From contig NZ_JAAATX020000001.1 of assembly GCF_009908265.2 (NCBI RefSeq), forward strand, positions 124,001 to 188,000: 64,000 bases of DNA, in the 5' to 3' direction. Under the pieces are notes generated by a model. The model did no database searches and was not told the origin of the DNA. It was given only the letters and a program-made list of their open reading frames with translations. Source of the DNA: Paragemmobacter amnigenus (GTDB lineage Bacteria > Pseudomonadota > Alphaproteobacteria > Rhodobacterales > Rhodobacteraceae). Within the stretch, counting starts at the first letter, position 1, and each line of letters begins with the position of its first letter. Both the position numbers and the translations under genes were made by a program. Shown here in pieces: positions 1-64,000 of this stretch.

Positions 1-106
1 CTGTGCGGCAGCGCAGAGATTTGCGAAAATTGCGCGCACGGACCCGCATCCGTAACGAAGTTACAAAATTTCGGCCGACCGCGACACTTTACACCAAGTT
101 TTGCGG

Positions 107-135
107 TTGACGCCCCTTCCTGCCCGCCCTAGTGT
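107..135 (+). promoter_or_regulatory. Predicted sigma-70 promoter of the ilvBN leader transcript
   Basis: TTGACG (107-112), a 17-base spacer and TAGTGT (130-135) place a transcription start near 142, just upstream of the leader-peptide ribosome site. Bases 1-106 hold no gene or clear signal. The -35 box is near consensus; the -10 box is weak, as is common in this group. Confidence 0.55.
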
Positions 136-161
136 CCGCCCCGAACGCAAGAGGATAGACC

Positions 162-209
162 ATGTCCGGTATTCTCGTACTTGTAGGACGATGGCGCATG
201 GGGCGGTAA
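162..209 (+). CDS. ilv leader peptide (15 aa, attenuation control)
   Basis: A 15-codon reading frame, MSGILVLVGRWRMGR, starts at an ATG preceded by GAGGA (151-155). Residues 4-8 are Ile-Leu-Val-Leu-Val, exactly the three amino acids made through acetolactate synthase, whose genes begin 108 bases downstream. Leader peptides rich in the end-product amino acids are the classic sensors of ribosome-mediated attenuation. The stop codon (207-209) lies just past the 5' arm of a predicted antiterminator and ahead of a strong terminator. No protein function is expected; translation itself is the signal. Confidence 0.8.
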   Translation: MSGILVLVGRWRMGR

Positions 210-236
210 CGCTGACCAGATTGGTTCCCATGCGCC
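193..236 (+). promoter_or_regulatory. Predicted antiterminator hairpin of the ilv attenuator
   Basis: Bases 193-202 (GGCGCATGGG) are perfectly complementary to 227-236 (CCCATGCGCC), giving a 10-bp stem. Its 3' arm shares 234-236 with the 5' arm of the terminator, so the two structures exclude each other. A ribosome stalled on the Ile/Leu/Val codons (171-185) would leave at least part of 193-202 free to pair; a ribosome reaching the stop codon would cover it and allow termination. A small ACCA/TGGT hairpin (215-218/222-225) fits inside the loop. Confidence 0.65.
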
Positions 237-262
237 CCCGGATCGAAGATCGGGGGCTTTTT
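234..262 (+). terminator. Rho-independent attenuator terminator upstream of ilvB
   Basis: GCCCCCG pairs with CGGGGGC (234-240/251-257), followed inward by a bulged G and ATC/GAT closing a GAA loop, and is followed by five T residues (258-262). It sits between the leader peptide and ilvB, where read-through would be set by the supply of branched-chain aminoacyl-tRNA. Confidence 0.85.
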
Positions 263-317
263 CTTGCGCGGTGGACGCGATGACGGGGCGGAAGGCCCCG
301 CGAAAGGGTGAAGGCAG

Positions 318-2072
318 ATGACGAAACAGATGACCGGCGCGCGGATGGTGGTTCAGGCCCTCAAGGATCAGGGGGTCGAGGTCGTCTTCGGCTATCCCGG
401 CGGCGCCGTGCTGCCGATCTATGACGAGATCTTCCAGCAGAACGACATCCGCCACATCCTCGTCCGCCACGAACAGGGCGCGGTCCACATGGCCGAAGGC
501 TATGCCCGCTCCACCGGCAAGCCGGGCGTCGTGCTGGTGACCTCGGGCCCCGGTGCGACCAATGCCGTGACGGGCCTTGTCGACGCGCTGATGGATTCGA
601 TCCCCCTCGTGGTCCTGACCGGTCAGGTCCCCACCTTCATGATCGGCACCGACGGCTTCCAGGAGGCCGACACGGTCGGCATCACCCGCCCCTGCACGAA
701 ACACAACTGGCTGGTGAAGGACACGGCGAAACTGTCCGAAACCATCCATCAGGCCTTCCACGTCGCCACCTCCGGCCGCCCCGGCCCGGTGCTGATCGAC
801 ATCCCGAAGGACGTGCAGTTCGCCACCGCGACCTACACCGAACGCGACAAGACCCGCATCAGCCATTACCAGCCCCGCAAGGACGGCGACGCCGCCCAGA
901 TCGCCCGTCTGGTCGAGATGATGGAACAGGCCGAACGCCCGATCCTCTATACCGGCGGCGGCGTCATCAACTCCGGCACCCGCGCCTCGGCGCTGCTGCG
1001 CGAGCTGGTGGCGGAAACCAACTTCCCCATCACCTCCACCCTGATGGGCCTCGGCGCCTATCCCGCGTCGGGCAAGAACTGGCTGGGGATGCTCGGGATG
1101 CATGGGCTCTATGAGGCCAACCTTGCCATGCACGGCTGCGACCTGATGATCAACATCGGCGCCCGTTTCGACGACCGCATCACCGGCCGCGTCAAGGATT
1201 TCTCGCCCCATTCGCAGAAAGCCCATATCGACATCGACCCGTCCTCCATCAACAAGGTGATCCGCGTCGATGTCCCGATCGTGGGCGACGTCACGTTGGT
1301 TCTGGAAGAAGTCCTGCGCCAGTGGCGCGCCCGCGGCTCCAAGACCAACAAGGGCGGTCTGGACAAGTGGTGGAAGCAGATCGCCGAATGGCGCGCGGTG
1401 GACTGCCTGTCCTTCAAGAACAGCGAAAAGACCATCAAGCCGCAATACGCCCTGCAACGGCTGGAAGCCCTGACCAAGGGCATGGACCGCTACATCACCA
1501 CCGAAGTGGGCCAGCACCAGATGTGGGCGGCCCAGTTCCTCGGGTTCGAGGACCCGCATCGCTGGATGACCTCCGGCGGTCTGGGAACGATGGGCTATGG
1601 CCTGCCCGCCTCCATCGGCGTGCAGATCGCCCATCCGGACGCCCTGGTCATCAACGTGGCGGGCGAGGCGTCGTGGCTCATGAACATGCAGGAAATGGGC
1701 ACCGCGATGCAGTTCCGCGCGCCCGTGAAGCAGTTCATCCTGAACAACGAACGCCTCGGCATGGTGCGCCAGTGGCAGGAACTGCTGCACGGCGAACGCT
1801 ACTCGCATTCGTGGTCCGAAAGCCTCCCCGATTTCGTGAAACTGGCCGAAGCCTTCGGCTGCAAGGGCATCAAGTGCAGCGATCCGAAAGACCTCGACGA
1901 CGCGATCATGGAAATGATCCGCTACGACGGTCCGGTGATCTTCGACTGCCTCGTGGAAAAGCACGAAAACTGCTTCCCCATGATCCCGTCGGGCAAGCCG
2001 CATAACGAGATGCTCCTGGGCGAGGCCGACACCCAAGGTGTGATCGGCGCCAAGGGCGCGGTTCTGGTCTGA
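318..2072 (+). CDS. ilvB: Acetolactate synthase, large (catalytic) subunit
   Basis: This 584-residue thiamine-diphosphate enzyme condenses two pyruvates to acetolactate, or pyruvate with 2-oxobutyrate to acetohydroxybutyrate, the first common step of Val/Leu/Ile synthesis. The N-terminal pyrimidine-binding domain shows VFGYPGGAVLPIYDE and the RHEQGAVHMAEGYAR segment with the catalytic glutamate. The central domain has GARFDDRITG, and the C-terminal cofactor-binding domain has the GEASWLMNMQE region followed by NNERLGMVRQWQ. Length and motifs match full-length family members. It is followed by ilvN, its regulatory subunit, and preceded by a leader-peptide attenuator. The ATG at 318 has AAGG upstream. 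The ilvI label used for some paralogues would be equally acceptable. Confidence 0.96.
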   Translation: MTKQMTGARMVVQALKDQGVEVVFGYPGGAVLPIYDEIFQQNDIRHILVRHEQGAVHMAEGYARSTGKPGVVLVTSGPGATNAVTGLVDALMDSIPLVVLTGQVPTFMIGTDGFQEADTVGITRPCTKHNWLVKDTAKLSETIHQAFHVATSGRPGPVLIDIPKDVQFATATYTERDKTRISHYQPRKDGDAAQIARLVEMMEQAERPILYTGGGVINSGTRASALLRELVAETNFPITSTLMGLGAYPASGKNWLGMLGMHGLYEANLAMHGCDLMINIGARFDDRITGRVKDFSPHSQKAHIDIDPSSINKVIRVDVPIVGDVTLVLEEVLRQWRARGSKTNKGGLDKWWKQIAEWRAVDCLSFKNSEKTIKPQYALQRLEALTKGMDRYITTEVGQHQMWAAQFLGFEDPHRWMTSGGLGTMGYGLPASIGVQIAHPDALVINVAGEASWLMNMQEMGTAMQFRAPVKQFILNNERLGMVRQWQELLHGERYSHSWSESLPDFVKLAEAFGCKGIKCSDPKDLDDAIMEMIRYDGPVIFDCLVEKHENCFPMIPSGKPHNEMLLGEADTQGVIGAKGAVLV

Positions 2073-2081
2073 CCCGTCGCA

Positions 2082-2124
2082 GGCGGGGGGTTTTGCACCC
2101 CCCGCACCCCCCGCAGGATATTTG
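2082..2124 (-). repeat. R2 dispersed repeat copy (reverse orientation) inside the ilvBN operon
   Basis: Read on the minus strand this is AAATATCC, a run of G, then a hairpin (GCGGGGGG/CCCCCCGC on the plus strand, 2083-2090/2098-2105). The same layout recurs at 15005, 15967, 41833 and 60620 on the plus strand. It separates ilvB from ilvN by 75 bases and could modulate or stabilise the message between the two subunits. Confidence 0.6.
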
Positions 2125-2147
2125 TGAACAGATGAAGGGAGTGGCGG

Positions 2148-2708
2148 ATGTCCGCGCTCAATATCAAAAAAGGCTCCACGAGCCATTCGGCCTATGACCT
2201 GCGCGACCACCACAGCCAGGTCGTGGAAAGCCACACGCTCGCCGTGATCGTCGAGAATGAACCGGGCGTACTTGCCCGCGTCATCGGCCTCTTCTCGGGC
2301 CGCGGCTACAACATCGACAGCCTCACCGTGGCCGAGGTGGACCATACCGGCCACCGCTCGCGCATCACCATCGTCACCTCCGGCACCCCCTCTGTGATCG
2401 ACCAGATCGAGGCGCAGCTTGGCCGCATGGTCGCGGTCTACGAAGTCCACGACCTGACCGCCGAAGGCCCCGCCGTACAGCGCGAACTCGCGCTTCTCAA
2501 GGTGGCGGGGAAAGGTGACGCGCGGATCGAGGCGCTGCGTCTGGCCGAAATCTTCCGCGCCAATGTGGTGGACTCGACGCTGGAAAGCTTCGTCTTCGAG
2601 ATCACGGGAACGCCGGAAAAGATCGACGCCTTCGCCGACCTGATGCGCCCCCTCGGCCTGCGCGAACTGGCCCGCACGGGCGTCGCGGCACTCTCGCGCG
2701 GGGCGTAA
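2148..2708 (+). CDS. ilvN: Acetolactate synthase, small (regulatory) subunit
   Basis: The 186-residue regulatory subunit activates IlvB and confers feedback inhibition by branched-chain amino acids. An N-terminal ACT domain is visible at about residues 25-100 (HTLAVIVENEPGVLARVIGLF, then RGYNIDSLTVAEVD), followed by the conserved second domain (VQRELALLKV, FRANVVDSTLESFVFEITG). The start has GGGAG seven bases upstream. It lies 75 bases after ilvB in the same orientation, interrupted only by an R2 repeat, and is almost certainly cotranscribed with it under the leader attenuator. Confidence 0.96.
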   Translation: MSALNIKKGSTSHSAYDLRDHHSQVVESHTLAVIVENEPGVLARVIGLFSGRGYNIDSLTVAEVDHTGHRSRITIVTSGTPSVIDQIEAQLGRMVAVYEVHDLTAEGPAVQRELALLKVAGKGDARIEALRLAEIFRANVVDSTLESFVFEITGTPEKIDAFADLMRPLGLRELARTGVAALSRGA

Positions 2709-2710
2709 AG

Positions 2711-2820
2711 CGAAATCTGACGCAGATTTCGCGGCGGTTCCTGAACGCAGGAACCGCATCCCGCCCTCAGGCCCCGGAATTTGCGTCAAATTCCGCCGCG
2801 AATTCTGCGTCAGAATTCGC
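2711..2820. repeat. R3 four-hairpin intergenic element, copy 1
   Basis: Four hairpins stand in a row: 2711-2731 (9-bp stem, loop ACG), 2734-2757 (10 bp, loop AACG), 2775-2795 (9 bp, loop CGT) and 2798-2820 (10 bp, loop CGT). The last hairpin (GCGAATTCTG-CGT-CAGAATTCGC as separate arms and loop) recurs base-for-base at 44090-44112. The element fills the gap between convergent ilvN and the paaG-like gene and has no T-run, so it is not a plain intrinsic terminator. Confidence 0.75.
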
Positions 2821-2824
2821 CCCC

Positions 2825-3601
2825 TCACGCCCCCCGATACCGCGCGGGCCGCTTCTCCAGAAACGCCGCCACCCCCTCGCGGAAATCCTCGGTCGCCCCC
2901 GCCTCGGCCTGCAACCGCGCCTCCAGCGCCAGTTGCGCCTCCAGCCCGTTCGCGGGCGACGCCCGCAGCGCCTGCTTGACCAGCCGGTAGGCCACCGTCG
3001 GCCCGGCCGCCAGCGCCCCGGCCCGCGCCGCCACATGGGCGACAAAGGCATCATCCGGCACCGCCTCCCAGATCATGCCCCAGTCTGCTGCCTGCCGCGC
3101 GCCGATCTTCTCGGCAAACAGCGCCGCCCCCATGGCCCGCGCCATCCCCACCTGACGCGGCAGCCACCACGTCCCCCCCGCATCGGGGATCAGCCCGATC
3201 CGCGTGAAGGCCTGGATGAAACTCGCGCTCTCGCAGGCGATCACCACATCGCAGGCCAGCGCAAGGTTCGCCCCCGCCCCCGCCGCCGCCCCGTTCACCG
3301 CCGCGATCGTCGGCACGGGGCAATCATAGACCGCCTTCAACAGCGGCTCATATTCCTCGGCCAGCACGCGGCCAAGGTCCAGTTCGCCCAGCGCCATCGC
3401 ATCCTGCAGGTCCTGCCCCGAACAGAAGGCCCGCCCCGCCCCCGTCAGCACGATGCAACGCGCGCGCCCCTCCACATCCCGCCACGCCTCCAGCAACTCC
3501 GCCCGTATCAGCGACGACAGCGCGTTCATCACCTCCGGCCGGTTGAGGGTCAGCGTCGCCACACCCCCCTCCACCGTCACCGTGATCGTCCGATAGGCCA
3601 T
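2825..3601 (-). CDS. paaG: Enoyl-CoA hydratase/isomerase family protein, PaaG-like
   Basis: A crotonase-fold protein of 258 residues from the chosen start. NRPEVMNALSS and the GAGRAFCSGQDL segment form the acyl-CoA and oxyanion-hole region; GAAAGAGANLALACDVV is the second conserved block. The stretch IPDAGGTWWLPRQVGMARA and the following EKIGARQAADWGMIWEAV resemble 2-(1,2-epoxy-1,2-dihydrophenyl)acetyl-CoA isomerase (PaaG) of phenylacetate degradation. An in-frame start eight residues upstream is possible, but the ATG at 3601 follows GGAGGGGG on its strand. No other paa genes are nearby, so the substrate assignment rests on similarity alone; a general beta-oxidation hydratase is the alternative. 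Confidence 0.7.
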   Translation of the reverse strand: MAYRTITVTVEGGVATLTLNRPEVMNALSSLIRAELLEAWRDVEGRARCIVLTGAGRAFCSGQDLQDAMALGELDLGRVLAEEYEPLLKAVYDCPVPTIAAVNGAAAGAGANLALACDVVIACESASFIQAFTRIGLIPDAGGTWWLPRQVGMARAMGAALFAEKIGARQAADWGMIWEAVPDDAFVAHVAARAGALAAGPTVAYRLVKQALRASPANGLEAQLALEARLQAEAGATEDFREGVAAFLEKRPARYRGA

Positions 3602-3664
3602 GGTCCCCCTCCGCTTTTCCCCCACCCTAACGGGGAACGGCGCAAGGAAAAGCCCGACCCCGCG

Positions 3665-4138
3665 TCACTCCTTCAGGATTTCCGCCAGCCGCGCCTTTTC
3701 CTCCTCGCTCAACCCTTCGGCAGCGGCCGACCCGCGCCGCCGGAAGGTGGCAAAGGCAATCCCCGCCCCCGCCAGCAGCATCGCAGGCCCCGCGATCCAC
3801 AGCAGGATATTCGCCCCCGTCGCGGGCGGGTTCAGCAACACATATTCGCCATAGCGGTCCACAAGGAAGGCCACCGCCTCCTCGTCGCTATCCCCCGCCA
3901 CCAGCCGCTCGCGCAGCAGGACGCGCAGGTCCTTGGCCAGTTGCGCGTCGGAATCGTCGATATTCTCGTTCCGGCAGACCAGACAGCGCAAACCCTTCGA
4001 CAGCGCCCGCGCCCGCGCCTCCAGCGCGGGGTCGGCCAGCATCTCCTCGGGCTGCACCGCATGGACCGGCACAGCCATCACCAGAGCCAAGGCAAGTAGG
4101 GCGGGCTTCAGCCCGCCACGCCAGACAAACCCCCTCAT
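3665..4138 (-). CDS. ccmH: Cytochrome c-type biogenesis protein CcmH/CycL
   Basis: A 157-residue membrane-anchored thiol protein that keeps apocytochrome c cysteines reduced for haem ligation on the periplasmic side. It has an N-terminal signal (residues 10-27), the redox motif CLVC within LRCLVCRNENIDDSDAQ, the conserved FLVDRYGEYVLL segment, and a C-terminal membrane helix (NILLWIAGPAMLLAGAGIAF). The ATG at 4138 overlaps the ccmF stop codon as ATGA, so the longer upstream frame is rejected. It is translationally coupled to ccmF. Confidence 0.93.
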   Translation of the reverse strand: MRGFVWRGGLKPALLALALVMAVPVHAVQPEEMLADPALEARARALSKGLRCLVCRNENIDDSDAQLAKDLRVLLRERLVAGDSDEEAVAFLVDRYGEYVLLNPPATGANILLWIAGPAMLLAGAGIAFATFRRRGSAAAEGLSEEEKARLAEILKE

Positions 4139-6108
4139 TCCGCAGGCACCCCCGCAGGCGCCCGCCGAGCCCCCGCCGCCACGCGATAGCGCCGGTCCGT
4201 CAGGCTCAGCAGGCCACCCAGCGCCATCAGGATGCAGCCCCCCCACAGCCAGTTGGCAAAGGGCTCGATATAGGACCGCACCGCCCAGCCGCCGTTATCC
4301 TGCGGATCGCCGATCACAAGGTAGATGTCGCGCAGGAAACCGTAATCGATCGCGGCTTCCGTCGTGGGCATCCCCGCCACGGGATAGACCCGCTTTTCGG
4401 GGAACAGCACCGCCACATCGGCCCCGCCGCGCGTCACCCGCATCTCGGCCATGGTGGTGGTGTAATTCGGCCCCGCCTCCTCGCGCACATCGACCAGCGT
4501 CACCTCGTAGGGGCCAAGGGGATAGCTTCCGCCCACCTGCACCACGCGGATATCCTCGGTCTTCCAGGCCAGCATGGCCGACACGGCAAAGATCGTGACG
4601 CCCAGCCCCCCATGCGCCACCATCTTCCCCCAATCCGCCCGCGGCAGCCGCCCCAGCCGCGCCACGCGGCCCGCCAGCGCCCCGCCGCGCCCCGTGCGCG
4701 CCCAGAAATCCGCAAGGGCCCCGAAACCCACCCAAAGGCCAAGGATCACCCCCACCGGCCCCAGCGCCGACCGCCCCGTCTGCATCGCCCAGACCAGCGC
4801 GCCCACCGCCAGCGACAGCACCAGCACCGGCCACAGCGGCCGCATCGCCCGCCCCGCATCGCCCCGCTTCCACGGCATCATCGCGCCGATGGGCAGGATC
4901 GCCGCCAGCGCCACCACAAAGGGCGAGAAGGCCGCGTTGAAGAAGGGCTCGCCCACGCTCAGCTTGCGGTCAAAGACCAGCTCCGCCACCAAAGGCCAGA
5001 TCGTCCCGAAGAAGACGACAAAGGCCGACACCGCCAGCAGGATATTGTTGGCCACCAGCGCGCTCTCGCGGCTGACCATGCCGAAGACGCCCTTCGCCTC
5101 CATCGCCCCCGCGCGCGCCGCAAACAGCGTCAGCGCGCCCCCCATGAAGACGCCAAGGATCAGCAGGATGAACACCCCCCGCTCCGGATCATTGGCAAAG
5201 GCATGGACGGATGTGATGACACCGGAGCGCACGATGAAGGTCCCGATCAGCGAAAAGCCGAAGGCAAGGATCGCCAGCAGGATCGTCCATGCCTTCAGGC
5301 TCTCGCGCTTTTCCACCACGATGGCCGAATGCAGCAGGGCGGCGGCGATCAGCCACGGCATGAAGGACGCGTTCTCCACCGGGTCCCAGAACCAGAACCC
5401 GCCCCAGCCCAGTTCGTAATAGGCCCACCACGACCCCAGCGCGATGCCGATGGTCAGGAAGACCCAGCTGACCAGCGTCCATGGCCGCACCCAGCGCCCC
5501 CAGGCCGCATCCACCCGCCCCTCGATCAGGGCAGCGACGGCGAAACTGAAGGACATCGAAAGCCCGACATAGCCCAGATACAGGAACGGCGGATGGAAGG
5601 CCAACCCCGGGTCCTGCAACAGCGGGTTCAGGTCCTGCCCGTCCAGCGGCGGCACCTCCAGCCGCCAGAACGGGTTGGAGGTCAGCAGCATGAACAGCAT
5701 GAAGGCCACCCCGATCATCCCCTGCACCGCCAGCACCCGCGCCTTCAGTTGCGGCGGCAGGTTCCCCCCGAACCACACCGCACATGCCCCGAAGAGCGAC
5801 AGGATCAGCACCCACAGCAGGAGCGACCCCTCATGGTTCCCCCAGACGCCCGAAATCTTGTAAAGCATGGGCTTCAGGGTGTGCGAATTGCTGACGACCA
5901 GTGACAGCGAAAAGTCGGACACCACAAAGGCATAGGTCAGCGCCGCGAAGGAGAACGCTACCAGCAGGAACTGCACCACCGCCGCAGGGTCCGCCACCGC
6001 CATCCAGGCCGCATTCCTGCGCTCCGCCCCGATCAGGGGCACGACGGACTGGATCACCGCCACCGCCAGCGCCAGTATCAACGCGAAATGCCCAAGCTCG
6101 ACGATCAT
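4135..6108 (-). CDS. ccmF: Haem lyase CcmF/NrfE family subunit
   Basis: A 657-residue polytopic inner-membrane protein that receives haem from CcmE and, with CcmH, attaches it to apocytochrome c. The tryptophan-rich WWD-type haem site is seen as GWGGFWFWDPVENASFMPW near residue 240, with many hydrophobic helices on either side and a periplasmic loop near the C-terminus. The start at 6108 (MIVELGHFALILAL) is preferred over an in-frame ATG 35 residues upstream because the extra segment is basic, unlike the family, and GAGAG precedes 6108. It forms a two-gene unit with ccmH; ccmE and ccmI, usual neighbours, are not adjacent. Confidence 0.95.
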   Translation of the reverse strand: MIVELGHFALILALAVAVIQSVVPLIGAERRNAAWMAVADPAAVVQFLLVAFSFAALTYAFVVSDFSLSLVVSNSHTLKPMLYKISGVWGNHEGSLLLWVLILSLFGACAVWFGGNLPPQLKARVLAVQGMIGVAFMLFMLLTSNPFWRLEVPPLDGQDLNPLLQDPGLAFHPPFLYLGYVGLSMSFSFAVAALIEGRVDAAWGRWVRPWTLVSWVFLTIGIALGSWWAYYELGWGGFWFWDPVENASFMPWLIAAALLHSAIVVEKRESLKAWTILLAILAFGFSLIGTFIVRSGVITSVHAFANDPERGVFILLILGVFMGGALTLFAARAGAMEAKGVFGMVSRESALVANNILLAVSAFVVFFGTIWPLVAELVFDRKLSVGEPFFNAAFSPFVVALAAILPIGAMMPWKRGDAGRAMRPLWPVLVLSLAVGALVWAMQTGRSALGPVGVILGLWVGFGALADFWARTGRGGALAGRVARLGRLPRADWGKMVAHGGLGVTIFAVSAMLAWKTEDIRVVQVGGSYPLGPYEVTLVDVREEAGPNYTTTMAEMRVTRGGADVAVLFPEKRVYPVAGMPTTEAAIDYGFLRDIYLVIGDPQDNGGWAVRSYIEPFANWLWGGCILMALGGLLSLTDRRYRVAAGARRAPAGVPAE

Positions 6109-6233
6109 GGCGGCCCTCTCTTCTGTCGGTGCAGACCATAGGCCCAAACCGCGCCACCTCCAATGGGGCTGCGCGCCCGCGTCGCAGGTGGTGACGAAGG
6201 GTTGAACGCGCATCCTGTGAGCCTGACGCGGAA

Positions 6234-6383
6234 GGGCGCTCGAAAGGCGCCAGTGGCGCGTTTCGAGTGACCGCCGGTAGGGACGCGCGCGTCACGCCGG
6301 GGCGGGCGCCTCTGGCGCACGTCCCGGTGCGGCGGGACGTGCGCGGCCCGTGGCTTTGGGCCACGGGCAAGACCCGACTGTTG
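6234..6383. repeat. R4 structured dispersed element, copy A
   Basis: Bases 6109-6419 contain no gene; most of the gap is this element. It folds into hairpin I (CTCGAAA/TTTCGAG, 6239-6245/6261-6267, with inner GCGCC/GGCGC and loop AGT), hairpin II (GCGCACGTCCC/GGGACGTGCGC) and hairpin III (GCCCGTGGC/GCCACGGGC, ending near 6368). A second copy at 23217-23356 keeps each stem while changing its bases in pairs. It lies between the Lrp-type gene and ccmF, both on the minus strand. Confidence 0.75.
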
Positions 6384-6419
6384 CGCTTTGGCGCCAAAAT
6401 CCAAACCTCAGGAAGAAAC

Positions 6420-6854
6420 CTACCTCCGCCCCGCCTTCCGCGTCGACAAAAGCAGGTTCGTCTCCGACACCGTCACCCCCTCCATCGCCCGGATCCGGTG
6501 GATCGTCTCGTCCAGCTCCAGCAGGGTCTGCGTCCCCAGTTCCACGATCACATCCCACCGCCCGTTCGTCGAATGCACCGCCTGCACCTGCGGCAAGCCC
6601 CCCAGCCGCGCCATGATCTTCTCGCCCCCGCGCCCCTCGATCCCGATCATCATCAAGGCCCGCACGGGCGAAGAGGACACATCCCCCCGCGTCACCACCG
6701 TGAACCCCGCGATCTCGCCCTTGGCCGTCAACCGCTCCATCCGCGCCCTGACCGTCGCACGGCTCAGCCCCAGCCGGTCCGCCAGATCCGACAGCGCCGC
6801 CCGCCCGTCGCGGCGTAACTCGGCCACCAGCCGCTGGTCCACTTCGTCCATCAT
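6420..6854 (-). CDS. Lrp/AsnC family regulator, probable control of arginine catabolism
   Basis: A 144-residue Lrp-type regulator: an N-terminal winged helix (DQRLVAELRRDGRAALSDLADRLGLSRATVRARMERL) followed by a RAM effector-binding domain (residues 60-144, PVRALMMIGIEGRG onward). It is divergent from the arginase gene, with 106 bases between the start codons, the usual arrangement for a local activator. By analogy with ArgR/PutR-type Lrp proteins it would respond to arginine, ornithine or proline, which is inference. Tandem ATGs (6854 and 6851) are both possible; the in-frame extension to 6980 would run into the divergent gene and is rejected. Confidence 0.88.
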   Translation of the reverse strand: MMDEVDQRLVAELRRDGRAALSDLADRLGLSRATVRARMERLTAKGEIAGFTVVTRGDVSSSPVRALMMIGIEGRGGEKIMARLGGLPQVQAVHSTNGRWDVIVELGTQTLLELDETIHRIRAMEGVTVSETNLLLSTRKAGRR

Positions 6855-6960
6855 GGCCAATTTCCCCGCCGTTCCGAACAATCCCCTGTCCAGATCGACC
6901 ATATCAGCGCTAGGATTCGCCGCAACCCGGTAACACCCTGCCCAGCAGAAGGAGTCTCCC

Positions 6961-7887
6961 ATGTCCAACGCCATCCTCATCGGCGCCCCGATCGACAGCG
7001 GGCAACGCTACCCCGGCTGTCTCATGGGCCCCTCTGCCTATCGCGTGGCAGGGATCGCACAGGCGATCCGCGACCTCGGCCACGGGCTGCAGGACTGGGG
7101 CGACGTCACCATCACGGACCTCAAGCCCGTCACCACCCCAAACCCCGCCGTCCATTCGCTGCCCGAAACCGTGGCATGGACCGAAACACTGGCCGACCGC
7201 GTCGACGACGCCCTCTCGCAAGACGGCCTGCCCATCGTCATGGGGGGCGACCATTCCCTCGCCCTCGGCACTGTCGCGGGCGCCGCGGCCTTTGCCAAAC
7301 GTCAGGGCCGCCCCCTCTTCCTCCTCTGGCTCGACGCGCACAGCGACTTCCACACCCCCCTCACCACCACCTCCGGCAACCTGCACGGCACCCCCGTCGC
7401 CTATATCGCAGGCCGCGACGGCTTCGACGCCTTCCCGCCCTTTCCCGAACCCATCCCGCCGCAGAACATCTGCCTCTTCGGCATCCGCTCGGTCGACCCT
7501 GCCGAACATGCGGCCCTCCTGACCCATGACATCGCCATCCATGACATGCGCGTCCTTGACGAACGCGGCATCGTCGCGCCCTTGCGCGAATTCCTCACCC
7601 GCGTCCGGGCGGCAGGCGGGATGCTGCATGTCTCGCTCGACGTCGATTTCCTCGACCCTTCCATCGCCCCCGCCGTCGGCACCACCGTCCCGGGTGGCAC
7701 CACCTTCCGCGAGGCGCATCTGGTGATGGAACTCCTCCACGAATCCGACCTCGTGACATCCCTCGACCTCGTCGAACTCAACCCCTTCCTCGATGAACGC
7801 GGCCGCACCGCGCGGCTGATGGTCGACCTTGTCGCCTCCCTCATGGGGCGCAAGGTCTTTGACCGCCCCACACGGAGCCACATGTGA
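6961..7887 (+). CDS. rocF: Arginase
   Basis: A 308-residue ureohydrolase converting arginine to ornithine and urea. The binuclear manganese ligands appear in the three expected blocks: GGDHSLALG, WLDAHSDFHT and SLDVDFLDP. The substrate loop (SGNLHGTPVAY) and the C-terminal DLVELNPFLDERGRTA match arginase rather than agmatinase. AAGGAG lies seven bases before the ATG. The next gene, ornithine cyclodeaminase, starts within the stop codon (TGATG), so the two enzymes are coupled and take arginine to proline with release of urea and ammonia. Confidence 0.95.
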   Translation: MSNAILIGAPIDSGQRYPGCLMGPSAYRVAGIAQAIRDLGHGLQDWGDVTITDLKPVTTPNPAVHSLPETVAWTETLADRVDDALSQDGLPIVMGGDHSLALGTVAGAAAFAKRQGRPLFLLWLDAHSDFHTPLTTTSGNLHGTPVAYIAGRDGFDAFPPFPEPIPPQNICLFGIRSVDPAEHAALLTHDIAIHDMRVLDERGIVAPLREFLTRVRAAGGMLHVSLDVDFLDPSIAPAVGTTVPGGTTFREAHLVMELLHESDLVTSLDLVELNPFLDERGRTARLMVDLVASLMGRKVFDRPTRSHM

Positions 7888-8915
7888 TGCTGAACCTCGT
7901 CCCCTTCGTCTCGGTCGACCGCATGATGAAACTCGTCCACCGCATCGGCGTGGAACCCATGCTCGCCGACCTCGCCGCCGCGATCGAGGCCGACTTCCTC
8001 CGCTGGGCCCAGTTCGACAAGACACCCCGCATCGCGTCGCATTCCGACGTCGGCGTCATCGAACTCATGCCCACCTCCGACGGGCGGACCTACGGCTTCA
8101 AATACGTCAACGGCCACCCCTCCAACATGAAGCGTGGCCTGCAGACCGTCACCGCCTTCGGCCTTCTGGCCGATGTCGAAACCGGCTACCCCGTGCTCCT
8201 GTCCGAAATGACCATCCTGACCGCATTGCGGACAGCCGCCACCAGCGCCTTGGCCGCCAAATGGCTCGCCCCGTGCGGGGCCACGACCATGGCCCTCATC
8301 GGCAACGGCGCGCAGGCCGAATTCCAGGCGCTGGCCTTCAAGGCCGTCTGCGGCCTCACCCATATCCGCCTCTACGACATCGACCCCGCCGCCACCGCCA
8401 AATGCGCGAAGAACCTCGCGCACACCGGCCTGACCGTGACCCCCTGCCGCACGGCGGAAGAGGCGATCCTCGGCGCGCAGATCATCACCACCGTCACCGC
8501 CGACAAGACCAACGCCACGATCCTGACCGACAACATGGTGGGCGCGGGCGTCCACATCAACGGCGTCGGCGGCGACTGCCCGGGCAAGACCGAACTCCAC
8601 CCCGACATCCTGCGCCGCGCGTCGATCTTCGTCGAATACCCGCCCCAGACGCGGGTGGAGGGCGAGATCCAGCAACTCCCCCCCGACCACCCCGTCACCG
8701 AACTCTGGCAGGTCATCGCAGGCCGCGCCACGGGCCGCACCGACCCCGCGCAGGTGACGCTCTTCGACTCCGTCGGCTTCGCGATCGAGGATTTCTCGGC
8801 GCTGACCTACATCCGCTCCAAACTCGCGGAAACGGGTCTCTACGAAGACCTCGACATGATCGCCGATCCCGACGATCCGCGCGACCTCTTCGGGATGCTC
8901 CTGCGCGCCGCCTAG
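7887..8915 (+). CDS. ocd: Ornithine cyclodeaminase
   Basis: A 342-residue member of the ornithine cyclodeaminase/mu-crystallin family that converts ornithine to proline and ammonia using bound NAD. Visible are the substrate-binding N-terminal half (FKYVNGHPSNMKRGLQTV, where K and R contact substrate in the family), the Rossmann segment (TTMALIGNGAQAEFQALAF) and the catalytic-aspartate region (VHINGVGGDCPGKTEL). The ATG at 7887 overlaps the arginase stop. Length and motifs support true ornithine cyclodeaminase over the shorter alanine dehydrogenase-type relatives. Confidence 0.93.
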   Translation: MLNLVPFVSVDRMMKLVHRIGVEPMLADLAAAIEADFLRWAQFDKTPRIASHSDVGVIELMPTSDGRTYGFKYVNGHPSNMKRGLQTVTAFGLLADVETGYPVLLSEMTILTALRTAATSALAAKWLAPCGATTMALIGNGAQAEFQALAFKAVCGLTHIRLYDIDPAATAKCAKNLAHTGLTVTPCRTAEEAILGAQIITTVTADKTNATILTDNMVGAGVHINGVGGDCPGKTELHPDILRRASIFVEYPPQTRVEGEIQQLPPDHPVTELWQVIAGRATGRTDPAQVTLFDSVGFAIEDFSALTYIRSKLAETGLYEDLDMIADPDDPRDLFGMLLRAA

Positions 8916-8940
8916 GGCAAGGCGCCGGACGCACCCCGAT

Positions 8941-8963
8941 GGCGGGGTTAACCCCGCCCTACG
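8941..8963 (-). repeat. R1 palindromic repeat (inverted copy)
   Basis: GGCGGGGTTAACCCCGCC followed by CTACG is the reverse-strand form of the repeat found at 9021, 34731 and 56768. With the copy at 9021-9047 it makes an inverted pair in the convergent gap between ocd and usg. Confidence 0.8.
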
Positions 8964-8964
8964 C

Positions 8965-9018
8965 CACAGCCCGCCGCGTGCTGACAGGTTGCGGCACAGG
9001 TTGCGGCACAGAAACCGG
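8965..9018 (+). repeat. R5 tandem 12-mers (CACAGNNNNCGG), locus 1
   Basis: Units at 8983-8994, 8995-9006 and 9007-9018 (GACAGGTTGCGG, CACAGGTTGCGG, CACAGAAACCGG) and a looser one at 8965-8976 repeat with a 12-base period. The same motif recurs at 51578-51613 and 51661-51708. The array lies between the two inverted R1 copies. It is too short and spacer-free to be a CRISPR. Confidence 0.6.
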
Positions 9019-9020
9019 AC

Positions 9021-9047
9021 ACCGTAGGGCGGGGTTCACCCCGCCCC
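9021..9047 (+). repeat. R1 palindromic repeat
   Basis: ACCGTAGGGCGGGGTTCACC followed by CCGCCCC. It forms a GGCGGGG/CCCCGCC stem with a TTCA loop and matches the copies at 34731 and 56768 almost base for base. Confidence 0.85.
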
Positions 9048-9061
9048 CCTCCCGCCCCCCG

Positions 9062-9343
9062 TCACTGCAGCCGGAACTCCCCCACCACATTGCGCCACTC
9101 GTTCGGCGCGATCAGCTTGCGATGGGTGAACCGCACCGAATGCAACGGCCCCTCGATCTTTTCCTGCCAGAACTCGATGAAACGGAACAACTCCGGATAA
9201 TCTGGCGCCAGATCATAGTGCTGCCACACGAAGGTGTTGAGAACATTGCGATAATCCGGCATCCGGTAGAAGATTTCCGCCGTCGTCAGCCCATAGCCCT
9301 TCAGCATCAACTCCACCTCGCCCCGCCTCTGTCCAAGGGTCAT
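9062..9343 (-). CDS. usg: Usg family protein
   Basis: A 93-residue protein of the alphaproteobacterial Usg family, whose members share LTTAEIFYRMPDY, the W(Q)HYDLAPDYPELFRFIEFW block and EGPLHSVR, all present here. Family members are often found near tryptophan-pathway genes, but their biochemical role is not established to my knowledge. Here the gene is divergent from gyrA with a 194-base gap. The ATG at 9343 gives the normal family length; the much longer open frame upstream is an artefact of high GC content. Confidence 0.88.
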   Translation of the reverse strand: MTLGQRRGEVELMLKGYGLTTAEIFYRMPDYRNVLNTFVWQHYDLAPDYPELFRFIEFWQEKIEGPLHSVRFTHRKLIAPNEWRNVVGEFRLQ

Positions 9344-9461
9344 GCGCGCCTCCTTGCTGCCTCGCCTTGGAAAAGGCTGCCGCGATTCGTCTTTTCCGGC
9401 AACGATTTCAATATGTTGGCACTCCGCCACCGCGGCTGCCAACCGTCCCGCCCATCGCGCA

Positions 9462-9491
9462 TTGCACCCAAGATGCAGGATGGTGTAAGGT
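9462..9491 (+). promoter_or_regulatory. Possible gyrA promoter
   Basis: TTGCAC (9462-9467), an 18-base spacer and TAAGGT (9486-9491) lie 47 bases before the GTG start. AGGAAGG at 9520-9526 is the likely ribosome site. The boxes are only moderately conserved. Confidence 0.35.
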
Positions 9492-9537
9492 CGCGCGCAA
9501 CTACATCTAGCGCGCGCGCAGGAAGGCTTAGGCTCAC

Positions 9538-12252
9538 GTGAACGACACGCCCGAAACCCCTGAAAACACCGAAGATTCCGCCCCGAAGACCCCGTGGCAC
9601 GGCCCGCAGGTCTCCATCGCGGACGAGATGAAGACGGCCTATCTCGACTACGCCATGAGCGTGATCGTCTCCCGCGCCATTCCCGACCTGCGCGACGGCC
9701 TGAAGCCGGTCCACCGCCGCATCCTCTATGCGATGCACGAATCCGGCAACACGCATGACAAATCCTACCGCAAATCCGCAAGGCCGGTGGGCGATACGAT
9801 GGGGAAATACCACCCCCACGGCGACTCGGCCATTTACGACGCGCTGGTGCGGATGGCGCAGCCCTTCTCCATGTCGCTCAAGCTCTTGGATGGACAGGGG
9901 AATTTCGGCTCCATGGACGGCGACGCCGCCGCCGCCATGCGCTATACCGAAGTGCGGATGGACAAGCCCGCCGCCTTCCTTCTGGCCGATATCGACAAGG
10001 AAACGGTCGAATTCCAGGACAATTACGACGGCAAGGACCGCGAACCCACCGTCCTTCCCGCCCGCTTTCCCAACATGCTGGTCAACGGCGCGGGCGGCAT
10101 CGCCGTCGGCATGGCCACCAACATCCCGCCCCATAATCTGGGCGAGGTGATCGACGGCACGCTCGCCCTCATCGAAAACCCCGACCTGTCGACCGAGGCG
10201 CTGATGGAAATCATCCCCGCCCCCGACTTCCCCACGGGCGCCGTGATCCTCGGCCGCTCCGGCGCGCGCAAGGCTTATCTCGAAGGCCGCGGCAGCGTCA
10301 TCATCCGCGCCAAGACGCGGGTCGAGGAAATCCGCAAGGACCGCTTCGCCATCATCGTGGACGAGGTTCCCTATCAGGTGAACAAGGCGTCCATGATCGA
10401 AAAGATCGCCGAAATGGTCCGCGAAAAGAAGATCGAGGGCATCTCGGGCGTGGCCGACGAATCCGACCGGATCGGCGTGCGCGTGGTGATCGAACTCAAA
10501 CGCGACGCCACCCCCGACGTGGTGCTGAACCAGCTTTACCGTTTCACCCCCATGCAGACCTCCTTCGGCTGCAACATGCTGGCGCTGAACGGCGGGCGTC
10601 CCGAACAGCTCACCCTGCGGGATTTCCTCACCCATTTCATCACCTTCCGCGAGGAAGTGGTGGCCCGCCGCACGGCGTTTGAGCTCCGCAAGGCCCGCGA
10701 ACGCTCGCACATCCTCTGCGGCCTTGCCGTCGCCGTGTCGAACGTGGACGAAGTCGTCCGCACCATCCGCGCCTCTGCCGACGCCGCCGAGGCCCGCGAC
10801 AAGCTGATGACGCGCCGCTGGCCCGCCGCCGACATCGCGGCCTATATCCGCCTGATCGACGACCCGTCGCACACGATGAACGACGACGGCACCTACAACC
10901 TGTCCGAGGCTCAGGCCCGCGCCATCCTCGAACTCCGCCTGCAGCGCCTCACCGCGCTCGGCGTCAAGGAAGTCACCGACGAACTCGAAGAACTCGCCGC
11001 GAAGATCAAGGATTACCTCGACATCCTGTCCTCCCGCGACCGCATCATGGCCATCATCTCGGACGAGCTGCGCGAGGTGAAAGCCGCCTTCGCCGTCCCC
11101 CGCCGCACCGAGATCCAGGACTGGTCCGGCGACATGGACGACGAGGATCTGATCGAACGCGAGGATATGGTCGTCACCATCACCTCGGGCGGCTATATCA
11201 AACGCACGCCGCTGGCCGAATTCCGCGCCCAGAACCGCGGCGGCAAGGGCCTGTCCTCGATGCAGACGAAAGAGGATGACGTCGTCACCACCCTCTTCGT
11301 CGCAAATACCCACACCGCCCTTCTCTTCTTCACGACCGACGGCATGGTCTACCAGATGAAGACATGGCGCCTGCCGCTCGCGGGTCGCACGGCCAAGGGC
11401 AAGGCGATGGTCAACATCCTGCCCATCGACACCGGCGTCTCCATCGCCGCCATCATGCCCATCGACGTCCCGGAAGAGGAATGGAGCGCGCTTCAGGTCT
11501 TCTTCGCCACCTCGGATGGCGACGTGCGCCGCAACGCGCTGTCGGACTTCACCAACATCAAGCGCAACGGCAAGATCGCGATGAACCTTCCCGAAGGCAC
11601 CAGCCTCGTGAATGTCCGCATCTGCGACGAGAATGACGACATCCTCCTCGTCACCCATATGGGCCGCGCCATCCGCTTCCCCACGACCGAGGTGCGCGTG
11701 TTCAAGGGCCGCGACTCCACCGGCGTCCGCGGCATCCGTCTGGCCGAGGGCGACCGCGTCGTCTCCATGGCCGTCATCCGCCATTTCGAGGCCGAGGCCG
11801 AGGAACGCGCCGCCTACCTCAAACAGCGCCGCCTCATGGCCGGCGTAACCGAGGACGAGGCCAGCGATGACGAGGAAGAGACCGTCGCCGCAGGCCAGCT
11901 TTCGCCCGAACGCTATGCCGAAATGTCGGCGGCCGAAGACCTGATCCTGACCGTCACCGCGGGCGGGTCGGGGAAACTGTCGTCCAGCCACGACTACCCC
12001 GTGCGCGGTCGCGGCGGCATGGGCGTCAAGGCCATCTCGCCCGGCCCGCGCGGCGGTCGCATCGTCGCGGCCTTCCCGGTGGACCCGTCCGACCAGATCA
12101 TGCTCGCAACCTCCACCGGCCAGTCGATCCGCACGCCGGTCGACCAGATCAGCTTCCGCTCGCGCTCTGCCGGCGGTGTCCGCGTCTTCAACGTGGCCGA
12201 GGGCGAGGATGTCGTCTCTGTCGCCCGCGTGGCCGAACAGGCCGATGAGTGA
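9538..12252 (+). CDS. gyrA: DNA gyrase subunit A
   Basis: A 904-residue type IIA topoisomerase subunit that cuts and rejoins DNA. The catalytic tyrosine is Tyr136 in AMRYTEVRM, and the quinolone-pocket segment [17 protein letters not shown] carries the drug-sensitive Ser97 and Asp101. The GyrA box needed for wrapping is QNRGGKG, one residue off the usual QRRGGKG. The C-terminal beta-pinwheel carries an acidic insert near residue 780 ([10 protein letters not shown]). The start is GTG at 9538, since the conserved N-terminus begins about 20 residues later and AGGAAGG lies 11 bases upstream. The next small gene overlaps the stop codon. Confidence 0.97.
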
Positions 12253-12556
12253 CCTTGAAAGCCGGCTCGCAGAGCTGGCTTTTCATGGAAAAACGGTCAC
12301 TTACGGCGCGCTGGCCCGCGATCTGGGCTGGCGCGTCGCGGACCTGACCGCAGCCCTTGAATCGCTGATGGAACAGGACGCCGCCGCGAACCGCCCCCAG
12401 CGCGCCGCCCTTCTCGAAGGGCGCCTGTCGGGCGGCCTGCCCGCGCGGGGCTTCTTCGACAAACTCGCGGAACTGGGCCTCTCTCCTGCCGATCCCGCAG
12501 CCTTTGTGACCGAAACCCGCGCCCGCCTGCGGCAGGATTTTCTGCGAAAATCCTGA
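12245..12556 (+). CDS. Conserved small protein of unknown function, coupled to gyrA
   Basis: A 103-residue soluble protein beginning with [21 protein letters not shown]. The ATG lies inside the last codons of gyrA (8-base overlap), implying translational coupling. Residues 8-50 ([30 protein letters not shown]) look like a winged-helix or other helical DNA-binding fold, but I recognise no family with confidence. Asn, Cys and membrane segments are nearly absent. No function is assigned. The frame's codon usage fits the neighbours, which, with the overlap, is the main reason to believe it is real. Confidence 0.7.
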
Positions 12557-12663
12557 TCCACGAACCTTCTCGCGAAGGTTCCCCCCCCCACCACTGCCCA
12601 CCGCGCAAATCCCGAATCTTCGCAGAAAATTCGCCCCGAAAATTCTTCGCCAGAAGAATTTTC
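12534..12663. repeat. R3-related multi-hairpin element
   Basis: Hairpins at 12534-12554 (AGGATTTT/AAAATCCT, overlapping the preceding stop codon), 12562-12581 (GAACCTTC/GAAGGTTC), an imperfect one near 12614-12632, and 12638-12663 (11-bp GAAAATTCTTC/GAAGAATTTTC, loop GCCA). Spacing and A/T-core style match copies at 2711 and 43990, but the arm sequences differ. The rest of the 258-base gap before trmFO holds a terminator-like stem. Confidence 0.6.
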
Positions 12664-12748
12664 CCGACCCCTGCATCCATGCACAGCACCGCTGCGCCTG
12701 TCGCTATTTGGCACATGACGGATGCATGTTAGCAGACGGGTCCACAGG

Positions 12749-12783
12749 GGGCCGGGGCGCGCACAATGCGCCTCGGCCCTTTC
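12749..12783 (+). terminator. Terminator-like stem ahead of trmFO
   Basis: GGGCCGGGGCGC pairs with GCGCCTCGGCCC (12749-12760/12768-12779, one G-T pair) and is followed by TTTCCT. It could end transcription from gyrA. TTGGCA at 12708 with a TTAGCA-like box at 12729 may instead start a short leader that ends here. Confidence 0.5.
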
Positions 12784-12814
12784 CTATTTCCGCCAAACCC
12801 CCTAAATCCCCCCC

Positions 12815-14152
12815 ATGACCGAGACACTCCACATCATCGGCGGCGGCATGGCCGGGGCCGAGGCCGCATGGCAGGCCGCCCGCATGGGCGTGCGCGTCGT
12901 GATCCACGAAATGCGCCCCGCCGTGGGCACCTTCGCCCACCGCACCGGCCACCTCGCGGAAATGGTCTGCTCAAACTCCTTCCGCTCGGACGATGACGAA
13001 CGCAACGCCGTAGGGCTGCTGCACTGGGAAATGGGTGCCGCAGACGGCATCATCATGCAAACCGCCCGCGCCCACCGCCTGCCCGCAGGCGGCGCGCTGG
13101 CCGTCGACCGCGACCCCTTCGCCGAGGCCGTGACGCGCACCCTGCGCAGCCACCCCCTCATCACGGTCGAGGATGGCGAAATCCGCGAGTTGCCGACCGA
13201 AGGCCACTGGATCATCGCCACCGGCCCCCTCACCTCCGGCGCGCTGGCACAAAGCATCCGCGCCGCCACGGGCGCCGAACACCTTGCCTTCTTCGACGCC
13301 ATCGCCCCCATCGTCTATGCCGAAAGCGTGGACATGTCGGTGGCCTGGATGCAATCCCGTTACGACAAGGGCGAAACGGTCGAGGAACAGACCGCCTACA
13401 TGAACTGCCCGATGGACCGCGCGCAATACGACGCCTTCATCGACGCGCTGCTGGCGGCCGAGAAGACCGAATTCCACGAAGGCGAAACCGCAGGTTATTT
13501 CGACGGCTGCCTGCCGATCGAAGTCATGGCCGAACGCGGCCGCGAAACCCTGCGCTTCGGCCCGATGAAGCCGGTGGGCCTGACCAACCCCCACCGCCCC
13601 GACGTCAAACCCTATGCCGTGGTCCAACTGCGCCGCGACAACAAGCTGGGCACGCTCTACAACATCGTGGGCTTCCAGACCAAGATGAAGTACGGCGCGC
13701 AAACCGCTGTTTTCAAAACCATTCCCGGACTTGAAAACGCCTCCTTCGCGCGGCTTGGCGGCATCCACCGCAACACCTTCATCAACTCTCCCACGCTGCT
13801 CGATGACCGGATGCGCCTGAAATCCCGCCCCAACCTGCGCTTTGCGGGTCAGGTAACGGGCGTCGAAGGCTATGTCGAATCCGCCGCCATGGGCCTGCTC
13901 GCCGGCCGGATGGCAGCAAGCGAAATCCTCGGCCGCGACCTGCCCCCGCCCCCGCCCGACACCGCCATGGGGGCCCTGATCACCCACATCACGGGTGGCG
14001 CGGATGCCAAGACCTTCCAGCCGATGAACGTCAACTTCGGCCTCTTCCCCCCGATCGACGCCAAGGGCGGGCGCAAGGGCCGCAAGGACCGGTACAAGGC
14101 CTATACCGACCGCGCGAAGGACAGCTTCCGGGGCTGGCTCGCCGCGCAATGA
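12815..14152 (+). CDS. trmFO: Folate-dependent tRNA (uracil-54-C5)-methyltransferase
   Basis: A 445-residue FAD enzyme that makes ribothymidine at U54 of tRNA using methylenetetrahydrofolate. The dinucleotide-binding motif [17 protein letters not shown] is at the N-terminus, followed by the [22 protein letters not shown] block with the catalytic cysteine of the family and the conserved [16 protein letters not shown] (second reactive cysteine). [21 protein letters not shown] is the C-terminal FAD-contact block. No good Shine-Dalgarno site precedes the ATG, but the motif begins at residue 6, leaving little room for another start. Its stop codon overlaps the gluQ start (ATGA). Confidence 0.95.
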
Positions 14153-14985
14153 CGTTCCGTACCCGGTTCGCCCCCTCGCCGACCGGCCCGCTGCACCTCG
14201 GCCACGCCTATTCCGCGATCCTCGCCCATGACATGGCCCGCGCGGCAGGGGGCGAATTCCTCCTCCGCATGGAAGACACCGACCTCGACCGCTGCCGCCC
14301 GGAATGGGAGGCGCTTATCCGCGAAGACCTCGCATGGCTCGGCCTGTCATGGGACGGCCCCGTCCAGCGCCAATCCGACAAGATCGCCGCCTACAACACC
14401 CGCCTCGAACCGCTGGCCGACCGCGGCCTTCTCTACCCCTGCTCCTGCACCCGCGCCGACATCCGCGCGGCCCTTTCCGCCCCGCAGGAAGGCGTGGCCT
14501 TCGCCGTCTACCCCGGCACCTGCCGCCACCGCCCCCTCTCCGACCGCCGCGCAGGCGACGCGCTGCGCCTGAACCTCGCCGCCGCCCTCGACGCCCTGCC
14601 CGGACCGCCCGCCTTCACGGAAACCGGCCCTGCCCATGCAGGCACCCACAGCATCGACCGCGCCAAGGCGCTGGCGCAGATCGGCGACGTGGTCCTTTCC
14701 CGCAAGGGCGAGGATATCGTGGCCTATTTCCTCGCCTCCGCCTTCGACGACGCGGACCAGGGCATCACCCATGTCATCCGCGGCGAAGACCTCTTCGACT
14801 TCACCCCCGTGCAGGTGATCCTGCAGCACCTCTTCGGCCTGCCCACCCCCGCCTACCACCACCACGCGCTCATCCGCGACGATGCAGGCAAGCGCCTTGC
14901 CAAACGCGACGACGCCCGCGCCATATCGAAATACCGCGCCGACGGGGCCACCCCGCAGGACATCCGCCGCATGATCGGCCTCTAA
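14149..14985 (+). CDS. gluQ: Glutamyl-Q tRNA(Asp) synthetase
   Basis: A 278-residue truncated homologue of glutamyl-tRNA synthetase that attaches glutamate to queuosine in the anticodon of tRNA(Asp). It keeps the catalytic domain ([19 protein letters not shown] with the HLGH signature, [23 protein letters not shown], and a KRLAKRD form of the KMSKS motif) but lacks an anticodon-binding domain. The Zn-binding cysteines (YPCSCTRAD and PGTCRH) are present. It is coupled to trmFO by a 4-base overlap, so two tRNA-modification functions are expressed together. Confidence 0.94.
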
Positions 14986-15004
14986 AGAAGCTTTATTTTC
15001 TGTC

Positions 15005-15063
15005 TATAAATATCCTCAGGGGGTGAATTGGCCGTCAGGCCAAGAGGGGGCGCGAGCGCCCCC
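15005..15063 (+). repeat. R2 repeat remnant with two stem-loops
   Basis: ATAAATATCCTCAGGGGGTG (15005-15024) is the R2 core. It is followed by TTGGCC/GGCCAA (15028-15043) and GGGGGCG/CGCCCCC (15046-15063) stems. The site lies between convergent gluQ and hisI and may serve both as a terminator, although there is no strong T-run. Confidence 0.55.
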
Positions 15064-15068
15064 TTCCC

Positions 15069-15428
15069 TCACACCATCGGCTCTGTCAGGACGACCTCGC
15101 CGCCCTCCCGCACCGCCGTATAGAAACAGGACCGCCGGTTCGTATGACAGGCCGGCCCCTCCTGCTCCACCATCGCCAGCAGCGCATCGCGGTCGCAATC
15201 CACCCGCAATTCCACCAGCCGCTGCACATGCCCCGACGTCTCGCCCTTCACCCAGAAGGCCCCGCGCGACCGGCTCCAATAGGTCACCCGCCCCGTCGCG
15301 ACCGTCCGCGCCACCGCCTCGGCATTCATCCATGCCATCATCAAGACCTCGCCCGTCGCATGATCCTGCGCGATGCAGGGGATCAGGCCATTGGCATCAT
15401 ACTTTAGGCTTGCAGGGTCAAAGCGCAC
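15069..15428 (-). CDS. hisI: Phosphoribosyl-AMP cyclohydrolase
   Basis: A 119-residue monofunctional HisI that opens the purine ring of phosphoribosyl-AMP, the third step of histidine synthesis. Diagnostic features are LIPCIAQDHATGEVLMMAWMN, the ATGRVTYWSRSRGAFWVKGETSGH block, the Zn/Mg site VDCDRDALLAMVEQEGPACHT and the following SCFY. It lacks the HisE domain found fused in enterobacteria, as is normal for alphaproteobacteria. It is divergent from the NifU-like gene and is not in a his cluster here. Confidence 0.95.
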   Translation of the reverse strand: MRFDPASLKYDANGLIPCIAQDHATGEVLMMAWMNAEAVARTVATGRVTYWSRSRGAFWVKGETSGHVQRLVELRVDCDRDALLAMVEQEGPACHTNRRSCFYTAVREGGEVVLTEPMV

Positions 15429-15494
15429 GGGCCTTCTCCTTGGCAGGGGCGGCGGACGGGTCTATCTAAGGAGAAGCACGCGAAAGGAAAAGCC

Positions 15495-15947
15495 ATGAGC
15501 GACAGCGATCTGGTCAAGCTCTATTCGGGCCGCATCCTCGAACTCGCCGCCGACATCCCCCATCTCGGCCGCCTGCCCGCGCCTGACGGCACGGCAAAGA
15601 AACGCTCGCCCCTTTGCGGCTCCACCGTCACCGTGGACCTCACGCTCGACGGCGACCGCATCGCCGACTACGCGCAGGACGTGAAGGCCTGCGCGCTGGG
15701 TCAGGCCTCGGCCTCCGTCTCGGGCCGCGCCGCCATCGACCGCACGCGCGCCGAGATCGCGCAGGCGCGCGCCGAACTCGAAGCCATGCTCAAACGCGGC
15801 GGCCCCGTCCCCGCCGCGCCCTTCGACGGGCTCGAAGTCCTCCTTCCCGCCCGCGACTACGCCAACCGCCACGCCTCGATCCTCCTCGCCCTCGACGCCA
15901 CCCTCGCCGCCATGGACGCCGCCCTCACCGCCCGCGCCGCAGGCTGA
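15495..15947 (+). CDS. NifU-N/IscU-like iron-sulfur scaffold protein
   Basis: A 150-residue protein with the U-type scaffold fold. The three ligand cysteine positions are visible in RSPLCGSTVTVDL (Cys near residue 42), the KACALGQASASV segment (Cys near 71) and, less canonically, no third cysteine near residue 130, where ANRHASILLALD is found. Loss of that third cysteine is common in this Rhodobacterales group annotated as scaffold proteins. It probably assists Fe-S cluster assembly, but the missing residue means the function is inferred. It is monocistronic, with an R2 repeat just downstream. Confidence 0.75.
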   Translation: MSDSDLVKLYSGRILELAADIPHLGRLPAPDGTAKKRSPLCGSTVTVDLTLDGDRIADYAQDVKACALGQASASVSGRAAIDRTRAEIAQARAELEAMLKRGGPVPAAPFDGLEVLLPARDYANRHASILLALDATLAAMDAALTARAAG

Positions 15948-15966
15948 CCCCGCCCTTTCATCTCGG

Positions 15967-16003
15967 CCCAAATACCCCGGGGGTCCGGGGGCAAAGCCCC
16001 CGG
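15967..16003 (+). repeat. R2 dispersed repeat
   Basis: CCCAAATACCCCGGGGGT then the hairpin CCGGGGGC/GCCCCCGG with a short AAA loop. It lies directly after the NifU-like gene and closely matches 41833-41877. Confidence 0.8.
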
Positions 16004-16034
16004 CTTCGCCACGGCAAAGCCCGACCCCGCAGAC

Positions 16035-16069
16035 AAAAAAACCGCCGCACGTCCATCGACGGCGGCGGT
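16035..16069 (-). terminator. Rho-independent terminator of the 40-residue protein gene
   Basis: On the minus strand ACCGCCGC pairs with GCGGCGGT (plus-strand arms 16041-16048/16062-16069) and is followed by seven T residues (A-run at 16035-16041 on the plus strand). It implies an untranslated 3' region of about 100 bases after the small gene. Confidence 0.8.
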
Positions 16070-16167
16070 CAGTGGCGTTTCGTCCACCGGACAGGCAGGG
16101 CTGCCATCCGGGCGCCGCTTGGGGACAGGCGCAAAAGGAACGGAGCGCAGGCAGAATTCCGAAAAGC

Positions 16168-16290
16168 TCAGGCCGTCCCGAAGACGTGCAGGCAGACCAC
16201 CAAAAGACCGAACAGCGTGACAACCCCGACCGTATCCTCGACCACCGTCGCGCGGGACCGGGAAAGAATATCCTTCATATCCGTCAGCAT
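16168..16290 (-). CDS. Small single-pass membrane protein (40 aa)
   Basis: MLTDMKDILSRSRATVVEDT begins this 40-residue product. A charged amphipathic N-terminal half is followed by a membrane segment (residues 21-37, rich in Val, Leu, Phe). The start is supported by GGGAGGTGACG directly before the ATG, one of the best ribosome sites in the window, and a strong terminator lies about 100 bases downstream on the same strand. These features make a standalone gene likely. No family is recognised. It is upstream of recG but transcribed away from hisI and nifU-like genes. Confidence 0.72.
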   Translation of the reverse strand: MLTDMKDILSRSRATVVEDTVGVVTLFGLLVVCLHVFGTA

Positions 16291-16404
16291 CGTCACCTCC
16301 CTTGGTGTTGTTGCTGATTTGTTCTCATATCCGCGCGATTCGAACAAGAACTTTTTAGGAACATTCAGGAACACAAGCGGAACCGCCGGAAAGCCTGCCG
16401 CAGA

Positions 16405-20774
<4,370 letters not shown>

Positions 20775-20803
20775 CGGGGACTCGTCCAGCCAATCCGGAC
20801 CGC

Positions 20804-21523
20804 TCAGCTTGCCGCGGCCAGCGACACGCGGCGATGCGCGATCTCGGGCACGGGGTCGCGCATGACATAGCCGCGGCCCCAGACGGTTTCGATATAGTTC
20901 TCGCCGCCCGTCGCCTCGGCCAGCTTCTTGCGCAGCTTGCAGATGAAGACGTCGATGATCTTCAGCTCCGGCTCGTCCATCCCGCCGTAAAGATGGTTCA
21001 GGAACATCTCCTTGGTCAGCGTAGTGCCCTTGCGCAGGCTCAGGATTTCTAGAATCTGGTATTCCTTGCCGGTCAGATGCACGCTCTTGCCGTCCACATC
21101 GACCGATTTCGCGTCGAGGTTCACATTCACCCGACCCGTGCGGATGATCGACTGCGAATGTCCCTTGGACCGGCGGATGATCGCATGGATGCGCGCGATC
21201 AGCTCCTCGCGGTGGAAGGGCTTGGTCATGTAGTCATCCGCGCCAAAGCCGAATCCGCGGATCTTGTTGTCGGTATCGTCCGATCCCGACAGGATCAGGA
21301 TGGGCGTCTCGATCCGCGCCTGCCGCAACTGGCGCAGAACCTCGTGCCCGCTCATGTCCGGCAGGTTGAGGTCGAGAAGGATCAGGTCGTAATCATAGAG
21401 TTTCGCCAGATCCACGCCATCCTCGCCAAGGTCCGTGCAGTAGACGTTGAGGTTGGCATGGGTCAGCATCAGTTCGATGCTCCGCGACGTCGCGGGATCG
21501 TCTTCCACCAGAAGTACTCGCAT
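20804..21523 (-). CDS. ctrA: Cell-cycle response regulator CtrA
   Basis: A 239-residue OmpR-class regulator. The receiver domain has Asp51 as phospho-acceptor ([21 protein letters not shown]) with the acidic pocket VEDDP and the K of [10 protein letters not shown]-type [17 protein letters not shown]. The DNA-binding domain covers residues 125-225 ([30 protein letters not shown]; then [12 protein letters not shown]). CtrA controls cell-cycle genes in Caulobacter, and in Rhodobacterales mainly flagellar motility, gene-transfer-agent and signalling genes. The start follows GGAG. The adjacent upstream gene is its inhibitor sciP. Confidence 0.97.
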
Positions 21524-21570
21524 TTTCACTCTCCGTAAGGTCGCCCGAAGACAACTTTGCAGACCACTCA

Positions 21571-21585
21571 TTAAACGAAGGTTAC
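21571..21585. promoter_or_regulatory. Candidate CtrA box upstream of ctrA
   Basis: TTAA-N7-TTAC on the plus strand (GTAA-N7-TTAA toward ctrA), one mismatch from the TTAA-N7-TTAA consensus. It is 48 bases before the ctrA start and suggests autoregulation. Confidence 0.5.
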
Positions 21586-21612
21586 TATGGCAGCATTTGC
21601 ATGGATTACAAC

Positions 21613-21891
21613 TCAAAATTGCCGGTACTGCTGGATCTTCGTGACGCGCAAGGCCGCCTCGCCATGGCTGCGGACCGCCGCCTCCCACAGCGCGAACTCC
21701 TCCTCCGACAGGCCGTAACGCTCCAGCGCCTCGTCGCGCGGGATCAGGCCGTGCTCCACCGCCTGCACCACGACCGCCTTGCGCCGCGCGACCCAGCGCG
21801 CGGTCTCCTTCGGCGGCAGGTCGGCGCGCGTCAGGATCGTCCCGTCGGGCAGCGTCACATGGCGCGGACCGGATACACGCTTGATGTACAT
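21613..21891 (-). CDS. sciP: CtrA inhibitor SciP (DUF1153)
   Basis: A 92-residue helix-turn-helix protein of the DUF1153/SciP family, which in Caulobacter binds CtrA and blocks its recruitment of RNA polymerase. Conserved features are the N-terminal [37 protein letters not shown], and [32 protein letters not shown]. It lies 89 bases upstream of ctrA in the same direction, so the activator and its antagonist may be partly cotranscribed. AAGGAGG precedes the ATG. A second CtrA-like box lies 44 bases upstream. Confidence 0.95.
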
Positions 21892-21934
21892 GGCAAGCCT
21901 CCTTTTGCCCCGCCGCCACTATCGCGCCTGATCC

Positions 21935-21949
21935 TTAATCCTTGCTGAA
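21935..21949. promoter_or_regulatory. Candidate CtrA box between sciP and mnmA
   Basis: TTAA-N7-TGAA on the plus strand (TTCA-N7-TTAA toward sciP), one mismatch from consensus. It could place sciP under CtrA, closing a feedback loop. Confidence 0.4.
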
Positions 21950-22022
21950 CGCCGCCCCCTTGCTGGACAGGGGCGTTTTCCTATATTGCCAACGCTTCCC
22001 CTGCCCGCGAAGGCCGCCGCAC

Positions 22023-23165
22023 ATGTCCCTCGACCAACCGCTCAACTCGCTCGGCCTGCCCAAGGCCCCCGCCGACACGCGCGTCGTCGTCGCCATGTCG
22101 GGCGGCGTGGACAGTTCGGTCGTCGCCGCCGTCCTTGCCGAGGAGGGCTATGATGTCGTGGGCGTCACCCTGCAACTCTACGACCACGGCGCGGCGCTGG
22201 CGAAAAAGGGCGCCTGCTGCGCGGGCCGCGACATCCACGACGCCCGCCGCGTCGCCGAAACCATGGGCTTTCCCCATTACGTCCTCGACTATGAAAACAC
22301 CTTCCGCGAGGCGGTGATCGACGAATTCGCCGACGCCTACCTGGCCGGCGCCACCCCCGTCCCCTGCATCCGCTGCAATGAAAGGGTGAAGTTCAAGGAC
22401 CTGCTCGCCACGGCAAAGGATCTCGACGCCGACTGCATGGCGACGGGGCATTATATCCAGCGCAAGATGGGCCTGACGGGGCCGGAACTGCACATGGCCG
22501 CCGATCCCAACCGCGACCAGAGCTATTTCCTCTTCTCCACCACGCCCGAGCAACTGTCCTACCTGCGCTTTCCCTTGGGCCACCTCGCGTCAAAGGCCGA
22601 AACCCGCGCGCTGGCCGCCCGCTACGGCCTGCCTGTGGCCGACAAGCCCGACAGTCAGGACATCTGCTTCGTCCCGAACGGCAACTACGCCGCCGTGATC
22701 GAAAAGCTGCGCCCCGGCGCGGCGGAACCGGGCGAGATCGTGGACATGTCCGGCACCGTCCTTGGCACCCATCGCGGCGTGATCCATTACACGATCGGGC
22801 AGCGCAAGGGGCTGGGCATCGGCGGGCTTGGCGATCCGGTCTATGTGGTGAAACTCGACCCCGACACCCGCCGCGTGATCGTCGGGCCGAAAGAGGCGCT
22901 CTCCACCCGCACCATCCCCGTGCGCGAGATCAACTGGCTGGGCGACGAACCCTTCGCCAGCCGCGCCGAATGGCACCTGAACGTCAAGGTCCGCTCCACC
23001 CGGCCGCCGCGCCCCGCGGTGATCCGGCCCCTGTCAGACATCGAGGCGACGGTGGAACTGCTGAACCCCGAGGACGGCGTCAGCGCGGGTCAGGCCTGCG
23101 TCTTCTACGCGCCCGAAGGCAGCCGCATCTTCGGCGGCGGCTGGATCTGGAAGGGGCGGGGGTAA
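22023..23165 (+). CDS. mnmA: tRNA-specific 2-thiouridylase MnmA
   Basis: A 380-residue enzyme that adds sulfur to U34 of Lys, Glu and Gln tRNAs. The PP-loop ATP site is [23 protein letters not shown]. The two catalytic cysteines lie in [12 protein letters not shown] and [12 protein letters not shown], and [12 protein letters not shown] is a signature block. The ATG at 22023 is chosen because the family motif starts about 20 residues in; the frame's first ATG at 21942 overlaps the sciP promoter region. It is monocistronic and ends in an R4 element. Confidence 0.95.
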
Positions 23166-23216
23166 ACCAAGGGCAAGCCCCCAAGACTGTGCCTGCAAGT
23201 GCCTTCAAAAGTGCAA

Positions 23217-23356
23217 GGCGGTGGGAAAGGCCCCAGTGGGGCGTTTCCCATCGCCGACGGTAGGGCCGCGCACGTCCTGCCGGGGCGGGCGCCTCTGGCG
23301 CACGTCCCGGTGGGGCGGGACGTGCGCGGACCGTGGCTTTGGGCCACGGTCCGGAC
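23217..23356. repeat. R4 structured dispersed element, copy B
   Basis: Hairpin I is TGGGAAA/TTTCCCA (23222-23228/23244-23250) with inner GCCCC/GGGGC and loop AGT; hairpin II is GCGCACGTCCC/GGGACGTGCGC, identical in arms to copy A; hairpin III is GACCGTGGC/GCCACGGTC and extends by two pairs. Compared with copy A (6234-6383), six stem positions differ, each with a matching change in its partner. It lies between convergent mnmA and lpxB. Confidence 0.78.
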
Positions 23357-23404
23357 CTGACCGTTGTTATCCTTGGTGCAAGGGCCAGCGTGGTTCGCTG
23401 GGCC

Positions 23405-24523
23405 TCACCCCAGAACCCCCAACACCGACCGCGCCGCCCGCAACCCCGGCGGTTCGCCCCCAGCGCCCAGCCGCTCCATCGTCACGCGCATCGCCGCATC
23501 CTGCGCCGAGGGGTCCGCCAGAACCGCCTCGACCGCAGGCGCGATCAGCTCCGCGCGGCAGCGATCCCCGATGAATTCCGGCACCACCCGCGTCTCCGAC
23601 ACAAGGTTCACCAAGGTCACCGTGTCGACCAGCGCCGCCCGCCGCATCAGCCATAACGTCAATGGATGCATGTCATAGGCAATGACCATGGGGCACCCGT
23701 TCGCCGCCAGCTCCAGCGACACCGTCCCCGATGCCGCCACTGCCACATCCGCCGCCGCAAAGGCCCCGCGCTTGGCCCCCGCCTCCTCCACGATCACGGG
23801 CGCCACCGGCCAGCCCGCCGCCATCTCCGCGACCTGCCCCGCCACGCCCCGCACCGTGGGCAGCGCCACCCGCAGCCCCGGATGCCGCGCGGCCAGCCGC
23901 CCCACCACCTCGCCCAGCACCGGCATCAACCGCGACACCTCGCCCCGCCGCGACCCGGGCAGCGCCAGCACCAGCGGCCCCGTCCCCGCCCATGCCGCCC
24001 GCTCCTGCCCGCTCGCCAAAGCCTCCGCTACCACGGGATGCCCCACGAAATCGCAACTCATCCCCGCAGCCTGCATATAGGGCGGCTCGAAGGGCAGCAG
24101 CGCCAGCACATGGTCCACATGGCGCGCCATCTTCGCCGCCCGCCCCGGCCGCCAGGCCCAGACCGACGGCGCCACGTAATGGATCGTCCGCACCGCTGGC
24201 TTTGCCGCCTTCACCAGCGCCGCCACCCGCAGCCCGAAATCGGGCGAGTCGATCGTGACCAACGCCTCCGCGCCCGATGCCACGACAGCCTCCGCCACCT
24301 CGCGGATGCGCCGCTTCAGATGCAAATACTTCGGGATGACCTCAGCGATCCCCATCACCGACAGCTCCTCCATCGGAAACAGCGACGCCATCCCCTGCGC
24401 CTGCATCAGGGGCCCCGCCACCCCCGCAAATTCCACATCGGGACGCAGGGACCGCAACCCCGCCATCAGCGCCGCGCCCAGACGGTCGCCCGAAGGCTCG
24501 CCCGCGACGAGAAAGATCTTCAT
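23405..24523 (-). CDS. lpxB: Lipid-A-disaccharide synthase
   Basis: A 372-residue GT-B glycosyltransferase joining lipid X and UDP-diacylglucosamine into the lipid A disaccharide at the inner membrane face. Family blocks: FLVAGEPSGDRLGAALM, PMEELSVMGIAEVIPKYLHLKRRI, ALVTIDSPDFGLRVA, HYVAPSVWAWRPGRA and VALPGSRRGEV. The ATG at 24523 overlaps the lpxI stop (ATGA). It is the last gene of the long envelope operon; the longer frame upstream is a GC artefact. A small CCAGCG/CGCTGG stem at 23383-23399 may help end the transcript. Confidence 0.95.
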   Translation of the reverse strand: MKIFLVAGEPSGDRLGAALMAGLRSLRPDVEFAGVAGPLMQAQGMASLFPMEELSVMGIAEVIPKYLHLKRRIREVAEAVVASGAEALVTIDSPDFGLRVAALVKAAKPAVRTIHYVAPSVWAWRPGRAAKMARHVDHVLALLPFEPPYMQAAGMSCDFVGHPVVAEALASGQERAAWAGTGPLVLALPGSRRGEVSRLMPVLGEVVGRLAARHPGLRVALPTVRGVAGQVAEMAAGWPVAPVIVEEAGAKRGAFAAADVAVAASGTVSLELAANGCPMVIAYDMHPLTLWLMRRAALVDTVTLVNLVSETRVVPEFIGDRCRAELIAPAVEAVLADPSAQDAAMRVTMERLGAGGEPPGLRAARSVLGVLG

Positions 24524-25326
24524 GGCTCGCGCGCCCAGAGGAACAGGCCCGCCGCCTGCGCCTCGGCCACCATCGCGGGCAGGTCCAGACAGATCACCCC
24601 GCCCGCCTCCCAGACGATCCCGCCCAGCCCCGCCGCCGCCACGCGCCGCACGGTTTCCACCCCCAGCGCGGGCAGGTCGATCCGCCGATCCTGCGCGGGC
24701 TTCGGCGCCTTGTAGAACACGCCCCGCGCCCCCGCTGGCCGCAGGCCCGCCGGAATCGCCGCCACACCCGCCAGCATCGCATCCGTCCCGGGCAGAGCCT
24801 CGACCGCCAGACACAGCCCCTGCTGCACCACGGCGCCCTGCCCCACATCCACGGCCCCCAGCGCCGCCACGATGGCCGCCGCCCGCACGGCATCCGCACG
24901 GTCCCGCTCGCCCACCGTTCCGCACAGCACCCCCGCCGCAGGCACCAGCGCCGGCGCCACCTCGGCCACACCGGCCAGCGCAAAGCCAGCCTCGGCAAAG
25001 ATCGCCAAGACCTCGCGCAAGGTCGCATCATCGCCCTGCTGCATCGCGCCCAGCAGGCGCGGCACCATCGTCGCCGTATCGGGATCGAACAGCGCGGGGT
25101 CCAGCCGCGGCCGCTGCACCGCCCCCGCGAAACAGACGCGGCTCACCCCCGCATCCTCCAGCGCGCGCAGGAAGGGCACCAGCCGCTCGACACGGAACCA
25201 CAGGTCCGGCTCCACCCCGCGCGGGGCGAACCCCTCCAGCGCCGCCACAAAGGGCCGCACCTCCATCGCCGCCACCAGCGCCGCAGGCAGCCCCCCCGCC
25301 CCCGCAATGATCGCCGTCCGCGTCAT
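24520..25326 (-). CDS. lpxI: UDP-2,3-diacylglucosamine diphosphatase LpxI (DUF1009)
   Basis: A 268-residue protein of the LpxI family, which hydrolyses UDP-2,3-diacylglucosamine to lipid X in alphaproteobacteria and others that lack LpxH. Recognisable segments are TAIIAGAGGLPAALVAAM at the N-terminus, VGQGAVVQQGLCLAVEALPGTDAML in the catalytic C-terminal domain (with an essential aspartate in the family) and GGVFYKAPKPAQDRRIDLPALG-type GVFYKAPKPAQDRR. It sits between lpxA and lpxB with 4-base overlaps at both ends, which fits its place in the pathway. Confidence 0.95.
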   Translation of the reverse strand: MTRTAIIAGAGGLPAALVAAMEVRPFVAALEGFAPRGVEPDLWFRVERLVPFLRALEDAGVSRVCFAGAVQRPRLDPALFDPDTATMVPRLLGAMQQGDDATLREVLAIFAEAGFALAGVAEVAPALVPAAGVLCGTVGERDRADAVRAAAIVAALGAVDVGQGAVVQQGLCLAVEALPGTDAMLAGVAAIPAGLRPAGARGVFYKAPKPAQDRRIDLPALGVETVRRVAAAGLGGIVWEAGGVICLDLPAMVAEAQAAGLFLWAREP

Positions 25327-26126
25327 TTCGGCGTCAGGAAGGACCGGTCCGAGGCCGACAGGATGAACTCCGTCACCTCGCGGACATAGGCACTGTCCGT
25401 CTCGTCCGCCAGCTTGCGCGCGCGGTCAAGGAAGGTCCCCTCGCCCTGCGCCAGCATCTGGTAGGCGGCGCGCAGCGCGGTGATCTCGCCCCGCTCCACC
25501 CCCCGCCGCTTCAGCCCGACAAGGTTCAGCCCGTCCAGCTCGCCCCGCGGGGCCTGCACCAGACCATAGGGGATCACGTCATTCGTCACCATCGTGACCG
25601 CCCCGATGATCGCCCCCTGCCCGATGCGGACGAACTGGTGCACACCCGACAGCCCCCCCACGATCACGTCATCGCCCAGCACGCAATGCCCCGCGATGGC
25701 GACATGGTTCACAAGGATCACGCGATTGCCGATCTGCGCGTCATGGCCAACATGCGCGCCGGTCATCACCAGCACGTCATCGCCCACCCGCGTGACCCCG
25801 CCGCCGCCCTCGGTGCCAAGGTTCAGCGTCGCGCCCTCGCGGATGCGGCAGCGCTTGCCCACCACCAGCCGCGACTTCTCGCCCTTGTATTTCAGGTCCT
25901 GCGGCACCTCGCCCACCGTGGCAAAGGGAAAGACCACCGTCTCCTCCCCCAGCTCGGTCCAGCCGGTGACCACGGCATGGCTCTTGACCACCACGCGCTC
26001 GTGCAGCACCACATCCGGCCCGATCACGCAGAACGGCCCGATCTCGCAGCCCGCCCCGATCACCGCGCCGTCCTCGACCACGGCAGAAGGATGGACCCGC
26101 GCCTCCGGATGAATGCCCATCGTCAC
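25323..26126 (-). CDS. lpxA: UDP-N-acetylglucosamine O-acyltransferase
   Basis: A 267-residue left-handed beta-helix enzyme that transfers the 3-hydroxyacyl chain from ACP to UDP-GlcNAc, the first step of lipid A synthesis. Hexapeptide repeats fill residues 1-190 (for example [20 protein letters not shown]), with the catalytic histidine in [15 protein letters not shown] and the [13 protein letters not shown] block. A C-terminal helical domain follows. It overlaps fabZ upstream and lpxI downstream by 4 bases each. LpxC and LpxD are not in this window. Confidence 0.96.
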
Positions 26127-26584
26127 GCCTTCGGCACGTCAAACATGGCCATGAAGGTGGCCTCGCAGGCCAACTCGCCCTCCACCATGGCGCGGCCCTC
26201 GAACTTCCAGACGCGCCCGCCCCCGCGCAGCGCCTTCACATGCAGTTCCAGCACATCGCCGGGCACCACCTTGCGGCGGAACTTCACCCCGTCCACGCCC
26301 ATGAAGAACACCTTGGCCTGCTTGTCGACCAGATCCATCGACAGGCCGACAAGGATACCGCTCGTCTGCGCCATCGCCTCGATGATCATCACGCCCGGAA
26401 AGATGGGCATCCCTGGGAAGTGACCGGTGAATTGCGGCTCGTTGATGGTGACGTTCTTGATCCCCACGCAGCTTTCGTTCAGCACGATGTCGCGCACCTT
26501 GTCCACCAGCAGGAAAGGATAGCGGTGCGGGATGATCCGCTGGATCAGATCGAGATCGGCGGAAAGAACGGCGGTTTCGGTCAT
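26123..26584 (-). CDS. fabZ: 3-hydroxyacyl-ACP dehydratase FabZ
   Basis: A 153-residue hot-dog fold dehydratase of fatty-acid elongation. The catalytic pair is His55 ([21 protein letters not shown]) and Glu69 in the same block, with [14 protein letters not shown] upstream. The ATG at 26584 is favoured; an in-frame ATG four codons upstream (26596) is a possible alternative. It overlaps lpxA by 4 bases. Competition between FabZ and LpxA for hydroxyacyl-ACP makes their coupling biologically sensible. Confidence 0.95.
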
Positions 26585-26665
26585 CAGGCTCTCCATTCGG
26601 CGCGGCGCAGGCGCCACCCCGCCGTGACTAGCAACCTTGGCAGGACGAAACAAGCACGGCCACGC

Positions 26666-27286
26666 TCAGGGCGCCGTCGCAGCCCCCCCCGCTCCCGCAT
26701 CTGACGGCGCAGGCAGCTTCGACCCATCCCCCAGAACCGAGTCGATCCGCACCACGGCCTCGTCGGTAATGTCGACACCGCGCAGCGACAGGATGACGAT
26801 GTTCTTGTCGAAGATCGCCACCGCCCCCGACTCGCGCATCAGATCGCCCAGAACCGGCACCGCCGCCTGCAGGAACCGCTGCCGGTCCTCGTCCCTGCGC
26901 GAGGTGAGCGCCCGCGACTTGGCATCCTGCGCCGCGCGGATCGCCTCGGTCTTGGCGTCGAACTCGGCCGCCAGCCGCTGGAATTCCTCGGCAGGCAGCG
27001 TCGCGCGCCGGTCGGTCAGATCGCGCTCCTCGGCCTCCAGCGCCTGTTCCAGCCGCAGGTTCTCGTCGATCAGTGTCTTGCTGTCGGCCTGAAACCGCGC
27101 CTCGACCGCCTTGCCGAACATCGTCTCGGACAGCAGCCTCTCGCGATCCACCATCAGGATGGGCGCCTGTGGCACGTCCAGAACCGGCGCCTCCTGCGCC
27201 GTGGCGGACAGCGCCAGCGGTGAAAGGACCAGCGAAACCGCCAGCACCGCCCCGCGCGCCAGCCGTGACAGCGGCGCGCAGGTCAT
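26666..27286 (-). CDS. skp: OmpH/Skp family periplasmic chaperone
   Basis: A 206-residue secreted protein: signal peptide at residues 1-30 (LARGAVLAVSLVLSPLALSATA), an N-terminal strand (APILMVDRERLLSETMFGKAV), then a long helical hairpin (residues 60-145, rich in Glu, Arg and Ala) that forms the tentacles of the Skp trimer. Skp carries unfolded outer-membrane proteins to the BAM complex. The start overlaps the bamA stop by one base (TGATG), so chaperone and insertase are coupled. The Pro/Ala/Gly-rich tail after residue 190 is not conserved in the family. Confidence 0.88.
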   Translation of the reverse strand: MTCAPLSRLARGAVLAVSLVLSPLALSATAQEAPVLDVPQAPILMVDRERLLSETMFGKAVEARFQADSKTLIDENLRLEQALEAEERDLTDRRATLPAEEFQRLAAEFDAKTEAIRAAQDAKSRALTSRRDEDRQRFLQAAVPVLGDLMRESGAVAIFDKNIVILSLRGVDITDEAVVRIDSVLGDGSKLPAPSDAGAGGAATAP

Positions 27287-29616
27287 CAGAACTTGGTCGA
27301 GATCGTCAGATCGAAGGACTGCTCGCGGTCATAGTCCTCCTTGGCAAGCGCCTTCGAGAAGTTCAGCCGAAGCGGACCCACCGGCGTATCCCAGAAGACC
27401 GAGAAGCCCGCGGCGGACCGGATGTTCATGCTGTCGTCGACATTGACGCCGCCACTGCCCAGCGTGTTGTCGAGCGACCAGACCGACCCCACATCCATGA
27501 ACAGACCGCCCGAAATCCCGTATTCCTCGGGCAGACCCACGGGGAAATCGGCCTCGAACCGCGCAACGGCGAACATATTGCCTCCAAGTGCCTCGGTACC
27601 GTCCCGCGGACCGATCCCGTTGGACTCGAACCCGCGGATCTTGCTGTTGCCGAAGAAACGTTCGGTAACGCGGCTGTTCGTGCCGCCAAGGCTGTTGATC
27701 ATCCCGCCTTCGAAGATGGTTCGCAGCGTCACCTCTTCCTGCATCACCTTCGTCTCGGCCAGCGCGAGACCCGTGGTCATGATGTACTTGCTGTCCCCGC
27801 CCAGCCCCGCGAAGTCCTGCGAGAAGCGCAGCAGCACGCCACCCTTGGGGTTCAGCCCGCTGATGCGCGAGTCGTAGGAATACGTATAGCCTAGCGCACT
27901 GCTCGTCACAGCGCCCTGCGCAACCTCGGCCGCAATGATGGGCGACACGCCTGCGGGCGGATTGCTGATCTTGCTGTCCTGATAAGTGTAGCGCACCTGC
28001 AACCGGCTCAGCTCGCCCAGCGGGAATTCCAGACCCGTGGTCAGACGGCCAACGCGAGTGTCATAGCTGGCAGAATTCGCATTGTCCGACTCGCGGTAGG
28101 ATACGCCAAAGCTCCAGGCCAGATCGCGGCCAAGGAAGGCCGGTTCCGTGAACGAGAAGCTTCCCTCGGTCGCATCCGCCCCCGTGGTCAGCGACAGGCC
28201 CACCGACTGCCCGCGGCCAAGAAAGTTCTTCTCGCTCAGCCCGATGTTGAACCCGATCCCGGCCTCGACCCCGTAGCTCGCGCCAAAGGTCAGCGACCCC
28301 GTCGGCTGCTCCTCGACATCGACATTCACGACCACGCTGTCAGAGGAACTGCCCGGCTCCGCATTGACCTGCGCGTCGGCAAAGAATCCCAGCGCGCGGA
28401 TGCGTTCCGCCGACTGGCGGATTTCCCGCGCGTTGAAGGGGTCGCCTTCGACCGTCCGGAACTGGCGGCGCACCACCTGATCCAAGGTCGTCGTGTTGCC
28501 CTCGATGTCGATGCGCTCGACAAAGATACGCTCGCCGCGGACGATGGCGAACTCCACGTCCAGCAGCCCGCCCCGTTCATCCCGCGTGATGCGCGGATCG
28601 ACGCGCACAAAGTTCAACCCCTTGCGCAGCGCCAGATTTTCCATCCGCGTCACGTTGTTGTCGATCAGCGCGGGCGACCAAACCTCGCCGCTGCGGATGC
28701 GCTGGACCGCCTCGAACTCGGCCGCATCCACGCCCTCGATCTCGGACACGGTGCTGGTCTGGCCGATGCGGAACTGCTGCCCCTCGCGGATCGTGATGGT
28801 GACAAAGAACGCATCCCGCTCGCGCGACACGTCCGACGTCGCGTCCAGCACCTGCACATCGGCATAGCCGCGCGCCAGATAGAAGTCGCGCAGCAACTGC
28901 TTGTCCAGCTCCAGCCGCTCGGCCACGAAGGTGTCGCGCTGGATGACCTGACGCAGCAGACCGGCCTGCTTGGTCTCCAGCACCTGCCGCAGGCGGCGGT
29001 CGCTGAAGGCGCGGTTGCCCACGAAGGACAGACGCTCGATCTCGGCCACCTTGCCTTCGGTCACCTCGAAGACCAGATCGACACGGTTGCCGTCACGGCG
29101 GATGATGCGCGGATCGACCGTCGCCGCGATCCGGCCGCGCAGGCGGTAGGCATCGGCGATGGCGGCGGCATCCTCTTCGGCCTGCGACGGCGAATAGACC
29201 AGACGGCCGCGCGATTTGGCGATCTCGGCCAGCTCCTCGTCCTTCAGGCGCGAATTGCCCTCGAAGTTGACGATGTTGATCATCGGATATTCGACGACGC
29301 GGATCACCAGCGTATTGCCCTGCGGCTCCAGCTCGACGGATTCGAACAGGCCGGAATTCACGATGTTCTGGTAGGCATCGTTCAGACGCGCCGCCGTCAC
29401 CTCCTCGCCCCGCCCGATTCCGGCATAGGCGATGATGGTGGCCGGTTCGATGGCGCTGTTGCCTTCGACCTGGACGCTGGAAAAACTATAGGTCTGGGCG
29501 AAGGCGGGCCCTACGACCGGTGCCGCGATGGCAACGCTGCCAAGGAAAGCCGCGATGAGTGCAGGGCGAACCAGACCGTTCTCCGACTTGCCGATCCTGC
29601 CAGCCGTTTTCCGCAT
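27286..29616 (-). CDS. bamA: Outer membrane protein assembly factor BamA
   Basis: A 776-residue Omp85 protein that folds beta-barrels into the outer membrane. After a signal peptide (cleavage after the AFA near residue 40) come five POTRA domains (residues 43-440, for example SFSSVQVEGNSAIEPATI and VERIDIEGNTTTLDQVVRRQFR). The 16-strand barrel follows, with the conserved RGF of loop 6 in NSKIRGFESNG and a C-terminal phenylalanine. It lies downstream of rseP in the standard order and upstream of skp. Confidence 0.97.
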   Translation of the reverse strand: MRKTAGRIGKSENGLVRPALIAAFLGSVAIAAPVVGPAFAQTYSFSSVQVEGNSAIEPATIIAYAGIGRGEEVTAARLNDAYQNIVNSGLFESVELEPQGNTLVIRVVEYPMINIVNFEGNSRLKDEELAEIAKSRGRLVYSPSQAEEDAAAIADAYRLRGRIAATVDPRIIRRDGNRVDLVFEVTEGKVAEIERLSFVGNRAFSDRRLRQVLETKQAGLLRQVIQRDTFVAERLELDKQLLRDFYLARGYADVQVLDATSDVSRERDAFFVTITIREGQQFRIGQTSTVSEIEGVDAAEFEAVQRIRSGEVWSPALIDNNVTRMENLALRKGLNFVRVDPRITRDERGGLLDVEFAIVRGERIFVERIDIEGNTTTLDQVVRRQFRTVEGDPFNAREIRQSAERIRALGFFADAQVNAEPGSSSDSVVVNVDVEEQPTGSLTFGASYGVEAGIGFNIGLSEKNFLGRGQSVGLSLTTGADATEGSFSFTEPAFLGRDLAWSFGVSYRESDNANSASYDTRVGRLTTGLEFPLGELSRLQVRYTYQDSKISNPPAGVSPIIAAEVAQGAVTSSALGYTYSYDSRISGLNPKGGVLLRFSQDFAGLGGDSKYIMTTGLALAETKVMQEEVTLRTIFEGGMINSLGGTNSRVTERFFGNSKIRGFESNGIGPRDGTEALGGNMFAVARFEADFPVGLPEEYGISGGLFMDVGSVWSLDNTLGSGGVNVDDSMNIRSAAGFSVFWDTPVGPLRLNFSKALAKEDYDREQSFDLTISTKF

Positions 29617-29704
29617 CGCTCAAGCCCCGCCAATAACAACTTCTTGTGCCTTCACTAGCTGGAAGTGCAGGAGTTGTCAAAAGGCAGGGGTGAATTTATC
29701 GCCC

Positions 29705-29842
29705 TTAATGGCCGAGAAGTGACGTTCCGATGAAGGCACCGGCCAGCAATCCGGCGATCATCGTGCCGACCGTGAAAATACGGTCCGAATTCACCACCAT
29801 GATCACCGACAGGCCCTTGGTGCCGTTTGCGATGTAGTGCAT
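29705..29842 (-). CDS. Small membrane protein (45 aa) between rseP and bamA
   Basis: The product begins MHYIANGTKGLSVIMVVNSD and ends with a hydrophobic helix (FTVGTMIAGLLAGAFIGTSL) and LLGH. A second, shorter hydrophobic patch (LSVIMVVN) precedes it. AGGGAG lies nine bases before this ATG; an in-frame ATG three codons upstream (29851) would abut the ribosome site. The gene fills most of the 350-base gap between rseP and bamA on the same strand. I recognise no family. It could belong to the envelope operon, where an envelope-related role is a guess from position only. Confidence 0.6.
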   Translation of the reverse strand: MHYIANGTKGLSVIMVVNSDRIFTVGTMIAGLLAGAFIGTSLLGH

Positions 29843-29968
29843 GTCCGTCATCTCCCTATCCGGTCGGACGAGCGATGACCCGCGAATGTGGCGCGAATTT
29901 GGCCCAGCACCGGCAGTTTCGCGACATGGCCACCCGCGACCGGCCCCCTGACGGAACCGGTGGCGCGA

Positions 29969-31303
29969 TCAGCAGAACAGATCGTTGGACAGCGCAAAGG
30001 CCATCAGCGTCAGGATCGCCGCCAGCCCCACCGTCATCAGCACGCGCAGCGCCTTGGCCGTCGGCGGCTTTCCCGTCACCGCCTCCCAGGCGTAGAACAC
30101 CAGATGCCCGCCATCCAGCACCGGCACCGGAAACAGGTTCATCATCCCCACCGCCGTGGACAGCATCGCGATGAACCAGATGAAGCTGGTCAGCCCCGCG
30201 CTCGCCGCCGCACCCGAAGTTTCGGCAATCCCGATCGGCCCGCGCAGGTTGCACGACGAGATCGCCCCCGTCACCATGTGCCAAAGCCCCGACAGCGAGG
30301 TCGCCGCGATGTCCCAGCTCTGCTCGGCCCCCATCACGATTCCCTCGACCGGACCGGGCTGGCGCGTCTCGGGCTCGAAATACAGCGCCCCCGTCAGCCC
30401 GATCAGCCAGCGCGTCTCGAACCCGCCCTCGGCCAGCGGCAGATCGACCCGGCGCGGCTGCAACTCGCGCTCCAGCGTCTCGTCCCCGCGCATCAGGCGG
30501 AGGGTCAGCGCCTTGCCCTCCGACGCCCCGACCAGCGCGCGCAGTTGCGGGAAGCTGGCGACCGGCACCCCGTCGACCGAAAGGATGATATCCCCCGCCT
30601 CGACCCCCGCCTCGCGCGCGGCGGAATCGGGCTGCACCGTCTCCACCACCGGCGGCAGCGGATGGGCATCGCGCAGCGTCACGCGCTCCGCGCCCCGCTC
30701 CACGGTATAGTCCAGCACACCCGCCGCAGGCTGATCTGCCGCCGCATCCAGAAAGGCCGCGAAATCCGGCGTCTCGGTCCCGCCCAGCGCCACGATCCGG
30801 TCGCCGCTCTGCAGCTGCGCCTCGACCCCCGGCAGGGGCCGGACCGACCCCACCGTCGCCGTGTCGGTCGCCACGCCATTGACCCAGAAGATCCCCGCAA
30901 AAACCGCGACGGACAGCACGAAATTGAACAGCGGCCCCGCCGCCACCGTCGCCGTCCGCGCCCAGAGTGGCGCGCCATGCATCGTCGCGCGCATCTGCTC
31001 TGCCGTCAGCCCGCCCAGCTCGTCCACATGGCCCGCCGAGGCCGCGTTGGAATCCCCGAAGAACTTGACATATCCCCCAAGAGGCAGCGCCGCGACCTGC
31101 CAGCGCGTCCCGCGCCGGTCCACCCGCGACCACAGCACCGGCCCGAAGCCGATGGAAAAGACATCGGCATGGATGCCCGACCAGCGGCCGACGATGTAAT
31201 GGCCGAACTCGTGGACAAAGACGATGATCAGCAGCGCGACCACAAAGGCCGCAAGCGTATAGGCCAGCCCGCCAAAACTCGGGATCAGCGCAACGATATC
31301 CAC
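29969..31303 (-). CDS. rseP: Site-2 metalloprotease RseP
   Basis: A 444-residue intramembrane zinc protease that releases ECF sigma factors by cutting anti-sigma factors. The HEFGH zinc motif is at residues 31-35 in the first membrane helix, followed by GFGPVLWSRVDRRGTRWQVAALPLGGYVKFFGD. A central PDZ domain (VETVQPDSAAREAGVEAGDIILSVDG) and the LDGG motif (PVPVLDGGHLVFYAWEAV) with the third metal ligand are present. It is tightly spaced after dxr (3 bases), the conserved order in alphaproteobacteria. Confidence 0.95.
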   Translation of the reverse strand: MDIVALIPSFGGLAYTLAAFVVALLIIVFVHEFGHYIVGRWSGIHADVFSIGFGPVLWSRVDRRGTRWQVAALPLGGYVKFFGDSNAASAGHVDELGGLTAEQMRATMHGAPLWARTATVAAGPLFNFVLSVAVFAGIFWVNGVATDTATVGSVRPLPGVEAQLQSGDRIVALGGTETPDFAAFLDAAADQPAAGVLDYTVERGAERVTLRDAHPLPPVVETVQPDSAAREAGVEAGDIILSVDGVPVASFPQLRALVGASEGKALTLRLMRGDETLERELQPRRVDLPLAEGGFETRWLIGLTGALYFEPETRQPGPVEGIVMGAEQSWDIAATSLSGLWHMVTGAISSCNLRGPIGIAETSGAAASAGLTSFIWFIAMLSTAVGMMNLFPVPVLDGGHLVFYAWEAVTGKPPTAKALRVLMTVGLAAILTLMAFALSNDLFC

Positions 31304-31306
31304 GGT

Positions 31307-32494
31307 CTATCTGCCCCTTTGCCGCTTTGCGGCCAATTCACCGGCCCGCACTCTGGCCAGATGGTCCATTGCAAGCACGTCCTCAAGCCCCGCAGGCGGA
31401 TTTCCCAGCGCACATTCCGAAGATAGCCGCGACATGGTGTCCTCCACCACCCCCGCCATGTCCAGAAAGCCGATGCCGCCACCCATGAAATGGTCCAGCG
31501 CGATCTCCTTGGCCGCGTTGAAGGCCGCGCCCGACAGGCCGCGCATCTCCATCACCTCGCGCGCAAGGCGCAGCGCGGGAAAGCGCGCGGGATCGGGCGC
31601 CTCGAAGCTCAGGCTGCCCAGCTTGGCCAGATCCAGCCGCTCCACCGGCACATGCCCGCGCCCGGGCCAGTGCAGGGCAAAGCCGATGGCATGGCGCATG
31701 TCGGCAGGCCCCATATGCGCCATCACGCCCCCGTCGCGGAACCCCACCAACGCATGCACGATGCTTTGCGGATGGACCAGCACCTCGATCATCTCCGGCG
31801 CAAAGCCGAAGAATTCCCGCGTCTCGATCAGTTCCAGCGCCTTGTTGAACATGGAAGCGCTGTCGATGCTGATCCGGCTGCCCATCGACCAGTTCGGATG
31901 CGCCTTCGCCTCGGCCACCGTCGCCGCCGCCAGCCGCTCCAGCGGCCATTGCCGGAACGGCCCGCCCGACGCGGTGATGATCACCCGCTCCACCGCCGCC
32001 GCATCCTCGCCCGTCAGGGCCTGGAACACCGCCGAATGCTCGCTGTCCACCGGCAGGATCGTCGCGCCATGGTCCCGCGCGGTCGACATCAGCAAGGCCC
32101 CCGCCGTGACAAGGCTTTCCTTGTTGGCCAGCGCCAGCATCCCCCCGTGGCGCAGCGCCCGCATCCCCGGCACCAGCCCCGCCGCACCCACGATCGCGCT
32201 CATCACCCAATCCGCGGGCCGGTCCGCCGCCTCGGCAATCGCCGCCGCCCCCGCCGCTGCCTCCACACCGGACCCCGCCAGCGCCTCGCGCAGGGCGGGC
32301 AGCTCCTCCTCATGCGCGACGACCGCCACCTCGGCCCGCAACTCGCGCGCCATCTCGGCCAGCCGCGCCACGTTGCGCGCCCCGCTCAGCGCGACCGTGC
32401 GATAGGCCTCGGCCCCGCCCGCCCTGCGGATCAGGTCGAAGGTGCTTTCCCCGATGGACCCGGTGGCCCCGAAAATCGAAATCGACCGCATCAT
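31307..32494 (-). CDS. dxr: 1-deoxy-D-xylulose 5-phosphate reductoisomerase
   Basis: A 395-residue NADPH enzyme forming methylerythritol phosphate in the non-mevalonate isoprenoid pathway. The NADPH motif SISIFGATGSIGESTFDLI is at the N-terminus. LALANKESLVTAG, DSEHSAVFQAL and the metal/substrate block MGSRISIDSASMFNKALELIE identify it. Tandem ATGs at 32494 and 32491 are equivalent. It supplies precursors for UppS two genes upstream, so isoprenoid and undecaprenyl-phosphate synthesis are grouped here. Confidence 0.96.
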   Translation of the reverse strand: MMRSISIFGATGSIGESTFDLIRRAGGAEAYRTVALSGARNVARLAEMARELRAEVAVVAHEEELPALREALAGSGVEAAAGAAAIAEAADRPADWVMSAIVGAAGLVPGMRALRHGGMLALANKESLVTAGALLMSTARDHGATILPVDSEHSAVFQALTGEDAAAVERVIITASGGPFRQWPLERLAAATVAEAKAHPNWSMGSRISIDSASMFNKALELIETREFFGFAPEMIEVLVHPQSIVHALVGFRDGGVMAHMGPADMRHAIGFALHWPGRGHVPVERLDLAKLGSLSFEAPDPARFPALRLAREVMEMRGLSGAAFNAAKEIALDHFMGGGIGFLDMAGVVEDTMSRLSSECALGNPPAGLEDVLAMDHLARVRAGELAAKRQRGR

Positions 32495-32497
32495 GCC

Positions 32498-33298
32498 TCA
32501 ACCGATGGGAAGCTGCGGCAGGACCAGTCCCAGCAGCATCACAAGAACCGTCGCCCCGATCAGCGCGTCAAAGCGGTCCAGCAGACCGCCATGCCCGGGG
32601 ATCAGATGCGACGAATCCTTCACCCCCGCCCGCCGCTTCAGCCAGCTTTCCACGACGTCGCCCATCTGCCCTGCAAAGGCCACGACCGGCGACAGCAGCA
32701 ACAGCGCGACGCCCCCCTTGCCCGCCAGTACGAAGCCAAGCCCCACGACAACCGCGCCGATCCAGCCCGCCACCGTGCCCGACCATGTCTTCTTCGGGCT
32801 GACCGCGGGCCAGAACTTCGGCCCCCCGATCATCCGCCCCGCGAAATAGCCCGCCACATCCGACATCACCACGACCATGACCAGCCAGATGATCCCCGCC
32901 GTCCCCGTCGTCTCGCGCAGCGACACAAGCCCGTATCCCGCCACCATGATCGCCGCGGCATAGACCGCCGAAATCCGCCGGTCCCGCCGCGGAGTCAGCG
33001 CCAGCGCCACCGACGGCACCAAGAGCGCCGCCGCCGCCAGATCCGACCGGAACAGCAACGCCCCCCCCAGTGCCGCCGCCGCGATCCCCGCCATGACCAG
33101 CGGACGGTTGCGCTGCACCGGCGCCGTGATCGTCGCCAGTTCCCAGATCATGCCGGCCGTCAGCAGCACCACCAGCACCGCAAAGGACGGCCCACCCAGC
33201 CAGATTTCCGCCGCCCCCACCGCGACCATCACGATGGCCGACAGCACGCGCGGCCGCAGATCGCCCCAGCGGCCCGGATCGGGCGCCCCTGCTGTCAT
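32498..33298 (-). CDS. cdsA: Phosphatidate cytidylyltransferase
   Basis: A 266-residue inner-membrane enzyme making CDP-diacylglycerol from phosphatidate and CTP. About seven to eight hydrophobic helices are followed by the family signature near the C-terminus (KTWSGTVAGWIGAVVVGLGF, then PVVAFAGQMGDVVESWLKRRAGVKDSS and IPGHGGLLDRFDALI). The start at 33298 overlaps the uppS stop as ATGA; the longer frame into uppS is discounted. Confidence 0.95.
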   Translation of the reverse strand: MTAGAPDPGRWGDLRPRVLSAIVMVAVGAAEIWLGGPSFAVLVVLLTAGMIWELATITAPVQRNRPLVMAGIAAAALGGALLFRSDLAAAALLVPSVALALTPRRDRRISAVYAAAIMVAGYGLVSLRETTGTAGIIWLVMVVVMSDVAGYFAGRMIGGPKFWPAVSPKKTWSGTVAGWIGAVVVGLGFVLAGKGGVALLLLSPVVAFAGQMGDVVESWLKRRAGVKDSSHLIPGHGGLLDRFDALIGATVLVMLLGLVLPQLPIG

Positions 33299-34038
33299 CC
33301 GTTCACCACCCCGCCAAAACGCCGCTCGCGGTTGCCAAAGCGCGCCACGATCGCGGCCAGCTCCTGCGGCGTGAAATCCGGCCACAGGGTCGGCGTGAAT
33401 TCATATTCGGCATAGGCCGCCTGCCACGGCAGGAAATTCGACGTCCGCGTCTCGCCGCTGGTGCGGATGATCAGGTCCGGATCGGGCAACCCGGCCGTAT
33501 CCAGCCGCGCCGCGACCGCAGCCTCGCCCACCTCCTCGGCACGCAACCGCCCCTCGGCCACATCCAGCGCCACGGCCCGCATCGCCCGCGCGATCTCGTC
33601 CCGCCCGCCGTAATTGATCGCCACAGTCAGGTTCAGCCGCGCCCCCCCCGCCGTCCGCGCCTCGATCCCCGCCATCATCCTTTGCAGCTTGGGGTCAAGC
33701 CGCGACCGGTCCCCGATGAAGCGCAGACGCACGCCCTCTGCTGACAGCCGGTCAGCCTCGCGCTCGATATAGCGGGCAAAGATCGCCATCAGGCCCAGCA
33801 CCTCTTCGGTGGACCGCTTCCAGTTCTCGGTCGAAAAGGCATAGACCGTCAGCCAGCGTATCCCCAGATCGGGACAGGCGCGCACGATCTCGCGCACCCG
33901 CTCGGCCCCGCGACGATGCCCCACCAGACGCGGCCACCCGCGCGAGGTGGCCCAGCGCCCGTTGCCGTCCATGATGATCGCCACATGCTCTGCCGGGCGG
34001 GGCAGGTTCTTCGGATCGGTTGTGTCGCCTTTGCCCAA
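33295..34038 (-). CDS. uppS: Undecaprenyl diphosphate synthase (isoprenyl transferase)
   Basis: A cis-prenyltransferase making the C55 carrier lipid for peptidoglycan and O-antigen. Conserved blocks are HVAIIMDGNGRWATSRGWPRLVGHRRGAE (catalytic Asp in MDGNG), YAFSTENWKR, INYGGRDEIARA and the DLIIRTSGETRTSNFLPWQ block. No ATG or GTG fits the usual N-terminus; a TTG at 34038 with GGGGAG seven bases upstream gives 247 residues, the family norm. The only ATG in frame would extend the protein 35 residues back into the frr stop region, which is unlikely. Confidence 0.92.
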   Translation of the reverse strand: MGKGDTTDPKNLPRPAEHVAIIMDGNGRWATSRGWPRLVGHRRGAERVREIVRACPDLGIRWLTVYAFSTENWKRSTEEVLGLMAIFARYIEREADRLSAEGVRLRFIGDRSRLDPKLQRMMAGIEARTAGGARLNLTVAINYGGRDEIARAMRAVALDVAEGRLRAEEVGEAAVAARLDTAGLPDPDLIIRTSGETRTSNFLPWQAAYAEYEFTPTLWPDFTPQELAAIVARFGNRERRFGGVVNG

Positions 34039-34087
34039 GCCCCTGCTCCCCTCGCCTCCGCCACGGATTGCCCGTCGCGGAACCGCC

Positions 34088-34654
34088 TCAGACCTGCATG
34101 ATCTCGGCCTGCTTCTGTTCCAGCTGCTTGTCGACCGCGGCAATCGCCTTGTCCGTCAGTTCCTGCACCTCGTCCGACCACATCTTCTGGTCGTCCTCGG
34201 ACATTCCCGCTGACTTGGCCTTCTTGATCTGGTCCATCCCGTCGCGCCGCACGTTGCGGATCGCGACCTTGGCGCTTTCGGCATATTGCGCCGCCACCTT
34301 GGCCAGCTCCTTGCGCCGCTGCTCGTTCAGCTCGGGGATGGGCAGCCGGATCAGCGGCCCGTCGGTCACCGGGTTGATGCCCAACCCCGACTCGCGGATC
34401 GCCTTCTCCACCTTGGAAATCATGCCTTTGTCCCAGACATTGATCACCACCATCCGCGGCTCGGGCACGTTCACCGTGCCAAGCTGGTTGATCGGCGTCA
34501 TCTGCCCGTAAGCCTCCACCTGGATCGGGTCGAGGATCTGGGCCGAGGCCCGCCCCGTGCGGAGCGAGGCGAATTCCTGCTTCAGCGCAGTCATCGCGCC
34601 GTCCATCCGGCGCTGGATCGCGTCAAGGTCGATGTCGAGGTCGTCAGCCGACAT
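34088..34654 (-). CDS. frr: Ribosome recycling factor
   Basis: A 188-residue factor that, with EF-G, splits post-termination ribosomes. The three-helix bundle is seen in the N-terminal helix ([25 protein letters not shown]) and the long C-terminal helices, with [14 protein letters not shown] and [25 protein letters not shown] in the beta domain and connection. The ATG at 34654 has AAGGAAG seven bases upstream; a nearer upstream ATG (34669) lies against its own ribosome site and is less likely. Confidence 0.96.
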
Positions 34655-34730
34655 GTGGTCTTCCTTCATTCTCCGGCCCGCCCGCGGACCGTTTCCCTGA
34701 TCTATAGCAGAGCCGCGCCACAACGGAACC

Positions 34731-34754
34731 CCGTAGGGCGGGGTTCACCCCGCC
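34731..34754 (+). repeat. R1 palindromic repeat between pyrH and frr
   Basis: CCGTAGGGCGGGGTTCACCC then CGCC; stem GGCGGGG/CCCCGCC. It lies inside the envelope operon in the 157-base gap that separates frr from pyrH. Confidence 0.85.
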
Positions 34755-34811
34755 ACGACGCCACCGCCACGACGCACCCCACGACGCCCCTGCCAAGGCC
34801 CGCCAGCAGCC

Positions 34812-35546
34812 TCAGCCCTGCACCCGCGTATAGGTGCCCTCGCCGCGCAGGATGCCGCGGAACCCGCCCGGCTCGTCCAGCGAGAACACGATGATCGGCA
34901 GGTCGTTATCCCGCGCCAGCGCGATGGCCGAGGCATCCATCACCCCCAGATGCTTGGCCAGACACTCGTCATAGCTGACCGTCTCGTACCGCTTGGCATC
35001 GGGGAATTTCTTGGGGTCCTTGTCATAGACCCCGTCCACCTTCGTGCCCTTGAAGATCGCCTGACAGGCCATCTCGTTGGCGCGCAGCGTGGCCGCCGTG
35101 TCGGTGGTGAAATAGGGGTTCCCCGTTCCGGCGGCAAAGATGCAGACCCGCTTCTTCTCCAGATGCCGCACTGCGCGGCGGCGGATATAGGGCTCGCAGA
35201 CCTGATCCATCGGGATCGCGCTGATCACCCGCGTGAACACCCCCAGCGCCTCCAGCGCCGACTGCATCGCCAGCGCGTTCATCACCGTGGCCAGCATCCC
35301 CATGTAATCCGCCGTCGTCCGCTCCATCCCCTGCGCCGACCCTGCCAGCCCGCGAAAGATGTTGCCGCCCCCGATCACCATGCAGATCTCGACGCCCAGT
35401 TCCTGCACCGACTTCACCTCCTGCGCGATGCGCGCGACGGTGGGCGGATGCAGCCCGAATCCCTGATCCCCCATCAACGCCTCGCCGGAAATCTTGAGCA
35501 TCACGCGGCTGTATTTGACCGATGCGTCAAGGACCGGTTTGGACAT
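34812..35546 (-). CDS. pyrH: UMP kinase
   Basis: A 244-residue amino-acid-kinase-fold enzyme phosphorylating [62 protein letters not shown] and [20 protein letters not shown] are the standard blocks, and [12 protein letters not shown] contains the UMP/ATP site. The ATG at 35546 matches family starts. It heads the envelope operon in this window; rpsB and tsf, often upstream, are absent here. It is divergent from miaA. Confidence 0.96.
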
Positions 35547-35654
35547 GGGAAACCCCGCTTTTCGTAATCTGGTTGGACTGCGGCGCAAAATGTATGAAAA
35601 CGGCGGCGGGTTCAACCGGGAACGGCAGCGCAGGCGAACCCCGCACGGGGATAT

Positions 35655-36551
35655 GTGCAGACAGGAAACGAGGGGGCCGTGGGCTTCGACATCTCGACCA
35701 TCTCGCGCGAGGCGCCCGTCCTGATCGCAGGCCCCACCGCCAGCGGCAAATCCGCGCTCGCGATGGAGATCGCCGCCCGCGACGGCCGCACGGTCGTCAA
35801 TGCCGACGCGCTGCAGGTCTATGCCAACTGGCGCATCCTGACCGCCCGCCCCTCGGCCGCGGACGAAGCGGCACTGCCGCACGCCCTCTACGGCCATGTC
35901 GCACCCGATGCCGACTGGTCGGTCGGCCACTGGCTGCGCGCCGTTCTGCCGCTCCTCGACCGCCCCCTGGTGATCGTGGGCGGCACGGGCCTTTACTTCA
36001 CCGCCCTGACCGAAGGTCTGGCCGAAATCCCCCCCACCCCGCCCGACATCCGCGCCCGCGCCGATGCCCGCCTCGCGCGCGACGGTCTGGCCGCGCTGCT
36101 GGCCGATCTCGACCCCGCCACCGCCGCCCGCATCGACCGGCAGAACCCCGCCCGCGTCCAGCGCGCGTGGGAGGTGCTCATGTCCACCGGCCGCGGCCTT
36201 GCCGACTGGCAGGCGCAGACCGGCGCGCCGCCCCTTCCCCTTGCCCGCAGCGAACCGCTGGTCCTGCGCCCCGACGTGGACTGGCTCAACGACCGCATCG
36301 ACCGCCGCTTCGACATGATGATAGCCGAAGGCGCACTGGACGAGGTGCGCGCCGGACTGCCCCGCTGGGACCCCGCCCGCCCCTCCTCGCGCGCCATCGG
36401 CGCGCCGGAACTGGTGGCCCATCTGCAAGGCAGCCTCGCCCTGCCCGATGCCATCGCCGCCGCCAAGCTCGCCTCGCGCCAATACGCCAAACGGCAGCGC
36501 ACATGGTTCCGCTCGCGTATGGGCGACTGGCGCGAATTCGCCTTTTCCTGA
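35655..36551 (+). CDS. miaA: tRNA dimethylallyltransferase
   Basis: Transfers an isopentenyl group to A37 of tRNAs reading U-starting codons. The P-loop [15 protein letters not shown], the D in [22 protein letters not shown], and [15 protein letters not shown] identify Mia[14 protein letters not shown] is the C-terminal signature. The frame opens with GTG at 35655 (298 residues); GTG at 35679 (290 residues) is an alternative with GAGGGG just before it. Both are plausible and I cannot choose firmly. It is divergent from pyrH. Confidence 0.93.
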
Positions 36552-36588
36552 CAGCGGTCGGGCAAATCCCCGCCGAAGGGTGGCAAAG

Positions 36589-36620
36589 TTATCAACAGAT
36601 ACGCGATGATCTGTGGATAA
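36589..36620. promoter_or_regulatory. Inverted pair of DnaA boxes
   Basis: TTATCAACA (36589-36597) and TGTGGATAA (36612-36620, reverse of the perfect box TTATCCACA) form a palindrome with ATCTG extensions, 11 of 12 arm positions matching, and an 8-base spacer. It lies between miaA and the AraC-type gene, 26 bases upstream of that gene's predicted -35 box. Confidence 0.6.
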
Positions 36621-36645
36621 AGACCGGTTAATGCCATTTTTCCGC

Positions 36646-36675
36646 TTGGGTCACCTGCAATGCCAAGGGTATGAT
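36646..36675 (+). promoter_or_regulatory. Predicted promoter of the AraC-type regulator
   Basis: TTGGGT (36646-36651), 18-base spacer, TATGAT (36670-36675). The implied start near 36682 lies after the first in-frame ATG (36671), which supports using the ATG at 36707. Confidence 0.45.
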
Positions 36676-36706
36676 TCGGACGAAGACCTTGGCGGAAGTG
36701 CCTCAT

Positions 36707-37528
36707 ATGACTGACCAAACCCAGACCGCAGCAGCAGCGGGCACAGCCGCCGGACAGGCGCGTCTGGTTGCAATTCCGCGACTTGCCGCCGGTGGCCGCT
36801 GGCGGGTAGAGGCGATGCGCGCCATCTCCGAACCCATGCTCTTGTGGTTCACCAAGGGTCAGGGCCGCATCACCATCGCGGGCGTCACCCGCGGCTATAC
36901 CGCCCACAACGCCGTCTTCATTCCCGCCGGCGTCATGCACGGCTTCGAGGTCGGCCCGCAGGTCTTCGGCACCGCCGTCTTCTTTGGCAAGGACTGCCCG
37001 ATCCCCCTGCCGCAGACCCCGCAACTCCTCCGCATCCGCGAGGTGCATGCCCAGCAGGAGGTCAACGTCATCCTCGACATGATCCTGCGCGAGATGAACT
37101 CGGACAGCCCCGCGCATGAACGGGCGACGCGGCACTATCTCGGCCTTCTGGGCGTCTGGCTGGAACGCCAGTCGGTCAAGGCCGCCCCCGAACAGGCCAA
37201 GCCCGACGCCGCCAAACGGCTCGTCGCGCGCTACACCGCCCTTCTGGAACGCGACTTCCGCACCGGCGCGGGCGTGTCCGAATTCGCCGCCGCCCTTGGC
37301 GTCACGCCCACCCACCTGTCGCGCTGCTGCCGTCAGGCCTGCGGGCGCTCCGCCCTCTCGCTCCTGCAGGACCGCCGCATCTTCGAGGCCCGCCGCATGC
37401 TTGCCGAAACCCGCCTCCCCGTGGGCGAGATCGGCGCCAGCCTCGGCTTCACCTCGGCGGCCTACTTCACCCGCGCCTTCCAGCACCTGACAGGCAAATC
37501 GCCGACAGAGTTCCGCAAGTCGGTCTGA
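36707..37528 (+). CDS. AraC family transcriptional regulator
   Basis: A 273-residue regulator with an N-terminal cupin sensing domain (RAISEPMLLWFTKGQGRITI, AVFIPAGVMHGFEVG) and a C-terminal double helix-turn-helix (residues 170-273: GVSEFAAALGVTPTHLSRCCRQACGRSALSLLQDRRIFEARRMLAETRLPVG as separate helices, ending AYFTRAFQHLTGKSPTEFRKS). GGAAG lies ten bases before the ATG. It precedes the peptide ABC importer in the same direction with a 232-base gap that has its own promoter and a palindrome, so it probably controls that importer. The inducer is unknown. Confidence 0.88.
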   Translation: MTDQTQTAAAAGTAAGQARLVAIPRLAAGGRWRVEAMRAISEPMLLWFTKGQGRITIAGVTRGYTAHNAVFIPAGVMHGFEVGPQVFGTAVFFGKDCPIPLPQTPQLLRIREVHAQQEVNVILDMILREMNSDSPAHERATRHYLGLLGVWLERQSVKAAPEQAKPDAAKRLVARYTALLERDFRTGAGVSEFAAALGVTPTHLSRCCRQACGRSALSLLQDRRIFEARRMLAETRLPVGEIGASLGFTSAAYFTRAFQHLTGKSPTEFRKSV

Positions 37529-37571
37529 TCTTTCCGACCTGCAGGATGCGTCGCTTTTATGTCGTAAACCG

Positions 37572-37625
37572 ACCATCGGATGGTGAATCCAGTCGTTGAC
37601 GCAGGGCGCAAAAAGGTGCGCTAAT
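37572..37625 (+). promoter_or_regulatory. Operator-like palindrome and promoter of the ABC importer
   Basis: A perfect 13-base palindrome ACCATCGGATGGT (37572-37584) stands 11 bases before TTGACG (37596-37601), with an 18-base spacer to GCTAAT (37620-37625). The spacing suits an activator binding just upstream of -35; the AraC-type neighbour is the obvious candidate. Confidence 0.5.
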
Positions 37626-37760
37626 GACGGGCGACCCAGCGTCGGGCAACATCGCGGCCAAGCCCCATGTCCATACGGGACAGGGCAAATTCGCGGCTCA
37701 ACCGGCGCGGGTAAACGCCACAACAAGAAGCAAGGCCACTGCCTGTCCAGGGAGACCGAG

Positions 37761-39410
37761 ATGAAAGACACCTACGAGACCGCCAAGCTGCACCCGGCGG
37801 CCAGCATGTATGCCGAGGAAGTGCGTCAGGGGCTGCTGTCCCGCCGCGAATTCCTTGCCCGCACCACCGCCCTTGGCGTCTCTGCCGCCGCTGCCTATGC
37901 CCTGATCGGCATGGACGCCCCCGCCATGGCGCAGGACGCCCCGGCCGAAGGCGGCACGCTGCGCATGTCGATGGAGATCAAGGCGCTCAAGGATCCGCGC
38001 ACCGCCGACTGGTCGCAGCTCGCCAACGTCACCCGCGGCTGGCTGGAATACCTCGTCGAATACAACAACGACGGCTCGATCCGCGGCATGCTGATCGAAT
38101 CCTGGGAAGCCAATGCCGACGCCACCGAATACACGCTGAAGGTCCGCCCGGGCGTGAAGTGGAACAACGGCGACGACTTCACCGCCGATGACGTGGCGCA
38201 CAACCTGACCCGCTGGTGCGATGGCAATGTCGAGGGCAACTCGATGGCCGGCCGCTGCACCGCGCTGATGAACGCCGAGGCCAAGACCGTCGCCGAAGGT
38301 GCCGTCACCGTGGTCGACCCGCTGACCGTGAAGCTCAAGCTGAACGGGCCGGACATCACCCTGATCGCAGGCTTTGCAGACTATCCGGCCGCCATCGTCC
38401 ACAAATCCTACGAAAACGGCGATCCGACCCAGACCCCCGGCACCGGCCCCTTCCTGCCGGAAGTCGTCGAAGTCGGCGTCAAGGCGCATCTGGTCAAGAA
38501 CACCAACCACACCTGGTGGGGCACCGCCGTCTATGGCGGCCCGTATCTGGACCGGATCGAATATACCGACCTCGGCACCGACCCGTCGGCCGAAGTGAAC
38601 GCCGCCGCTGCCGGTGAAATCGACGCGACCTACCAGTCGACCGGCGAATTCATCGAACAGTTCGACGCGCTGGGCTGGACCAAGTCCGAAGCCGTGACCG
38701 CCGCGACGCTGGCTGTCCGCTTCAACCAGCTGGCCGAGGAATACAAGGACGTCAACGTCCGCACCGGCCTGATCAAGTGCGTAGACAACAGCGTCGTCCT
38801 CGAACTGGGCTATTCGAACCTCGGCACGGTGGCCGAAAACCACCACGTCTGCCCGATCCATCCCGAATACTACGCCCTGCCCCCGCTGACCCCCGATCCG
38901 GCAGCAGGCAAGGCGGCGATCGACGCGGCCGGCAAGACCGACTTCGAATTCGAACTGATCTCGCTCGACGACAGCTGGCAGGCCGCGACCTGCGACGCCG
39001 TCGCCGCCCAGATCCGCGACGCGGGCATCAAGATCAAGCGCACCGTGCTTCCGGGGTCGACCTTCTGGAACGACTGGACGAAGTATCCCTTCTCGGCCAC
39101 TGAATGGAACATGCGTCCGCTCGGCGTCCAGATCCTCGCGCTGGCCTACCGCTCGGGCGAGGCGTGGAACGAATCCGCCTTCTCCAACGCGGAATTCGAC
39201 GCCGAACTCGCCAAGGCGCTCTCGATCTCCGACGCCAAGGCGCGCTCCGAAGTGATGAAGCGTCTGGAAGAGATCATGCAGGAACAGGGCGTCATGGTGC
39301 AGCCCTACTGGCGCTCGATCTACCGCCACTTCGATCCCAAGGTGAAGGGGGCCGACATGCACGCCACCTTCGAACACCACCACTACAAGTGGTCGATCGC
39401 GGCGGCCTGA
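37761..39410 (+). CDS. ABC transporter substrate-binding protein, peptide family 5
   Basis: A 549-residue periplasmic receptor of the DppA/OppA (SBP_bac_5) type. It has a twin-arginine signal ([20 protein letters not shown], cleavage near AMA at residue 54), so it is exported folded. The family pattern is visible in [45 protein letters not shown] and [17 protein letters not shown]. The ATG at 37761 follows GGAG. It is followed by two permeases and an ATPase fusion. The actual ligand, peptide or another amine or sugar derivative, cannot be read from sequence. Confidence 0.9.
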
Positions 39411-39428
39411 TCCGGCCATCTGCAACGG

Positions 39429-39455
39429 ACCGCGCGGGGTCTTCCCCCGCGCGGT
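39429..39455 (+). terminator. Stem-loop between binding protein and permease genes
   Basis: ACCGCGCGGGG pairs with CCCCGCGCGGT (39429-39439/39445-39455), loop TCTTC. There is no T-run. Such stems after binding-protein genes commonly stabilise the upstream message, giving more receptor than permease. Confidence 0.6.
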
Positions 39456-39540
39456 TCCCGCCCTGCTGCCCGTTCGACCGCGGGCAATGCTCCCACCCAC
39501 GACCTCCGTGCACTTGACCCATCCCGGGAAAGGATGAGCC

Positions 39541-40626
39541 ATGCTCATGTTTGTGCTGCGGCGCATCGGCGTCATGATCCTGACCGCCTTCGCGCTCACC
39601 TTCGTCGTCTTCTACATGACGAACCTTCCCCCCAATCTTGAAAAACTCGCCAAGTCCGAGGCTTCGGTCCGCATGGAGGATGACGCCGTCATCAGCTGGC
39701 TGGCCGAGAATGGCTATTCCAGCCCCGTCCTGCAACGCTACGGCGAATGGCTGGGCGTCGTCCCCGGCTGGACCCGCACGGACGAGACAGGCAAGATCAC
39801 CGGCCGCTGCATCAAGGCAGGCACCGACCCCGCCACCGCCCCCGGCTACTGCGGCGTGCTGCAGGGCGACTGGGGCTTTTCCACCGTCTTCAAACAGCCC
39901 GTCTCCGAAGTGCTCGCCCGCTCGCTGGGCGCCACGGGCTGGCTGATGTTCTGGGTCATGGCCGTGATGGTGCCGACCTCGCTCCTGCTCGGCGTGCTCT
40001 CCGGCATGCGCGAGGGCAGCCGCACCGACCGCGTGCTCTCCACCTTCGCCATCACCACCACCGCGACGCCCGAATATGTCTCGGGCGTCATCCTGATCGC
40101 GCTCCTCGCCTCGGCCACCGCCGGCATCTCGCCCATCCTGAACGAGGCGGGCTGGATCTCGGGCAAGACGCTGTTTCCCGGCACCGCCACCTCGGCGATG
40201 GACGACATCACCTTCATGAACTTCTTCCTGCCCGTCATGACCATTGCGCTCTACGGCATCGGCTACATCGCCCGCATGACCCGCGCCTCCATGACCGAAG
40301 TGATGACCCAGCAATATATCCGCACCGCCCGGCTCAAGGGCGTGGGCTTCCGGCAGGTCGTCATGCGCCATGCCCTGAGAAACGCCCTGATCGCACCCTT
40401 CACGGTGATCATGCTGCAATTCCCGTGGCTCCTGAACGGCGTCGTGATCGTCGAGACCCTCTTCAACTACAAGGGCTTCGGCTGGACGCTGGTGCAGGCC
40501 GCAGGCAACAACGACATCAACACGCTGCTGGCCTGCTCGGTCGTGGCCGTCTTCGTCGTGCTCGTGACGCAGCTGATCTCGGATATCGGCTACGTCTTCC
40601 TCAACCCCCGCATCCGTCTCGCGTAA
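39541..40626 (+). CDS. ABC transporter permease, DppB/OppB type
   Basis: A 361-residue membrane subunit with one N-terminal helix (VLRRIGVMILTAFALTFVVFYM), a long periplasmic loop (residues 30-125, ending DWGFSTVFKQPVSEVLARSL) and five further helices. The EAA-type coupling loop is YIRTARLKGVGFRQVVMRHALRNAL near residue 260. It partners the downstream DppC-type permease (9 bases away). The long loop is typical of peptide-type importers with an extra periplasmic segment. Confidence 0.9.
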   Translation: MLMFVLRRIGVMILTAFALTFVVFYMTNLPPNLEKLAKSEASVRMEDDAVISWLAENGYSSPVLQRYGEWLGVVPGWTRTDETGKITGRCIKAGTDPATAPGYCGVLQGDWGFSTVFKQPVSEVLARSLGATGWLMFWVMAVMVPTSLLLGVLSGMREGSRTDRVLSTFAITTTATPEYVSGVILIALLASATAGISPILNEAGWISGKTLFPGTATSAMDDITFMNFFLPVMTIALYGIGYIARMTRASMTEVMTQQYIRTARLKGVGFRQVVMRHALRNALIAPFTVIMLQFPWLLNGVVIVETLFNYKGFGWTLVQAAGNNDINTLLACSVVAVFVVLVTQLISDIGYVFLNPRIRLA

Positions 40627-40635
40627 GGACCAGCC

Positions 40636-41802
40636 ATGGAAGACGCACTCTCCTGGGGCTCCATCCTCGTCCGCATCGCGGCCCAGCTCCTGCCGGTCTG
40701 GGTGGCACTCATTGCCACCTTCGCCCTCTCGATGACCTTCAAGCGCCGCCTCGGCCTCTATGGCCGCATCTTCGACAGCCCCGTCGGCATGACGGGCTTC
40801 GCACTGGTGATGTTCTGGGTCTTCACCGCGATCTTCGCGGATATCATCATCACCCATGACCCGCTGGGGCAATTCTCGGGCATGAAGAACATCCTGCCCG
40901 GCGCACCGCTCAAGGACGCGGCCGAGGGTGCCTATCCCTACTACCTGCTGGGCGGCGACCACCTCGCCCGCGACGTGTTCAGCCGCATGGTCATGGGCGC
41001 GCGCGACGTGCTGAAGATCGCGCCCGCCGCCACGGTCGTGGCCTTCATGGTGGGCGTGACGCTTGGCCTTCCGGCAGGCTATCTCGGCGGCAAGCTCGAC
41101 ACCTCGATCAGCTTCCTGTCCAACCTCGTCCTCGCTTTTCCGGTGATCCTGCTCTTCTACCTGCTCGTCACGCCGGAAATCCGCGTCACGGGCATCCCCA
41201 CGGTGCTGGCCGCGATCCTCTTCATCTTTCCGGTGGTCTTCCTCACCATCCTGCTCAACTCCCGCTTCTTCACCTCTCCGGCAAAGCGGAACCTCTATGT
41301 GGGCATCGTGCTTGTCATCGGCCTCTGGGCCTATTCCGGCCTCGCCTTCAACGCCGACCCGCTCGGCGTCTGGTCGATGGACCCCAACATGCTCAACGTC
41401 TTCGTCTCGGTGGTCTTCGTGAACTCGCCGGGCGTTTTCCGGATCGTGCGCGGCATGGTGATGGACATCAAGACGCGCGACTACGTGGCGGCAGGCCAGA
41501 CCCGCGGCGAAGGCCCGTGGTACATCATGCTGTGGGAAATCCTGCCCAATGCCCGCGGCCCCCTCATCGTCGATTTCTGCCTGCGGATCGGCTACACGAC
41601 GATCCTTCTGGGCACGCTCGGCTTCTTCGGCCTCGGCGTCACCCCCGAATCCCCCGACTGGGGCAGCACGATCAACTACGGCCGCCGCCTCCTGGCCATC
41701 GCGCCCCACCCGGCGGTCGTCCCCGCCTTCGCCCTCATGTCGCTCGTCCTCGGCCTCAACCTTCTTGCCGACGGCCTGCGCGAAGAAAGCATGAAGGACT
41801 GA
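40636..41802 (+). CDS. ABC transporter permease, DppC/OppC type
   Basis: A 388-residue second membrane subunit. The N-terminal helix and cytoplasmic segment (MTGFALVMFWVFTAIFADIII) are followed by HLARDVFSRMVMGARDVLK, a hallmark of the DppC half, and by the coupling motif YVAAGQTRGEGPWYIMLWEILPNARGPL near residue 290. It is longer than the usual 300 residues because of extra hydrophobic helices around residues 210-245 (FLTILLNSRFFT, LYVGIVLVIGLWAYS). It ends 101 bases before the ATPase gene. Confidence 0.88.
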   Translation: MEDALSWGSILVRIAAQLLPVWVALIATFALSMTFKRRLGLYGRIFDSPVGMTGFALVMFWVFTAIFADIIITHDPLGQFSGMKNILPGAPLKDAAEGAYPYYLLGGDHLARDVFSRMVMGARDVLKIAPAATVVAFMVGVTLGLPAGYLGGKLDTSISFLSNLVLAFPVILLFYLLVTPEIRVTGIPTVLAAILFIFPVVFLTILLNSRFFTSPAKRNLYVGIVLVIGLWAYSGLAFNADPLGVWSMDPNMLNVFVSVVFVNSPGVFRIVRGMVMDIKTRDYVAAGQTRGEGPWYIMLWEILPNARGPLIVDFCLRIGYTTILLGTLGFFGLGVTPESPDWGSTINYGRRLLAIAPHPAVVPAFALMSLVLGLNLLADGLREESMKD

Positions 41803-41832
41803 TCCCGATGGATGGCAGCGCCATTTTCCGTT

Positions 41833-41877
41833 CCCAAATATCCCACGGGGGTCCGGGGGTGTGAAACCCCCGGTCCC
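41833..41877 (+). repeat. R2 dispersed repeat within the ABC operon
   Basis: CCCAAATATCCCACGGGGGT followed by the hairpin CCGGGGGT/ACCCCCGG (41853-41860/41866-41873). It occupies the gap between the second permease and the ATPase gene, and would be carried in their shared mRNA. Confidence 0.8.
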
Positions 41878-41903
41878 GCACGATCAACCCGCGCGAGGTC
41901 GAA

Positions 41904-43988
41904 ATGTCTGAACCTTGGGATCCCTCCAAACCCATCCTCGAAATCGAGAACCTCTCGATCTCCTTCTTCACACGCCTGCGCGAAATCCCCGCCGTGATGG
42001 ATTTCTCCTGCACCGTCATGGCGGGCGAGGCGATGGGGCTCGTGGGCGAATCCGGCTGCGGCAAATCCACCGTGGCACTGGCCGTGATGCGCGATCTGGG
42101 CAAGAACGGCCGCATCACCGGCGGCTCCATCCGCTTCAAGGGCCGCGACCTGACGCGCATGGGCGAAGAGGAACTCCGCCACCTGCGCGGCTCCGAAATG
42201 GCGATGATCTATCAGGAACCCATGGCGTCCCTGAACCCGGCCATGAAGATCGGCGCGCAACTGGCCGAGGTTCCCATGATCCACCGCGGCATGGCCAAGG
42301 ACGAGGCGTGGAAACTCGCCCGCCAGATCGTGGCCGATGTCCGCCTGCCCGACCCCGACCGCATCCTGAATGCCTACCCGCACCAGCTTTCGGGCGGCCA
42401 GCAGCAGCGCATCGTCATCGCCATGGCGCTCATGTCCAAACCCGCGCTCCTCATCCTCGACGAACCCACCACCGCGCTCGACGTGACGGTCGAGGCGGGC
42501 ATCGTCGATCTGGTCAAGGATCTGGGCGAGAAATACGGCACCTCGATGCTCTTCATCTCGCATAACCTCGGGCTGGTGCTCGACGTCTGCGACCGCCTCT
42601 GCGTGATGTATTCCGGCGAGGCGGTGGAAACCGGCAATGTCGAGGAAGTCTTCGACAAGATGCGCCACCCCTATACGCAGGCGCTCTTCCGCTCCATCCC
42701 GCTGCCCGGCGCGGACAAGAACGCCCGACCGCTGGTGGCGATCCCCGGCAACTTCCCCCTTCCCCATGAACGGCCCCGCGGCTGCAACTTCGGCCCGCGC
42801 TGCTCCTATTTCGTCGAAGGCCGCTGCAACGCGCAGGACATCCCCATGGTCGACGTGGCCGATGCCCACCGGCACGAATCCCGCTGCCTCCGCATCACGG
42901 AAATCGACTGGTCCGCCCCCCCCGCCGTCGCCCGCACCGCCGAAAAGGCCGAGATCGGCCGTGTCGTGCTCAAGCTCGAGGATCTGAAGAAATACTACTC
43001 CGTCGGCACCTCGGCCTTCGGCGGCGGCATGAAGAAGGTGGTCAAGGCGAACGAAACCCTGACCTTCGAGGCGCGCGAGGGCGAGACGCTCGCCATCGTG
43101 GGCGAATCCGGTTGCGGCAAATCCACCTTCGCCAAGGTGCTGATGGGACTGGAAACCGCGACCTCGGGCAAGATCATGCTGTTCGACGAGAACGTGCAGT
43201 CCACCCCCATCCAGATGCGCGGCACCGACACCATCTCGAAACTCCAGATGGTGTTCCAGAACCCCTTTGACACGCTCAACCCCTCCTCCACCGTGGGCCG
43301 CCAGATCATCCGCGCGCTCGAAATCTTCAAATTCGGCGACAGCGACGCCGAACGCCACGCGCGGATGCTGGAACTCCTCGACCTCGTGAAACTCCCCCGC
43401 GCCTTCGCCGACCGCATGCCGCGCCAGCTTTCGGGCGGCCAGAAACAGCGCGTCGGCATCGCCCGTGCCTTCGCGGGCGGGGCCAAGGTCGTGGTGGCCG
43501 ACGAACCCGTCTCGGCCCTCGATGTCTCGGTGCAGGCCGCCGTCACCGACCTCCTGATGGACATCCAGCGCAAGAACAAGACCACGCTGCTCTTCATCAG
43601 CCACGACCTGTCGATCGTGCGCTACCTCTCGGACCGCGTGATGGTCATGTATCTGGGCCATGTGGTCGAAATGGGCACGACCGATCAGGTCTTCTCGCCC
43701 CCCTACCACCCCTATACCGAGGCGCTGCTCTCTGCCGTGCCCATCGCCGACACCCGCGTGCAGCGCAACCGCATCGTGCTGGAAGGTGACATCCCCTCGG
43801 CCGTCAACCCGCCGCCGGGCTGCCCCTTCCAGACGCGCTGCCGCTGGAAATCGCAAGTCGCAGGCGGGCTCTGCGACCGCGAGGTGCCCCCCGTCCGCAC
43901 GCTGGAGGGCGGGCACCAGATCAAATGCCACCTGCCCGACGACGTCCTTGCCAGCATGGAACCCGTCATCAAGATCGCCGCGGAATGA
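41904..43988 (+). CDS. Fused double ATPase of the peptide-type ABC importer (DppD-DppF fusion)
   Basis: A 694-residue protein containing two complete nucleotide-binding domains. Domain 1 (residues 10-335): Walker A GESGCGKST, signature LSGGQQQR, Walker B LLILDEPTTALD. Domain 2 (residues 350-690): Walker A GESGCGKST, signature LSGGQKQR, Walker B VVADEPVSALD. Each ends with an oligopeptide-type C-terminal extension containing cysteines (CNFGPRCSYFVEGRC and CPFQTRCRWKSQ), the region that binds a [4Fe-4S] cluster in DppD/DppF homologues. One polypeptide thus energises both permeases. GAGG precedes the ATG. Confidence 0.93.
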   Translation: MSEPWDPSKPILEIENLSISFFTRLREIPAVMDFSCTVMAGEAMGLVGESGCGKSTVALAVMRDLGKNGRITGGSIRFKGRDLTRMGEEELRHLRGSEMAMIYQEPMASLNPAMKIGAQLAEVPMIHRGMAKDEAWKLARQIVADVRLPDPDRILNAYPHQLSGGQQQRIVIAMALMSKPALLILDEPTTALDVTVEAGIVDLVKDLGEKYGTSMLFISHNLGLVLDVCDRLCVMYSGEAVETGNVEEVFDKMRHPYTQALFRSIPLPGADKNARPLVAIPGNFPLPHERPRGCNFGPRCSYFVEGRCNAQDIPMVDVADAHRHESRCLRITEIDWSAPPAVARTAEKAEIGRVVLKLEDLKKYYSVGTSAFGGGMKKVVKANETLTFEAREGETLAIVGESGCGKSTFAKVLMGLETATSGKIMLFDENVQSTPIQMRGTDTISKLQMVFQNPFDTLNPSSTVGRQIIRALEIFKFGDSDAERHARMLELLDLVKLPRAFADRMPRQLSGGQKQRVGIARAFAGGAKVVVADEPVSALDVSVQAAVTDLLMDIQRKNKTTLLFISHDLSIVRYLSDRVMVMYLGHVVEMGTTDQVFSPPYHPYTEALLSAVPIADTRVQRNRIVLEGDIPSAVNPPPGCPFQTRCRWKSQVAGGLCDREVPPVRTLEGGHQIKCHLPDDVLASMEPVIKIAAE

Positions 43989-43989
43989 A

Positions 43990-44112
43990 CGAAATCTGAC
44001 GCGAGACTTTCGCGCCGTTTCCTGACGCAGGAAACGGTGCCCGCGCGCTGTGCCCATGATTCCCTACGGAATTTGCGCCAAAGTCCGACGCGAATTCTGC
44101 GTCAGAATTCGC
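43990..44112. repeat. R3 four-hairpin intergenic element, copy 2
   Basis: Four hairpins in the same order as at 2711-2820: an imperfect one at 43990-44012, 44015-44037 (CCGTTTCCTG/CAGGAAACGG, loop ACG), 44068-44088 (one mismatch) and 44090-44112, whose 23 bases equal those at 2798-2820. As in copy 1, it lies between convergent genes. Confidence 0.75.
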
Positions 44113-44124
44113 CCGCGCGGACCG

Positions 44125-44724
44125 TTACCCCAGAATCGCCTTCACGTAATTCTCGGTCTCGGCATAGGGCGGAATGCCGTCATGCTCCTCCACCGCCAGC
44201 GGCCCCGCATTATAGGCCGCCAGCGCCAGCCGCCACGACCCGAAGCGGTCATACATCATCCGCAGATAGCGCGCCCCGCCTTCGAGGTTCTCTTCCGGAT
44301 CGTTGATGTCCACCCGCAAAAGCCGCGCCGTGTCGGGCATCAGCTGCGCCAGCCCCGTCGCGCCCTTCGGGCTCACCGCGCCCGCGTTCCAGCCGCTCTC
44401 CTGCTGCACCAGCCGCAGGAACAGGTCCTCGGGCACGTTGTGCCGCCGCGCCGCCGCCCGCGCGACCTCCAGATACTCGCCCTTGTAATTGCCGCGAAAG
44501 GCGGGCAGCAGCCCCTCGTCCTCCAGCTCGCTCTTGGGGCGGAGCCGTTTGGACCCCTCGTATTGCTTGGCCAGCCGGCCATCCAGCAAGTCCTTCTGCC
44601 GCTCGAAGATCGCCTCGCGCGACAGGTTCGACCCCGACAGCGTCAGCCCCTGACCCAGCGCGCCAGCCGCAGGCGCGGCCACCGCGCCCAGCATCACCAC
44701 CGCACCGACGGCAAGTTTACGCAT
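44125..44724 (-). CDS. Lytic transglycosylase, SLT domain
   Basis: A 199-residue secreted peptidoglycan-cleaving enzyme. A signal peptide covers residues 1-24 ([18 protein letters not shown]). The SLT domain (residues 90-199) has the catalytic glutamate in [28 protein letters not shown], and [22 protein letters not shown] and [10 protein letters not shown] complete the fold. The ATG at 44724 gives a clean signal; the upstream frame start would add a poor N-terminus. It is separated by 74 bases from the LuxR-type gene on the same strand. Confidence 0.9.
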
Positions 44725-44798
44725 CCCCGACCCCGACAGCCAAACACAGGGCACCATATATGCCCCGCCCCCGTCTTGACCAGAGCCCAGCACAGCCA

Positions 44799-45338
44799 TC
44801 AGACCTTTGTCGCCTTCGGCACCAGCGGCCCGTTCAGCAGGTCCTCGATCAGCAGGCTGACCAGCTGCCCCCGCCCCTGCACCCCCGCCTTGCGGTAGAT
44901 CGCGTTCAGATGGGTCTTGACCGTCCCCTCCGCCGATCCGCGCATGGCGGCGATCTCGGCAATGGAATAGCCCTTGATGGTAAAGGTGGCGACATCCGCC
45001 TCCGACGGGGTCAGCGCCCAGTCGCGGAAATATTCCTCCATCAGGTCCGCCAGCGCCCCCGCAGCCACGCCCAGCGACTTTTCCATATGCGCCTGCCGCC
45101 GCAAGAGCGACACAAGCGAGCGCACCTCGAAAACCAGCCCGACGAAAAGCCCCGCCGTCGCCGCCACCTCGGGCAGCATATGCAGCACCGTCACGCCCCC
45201 GGCCTGAAAGTCCTCGACCACGTCAAAGACGAAGAACACCGCACAGGCGAACTGGAACAGGATCAGCCCTGCCAGAGCCGCCGGATATCCCGGCTTCGGA
45301 CGGCGAAAGCCTCGCGTCGACGGGTCGGGATCGGACAT
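44799..45338 (-). CDS. Membrane-anchored LuxR-type helix-turn-helix protein
   Basis: A 179-residue protein with two membrane helices (residues 17-36, [20 protein letters not shown], and 48-66, [20 protein letters not shown]), a short coiled linker, and a C-terminal LuxR/NarL DNA-binding domain (residues 112-170: [44 protein letters not shown]). The DNA-binding domain is therefore tethered to the inner membrane with no evident periplasmic sensor. Signal and targets are unknown. It is divergent from ssb, with the ssb promoter in the shared gap. Confidence 0.85.
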
Positions 45339-45476
45339 TCGCTCGGCTGCTCCTGCGGTTGCGTCCGCCCCTTCTACCCCGTCGCCCCGCATTACGGAAG
45401 ATTGACGCCCGCGCGTCGGGCCCGGCAAAGTCCGCTTTCCCGCCGCCACGGGACCACCTGCCCCTGCTTGGGCGCA

Positions 45477-45505
45477 TTGCGGCGCGGGGCGCGGGCGGCT
45501 ATAGC
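45477..45505 (+). promoter_or_regulatory. Predicted ssb promoter
   Basis: TTGCGG (45477-45482), 17-base spacer, TATAGC (45500-45505). This gives a 5' untranslated region of about 95 bases before ssb. Confidence 0.5.
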
Positions 45506-45606
45506 GGGGTCAGGGGCCGAAAGCACCGCCCGAAGGGGGCACGGAAGCAATCCGTTAACCACTTCGCGCCTAGGCTGCCCCTCAACCGAATCGCGGGGAG
45601 AAAGTC

Positions 45607-46167
45607 ATGGCAGGCTCGGTCAACAAGGTGATCCTCATCGGCAATCTGGGCCGCGACCCCGAGGTCCGCAGTTTCCAGAACGGCGGCAAGGTGGTGAACC
45701 TGCGTATCGCCACCTCGGAAACCTGGCGCGACCGGAACACCGGCGAACGCAAGGAACGCACCGAATGGCATTCGGTCGCCATCTTCAACGAAAACATCGC
45801 CAAGATTGCCGAACAATATCTTCGCAAGGGATCGACGGTCTATATCGAAGGCGCCCTCGAAACCCGCAAATGGCAGGACCAGAGCGGGCAGGACCGCTAC
45901 ACGACCGAAGTCGTGATCCGTAACTTCAACGGCAACCTCACCCTGCTGGGCGGTCGCGGCGAAGGCGGCGGTGGTGCGGGCGGCGGCGATTACGGCGGCG
46001 GCGACGATTACCAGTCCGGTGGCGGCGGCTATTCCGGCGGCGGCGCGGGTGGCGGCGGCTACTCGGGCGGGCGCAGCGGCGGCGGTGGCGGCAGCGCAGG
46101 GGGCGGCGGCTTCGGCGGCGGTGGCGGCGCGGGCCGCAACGACATGGACGACGAAATCCCGTTCTGA
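45607..46167 (+). CDS. ssb: Single-stranded DNA-binding protein
   Basis: A 186-residue SSB. The OB fold (residues 1-112) includes [46 protein letters not shown] and [23 protein letters not shown] glycine-rich disordered linker (residues 118-175, almost only Gly, Ser, Ala and Tyr) leads to the acidic tip DMDDEIPF that recruits replication and repair proteins. GGGGAG lies seven bases before the ATG. It is monocistronic and ends in a strong stem-loop. Confidence 0.97.
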
Positions 46168-46198
46168 AAATTTCACGGCCGGACGGCAGGTCAGGGCG

Positions 46199-46223
46199 CG
46201 GCGGGAAGGGTTCCTTCCCGCCG
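46199..46223 (+). terminator. Terminator after ssb
   Basis: CGGCGGGAAGG pairs with CCTTCCCGCCG (46199-46209/46213-46223), loop GTT, followed by the T-rich TTCACATTTCTT. Confidence 0.7.
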
Positions 46224-46334
46224 TTCACATTTCTTCCCCGCCCGCCGCACTGCACTTGCGAGTCGCCCGCAACTCGTGCTTCCGTCGCGGCGGACCGGGG
46301 GAACATCCGGCCGTCCATGCCAGGGGGAAGTCAC

Positions 46335-47651
46335 ATGTATCGGTTCGGGCGGCTCGGCCTTGCCCTTGGTCTTTGCCTGTGCCTCGTCCCCGCGCAGGGC
46401 ATCGCGGGCAGCGGTACGGACGATCGCGGCGTGATCCTGCGCGACTGGTACCGCATGATCCTCGAACTCGTGCGCCACACGCCGACCTACACCCCCCCCG
46501 TCGCCAGCCGCTCCTTCGCCTATACCGCGATCATCGCCTATGAATCCGTCACCGTCGGCCAACAGCGCTGGCACAGCCTCGGCGGACAGCTCGCAGGCCT
46601 TCCCCCCCTGCCCGCGCCCGACACGGCCAGCCCGCTCGACCCCGACGCGGTGCTCAATGCCGCGATGGAACTGGCGGTCGACACCTATTTTTCCAACACC
46701 GGCCCCACCGGCCAGCGCGCCAAGGCCGCGATGGCCAAGGCGATGGACAGGCGCGTCTCCGAAGGCATGGACCCCGCCCTGATCGACGCCTCGCGCGCCT
46801 ACGGGCAGGCCATCGCCCGCCACGTGATCGACGCCAGCCTTTCCGATGGCGGCGCGGTGGTGGAAAACATGGGCTTTCCCATGGCCTATACGCTGGGGGG
46901 CGAGCCGCAGGACTGGGTGCCCACCAGCCTCGTCAACCTCCAGCAATTTCCTTTGCTGCCCGACTGGGGCAACAACCGCCCCCTCGCCATGCCCGATGCG
47001 GGCGCCTGCGCCCTGCCCCCGCCGCCGCCCTATTCCGAAGACCCGTCCTCGCCCTTCCACGCCGAAGCGATGGAGGTCTATGAGACCTCGAAATCCCTCA
47101 CCGACGAACAGAAACTTATCGCCCGTTTCTGGTCGGATGACCCCATGCTCTCGCCCACCCCGCCCGGTCACTGGGTATCCATCGTGCTGGAAATCGCCGC
47201 CCGCGACGGCCTGCCCCCCGAACAACTGGCCGATCTTCTGGCCCGCACGGGCATCGCCGTCTCGGACGGCTTCATCGCCAACTGGCGCGACAAGTATACC
47301 CACGATCTCCTGCGTCCCGTCACCTATATCCGCCGCCTGATCGACCCCGTCTGGGAACCGCTGCTCATCACGCCACCCTTCCCCGAATATCCCTCGGGCC
47401 ATTCCACCCAGTCGGGTGCCGCGGCCTCGGTCCTGACGGCGGCACTTGGCGACCCTTTCCCCTTCACCGACTCCACCCATGTCGCCGACGGCCTGCCCGC
47501 CCGCGACTTCCCCGATTTCGCAACCGCTGCGCGCGAGGCGGCGCTGTCGCGCCTCTACGGCGGCATCCATTTCCGCGCCGCCATCGACCGCGGTCTGGAA
47601 CAGGGCGCCTGCGTCGGCGCCTTCGTCAACGCCATAAAGACCGCCGAATGA
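46335..47651 (+). CDS. Secreted vanadium-dependent haloperoxidase / PAP2-family enzyme
   Basis: A 438-residue exported protein (signal peptide residues 1-24). All three vanadate/phosphate-site motifs of the family are intact: K-x6-RP (Lys320 to Pro328 in DKYTHDLLRP), PSGH (353-356) and SR-x5-H (Ser405 to His412 in SRLYGGIH). These residues bind vanadate in haloperoxidases or phosphate in acid phosphatases. The length and the long helical N-terminal half fit the haloperoxidase branch. GGGGGA lies before the ATG at 46335. Its stop overlaps the start of an FG-GAP/ASPIC protein (ATGA). Halide-oxidising activity versus phosphatase activity cannot be decided from sequence. Confidence 0.82.
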   Translation: MYRFGRLGLALGLCLCLVPAQGIAGSGTDDRGVILRDWYRMILELVRHTPTYTPPVASRSFAYTAIIAYESVTVGQQRWHSLGGQLAGLPPLPAPDTASPLDPDAVLNAAMELAVDTYFSNTGPTGQRAKAAMAKAMDRRVSEGMDPALIDASRAYGQAIARHVIDASLSDGGAVVENMGFPMAYTLGGEPQDWVPTSLVNLQQFPLLPDWGNNRPLAMPDAGACALPPPPPYSEDPSSPFHAEAMEVYETSKSLTDEQKLIARFWSDDPMLSPTPPGHWVSIVLEIAARDGLPPEQLADLLARTGIAVSDGFIANWRDKYTHDLLRPVTYIRRLIDPVWEPLLITPPFPEYPSGHSTQSGAAASVLTAALGDPFPFTDSTHVADGLPARDFPDFATAAREAALSRLYGGIHFRAAIDRGLEQGACVGAFVNAIKTAE

Positions 47652-49234
47652 CCTGCACGCCCCTCCTCCCCGCCCTCCTCCTCCTCGCCACGCCCGCGCT
47701 GGCACAGGACCCCGCCCTCGCCCCCTTTGCCGAGGAAACCGCAAGCGCGGGCTTCACCCACAGCTTCACCGGCGAATGGGAATTCATGGTGGGTGGCGGC
47801 ACGGCGGTCTTCGACTGCTCGGGCGACGGCAACCCCGACATCCTTGCCGCCGGCGGCACCGCCCCCGCGCAACTCTTCCGCAACGACAGCCCGCAGGGCG
47901 GCGCGCTGCGCCTGACCGCCGTGCCCGACAGCGGCCTTGGCGAAACGGGCCTGTCCGGCGCCTATCCCATCGACATCGACGGCGACGGCATCCTCGATGT
48001 CGCCCTCCTGCGCGTCGGCCCCGACCGGCTCATGCGCGGCCTTGGCGATTGCCGCTTCACCGACGCCTCCGCCGACTGGGGCTTCGACGGGCTGGACCTC
48101 TGGTCCACGGCCTTTGCCGCGACATGGGAAAAGGGCGCGACCTTCCCCACGCTCGCCATCGGCACCTATATCGACCGCACGCAGGAAACCTTCCCCTGGG
48201 GCAACTGCACCCCCAACCACCTCTACCGCCCAGACGCCACAGGCACCCGCTTCGCCGCCCCCCTCCCGCTCACCCCGGGCTTCTGCGCGCTCTCCCTCCT
48301 CTTCACCGACTGGGACCGTCAGGGCACGCCCGACCTGCGCGTCTCCAACGACCGCGAATATTACAAGGGCGGTCAGGAACAGCTCTGGCGCCTCGAACCC
48401 GGCCAGCCCCCCGTGGCCTTCACCGAACAGGACGGCTGGCAGCGCCTTCGCATCTGGGGCATGGGCATCGCGCAAGAGGATCTGAATTTCGACGGCTTCC
48501 CCGAATTCTACCTCACCTCCATGGCCGACAACAAACTCCAGACCCTGGCCGAGATCCCCGCCACCGGCGCGCCCCTGCCGCGCTACCGCGACATCGCGCT
48601 GAAATCCGGCGTCACCGCGCACCGCCCCTATACCGGCGGCGACCTGCGCCCCTCGACCGCATGGCACGCGCAATTCGGCGACGTGAACAATGACGGCCTG
48701 TCCGACCTCTTCGTGGTCAAGGGCAATGTCTGGGCCATGCCCGACTTCGCGGAAAAGGATCCCAACAACCTTTTCCTGCAACGCCCCGACGGCACCTTCA
48801 TGGAATCGGGCGACAAGGCGGGCGTCGCCTCCATGCGGCAGGGCCGCGGCGGCGCGCTGGCCGACCTGAACGCGGACGGGCTTCTGGACATGGTCGTCAT
48901 CAACCGCAACGAGCCCGCCCAACTCTGGCGCAACACGGGCAGCGGCCTTGGCAACTGGGTGCAGATCGCCCCCGCCATGTCCGGCCCCAACCGCAACGCC
49001 ATCGGGGCATGGATCGAACTCCGCACCCCCGACGGCCGCATCGCGCAACGGGAAATCACCCTCGGCGGCGGCCATGTCGGCGCCACCCTCGGCTGGCAGC
49101 ATTTCGGCCTCGGCCCCGCCACCACCGCCGATATCCGCATCCTCTGGCCCGACGGCACCACCGGCCCGTGGCAGACCGTCACCGCCAATGCCTTCTGGAC
49201 CCTGCCACAGGGGGGCGACCCCGTCCCCCGCTGA
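47648..49234 (+). CDS. Secreted CRTAC1-like protein with FG-GAP/VCBS repeats and ASPIC/UnbV domain
   Basis: A 528-residue exported protein (signal peptide 1-19, cleaved after ALA). It carries at least five calcium-binding FG-GAP-type loops: VFDCSGDGNPDIL, PIDIDGDGILDVAL, EDLNFDGFPEFYL, GDVNNDGLSDLFVV and ADLNADGLLDMVV, predicting a beta-propeller. The C-terminal ASPIC/UnbV domain (residues 445-520, NAIGAWIELRTPDGR to ILWPDGTTG) follows. It is translationally coupled to the haloperoxidase-like gene. Such proteins usually act in surface binding or as partners of secreted enzymes; a direct partnership with the upstream enzyme is inference. Confidence 0.85.
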   Translation: MTCTPLLPALLLLATPALAQDPALAPFAEETASAGFTHSFTGEWEFMVGGGTAVFDCSGDGNPDILAAGGTAPAQLFRNDSPQGGALRLTAVPDSGLGETGLSGAYPIDIDGDGILDVALLRVGPDRLMRGLGDCRFTDASADWGFDGLDLWSTAFAATWEKGATFPTLAIGTYIDRTQETFPWGNCTPNHLYRPDATGTRFAAPLPLTPGFCALSLLFTDWDRQGTPDLRVSNDREYYKGGQEQLWRLEPGQPPVAFTEQDGWQRLRIWGMGIAQEDLNFDGFPEFYLTSMADNKLQTLAEIPATGAPLPRYRDIALKSGVTAHRPYTGGDLRPSTAWHAQFGDVNNDGLSDLFVVKGNVWAMPDFAEKDPNNLFLQRPDGTFMESGDKAGVASMRQGRGGALADLNADGLLDMVVINRNEPAQLWRNTGSGLGNWVQIAPAMSGPNRNAIGAWIELRTPDGRIAQREITLGGGHVGATLGWQHFGLGPATTADIRILWPDGTTGPWQTVTANAFWTLPQGGDPVPR

Positions 49235-49308
49235 TCGCGACACACGCCCCCTCTGGACCTCGCATCCCGCATTCCCTATATATTCACTCAACAAAGCACG
49301 GGATTGCC

Positions 49309-49668
49309 ATGACCAACGCGGAACAGATCGAAGGCGCGCCGCTCATCGCCCCTTCCACCACCGACCACCCCCTCTACGATCAGGTGGTCGAGGCATGTCG
49401 CACGGTCTATGACCCCGAAATCCCCGTCAACATCTTCGACCTCGGCCTCGTCTACACCGTCGCCATCTCGGACGAGAACGATGTCGACATCACCATGACC
49501 CTCACCGCCCCGGGCTGCCCCGTGGCGGGCGAGATGCCGGGCTGGGTCTCCGACGCCGTCGAACCTCTGGCAGGCGTCAAATCGGTCAACGTCAAGATGA
49601 CCTTCGACCCGCCATGGGGCATGGACATGATGTCCGACGAAGCCCGCCTCGAACTCGGCTTCATGTAA
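49309..49668 (+). CDS. sufT: DUF59/MIP18 family Fe-S assembly factor, SufT-like
   Basis: A 119-residue protein of the MIP18 (DUF59) fold. VVEACRTVYDPEIPVNIFDLGLVY is the family signature, followed by VDITMTLTAPGCPVAGEMPGWV, whose cysteine is the conserved reactive residue, and the FDPPWGMDMMSDEARLELGF tail. Members mature Fe-S proteins (SufT) or act in phenylacetate oxygenase assembly (PaaD); the short length and the nearby A-type carrier favour the Fe-S role. It is preceded by a 74-base gap and followed by SatD. Confidence 0.88.
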   Translation: MTNAEQIEGAPLIAPSTTDHPLYDQVVEACRTVYDPEIPVNIFDLGLVYTVAISDENDVDITMTLTAPGCPVAGEMPGWVSDAVEPLAGVKSVNVKMTFDPPWGMDMMSDEARLELGFM

Positions 49669-49671
49669 GGC

Positions 49672-49718
49672 GCAAGCCAAAAGACTTGCATTTCAGGAAT
49701 GCAAGCCTTATAACTTGC
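49672..49718 (+). promoter_or_regulatory. SatD promoter overlapping two inverted-repeat operators
   Basis: Two units of GCAAG-N8-CTTGC lie at 49672-49689 and 49701-49718, 29 bases apart. Between and over them lie TTGCAT (49686-49691), a 17-base spacer and TATAAC (49709-49714). The predicted start is at or next to the SatD ATG (49721), so the mRNA would be leaderless. The -35 box lies partly in unit 1 and the -10 box in unit 2. Confidence 0.65.
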
Positions 49719-49720
49719 CA

Positions 49721-50344
49721 ATGGACCCCGCCGCCATCCTCACCGGCGACCTGATCGCCTCCACCCGCGCCCCCGACGGGGGCGAGGCGTCGCTGTCCAT
49801 CCTCGCCACCCTCGCCGCCGATCTGGAACGCTGGACAGGCCAGCCCACCCGCTTCACCCGCTTCCGTGGCGACGGCTGGCAGTTCCTGCTCGGCACCCCC
49901 GGCCTCTGCCTGCGCGCCGCACTGCTCGTCGCCGCCCGCCTTGCCGCGGCCCGTGCCACCCCCACCCGCCTTGCCATCGGCATCGGCCGCATCGACCACG
50001 CGGGCAGCCGCGACCTCTCCGACGCCCGCGGCAGCGCGCTCACCGCCGCCGGACATGCGCTCGACACCCTGCCGCGCGGGCGGCACTGGGCCATGGCGGG
50101 TGGCAAGGAATGGCAGGCCGCAATAATCGCGCTTGCAGAATGGCACGCGACCGGATGGACTGCGGAACAGGCAGAGGCGGTCGCGATGGCCCTCGCCCCC
50201 GACCCCGGCACCCAGAGCGCGCTCGCCGCCCGTCTGGGCATCACCCGGCAGGCCTGGGCCGCACGCATCGCGGGGGCCGGACTTTCCGCATGGGAACCCG
50301 CGCTTCATGTGTTTGAGTCGTCCCGAGTCACGGGGGTGCCATGA
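49721..50344 (+). CDS. SatD family protein
   Basis: A 207-residue protein whose N-terminal part (AAILTGDLIASTRAPDGG, TRFRGDGWQFLL) matches the SatD family, and whose C-terminus (SALAARLGITRQAWAARIAGAGL, residues 170-192) is a helix-turn-helix. The ATG at 49721 is chosen over an upstream TTG because the promoter's -10 box ends only 6 bases before it. There is no Shine-Dalgarno site, in agreement with a leaderless message. The stop overlaps the DUF3307 gene (ATGA), a pairing seen widely. The function of the pair is not known to me; the HTH and the operators suggest self-control. Confidence 0.78.
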   Translation: MDPAAILTGDLIASTRAPDGGEASLSILATLAADLERWTGQPTRFTRFRGDGWQFLLGTPGLCLRAALLVAARLAAARATPTRLAIGIGRIDHAGSRDLSDARGSALTAAGHALDTLPRGRHWAMAGGKEWQAAIIALAEWHATGWTAEQAEAVAMALAPDPGTQSALAARLGITRQAWAARIAGAGLSAWEPALHVFESSRVTGVP

Positions 50345-51072
50345 CCGAAACCTTTGCCGCGCTCCTCGCCGCCCATATGGCCGCCGATTTCGTGCTGCAG
50401 ACGGGGGCCATGGTGCGCGGCAAGGGTAGGCCCCTCTGGATGGCCGCCCATGCCGCCATCGTCCTCGGCACCGCCACCCTGACCACCGGCACGCTGCATC
50501 CCGCGCTCTTCGCCCTGACCCTTGCCCATGCCGGCATCGATGCGGCCAAGACGCTGTCGCGCAGCACGGGCTTCGTCGCCTTCGTTCTGGACCAGAGCGC
50601 CCATCTGGCCACCCTTGCCCTTGTCGCGCTGCTGGTCCCCGGCCTCTGGGCAAGCGGCCTCTGGGCAAGCGGCCATGTGGCAGACCTCTCCACCCTGCCC
50701 GCCCTCTACGCACTCTTCGCAGGCGCGGTGGTGGCCGTCCGCGCGGGCGGCTTCGGCATCGGCCTTCTTATGGCACCATGGGCCGCCGCGATCCCGCTTG
50801 ACGGACTGCCCGGCGGGGGGCGCGTGATCGGTTATCTGGAACGCGGGCTGATCTTCCTGATGATCCTCGGCGGCCTGCCCGAAGGCATCGGCTTCCTGAT
50901 CGCCGCCAAATCAGTCCTCCGCTTCGGCACCGTGCGGGAAGAGGCGAAGCTGTCCGAATACGTCATCATCGGCACCCTCGCCTCCTTCGGCTGGGCGCTT
51001 CTGGCCGCCTGGGCGACGATTGCGCTGCTCTCGCGCCTGCCCCCGCTTGGAATTCCTTCATTTCCGCCCTAA
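50341..51072 (+). CDS. DUF3307 family polytopic membrane protein
   Basis: A 243-residue integral membrane protein with about seven hydrophobic helices. The N-terminal FAALLAAHMAADFVLQTGAMVRGKG matches DUF3307, followed by HAAIVLGTATLTTGTLH and HAGIDAAKTLSRSTGFVAFVLDQSAHL, with histidines and aspartates in the membrane region. It is coupled to SatD by a 4-base overlap. Bases 50641-50670 are a perfect 15-base tandem duplication, giving GLWASGLWAS in a loop. Role unknown. Confidence 0.82.
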   Translation: MTETFAALLAAHMAADFVLQTGAMVRGKGRPLWMAAHAAIVLGTATLTTGTLHPALFALTLAHAGIDAAKTLSRSTGFVAFVLDQSAHLATLALVALLVPGLWASGLWASGHVADLSTLPALYALFAGAVVAVRAGGFGIGLLMAPWAAAIPLDGLPGGGRVIGYLERGLIFLMILGGLPEGIGFLIAAKSVLRFGTVREEAKLSEYVIIGTLASFGWALLAAWATIALLSRLPPLGIPSFPP

Positions 51073-51096
51073 GTTAAGGGAAGAAGGAGAACACCC

Positions 51097-51456
51097 ATGT
51101 TCGGCATTCCCGGCAAGCAGGCCGTCACCCTCACCCCCGCCGCCGTGCGCCAGATCGCGCGCCTGATGGAACGTCAGGGCAGCGCGGGGCTCCGCATCGG
51201 CGTGAAGAAGGGCGGCTGCGCGGGCATGGAATACACCATGGACTACGTCACCGACGTCAATCCGATGGACGAGGTGGTGGAACAGGACGGCGCCCGCGTG
51301 ATGATCGCCCCCATGGCCCAGATGTTCCTCTTCGGGACCGAGATCGACTATCATACCTCGCTCCTCGAATCCGGTTTCCGCTTCAACAACCCCAACGTGG
51401 CCGAGGCGTGTGGCTGCGGCGAGTCGATCAAGTTCAAGGACCAGCCCGCCGCCTGA
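51097..51456 (+). CDS. A-type Fe-S carrier (SufA/IscA/ErpA family)
   Basis: A 119-residue HesB/IscA protein that carries Fe-S clusters to target proteins. The three cluster cysteines are Cys41 (KKGGCAGMEYTMDY), Cys105 and Cys107 (AEACGCGESIKF). It has GAAGGAG before the ATG at 51097. With the DUF59 factor 1.4 kb upstream it suggests a loosely grouped Fe-S maturation set, separated here by SatD-DUF3307. Which A-type subclass it belongs to cannot be settled by eye. Confidence 0.92.
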   Translation: MFGIPGKQAVTLTPAAVRQIARLMERQGSAGLRIGVKKGGCAGMEYTMDYVTDVNPMDEVVEQDGARVMIAPMAQMFLFGTEIDYHTSLLESGFRFNNPNVAEACGCGESIKFKDQPAA

Positions 51457-51466
51457 GCGGGCACAA

Positions 51467-51508
51467 ATTCCTTCAAAGGAATCTGCAAAAATCTTCGAAG
51501 ATTTTTGC
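51467..51508. repeat. R3-related double hairpin after the A-type carrier
   Basis: ATTCCT/AGGAAT (51467-51482) and GCAAAAATCT/AGATTTTTGC (51485-51508, loop TCGA, 10-bp stem). The second may double as a terminator. This begins a 308-base gene-free stretch (51457-51764) before tpiA, whose remainder holds the R5 arrays. Confidence 0.6.
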
Positions 51509-51577
51509 GCGCACCGATGCACAGACCGACGCGATCACGCCGCTTATGTGCGCCAATCGCGTATGTACATCTGTCAG

Positions 51578-51708
51578 CACAGATTGCGGTACAGCCTGCG
51601 GCACAGCCTCCGCGGCGGGAAAACCCACGCCCGCCGCACTGCCTTGCCCCCTTCTGTATGGACAGCAACCGGCACAACCATCGGCACAGCCACCGGCACA
51701 ACCCCTTT
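51578..51708 (+). repeat. R5 tandem 12-mers (CACAGNNNNCGG), locus 2
   Basis: Two short arrays: 51578-51613 (CACAGATTGCGG, TACAGCCTGCGG, CACAGCCTCCGC) and 51661-51708 (GACAGCAACCGG, CACAACCATCGG, CACAGCCACCGG and a decayed fourth unit). Together with 8965-9018 they define one 12-base family. No coding role is evident; an open frame across them has no ribosome site and simple-repeat composition. Confidence 0.6.
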
Positions 51709-51764
51709 CCCTTCCCCGACAAAAACCCTAACGATGTTTGCGCTCACAGGGATCGGAGGACGTG

Positions 51765-52511
<747 letters not shown>

Positions 52512-52541
52512 TCGCGCCCTTTTCGGTCGCCTATGGAACAG

Positions 52542-52562
52542 CCCCCGCCCCCTCGGCGGGGG
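52542..52562 (+). terminator. Stem-loop after tpiA
   Basis: CCCCCGCC pairs with GGCGGGGG (52542-52549/52555-52562) 30 bases after tpiA. The following ATCGTTC is a weak T-tract. Confidence 0.5.
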
Positions 52563-52590
52563 ATCGTTCAGGGGTGATTCAGGACATTCC

Positions 52591-53511
52591 ATGACCGCCC
52601 TTTCCCCCAGCCGGACACCCCTTTCCGCCAACCTGATCTGCATGGCCTCCATGCTGATCTGGGCCGCCGCCCTTCCGGCGGCCGAGGTGCTGATCCGCGC
52701 AGAGCCCGCGCCGCTTCCCCCCATCCTGCTCAACGCCGGACGGATGGTGATGGCGGCGGCCTTCCTGCTGCCCATCTGGTGGATGGTCGAGGGAAATCAG
52801 GCGGTTAGGCGGGCGAATTGGGGGCGCGGCATCATGGTCGGCTCGCTCCTCGCCCTTGGCGCGCTGCTTCTGGTCTTCGGCCAGACCGGCACCTCGGCGG
52901 TGATGGCGGCGGTGGTGTCTTCGGCCATGCCTCTGGTCGGGATCACGCTGGAAATCGTGCTGGACGGGCGGAAACTGACCGCCGGTATCGTCGTGGGCCT
53001 CCTCCTGTCGGTCGTGGGCGGCATCCTTGCCGCGGGAAACTTCGACGGGGGCCTGGGCTTCGGCATCGGCGCGCTTCTCTGCCTCGCCTCGGTCATCACC
53101 TTCACCCTCGCCTCGCGCTGGACCGTCACCGCCCTGCCGGGCCTCTCGCCCCTCGGCTCCACCAGCCTGACCGTCTGCGGGGCCGCCATCACCGGCGTGG
53201 CCTTCGCCCTCGTCAGCCTCGCGCTGGGCTATCCGGGGCCGAACCTTGACGTGTTCGGCCTGTGGGAATTCTCGGCCCTTGCCGTCTATGGCATTGGCGG
53301 GCTTGCGATTTCCCAGCTTCTCTGGATCGTCGCGGTGGGCCGTCTGGGCATCGCCATGTCCGCTTTGCACATCAACCTGACCCCCTTCTACGTCATGGTC
53401 TTCATGTTGGCTCTCGGCGGCGGGTGGAGCTGGGTACAAGCCCTCGGCGCCGCGCTCGTCGCCATCGGCGTGCTGATTGCCCAAGGACTGATCCCGCTGG
53501 GAAAACGCTGA
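52591..53511 (+). CDS. EamA/DMT superfamily transporter
   Basis: A 306-residue protein with ten hydrophobic helices in two EamA repeats, the usual drug/metabolite transporter architecture (first helix NLICMASMLIWAAALPAAEVL; last LGAALVAIGVLIAQGLI). It ends in a short basic tail (GKR). Substrate cannot be deduced. Its stop codon shares bases with the P450 start (TGATG), so the exporter-like protein and the oxidase are made together, suggesting that the transporter handles a P450 substrate or product. Confidence 0.88.
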   Translation: MTALSPSRTPLSANLICMASMLIWAAALPAAEVLIRAEPAPLPPILLNAGRMVMAAAFLLPIWWMVEGNQAVRRANWGRGIMVGSLLALGALLLVFGQTGTSAVMAAVVSSAMPLVGITLEIVLDGRKLTAGIVVGLLLSVVGGILAAGNFDGGLGFGIGALLCLASVITFTLASRWTVTALPGLSPLGSTSLTVCGAAITGVAFALVSLALGYPGPNLDVFGLWEFSALAVYGIGGLAISQLLWIVAVGRLGIAMSALHINLTPFYVMVFMLALGGGWSWVQALGAALVAIGVLIAQGLIPLGKR

Positions 53512-54692
53512 TGCAGACCTTCCGCCAGTCACCCACCGACCCCGCCTTCGTCCAGAACCCCTACCCCTTCTACGACCGCGCCCGCGCCACCGGCCCCTTC
53601 TTCCGCTGGGAAGATTATGACCTGACCTGCACCCCTTCGGCTGCGGCGGTGAACGCCATCCTGCGCGACCGCCGCTTTGGCCGCGAGGCCCCGCCCGATC
53701 GCGCCCCCGCCATCCCCGACCACCTGCGCCCCTTCTACGCGGTCGAGGCGCATTCCATGCTGGAGCTGGAACCGCCCCGCCACACCCGCCTGCGCAGCCT
53801 TGTCCTGCGCGCCTTCACCTCTCGCAGGATCGCAGCGTTAGCGCCTGAAATCACACAACTTTCCTACGACCTGATCGACACCTTCCCGCAAGGTGATTTC
53901 GACCTCCTGCGCCATTTCGGACAGCGCCTGCCCGTCATCATCATCGCCCGCCTTCTTGGCGTGCCCGAAGAGATGTCGGACGACCTCCTGCGCTGGTCCA
54001 ACGCCATGGTCGGCATGTACATGGCGGGCCGCACGCGCGAGACAGAGGACCGCGCCGTCGCCGCGACCGAGGCCTTCGTCGCCTTCATGCGCGGCTATGT
54101 CGAGGCGCGCCGCAACGACCCGCGCGACGATCTGATCACCCACCTCATCGCCGCCGAATCCGAAGGCGACCGACTGACCACGGACGAGCTGATCACCACC
54201 TGCATCCTGCTCTTGAACGCAGGGCATGAGGCGACGGTCCACACCATCGGGAACGGCGTAAAGACCCTGCTGGAAACGAAAACCCCGCCCGCCGCCCTGT
54301 CACCCGACCGGATCGAGGCGACGGTGGAGGAGATCCTGCGCTTCGATCCCGCGCTGCACCTTTTCACCCGCTGGGCCTATGAGGATGTCGAGGTCATGGG
54401 CCAGACCTTCCGGCGCGGCGATCAGGTGGCGCTGCTGCTGGCCGCCGCCAATCGCGACCCCGGCGTCTGGGATCGCCCCGCGCGGTTCGATCCGTCACGA
54501 CCGGCCAAGCCGAACCTGACATTCGGCGCCGGTCTGCACTTCTGCGTCGGCGCACCGCTGGCGCGGCTGGAGTTGCAGATTGCCCTGCCCATCCTGTTCG
54601 AAAGACTGCCGGACCTGCGCTTGGCCGAACCACCCCGCTATGCGGATGTCTTTCATTTCCACGGCCTTGGCCGCCTGCTTTTGCGCGCCTGA
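53511..54692 (+). CDS. Cytochrome P450
   Basis: A 393-residue soluble bacterial (class I type) P450. The haem ligand is Cys345 in FGAGLHFCVGAPLARLE, the ExxR pair is Glu274-Arg277, and the I-helix oxygen-activation motif is AGHEAT (237-242), where the usual acid-Thr pair is Glu-Ala-Thr. The N-terminal PFYDRARATGPFFRW and PPRHTRLRSLVLRAFTSRRI are standard. No ferredoxin or ferredoxin reductase is adjacent; fpr at 59721 could supply electrons. Substrate unknown. Confidence 0.93.
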   Translation: MQTFRQSPTDPAFVQNPYPFYDRARATGPFFRWEDYDLTCTPSAAAVNAILRDRRFGREAPPDRAPAIPDHLRPFYAVEAHSMLELEPPRHTRLRSLVLRAFTSRRIAALAPEITQLSYDLIDTFPQGDFDLLRHFGQRLPVIIIARLLGVPEEMSDDLLRWSNAMVGMYMAGRTRETEDRAVAATEAFVAFMRGYVEARRNDPRDDLITHLIAAESEGDRLTTDELITTCILLLNAGHEATVHTIGNGVKTLLETKTPPAALSPDRIEATVEEILRFDPALHLFTRWAYEDVEVMGQTFRRGDQVALLLAAANRDPGVWDRPARFDPSRPAKPNLTFGAGLHFCVGAPLARLELQIALPILFERLPDLRLAEPPRYADVFHFHGLGRLLLRA

Positions 54693-54714
54693 CCTGCCGC
54701 CTTGATACTTTAGT

Positions 54715-54764
54715 GTTGGTCCGTGACAAACGGTCGGGTTGCAACCTGCCCGTTTCGGACCAAC
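54715..54764. other. Long imperfect hairpin after the P450 gene
   Basis: GTTGGTCCG pairs with CGGACCAAC (54715-54723/54756-54764), continued inward by AAACG/CGTTT (54728-54732/54751-54755) after a TGAC bulge, and a GGTT/AACC tip. It may end the EamA-P450 transcript or be an operator for the downstream small gene; there is no T-run. Confidence 0.55.
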
Positions 54765-54799
54765 TGTAAGAAAGTAGAATAAGACGGTGGCCGAAAGCC

Positions 54800-55060
54800 T
54801 TGCTCCAATCCTTTCTCTCGACAGTGATTCTCAGCCTCGCCATCGGTGGGGCATTGATTGGCTTGCGGGCGGTGCTGCGGCTGCCGCGTCGTCTGGCCAT
54901 CGACCTTGCGCTGACGGCGGCGGGCGGTGTCGTCATCCTCGTCCTTCACCTGATCTCGCGCGATCTTTTCGGCTTTGATCCCTATGAGGATTTCACCTTC
55001 GAAGTGGCAAAGCATGCGATGGAACTGATCGTCATCCTGATGATGCTGGTGGCCTTCTGA
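54800..55060 (+). CDS. Small membrane protein of unknown function (86 aa)
   Basis: An 86-residue product with three hydrophobic segments (residues 4-25, 32-52 and 68-86) and a charged loop GFDPYEDFTFEVAKHAME before the last. The frame opens at a TTG (54800) with no clear ribosome site, and its exact start is uncertain; a GTG at 54827 is another option. It is convergent with the Lrp-type gene (3-base gap). Composition supports a true membrane protein, but no family is recognised. Confidence 0.55.
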   Translation: MLQSFLSTVILSLAIGGALIGLRAVLRLPRRLAIDLALTAAGGVVILVLHLISRDLFGFDPYEDFTFEVAKHAMELIVILMMLVAF

Positions 55061-55063
55061 GCC

Positions 55064-55525
55064 TCACAGCGGCAGCATCGTGGTGGCCTTGATCTCTTCC
55101 ATGCTCAGCAATGCGGTGACGTTGTAGATCCGCACTTCCGAAATCAGCGCCTGATAGAAGGTGTCATAGGCCCGCGCGTTCTTGACCCGCACTTTCAGGA
55201 TATAGTCGATATCCCCCGCCAGACGGTGCGCCTCGAGCACCTCGGGACGTTCGCGCAGGGCCTTGAGGAACTTTCGCTGCCATTCCGCCTCGTGCTCGCT
55301 GGTGCGGATCAGGACGAAGAAGCACGCCTCCAGTCCCAGCGCCTCGGGATCGAGGATGGCGGTCTGGCGCGTGATCACCCCCGCCTCCTTCATCCGGCGG
55401 ATGCGGTTCCAGACGGGGGTCTTGGAACTGCCCACCTTGCGGGCGATTTCATCCAGCGATTGCTCGGCATCGGCCTGCAACTCGGCAAGGATTTTCCTGT
55501 CCATATCGTCCAGCCGGACCGCCAT
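55064..55525 (-). CDS. Lrp/AsnC family regulator, probable control of sulfur assimilation
   Basis: A 153-residue Lrp-type protein: winged helix (DDMDRKILAELQADAEQSLDEIARKVGSSKTPVWNRIRRMKEAGV) and RAM domain (residues 68-150, FFVLIRTSEHEAEWQ and YILKVRVKNARAYDTFYQAL). It is divergent from the cobA-cysI-cysH operon, 137 bases apart, an arrangement that suggests it regulates that operon. A sulfur-amino-acid signal is likely but inferred. The ATG at 55525 follows the usual Lrp N-terminus. Confidence 0.88.
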   Translation of the reverse strand: MAVRLDDMDRKILAELQADAEQSLDEIARKVGSSKTPVWNRIRRMKEAGVITRQTAILDPEALGLEACFFVLIRTSEHEAEWQRKFLKALRERPEVLEAHRLAGDIDYILKVRVKNARAYDTFYQALISEVRIYNVTALLSMEEIKATTMLPL

Positions 55526-55622
55526 TCGCCAAATCCCCCGTTTCGCGGAAACACGTTCCACACCGCGCCAGTATCGGAACAATCGTTCTTATCTGCAAGG
55601 GCATCTGGCCCGAAACAGGGAA

Positions 55623-55635
55623 AATATCCTATATT
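55623..55635. promoter_or_regulatory. Palindromic -10 region of the cobA-cys operon
   Basis: AATATCCTATATT has AATAT/ATATT arms. TATATT (55630-55635) is a good -10 box, but no good -35 box lies 17 bases upstream, so activator-dependent transcription is likely. A GTTTC-GCG-GAAAC palindrome near 55540 may be a regulator site. Confidence 0.35.
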
Positions 55636-55662
55636 GGACATTGCAAACGACAGGGTCCCACC

Positions 55663-56436
55663 ATGGCCGATCACACCGCCTTTCCGCCCGCCCCCGTGGC
55701 CGTCACCTTCGCCGGTGCCGGACCGGGTGCCGCCGCGCATCTGACGCTGGGCGCATGGCGCGCCCTGCAAGAGGCGGATGTCGTCATCCACGACCGCCTT
55801 GTCGGCGACGAGGTGCTGGCGCTGATCCCGCCTCATGTGCGCCGCATCGATGTCGGCAAGGAGGGATTCGGCCCCTCGACCGCGCAATCCACGATCGACG
55901 CCACCCTCGTTGCCGAGGCGCTGACCGGCGCCCGCGTCGTGCGTCTGAAGGGGGGCGATTGCGGCATCTTCGGCCGTCTGGACGAAGAGATCGAGGCGCT
56001 CGAGGCGGCAAGGCTTTCCTTCACCATCCTGCCGGGCCTCACCTCGGCCAGCGTGGCCGCCGCCAGTATCGGCCAAAGCCTGACACGGCGCGGGCGCAAC
56101 CGCGCGCTGCGGATCGTGACGGGCCATGACATGGCGGGCTTTGCCGAACAGGACTGGCGCGGCATGGCCCGCGCGGGCGAAGTCGCGGCGATCTACATGG
56201 GCAAGAAATCCAGCCGCTTCATCCAGGGTCGCCTGATGATGCATGGCGCCGCAGGCGAAACGCCCGTCACCGTGGTGGAAAACGTCTCGCGCCCCGACCA
56301 GCGCGTCATCGCGGCCACCCTCTCTACCCTGCCCGAGGCCGTGGCACAGGTGGACGGCCCTGCCGTCCTGCTCTATGGCCTTGAACCCCGCCGCGCCCGC
56401 GTGGCGCTGACCGAATTGAAGGAAGCCTCCGCATGA
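55663..56436 (+). CDS. cobA: Uroporphyrinogen-III C-methyltransferase
   Basis: A 257-residue SAM-dependent methylase making precorrin-2, the precursor of sirohaem. The N-terminal VTFAGAGPGAAAHLTLGAWRALQEADVVIHDRLV, RLKGGDCGIFGR and LPGLTSASVAAAS blocks define SUMT; LYMGKKSS-type IYMGKKSSRF follows. There is no dehydrogenase/ferrochelatase (CysG N-terminal) domain. As first gene of the sulfite-reductase operon it supplies the cofactor for CysI. Overlaps the next gene as ATGA. Confidence 0.93.
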   Translation: MADHTAFPPAPVAVTFAGAGPGAAAHLTLGAWRALQEADVVIHDRLVGDEVLALIPPHVRRIDVGKEGFGPSTAQSTIDATLVAEALTGARVVRLKGGDCGIFGRLDEEIEALEAARLSFTILPGLTSASVAAASIGQSLTRRGRNRALRIVTGHDMAGFAEQDWRGMARAGEVAAIYMGKKSSRFIQGRLMMHGAAGETPVTVVENVSRPDQRVIAATLSTLPEAVAQVDGPAVLLYGLEPRRARVALTELKEASA

Positions 56437-56735
56437 GCCGCCGTTTCATCCCCAAGGTCGTGACCGCCAACCGCCTGCGCGAAGGCGATGTCGTCTACCT
56501 GACCGCCGATGACCGCTGGTCGCCCTTCCACCACGAGGCCGAACTGATCGAGGACGAGGCCCACGCCCAGATGCGCCTGCTGCACGCGGCGGCGCAGAAG
56601 CTGGTTGTGGTGGGCGCCTATCTGGCCGATGCCAAGGCAGGCCCCAACGGCCCCGAACCGACCCATTTCCGCGAGGAATTCCGCACGCGCGGCCCGTCCA
56701 ACTACAACCACGGCAAGCAGGCCGATTACGCATGA
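56433..56735 (+). CDS. DUF2849 protein of the sulfite-reductase operon
   Basis: A 100-residue soluble protein starting SRRFIPKVVTANRLREGDVV and containing YLTADDRWSPF and the C-terminal HFREEFRTRGPSNYNHGKQ. The family is restricted largely to alphaproteobacteria and sits between sirohaem synthesis and cysI. Its biochemical role is not known to me; a helper in electron transfer to, or assembly of, sulfite reductase is a reasonable guess from context. Coupled to cobA by a 4-base overlap. Confidence 0.88.
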   Translation: MSRRFIPKVVTANRLREGDVVYLTADDRWSPFHHEAELIEDEAHAQMRLLHAAAQKLVVVGAYLADAKAGPNGPEPTHFREEFRTRGPSNYNHGKQADYA

Positions 56736-56767
56736 CGTCAGGCGGGACAAACCCCGCCCGACCACCC

Positions 56768-56791
56768 CCGTAGGGCGGGGTTCACCCCGCC
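56768..56791 (+). repeat. R1 palindromic repeat inside the cys operon
   Basis: CCGTAGGGCGGGGTTCACCC then CGCC, matching the copies at 9021 and 34731. It occupies the 84-base gap between the DUF2849 gene and cysI. Confidence 0.85.
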
Positions 56792-56819
56792 TCCCCGACC
56801 AAGGTTCAAAAGGCCGCAG

Positions 56820-58490
56820 ATGTACAGCTATTCCGAATTCGACGAAGCCTTCGTCCGTGAACGTGTCGCCCAGTTCACCCATCAGGTGGAGCGCCGCCTT
56901 GACGGGTCGCTGACCGAGGATGAGTTCCGCCCGCTGCGCCTGATGAACGGGCTGTATCTACAGCTTCACGCCTACATGCTGCGCGTGGCCATTCCCTATG
57001 GCACGATCAACCCGCGCCAGATGCGGCAACTGGCCCATATCGCCCAGACATGGGACAAGGGCTATGGCCACTTCACCACGCGCCAGAATATCCAGTTCAA
57101 CTGGCCGAAACTGGAAGACGTGCCCGCGATCCTGTCCGCGCTGGCCGATGTCGGGATGCACGCCATCCAGACCAGCGGCAATTGCGTGCGCAACGTGACC
57201 GCCGACCATTTCGCCGGTGCCGCCGCGGACGAGATCGAGGATCCCCGCCCCGTGGCAGAACTGCTGCGCCAGTGGTCCACCGACCATCCGGAATTCCAGT
57301 TCCTGCCGCGCAAGTTCAAGATCGCCATCACCGGCAGCCCGAATGACCGCGCCGTCACCCGCGCGCATGACATCGGCCTGCGCATGGTCCGCAACGCAGC
57401 CGGTGAACCGGGCTTCGAGGTGATCGTCGGCGGCGGCCTTGGCCGGACGCCCATGATCGGCCACACCGTGCGGGACTTCCTGCCCAAGGCCGACCTGCTG
57501 CCTTACGTCGAGGCGGTGCTGAGCGTCTACAACACGTTGGGCCGGCGCGACAACAAGTACAAGGCACGCATCAAGATCACCGTGCATGAAACCGGCAAGG
57601 AAGAGATCACCCGCCTGATCGAGGAACGCTTCGCGGAACTGCGCCCCCTCTTCGGCGGCAATGACCAGAAACTGCTGGCCGAGATCGAAGAGGCCTTCGC
57701 CCCCCCCGCCTTCCGCAACGCGCCGACCGATGCCTATGACGCCTTCTACAAGGCCGATCCGGTCTTCCGCGCATGGGCCGACACCAACCTGCACGCGCAC
57801 CGCAACGCGCAATATGCCATCGTCACCATCAGCCTCAAGGCGCATGGCGAAACCCCCGGCGACGCGACCGCAGACCAGATGCGCCTGATCGCGGATTTGG
57901 CCGAACGCCATGGCCACTCGGAAATCCGCATCAGCCACGAACAGAACGTCATCCTGCCGCATGTCCACAAATCCGACCTGCCCGCGCTGCACGCGGCACT
58001 GGTCAAGGCGGGGTTGGGCACGGCCAATGTCGGCCTGATCTCGGACATCATCGCCTGCCCGGGGATGGATTACTGCTCTCTCGCCACCGCCCGGTCGATC
58101 CCGATCGCCCAGCAGATCGCCAACCGTTTTGACGAGCTGAAGCTGGAACACGACGTGGGCCCGCTGAAGATCAAGATCTCGGGCTGCATCAACGCCTGCG
58201 GGCATCACCATGTGGGCCATATCGGCATCCTCGGCCTCGACCGCGCGGGGGTGGAGAATTACCAGATCACCCTCGGCGGCGACGGCACCGAAACGGCGGC
58301 CATCGGTGACAAGACTGGCCCCGGCTTTGCCTATGACGAGATCGTCCCCGCCATCGAACGCATCGTCCGCGCCTATCTGGACCTGCGCCAAGGCCCTGCG
58401 GAAACCTTCCTCGACGCCTTCCGCCGCGTCGGGATGGACCCGTTCAAGGCCGCGCTCTACGACGAGGAAGGCGAAAAGGATGCCGCGTGA
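56820..58490 (+). CDS. cysI: Assimilatory sulfite (nitrite/sulfite) reductase haemoprotein
   Basis: A 556-residue sirohaem/[4Fe-4S] enzyme that reduces sulfite to sulfide with six electrons. The cluster ligands are Cys413 and Cys419 (ACPGMDYCSLATA) and Cys456 and Cys460 (SGCINACGHHHVGHIG). Substrate-binding blocks are GYGHFTTRQNIQFNWPKLED and QTSGNCVRNVTADHF. Context (cobA, cysH, DUF934) supports the sulfite rather than nitrite substrate. No CysJ flavoprotein is adjacent, so ferredoxin, reduced by Fpr downstream, is the probable donor. Its 3' end overlaps cysH by 11 bases. Confidence 0.93.
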   Translation: MYSYSEFDEAFVRERVAQFTHQVERRLDGSLTEDEFRPLRLMNGLYLQLHAYMLRVAIPYGTINPRQMRQLAHIAQTWDKGYGHFTTRQNIQFNWPKLEDVPAILSALADVGMHAIQTSGNCVRNVTADHFAGAAADEIEDPRPVAELLRQWSTDHPEFQFLPRKFKIAITGSPNDRAVTRAHDIGLRMVRNAAGEPGFEVIVGGGLGRTPMIGHTVRDFLPKADLLPYVEAVLSVYNTLGRRDNKYKARIKITVHETGKEEITRLIEERFAELRPLFGGNDQKLLAEIEEAFAPPAFRNAPTDAYDAFYKADPVFRAWADTNLHAHRNAQYAIVTISLKAHGETPGDATADQMRLIADLAERHGHSEIRISHEQNVILPHVHKSDLPALHAALVKAGLGTANVGLISDIIACPGMDYCSLATARSIPIAQQIANRFDELKLEHDVGPLKIKISGCINACGHHHVGHIGILGLDRAGVENYQITLGGDGTETAAIGDKTGPGFAYDEIVPAIERIVRAYLDLRQGPAETFLDAFRRVGMDPFKAALYDEEGEKDAA

Positions 58491-59238
58491 CACGACCACG
58501 CCGGAAGGCAACGTCGCAACCCGCGTCGGCCTTCTGAACGCACGGTACAAGCACCACGGCGCGACCGCGGTGCTGGAACATGCGCTCAAGGATGCCGATC
58601 TGGGCAAGGTGGCGCTGGTGTCGTCCTTCGGCGCGGAATCCGTGGTGCTCTTGCACCTCGTCTCGGTCATCGCGCCGGAAACGCCCGTGCTGTTCATCGA
58701 TACGCGGATGCTGTTTCAGGAAACGCTGGACTACCAGCGCGAGCTTGCCGAAAGGCTGGCGCTCTGCGACATCCGCACGATCCGCGCGCATCCCGTCAAG
58801 GTCTCGTTCGAGGACCCCGACGGCACCCTGCACCAGTTCAACACCGATGCCTGCTGTGCGGTCCGCAAGATCGAACCGCTTGAACGCGCCTTGGCCGATT
58901 TCGACGGCTGGATCACGGGGCGCAAGCGCTATCAGGGCAGCACCCGCACCGCGGTCGAATTCTTCGAGGCCGAGGGCGAGACGCGCATCAAGGTCAACCC
59001 GCTGGCCCATTGGGGGCGCGAGGACCTTGAGGAATACATGGTGGAAAACCGCCTGCCCCGCCACCCGCTGGTGGCCAAGGGCTATCCCTCCATCGGCTGC
59101 GCGCCCTGCACCAGCCCCGTGAAACCGGGCGAGGACCCGCGCGCGGGCCGCTGGCGCGGCAGCGACAAGACGGAATGCGGCATCCACTTCATCGACGGCA
59201 AGCCCGTCCGCACCACGACAAAGGAGAACGCGGCATGA
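58480..59238 (+). CDS. cysH: Assimilatory adenylyl-sulfate (APS) reductase
   Basis: A 252-residue thioredoxin-dependent reductase. The presence of paired cysteines Cys125-Cys126 (TDACCAVRKIEPL) and Cys207-Cys210 (IGCAPCTSPV) predicts a [4Fe-4S] cluster, which marks APS rather than PAPS reductases. The catalytic cysteine is in ECGIHF near residue 233. The SSFGAESVVLLHL block is the PP-like nucleotide loop. The ATG at 58480 lies within cysI; GAAAAGG precedes it. It ends in an ATGA overlap with the DUF934 gene. Confidence 0.94.
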   Translation: MPRDTTTPEGNVATRVGLLNARYKHHGATAVLEHALKDADLGKVALVSSFGAESVVLLHLVSVIAPETPVLFIDTRMLFQETLDYQRELAERLALCDIRTIRAHPVKVSFEDPDGTLHQFNTDACCAVRKIEPLERALADFDGWITGRKRYQGSTRTAVEFFEAEGETRIKVNPLAHWGREDLEEYMVENRLPRHPLVAKGYPSIGCAPCTSPVKPGEDPRAGRWRGSDKTECGIHFIDGKPVRTTTKENAA

Positions 59239-59642
59239 CCGTGATCGTCACCGATACCGGCTTTGCGGGCGAGGACTGGAACGCCCCCTTCGTCGCACTG
59301 GCCGACATCGCCGCCCATCAGGGCGCGGTGGACCTGGCCAATACCGACGACCCCACCGCCCTGCTGCCCCATCTTGCGGAGCTGAAACTGGTCCGCGTGG
59401 CCTTCCCCGCGTTCAACGACGGCCGCGCCTTCACCATCGCGCGCCGCTTGCGGATGCTGGGCTATACGGGCCGCCTGCGGGCGCAGGGCCATGTGATCGC
59501 GGATCAATACGCCATGGTCCGCCGCGTGGGCTTTGACGAGGTGGAAATCAGCGAAGACCTCGCCACCCGCCAGCCCGCCGACCAGTGGGCCTTCCGCGCC
59601 GACTGGCGCGCGCATGACTACCAGTCGCGCCTGCGCGCCTGA
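59235..59642 (+). CDS. DUF934 protein of the sulfite-reductase operon
   Basis: A 135-residue protein containing LVRVAFPAFNDGRAFTIARRLR and LGYTGRLRAQGHVIADQYAMVRRVGFDEVEI, the hallmarks of DUF934. Members are found next to cysI/cysH in alpha- and betaproteobacteria and are annotated as uncharacterised. It overlaps cysH by 4 bases and probably ends the operon, as fpr starts 78 bases later. Its conserved Arg/Asp block suggests binding of an oxyanion or a role in enzyme assembly, which is speculation. Confidence 0.9.
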   Translation: MTVIVTDTGFAGEDWNAPFVALADIAAHQGAVDLANTDDPTALLPHLAELKLVRVAFPAFNDGRAFTIARRLRMLGYTGRLRAQGHVIADQYAMVRRVGFDEVEISEDLATRQPADQWAFRADWRAHDYQSRLRA

Positions 59643-59720
59643 TCCTCGCCCGCCCCCGCCTGCGACGCGCGGCACCCTAGCTTCCGCGCGTCCTCTCCTG
59701 TATTTGCCGGACCAACCGCC

Positions 59721-60554
59721 ATGACCGAAACGAGTGCCACGATGGACGCCCCGCAAACCGCCACGGCCAAACCGCACCTGCCCGACGCGCAGACGGTGAC
59801 ACAGGTCACGCATTGGACCGACAATCTTTTTTCGTTCCGCGTGACGCGCCCGCGTTCCCTGCGCTTCCGCTCGGGCGAATTCGTGATGATCGGCCTGCTG
59901 GGTGACAATGGCAAACCGCTCTTGCGCGCCTATTCCATCGCCTCACCTGCCTGGGACGAGGAGCTGGAATTCTACTCGATCAAGGTGCCCGATGGCCCGC
60001 TGACCTCGCGCCTCCAGCACATCCAGCCGGGGGACGAGATCATCCTGCGCCCCAAACCCGTGGGCACGCTGGTGCATGACGCCCTGCTGCCCGGCAAGCG
60101 GATCTGGTTCCTTGCCACCGGCACGGGCCTTGCGCCCTTCGCCAGCCTGATGCGCGAGCCCGAGACCTACGAGAAATACGAGCAGGTCATCATGATGCAC
60201 ACCTGCCGCACCGTGGCGGAACTGGAATATGGCCGCCGTCTGGTCGAAAGCCTGAAGGACGATCCGCTGATCGGTGAACTGGTGGGGGACAAGCTGCTCT
60301 ACTACCCCACCACCACGCGCGAGGATTTCCACCACACCGGCCGCGTGACCGACAACCTGACCTCCGGCAAGGTCTTTGCCGATCTGGGCCTGCCCGCGAT
60401 GAACCCCGCCGAAGACCGCGCGATGGTCTGCGGCAGCCTTGCCTTCAACATCGACGTGAAGAAGATCCTGGAAGATTTCGGCCTGAAAGAGGGCGCGAAT
60501 TCCGACCCGCAGCAATTCGTGGTCGAAAAGGCCTTCGTGGGCGACGGCATCTGA
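59721..60554 (+). CDS. fpr: Ferredoxin--NADP reductase
   Basis: A 277-residue flavoprotein passing electrons between NADPH and ferredoxin or flavodoxin. The FAD block is RAYSIASPAWDEELEFYSIKVPDGPLTSRL, the NADP block FLATGTGLAPFASLM, and AMVCGSLAFNIDVKKIL the C-terminal nicotinamide region; the terminal VEKAFVGDG replaces a C-terminal aromatic residue, as in bacterial subclass I Fpr. It follows the cys operon in the same direction, and could feed ferredoxin for CysI. Confidence 0.95.
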   Translation: MTETSATMDAPQTATAKPHLPDAQTVTQVTHWTDNLFSFRVTRPRSLRFRSGEFVMIGLLGDNGKPLLRAYSIASPAWDEELEFYSIKVPDGPLTSRLQHIQPGDEIILRPKPVGTLVHDALLPGKRIWFLATGTGLAPFASLMREPETYEKYEQVIMMHTCRTVAELEYGRRLVESLKDDPLIGELVGDKLLYYPTTTREDFHHTGRVTDNLTSGKVFADLGLPAMNPAEDRAMVCGSLAFNIDVKKILEDFGLKEGANSDPQQFVVEKAFVGDGI

Positions 60555-60570
60555 AGCACCAGACAAAAAA

Positions 60571-60607
60571 ATAAAAAGGCCGCGCTGGCAATGCCTTGCG
60601 CGGCCTT
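60571..60607 (-). terminator. Intrinsic terminator for the Ala-rich protein gene (possibly bidirectional)
   Basis: AAGGCCGCGC pairs with GCGCGGCCTT (60576-60585/60598-60607). On the minus strand the stem is followed by a long T-run (the A-rich bases 60564-60577 on the plus strand). On the plus strand, after fpr, only CTTCAT follows. Confidence 0.8.
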
Positions 60608-60619
60608 CTTCATCTTGGT

Positions 60620-60660
60620 CCAAATACCCTCGGGGGGTGCGGGGGGCAGAAGGCCCCCCG
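60620..60660 (+). repeat. R2 dispersed repeat
   Basis: CCAAATACCCTCGGGGGGTG followed by the stem GGGGGGC/GCCCCCC (60640s/60653-60659). It lies between the terminator and the Ala-rich gene. Confidence 0.7.
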
Positions 60661-60667
60661 TCTGCCC

Positions 60668-61177
60668 TTACAGCCCGAGCGCGGCCTTGACCTGATCGAC
60701 CGCCGTCTGCACCAGGGCCGGATTGGCGGCCGCCGCATCGACCGCCGCCTTGAGCGTGGTCTTCGTCGTCGCGTCGAGCTGCGAGGCATCGATCAGGCCA
60801 TTGATCTTCACCGGATCGAAGTTGGCGGCGTCCAGCGCTGCGGCAGCTTCGGTCTGCACGGCCGTCGCGGCGGCACCGGCGGCCTCGGTCGCGGCGGTTC
60901 CTGCCGCTTCGGTCGCGGCTGCGGCCTCTGCGGCTGCAGCTTCTGCCGCTGCGGCGGCTTCGGCCTCGGCGGCAGCGGCGGCGGCTGCCGCCTCTTCTGC
61001 GGCCTTGGCAGCGGCTGCCTCGGCCTCTGCTGCTGCGGCGGCAGCCGCTTCCTCGGCGGCCTTCGCGGCAGCGGCCGCCTCTTCCGCAGCGCGCTGCGCG
61101 GGAACGTAGCTGAACTGGTAGTAGCCTGCCGCCGCCAGAACCACGACCACGAGGCCGATGATGACGTTTCTGTTCAT
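60668..61177 (-). CDS. Ala/Glu-rich membrane-anchored coiled-coil protein
   Basis: A 169-residue protein with one N-terminal membrane anchor (residues 5-22, VIIGLVVVVLAAAGYYQF), a long Ala/Glu/Lys segment (28-90) that should form a single periplasmic helix or coiled coil, and a C-terminal folded part (residues 115-169, FDPVKINGLIDASQLDATTK). It is likely to be a periplasmic spacer or tether. The low-complexity part was probably expanded by repeat slippage and hides any homology. GGGAG precedes the ATG at 61177; the earlier ATG at 61192 overlaps that site. Confidence 0.75.
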   Translation of the reverse strand: MNRNVIIGLVVVVLAAAGYYQFSYVPAQRAAEEAAAAAKAAEEAAAAAAAEAEAAAAKAAEEAAAAAAAAEAEAAAAAEAAAAEAAAATEAAGTAATEAAGAAATAVQTEAAAALDAANFDPVKINGLIDASQLDATTKTTLKAAVDAAAANPALVQTAVDQVKAALGL

Positions 61178-61357
61178 TTTGGTTTCTCCCATAGCCGGGG
61201 ATTGCCCCCGTCACGCGCCCATATGGACCTTTCCTGCCCGAATTTGAAGCCCTCCGAGGCGCGCCGCACAATTTCCGCGACACCGTCCCGCGCGCAATGC
61301 GCTGCGCGGTTGCGCGACGGTGGTCCCGATTTCCCCTTGCAGACAAAGCGATTCCCG

Positions 61358-61386
61358 TTGAAACCGCCGCCTCTGGCGACTAGATT
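61358..61386 (+). promoter_or_regulatory. Predicted infC promoter
   Basis: TTGAAA (61358-61363), 17-base spacer, TAGATT (61381-61386). The predicted start near 61393 leaves about 30 bases before an AUA codon that is in frame with infC. Confidence 0.65.
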
Positions 61387-61422
61387 GCGCGCGCAGCACG
61401 AAACCGCAGAAGGACGACCACC

Positions 61423-61962
61423 ATAGCCCGCAGACCCCACAACGCCCCGCCGCAACGCGAAACGGGCCCCCGTGTGAACGACCGCATCCGTTCGCCCGAA
61501 ATCCGCCTCATCGGTGCAGATGGCGAAAACATCGGCGTCGTGACGCCCGCCCGCGCGATGGCGCTGGCCGAGGAAGCGGGCCTCGACCTGGTCGAGATCA
61601 GCCCCAACGCGGAACCGCCGGTCTGCAAGATCATGGACTTCGGCAAGTTCAAGTATGAACAGCAAAAGCGCGAAGCCGAGGCGCGCAAGAAACAGAAGAT
61701 CATCGAGATCAAGGAAATCAAGTTCCGCCCCGGCACCGATACGCATGACTATCAGGTCAAGATGCGCTCGGTCCTCAAGTTCCTCGAGGAAGGCGACAAG
61801 GTGAAGGTCACCCTGCGCTTCCGCGGCCGCGAGATGGCACACCAGGAACTGGGTCTGGACCTGCTGAACCGCGTCGCCTCGGATGTGGGCGAGGCTGGCA
61901 AGGTCGAATCCATGCCCAAGCTGGAAGGCCGCCAGATGGTGATGATGATCGCGCCGAAGTGA
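61423..61962 (+). CDS. infC: Translation initiation factor IF-3 (probable AUA start)
   Basis: IF-3 keeps the 30S subunit free and checks start codons. The N-domain ([55 protein letters not shown]) and the C-domain ([43 protein letters not shown]) are complete. The first ordinary start, GTG at 61474, would cut the protein to 162 residues and has no ribosome site. An AUA at 61423 has AGAAGGA eight bases upstream and adds [17 protein letters not shown], a plausible native N-terminus, for 179 residues. Rare start codons in infC allow IF-3 to repress its own synthesis. Confidence 0.93.
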
Positions 61963-61985
61963 CCGGTGACGGATCGATGGATCGG

Positions 61986-62010
61986 GGGCGTGCCGCAAGG
62001 CGCGCCCTCT
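61986..62010 (+). terminator. Terminator after infC
   Basis: GGGCGTGCC pairs with GGCGCGCCC (61986-61994/61999-62007, one T-G pair) with a GCAA tetraloop, followed by TCTT. It separates convergent infC and the molybdopterin-binding gene. Confidence 0.65.
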
Positions 62011-62017
62011 TGCATGT

Positions 62018-63022
62018 CTAGGACTTGGGTTCGCGCAATTGCGGACGCAAGGGGATTTCCTTCAGAAGACCGCCAACCCCCATCGCCGCGATATCCGCAT
62101 CCGAAGGCGGCAGCCCGCAGGCATAGCGTTCAAGCACCCAGTCCGCGCCATTCAGCGCGGGCGAACGGGCACAGCCGGGCAGGCCGATCACGGGACGCCC
62201 GCCTTGGACGCCGTGGAACAGCAGGTTTCCAGGATCGACCGGCATCCCGAACCGGTGAACGGCCCCCCCCGCCGCGCGCACCGCCTGCGGCGCGGTATCA
62301 TGCAGGTCCGATGTCGCGGTCCCCGTCAGGATCAGGGCGATATCTCCCGGCAGGGCCTCCAGTGACGCCGCAATGGCCCGTGTGTCATGCGGCACCGTCC
62401 GGACAGCCGCAAGCCGGATACCCAGCGCACGCAACCGTGCCTCGATCGCGCGGCGGCCCTTGGCGGCAAGCTTTTCCTCCAGCCCCGCCGCGTCGGTCAG
62501 GATCAGCCCCGCCTCGCGCAGGATGACCGGACGGATCCGCAGTGCGGCCCGTGCTGCCGCCGCTGCCGCCGCAACGGCTGCCTCTTCCACCCCGTAGCTG
62601 ATGATCTTGACCGTACCGACCAGCATCCCCGGCGTGACGCGCTGCATGGGCGCAAGCGTGGCCAGCGTCACCGAAGGATGGACGAGGTTCAGGCGGTGGA
62701 TCGCCGCCGCGTCAAGATCGACAAGTCCCGCTCTGGCCGCATTCAGGTTCACCCGCCCTGTAAAGGCCGTTCCGACCGCCAATCCCTGCCCCGCCGGATC
62801 GGGCACCAGCGCCGCGGCAAGCCGCGCCGCAGCGGCATCCTCGCCCAGATCGCCCGGACCCAGTCGCGCCACGGTCACGCGGTCCAGCCCCGCCGCATGC
62901 AGCGCATCGATCTCGGTCGGTCCCAGAACAGCGCCCTTGCGAAGACGACCCGTAGCCACGGCCTCGGAATGGGCGAGGATCGCTCCGGTGGCCTGATCCA
63001 GCGGCACCTCTCCGAAAAACAC
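62018..63022 (-). CDS. Molybdopterin-binding (MoaB/Mog-fold) protein
   Basis: A 334-residue protein. The N-terminal part resembles MoeA-type sequences (FFGEVPLDQATGAILAHSE, RLRKGAVLGPTEIDALHAAGLDRVTVARL) and the C-terminal half is a molybdopterin-binding fold (LILTGTATSDLHDTAPQAVRAAGGAVHRFGMPVDPG, then GLPGCARSPALNGADWVLER). This type usually sits beside xdhC, as here (3-base gap), and is thought to help deliver the molybdenum cofactor to xanthine-dehydrogenase-type or CO-dehydrogenase-type enzymes. Such an enzyme is not in the window. Confidence 0.85.
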   Translation of the reverse strand: MFFGEVPLDQATGAILAHSEAVATGRLRKGAVLGPTEIDALHAAGLDRVTVARLGPGDLGEDAAAARLAAALVPDPAGQGLAVGTAFTGRVNLNAARAGLVDLDAAAIHRLNLVHPSVTLATLAPMQRVTPGMLVGTVKIISYGVEEAAVAAAAAAARAALRIRPVILREAGLILTDAAGLEEKLAAKGRRAIEARLRALGIRLAAVRTVPHDTRAIAASLEALPGDIALILTGTATSDLHDTAPQAVRAAGGAVHRFGMPVDPGNLLFHGVQGGRPVIGLPGCARSPALNGADWVLERYACGLPPSDADIAAMGVGGLLKEIPLRPQLREPKS

Positions 63023-63025
63023 CGC

Positions 63026-64000
63026 CTACCCCTTCCGCAGACGCGCGGTCACCTGCGCCATGATCGATACGGCAATCTCTGCAGGTGTCTTGGCACCGAT
63101 ATCCAGCCCTACAGGCGCGTGGATGCGGGCGATCTCCGCCTCGGAGTAACCCGCCGCCTGCAATCTCTCCACCCGTCTGGCATGGGTGCGGGTCGAGCCG
63201 AGCGCGCCAAGATAGAAGGCCCCCGATCGCAGCGCGATGCGGATCGCGGGATCGTCCAGTTTTGGGTCATGGGTCAGCGTCACGATGGCCGTGCGCGCAT
63301 CGGGCGCCAAGGCCTCCAGCGCCTCGTCGGGCCAGTCCTCGACGATCGTTTCCCCCGGAAACCGTGCGGCAGAGCCGAAGGCAGAGCGCGGGTCGATCAA
63401 GGTGCAGTCATAGCCGCAGATGCGTGCCACCTGCACCAGCGCCTGCGCGATATGGACCGCGCCCACCACGACCAGCCGCAAGGGCGGGTTGTGGATGGCG
63501 ATGAAGCGCCCGTCCTCCTCCATCCCCGACCTGTCCGACCGGAAGCGCGCATCGATCGCCCCGTCCTGCCCCGGCAGGACCAGCGACCGCGCCCAAGTCT
63601 CGGGTGCGACCGCCATGGCCACGGGGCGACGCGCCGCCCGTGCAGCGACCACCTCGGCCAGCATCGCCTCGGACAGCGCCTGTTCCCCGTCGCCCACGGG
63701 TTCGACCAGCACGCGGATCGTGCCGCCACAGGCCAGTCCCACGGCAAAGGCCGTCTCGTCGCTGACGCCGAAGGTCAGCACGCGCGACCGGCGATCCACG
63801 AGCGCCTCGAGCGCCTCGGTCACCACCGCGCCCTCGACGCAACCGCCCGAGACCGATCCCATGATCTCGCCCTCGCCCGACACGGCAAGCTGGCTGCCTG
63901 CCTGACGCGGGGCCGATCCCCATGTCTCGATCACCGTGGCCAGCACCGCCCCGCGGCCGGACCTGTGCCAGCCCAGCGCGATTTCGGGAATGCTGTCATG
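63026..64000 (-). CDS. XdhC family molybdenum-cofactor chaperone (5' end beyond window)
   Basis: The reading frame stays open to the window edge; the first 18 or so residues at the edge (HDSIPEIALGWHRSGRG) match the XdhC N-terminus, so the GTG at 63946 is not the start. Features: ETWGSAPRQAGSQLAVS, the Cys block GSVSGGCVEGAVV, CGGTIRVLVEP, and a C-terminal Rossmann domain (LVVVGAVHIAQALVQVARI, TLIDPRSAFG). XdhC binds and sulfurates the cofactor before insertion into xanthine dehydrogenase. It is followed by the molybdopterin-binding gene. Partial at its N-terminus. Confidence 0.92.
   Translation of the reverse strand, partial: HDSIPEIALGWHRSGRGAVLATVIETWGSAPRQAGSQLAVSGEGEIMGSVSGGCVEGAVVTEALEALVDRRSRVLTFGVSDETAFAVGLACGGTIRVLVEPVGDGEQALSEAMLAEVVAARAARRPVAMAVAPETWARSLVLPGQDGAIDARFRSDRSGMEEDGRFIAIHNPPLRLVVVGAVHIAQALVQVARICGYDCTLIDPRSAFGSAARFPGETIVEDWPDEALEALAPDARTAIVTLTHDPKLDDPAIRIALRSGAFYLGALGSTRTHARRVERLQAAGYSEAEIARIHAPVGLDIGAKTPAEIAVSIMAQVTARLRKG

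Follow-up and report, generated by a model that had tools for sequence, protein, structure and literature searches.

Large multi-palindrome repeats such as ERIC, BOX and RIME are modular intergenic elements of 100-160 bp from other taxa that contain several hairpins, and MITEs are short, non-coding, dispersed elements whose presence differs between relatives. The repeat described here, R4, was recognised from two copies (A and B) in a 64,000-nucleotide stretch of the Paragemmobacter amnigenus genome, hereafter the window. With ERIC, BOX and RIME it is alike in size and modularity. With MITEs it shares shortness, non-coding nature, dispersal and an insertion polymorphism, observed as presence or absence between relatives and probably due to insertion rather than deletion. 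Its ends (GYGCAA...TTGCRC) are inverted, with pairing at 5 or 6 of 6 positions in 49 of 95 copies, and no clear target-site duplication is visible at six aligned sites, whose flanks are too diverged for a firm judgement. REPs are described as single palindromes of 20-40 bp with a GTAG or CGTC tag (PMC3733652). Like REP, REPIN and BIME elements (PMC3733652), R4 is intergenic, palindromic and present in many copies, favours unidirectional and convergent gaps, and carries GTAG in its spacer GGTAGGG in many copies, but it is ~159 nt long with nested stems, its GTAG forms part of a closing stem and the genus has no RAYT-type Y1 transposase over the cut-off. A further relative in appearance is the Rhodobacterales 'GTGAGG-hairpin-CGAAC' mini-hairpin, which often has the R4 hairpin I core GAAAGGnnCCAGTGGnnCGTTTC and, unlike R4, lacks hairpins II and III; at several loci it lies beside ORFs that we take by eye to be transposase-like. 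Its pattern was found in only 2 of 61 genomes and is thus uncommon as a repeat at that stringency.

A sequence-only reading of the window had placed two copies at 6234-6383 and 23217-23356, with three hairpins retained through matched changes. Both are indeed present, with 87% identity over 142 ungapped bases, at the locations given, although the element delimited by a covariance model runs a few bases further out. The features of the two copies are as follows.

6228..6386, + strand: copy A of R4, covariance-model match G000:C1:130228-130386
6234..6272, + strand: copy A hairpin I (outer stem hypervariable, core GAAAGG..CCAGTGG..CGTTTC)
6275..6282, + strand: copy A closing stem, 5' half (CGGTAGGG), from alignment and model
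6285..6298, + strand: copy A arm L, whose partner is arm R, from alignment and model
6299..6325, + strand: copy A hairpin II, whose 3' arm M (about 6315-6325) can alternatively pair with R
6331..6344, + strand: copy A arm R, from alignment and model
6345..6369, + strand: copy A hairpin III, from fold, alignment and model
6373..6380, + strand: copy A closing stem, 3' half, from alignment and model
23211..23369, + strand: copy B of R4, covariance-model match G000:C1:147211-147369, between convergent genes
23217..23255, + strand: copy B hairpin I, from fold, alignment and model
23268..23281, + strand: copy B arm L, from alignment and model
23282..23308, + strand: copy B hairpin II with arm M on its 3' side, from alignment and model
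23314..23327, + strand: copy B arm R, from alignment and model
23328..23352, + strand: copy B hairpin III, from fold, alignment and model

The neighbours of copy B are, as we take them to be by eye, an mnmA-like gene on the 5' side and an lpxB-like gene on the 3' side. The fold of both copies outdoes dinucleotide shuffles, with z of -4.5 for A and -8.3 for B and 0 of 200 shuffles as good in each case. The paired changes reported for hairpin I are real, but their number is five two-sided changes and not four: in the copy alignment, C-G to G-C, C-G to T-A, T-A to G-C, C-G to G-C and an inner G-C to C-G from A to B, a sixth difference being G.A in A, where it is unpaired, against C-G in B. Hairpin III, for which one or more such changes had been noted, has one, C-G in A to A-T in B. 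Loops and spacers had been described as identical, which is true of the hairpin loops but not of some spacers (GCCGGTAGGGA vs GACGGTAGGGC), and the three hairpins, though all present, turn out to be more than separate units, with II and III lying within a closing stem and II on top of a 14-pair stem. The statement that structure and not sequence is preserved goes too far: the arms of hairpin I are hypervariable, but sequence conservation is seen in the hairpin tips, in the GGTAGGG spacer and in hairpin III, and A and B are well conserved outside hairpin I too.

The 17-copy model describes R4 as an element of ~159 nt (~160) with 60 modelled pairs in five helices, arranged 5' to 3' as GYGCAA, hairpin I, GCCGGTAGGG, arm L, hairpin II, arm R, hairpin III (CCGTGGCTTTGGGCCACGG) and CC.GACCG TTGCRC. 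In hairpin I the outer stem is hypervariable and the inner stem has five pairs, most copies having a mismatch between the two; the tip is three bases long, mostly AGT or GGT/GGG. GGTAGGG pairs with CC.GACC, so that hairpins II and III are enclosed by the closing stem. Three subtypes depart from this plan: a short one without hairpin II (L021, L022, L024), a long one with an additional hairpin in the hairpin II region (L017, L019, L028-L030) and one without hairpin I (L025-L027). In the long subtype, L017 contains within the hairpin II region a look-alike of the mini-hairpin with other arms.

In the own genome, which spans 4.14 Mb in 37 contigs, BLAST with copy A as query produced 42 matches, a few of which are halves of one element. 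The covariance model was built from 17 own copies picked out of 30 BLAST loci, leaving aside partial copies as well as L010 and L022, in which parts are rearranged or missing. A search of this kind had been proposed in the sequence-only reading, and it returned 44 matches in the own genome at E<=0.01; the initial observation holds, and the family to which the two copies belong, an intergenic repeat, is larger than first reported. A 61-genome survey under strict filters, whose counts are hence lower bounds, found matches at E<=0.01 in 14 genomes. Ten of these are among the 19 of the genus, the own included, and nine of the ten have between 7 and 45 copies; put by congener (n=18), eight have 7 to 45 matches, one (G006) has a single match and nine have none. 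The nearest relatives by nucleotide identity include the carrier G012 and the non-carriers G014, G008, G005 and G010, and the distribution within the genus is patchy. The four matched genomes outside the genus have weak matches only (best E 4e-4 to 3e-3), and a near one-per-genus sample of the family, of low sensitivity since ten candidates were scored per genome, gave a match at 1e-5 in 1 of 295 genomes, the own genome. R4 is thus found mainly in one Rhodobacteraceae genus. In the congener G011, three successive R4 matches lie at L218:1088-1730 with a spacing of 200-240 bases.

Neither window copy reaches the gathering score of any Rfam 15 family, in keeping with the earlier suggestion of an undescribed structural element. 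A scan to E 5 covered ten sources, and in the four with R4 (L001, L012, L017, L025) the sole match was a sub-threshold one to BASRCI153 in L017 (minus strand, 19.1 of 137 bits); searches of the open-access literature found no description of the repeat. The best reading is that R4 is a real, structured and dispersed repeat family, new among interspersed multi-hairpin repeats. One Rfam family, Cis52_sRNA, is matched elsewhere in the window (40203-40381, minus strand, 95 bits), ~17 kb from one copy and ~34 kb from the other, and is unrelated to R4; this stretch reads to us like coding sequence of a transport permease, and the family may rest on conserved coding sequence.

The exact pattern of the hairpin I core occurs in 64 stretches of 84,980 species genomes, and 62 of 65 sites have matching NN/NN. 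By eye, 9 of the 65 sites are R4, 12 belong to Clostridia (from the rumen), Coriobacteria or Gastranaerophilales and the remaining 44, most of them from Rhodobacterales, have other surroundings; the distribution of the core hairpin is thus wider than that of R4. Among 20 loci examined by eye, it lies, at several at least, beside ORFs that we take to be transposase-like (IS3-like in L093, L104 and L110) and, in L088, in what is presumably an rpoA-rplQ-like gap. A second multi-hairpin repeat with TGCGTCA/TGACGCA tips and variable, near-perfect arms is present in the window at 2700-2822 and 43990-44114 and also at G000:C2:122001-122160, a stretch with many matches in G014 and G008, both without R4. 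A GTAG-type REP-like palindrome, GTAGGGCGGGGTTCACCCCGCC, is found in the window at 9024, 34733 and 56770 and adjoins several R4 copies, in a genus without a Y1 transposase over the cut-off.

Covariation was measured on 107 matches from 98 sources in nine genomes, yielding 105 distinct rows aligned by fitting to the model, with the 17 training copies included and a few lowest-scoring rows lacking hairpin I. In this set 93.2% of 5972 cells pair, and 48 of the 60 pairs show a two-sided change. Double-changed cells number 822 as compared to 210.9 in shuffles, and the covariation score is 0.383 against 0.129 for shuffled and at most 0.071 for slid controls. On each of the five measures the covariation is higher than in all 500 shuffles, and it is higher than in every slid control. 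A 17-row MAFFT alignment, made without fitting to the model, gives a result that is the same in kind, with 94.9% paired, 14 pairs with double change and shuffles as high in 0 of 500 cases on four of the five measures and in 9 of 500 on the fifth.

In a palindrome of which neither strand is read, mutation should yield G.T and A.C mismatches equally often. On the + strand of R4, counted by helix in the 95 best of the 105 rows after dropping the ten lowest-scoring, the G.T:A.C ratio is 46:10 in hairpin I, 79:18 in the closing stem, 108:5 in the L-R stem, 55:3 in hairpin II and 94:8 in hairpin III, the last value being inflated by one near-constant U.G pair that was excluded from the counts by orientation. 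These latter are 71:10 for convergent neighbours, 57:10 for copies antisense to both genes, 51:5 for copies sense to both, 31:0 for divergent neighbours and 84:19 where neighbours were uncalled. The same asymmetry is seen as energy, the RNA fold of the + strand being more stable than that of the - strand in 91 of 95 copies. Comparison of orthologous sites across species used 20 candidate pairs, ranked by their likeness against other copies of the same two genomes. Six pairs are little or no closer than other copies (L036/L212 at rank 19, L044/L202 at 26, L046/L204 at 21, L061/L064 at 4, L061/L083 at 7 and L215/L219 at 8), for which independent insertion or conversion is possible. A set of 15 pairs, which leaves out L036/L212, L044/L202, L046/L204, L061/L083 and L066/L075, includes L061/L064 and L215/L219 and has some pairs sharing a member (L060, L064), contains 44 single-sided changes from a Watson-Crick pair to G.T and 9 to A.C. 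The ten stricter pairs, namely those at rank 1 minus L066/L075 plus L037/L072 (rank 2), give 25:4 (p=1e-4); the ratio becomes 29:5 when a G.T or A.C exchanged for another mismatch is counted as well. In unpaired columns there is no clear bias towards either strand (C/T 34 vs A/G 33 in the 15 pairs, 24 vs 20 in the ten). The G.T excess without a bias at unpaired sites identifies the + strand as the one that, as RNA or ssDNA, folds and is constrained, and a cruciform or plain double-stranded palindrome would not give such a strand asymmetry. The constraint is leaky: in the 15 pairs, pairing is broken by 50 single-sided and 15 two-sided changes and kept by 44 and 36, respectively.

Presence of R4 differs between species at corresponding sites. 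At the copy A site the gap measures 209 bases in the own genome vs 64 in G012, and eight other congeners have shorter gaps of 111 to 168 bases; of these nine congeners, the six that were aligned have unlike spacers. At the copy B site, for which eleven congeners were fetched and six aligned, G012 has R4, and three other AT-rich hairpins occupy the site in G014, G008, G002, G006 and G005. Those hairpins (L191, L192, L193, L195 and L197, respectively; e.g. GCCTGAGATTTTTCACTGAAAAATCTCAGGC) are unrelated to R4 and themselves show paired changes between species. Of seven further elements in three 20 kb stretches, six are absent from one or more relatives: C2:124166 in G012, C2:138606 in G014, C3:2663 in G014 and G008, the partial copy C3:14098 in G008, C3:16707 in G012 and C10:22064 in G014 and G008, the gaps at the seventh site, C10:16331, being too unlike between relatives for such a comparison. 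Against simple absence, C3:14098 has near-equal length in G012 and G014, C10:22064 is filled in G012, and at C2:138606 G012 has a different sequence of similar length; the stretch absent from a relative is often longer than the R4 element. With several sites empty or differently filled in relatives, R4 evidently disperses. Two enzyme families and plasmid records were searched for a vehicle. The Y1 transposase PF01797 (RAYT) is over the cut-off in 0 of 19 genus genomes, with one sub-threshold match in the non-carrier G008 and search controls positive in 5 of 14 genomes, on which ground a RAYT-driven REPIN is rejected. Reverse transcriptase PF00078 occurs in 3 of 19 genomes (G010, G014, G017), all without R4, and in no R4-bearing genome, so that a retro-element (retron or group II intron derivative) is rejected. 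Plasmid-borne spread finds no support, with 0 matches in 72,556 plasmid records queried with copy A only. IS200/IS605-type ssDNA transposition shows a bias with replication direction; of 30 own-genome copies entered, 27 were usable (one lay outside the fetched stretches and two at near-zero skew), and by our own assignment of replication direction they divide 16:11, without bias.

The explanation we favour, at about an even chance of being right, takes R4 to be a dispersed element of ~159 nt, non-coding and non-autonomous, whose + strand would fold as a single strand into a branched structure of hairpin I followed by the closing stem, which holds the hairpin II-topped L-R stem and hairpin III. 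The folded strand, whether ssDNA or RNA, would most likely be recognised by a host or element protein acting in trans during spread, and copies would afterwards stay on in intergenic positions, rarely in divergent gaps, while selection continues to act on the fold. A purely selfish element would not be expected to show such selection at orthologous sites, except where its copies are renewed by gene conversion. The strand-specific fold, the G.U-type pairs and the constraint at orthologous sites would also suit a structured RNA family with a cellular job, in which the + strand yields a stable or regulatory RNA and the element has multiplied within the genome; we regard this as less likely. Arm R, being complementary both to L and to the 3' arm of hairpin II (M), is common to two folds as in a switch: of the L-R cells 865 of 941 are paired, of the M-R cells 847 of 882, and some sites retain the pair in just one of the two. 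However, the M-R fold of copy B has a predicted energy of -115.4 vs -122.0 kcal/mol for L-R, 6.6 less stable, which favours L-R on paper, and the two-way pairing may reflect a switch or be left over from an arm duplication whose copies have stayed alike through recombination. Also against an RNA with a cellular job are the 0 to 45 copies between congeners, the want of any sequence common to 19 aligned copies over the 30 bases that precede them and the placement of copies relative to genes. None of the 95 best-scoring copies lies within a gene called by the in-house GC-frame caller, five overlapping a gene end by 30-84 bases, and the 69 flanked by called genes on both sides comprise 23 in convergent gaps, 18 sense to both neighbours, 20 antisense to both and 8 in divergent gaps, hence no bias of sense over antisense.

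The excess of convergent over divergent gaps (23:8, p=0.01), together with the position of copy B in a convergent gap filled by other hairpins in five relatives without R4, might be taken to indicate an mRNA 3'-end element, such as a stabiliser, terminator or RNase III site in the manner of transcribed REPs. This seems improbable, given that sense and antisense placements are equal and that copies with both neighbours in antisense show a strong G.T excess too. Selection could be dispensed with altogether if palindrome arms were jointly rewritten by replication template switching, a process proposed for RNA hairpins by Monttinen and Loytynoja 2022 (PMC8794818), leaving covariation without function. 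The arms of hairpin I do differ as whole blocks that are still complementary at the same site, and among pair-keeping double changes in the 15 orthologous pairs 23 are of transversion type, hard to reach via G.U steps, vs 13 of transition type, an indecisive excess as random double changes would favour transversions too. Template switching does not, however, lead one to expect that G.T outnumbers A.C on a single strand, nor the single-sided excess between orthologues without a clear bias at unpaired sites, and as the whole explanation it is very doubtful; it may instead supply the paired changes, of which selection on the + strand keeps those that fold. A bolder and rather unlikely reading would make R4 copies genus-level mobile switch-like elements, in which R pairs with a duplicated L or M and which are selected in place on one strand whatever the orientation of neighbouring genes, each being a self-contained RNA (or ssDNA) device with arms renewed by template switching and moved by some mobiliser.

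A strand-specific constraint that holds regardless of the direction of neighbouring genes is, in our judgement, unusual for a bacterial repeat and raises the question as to what reads the folded strand. The nine well-stocked carriers, with up to 45 copies per genome and a number of these at orthologous sites, provide a natural experiment on the origin of matched stem changes, in which a stepwise route via G.U pairs can be set against a one-step route by template switching.
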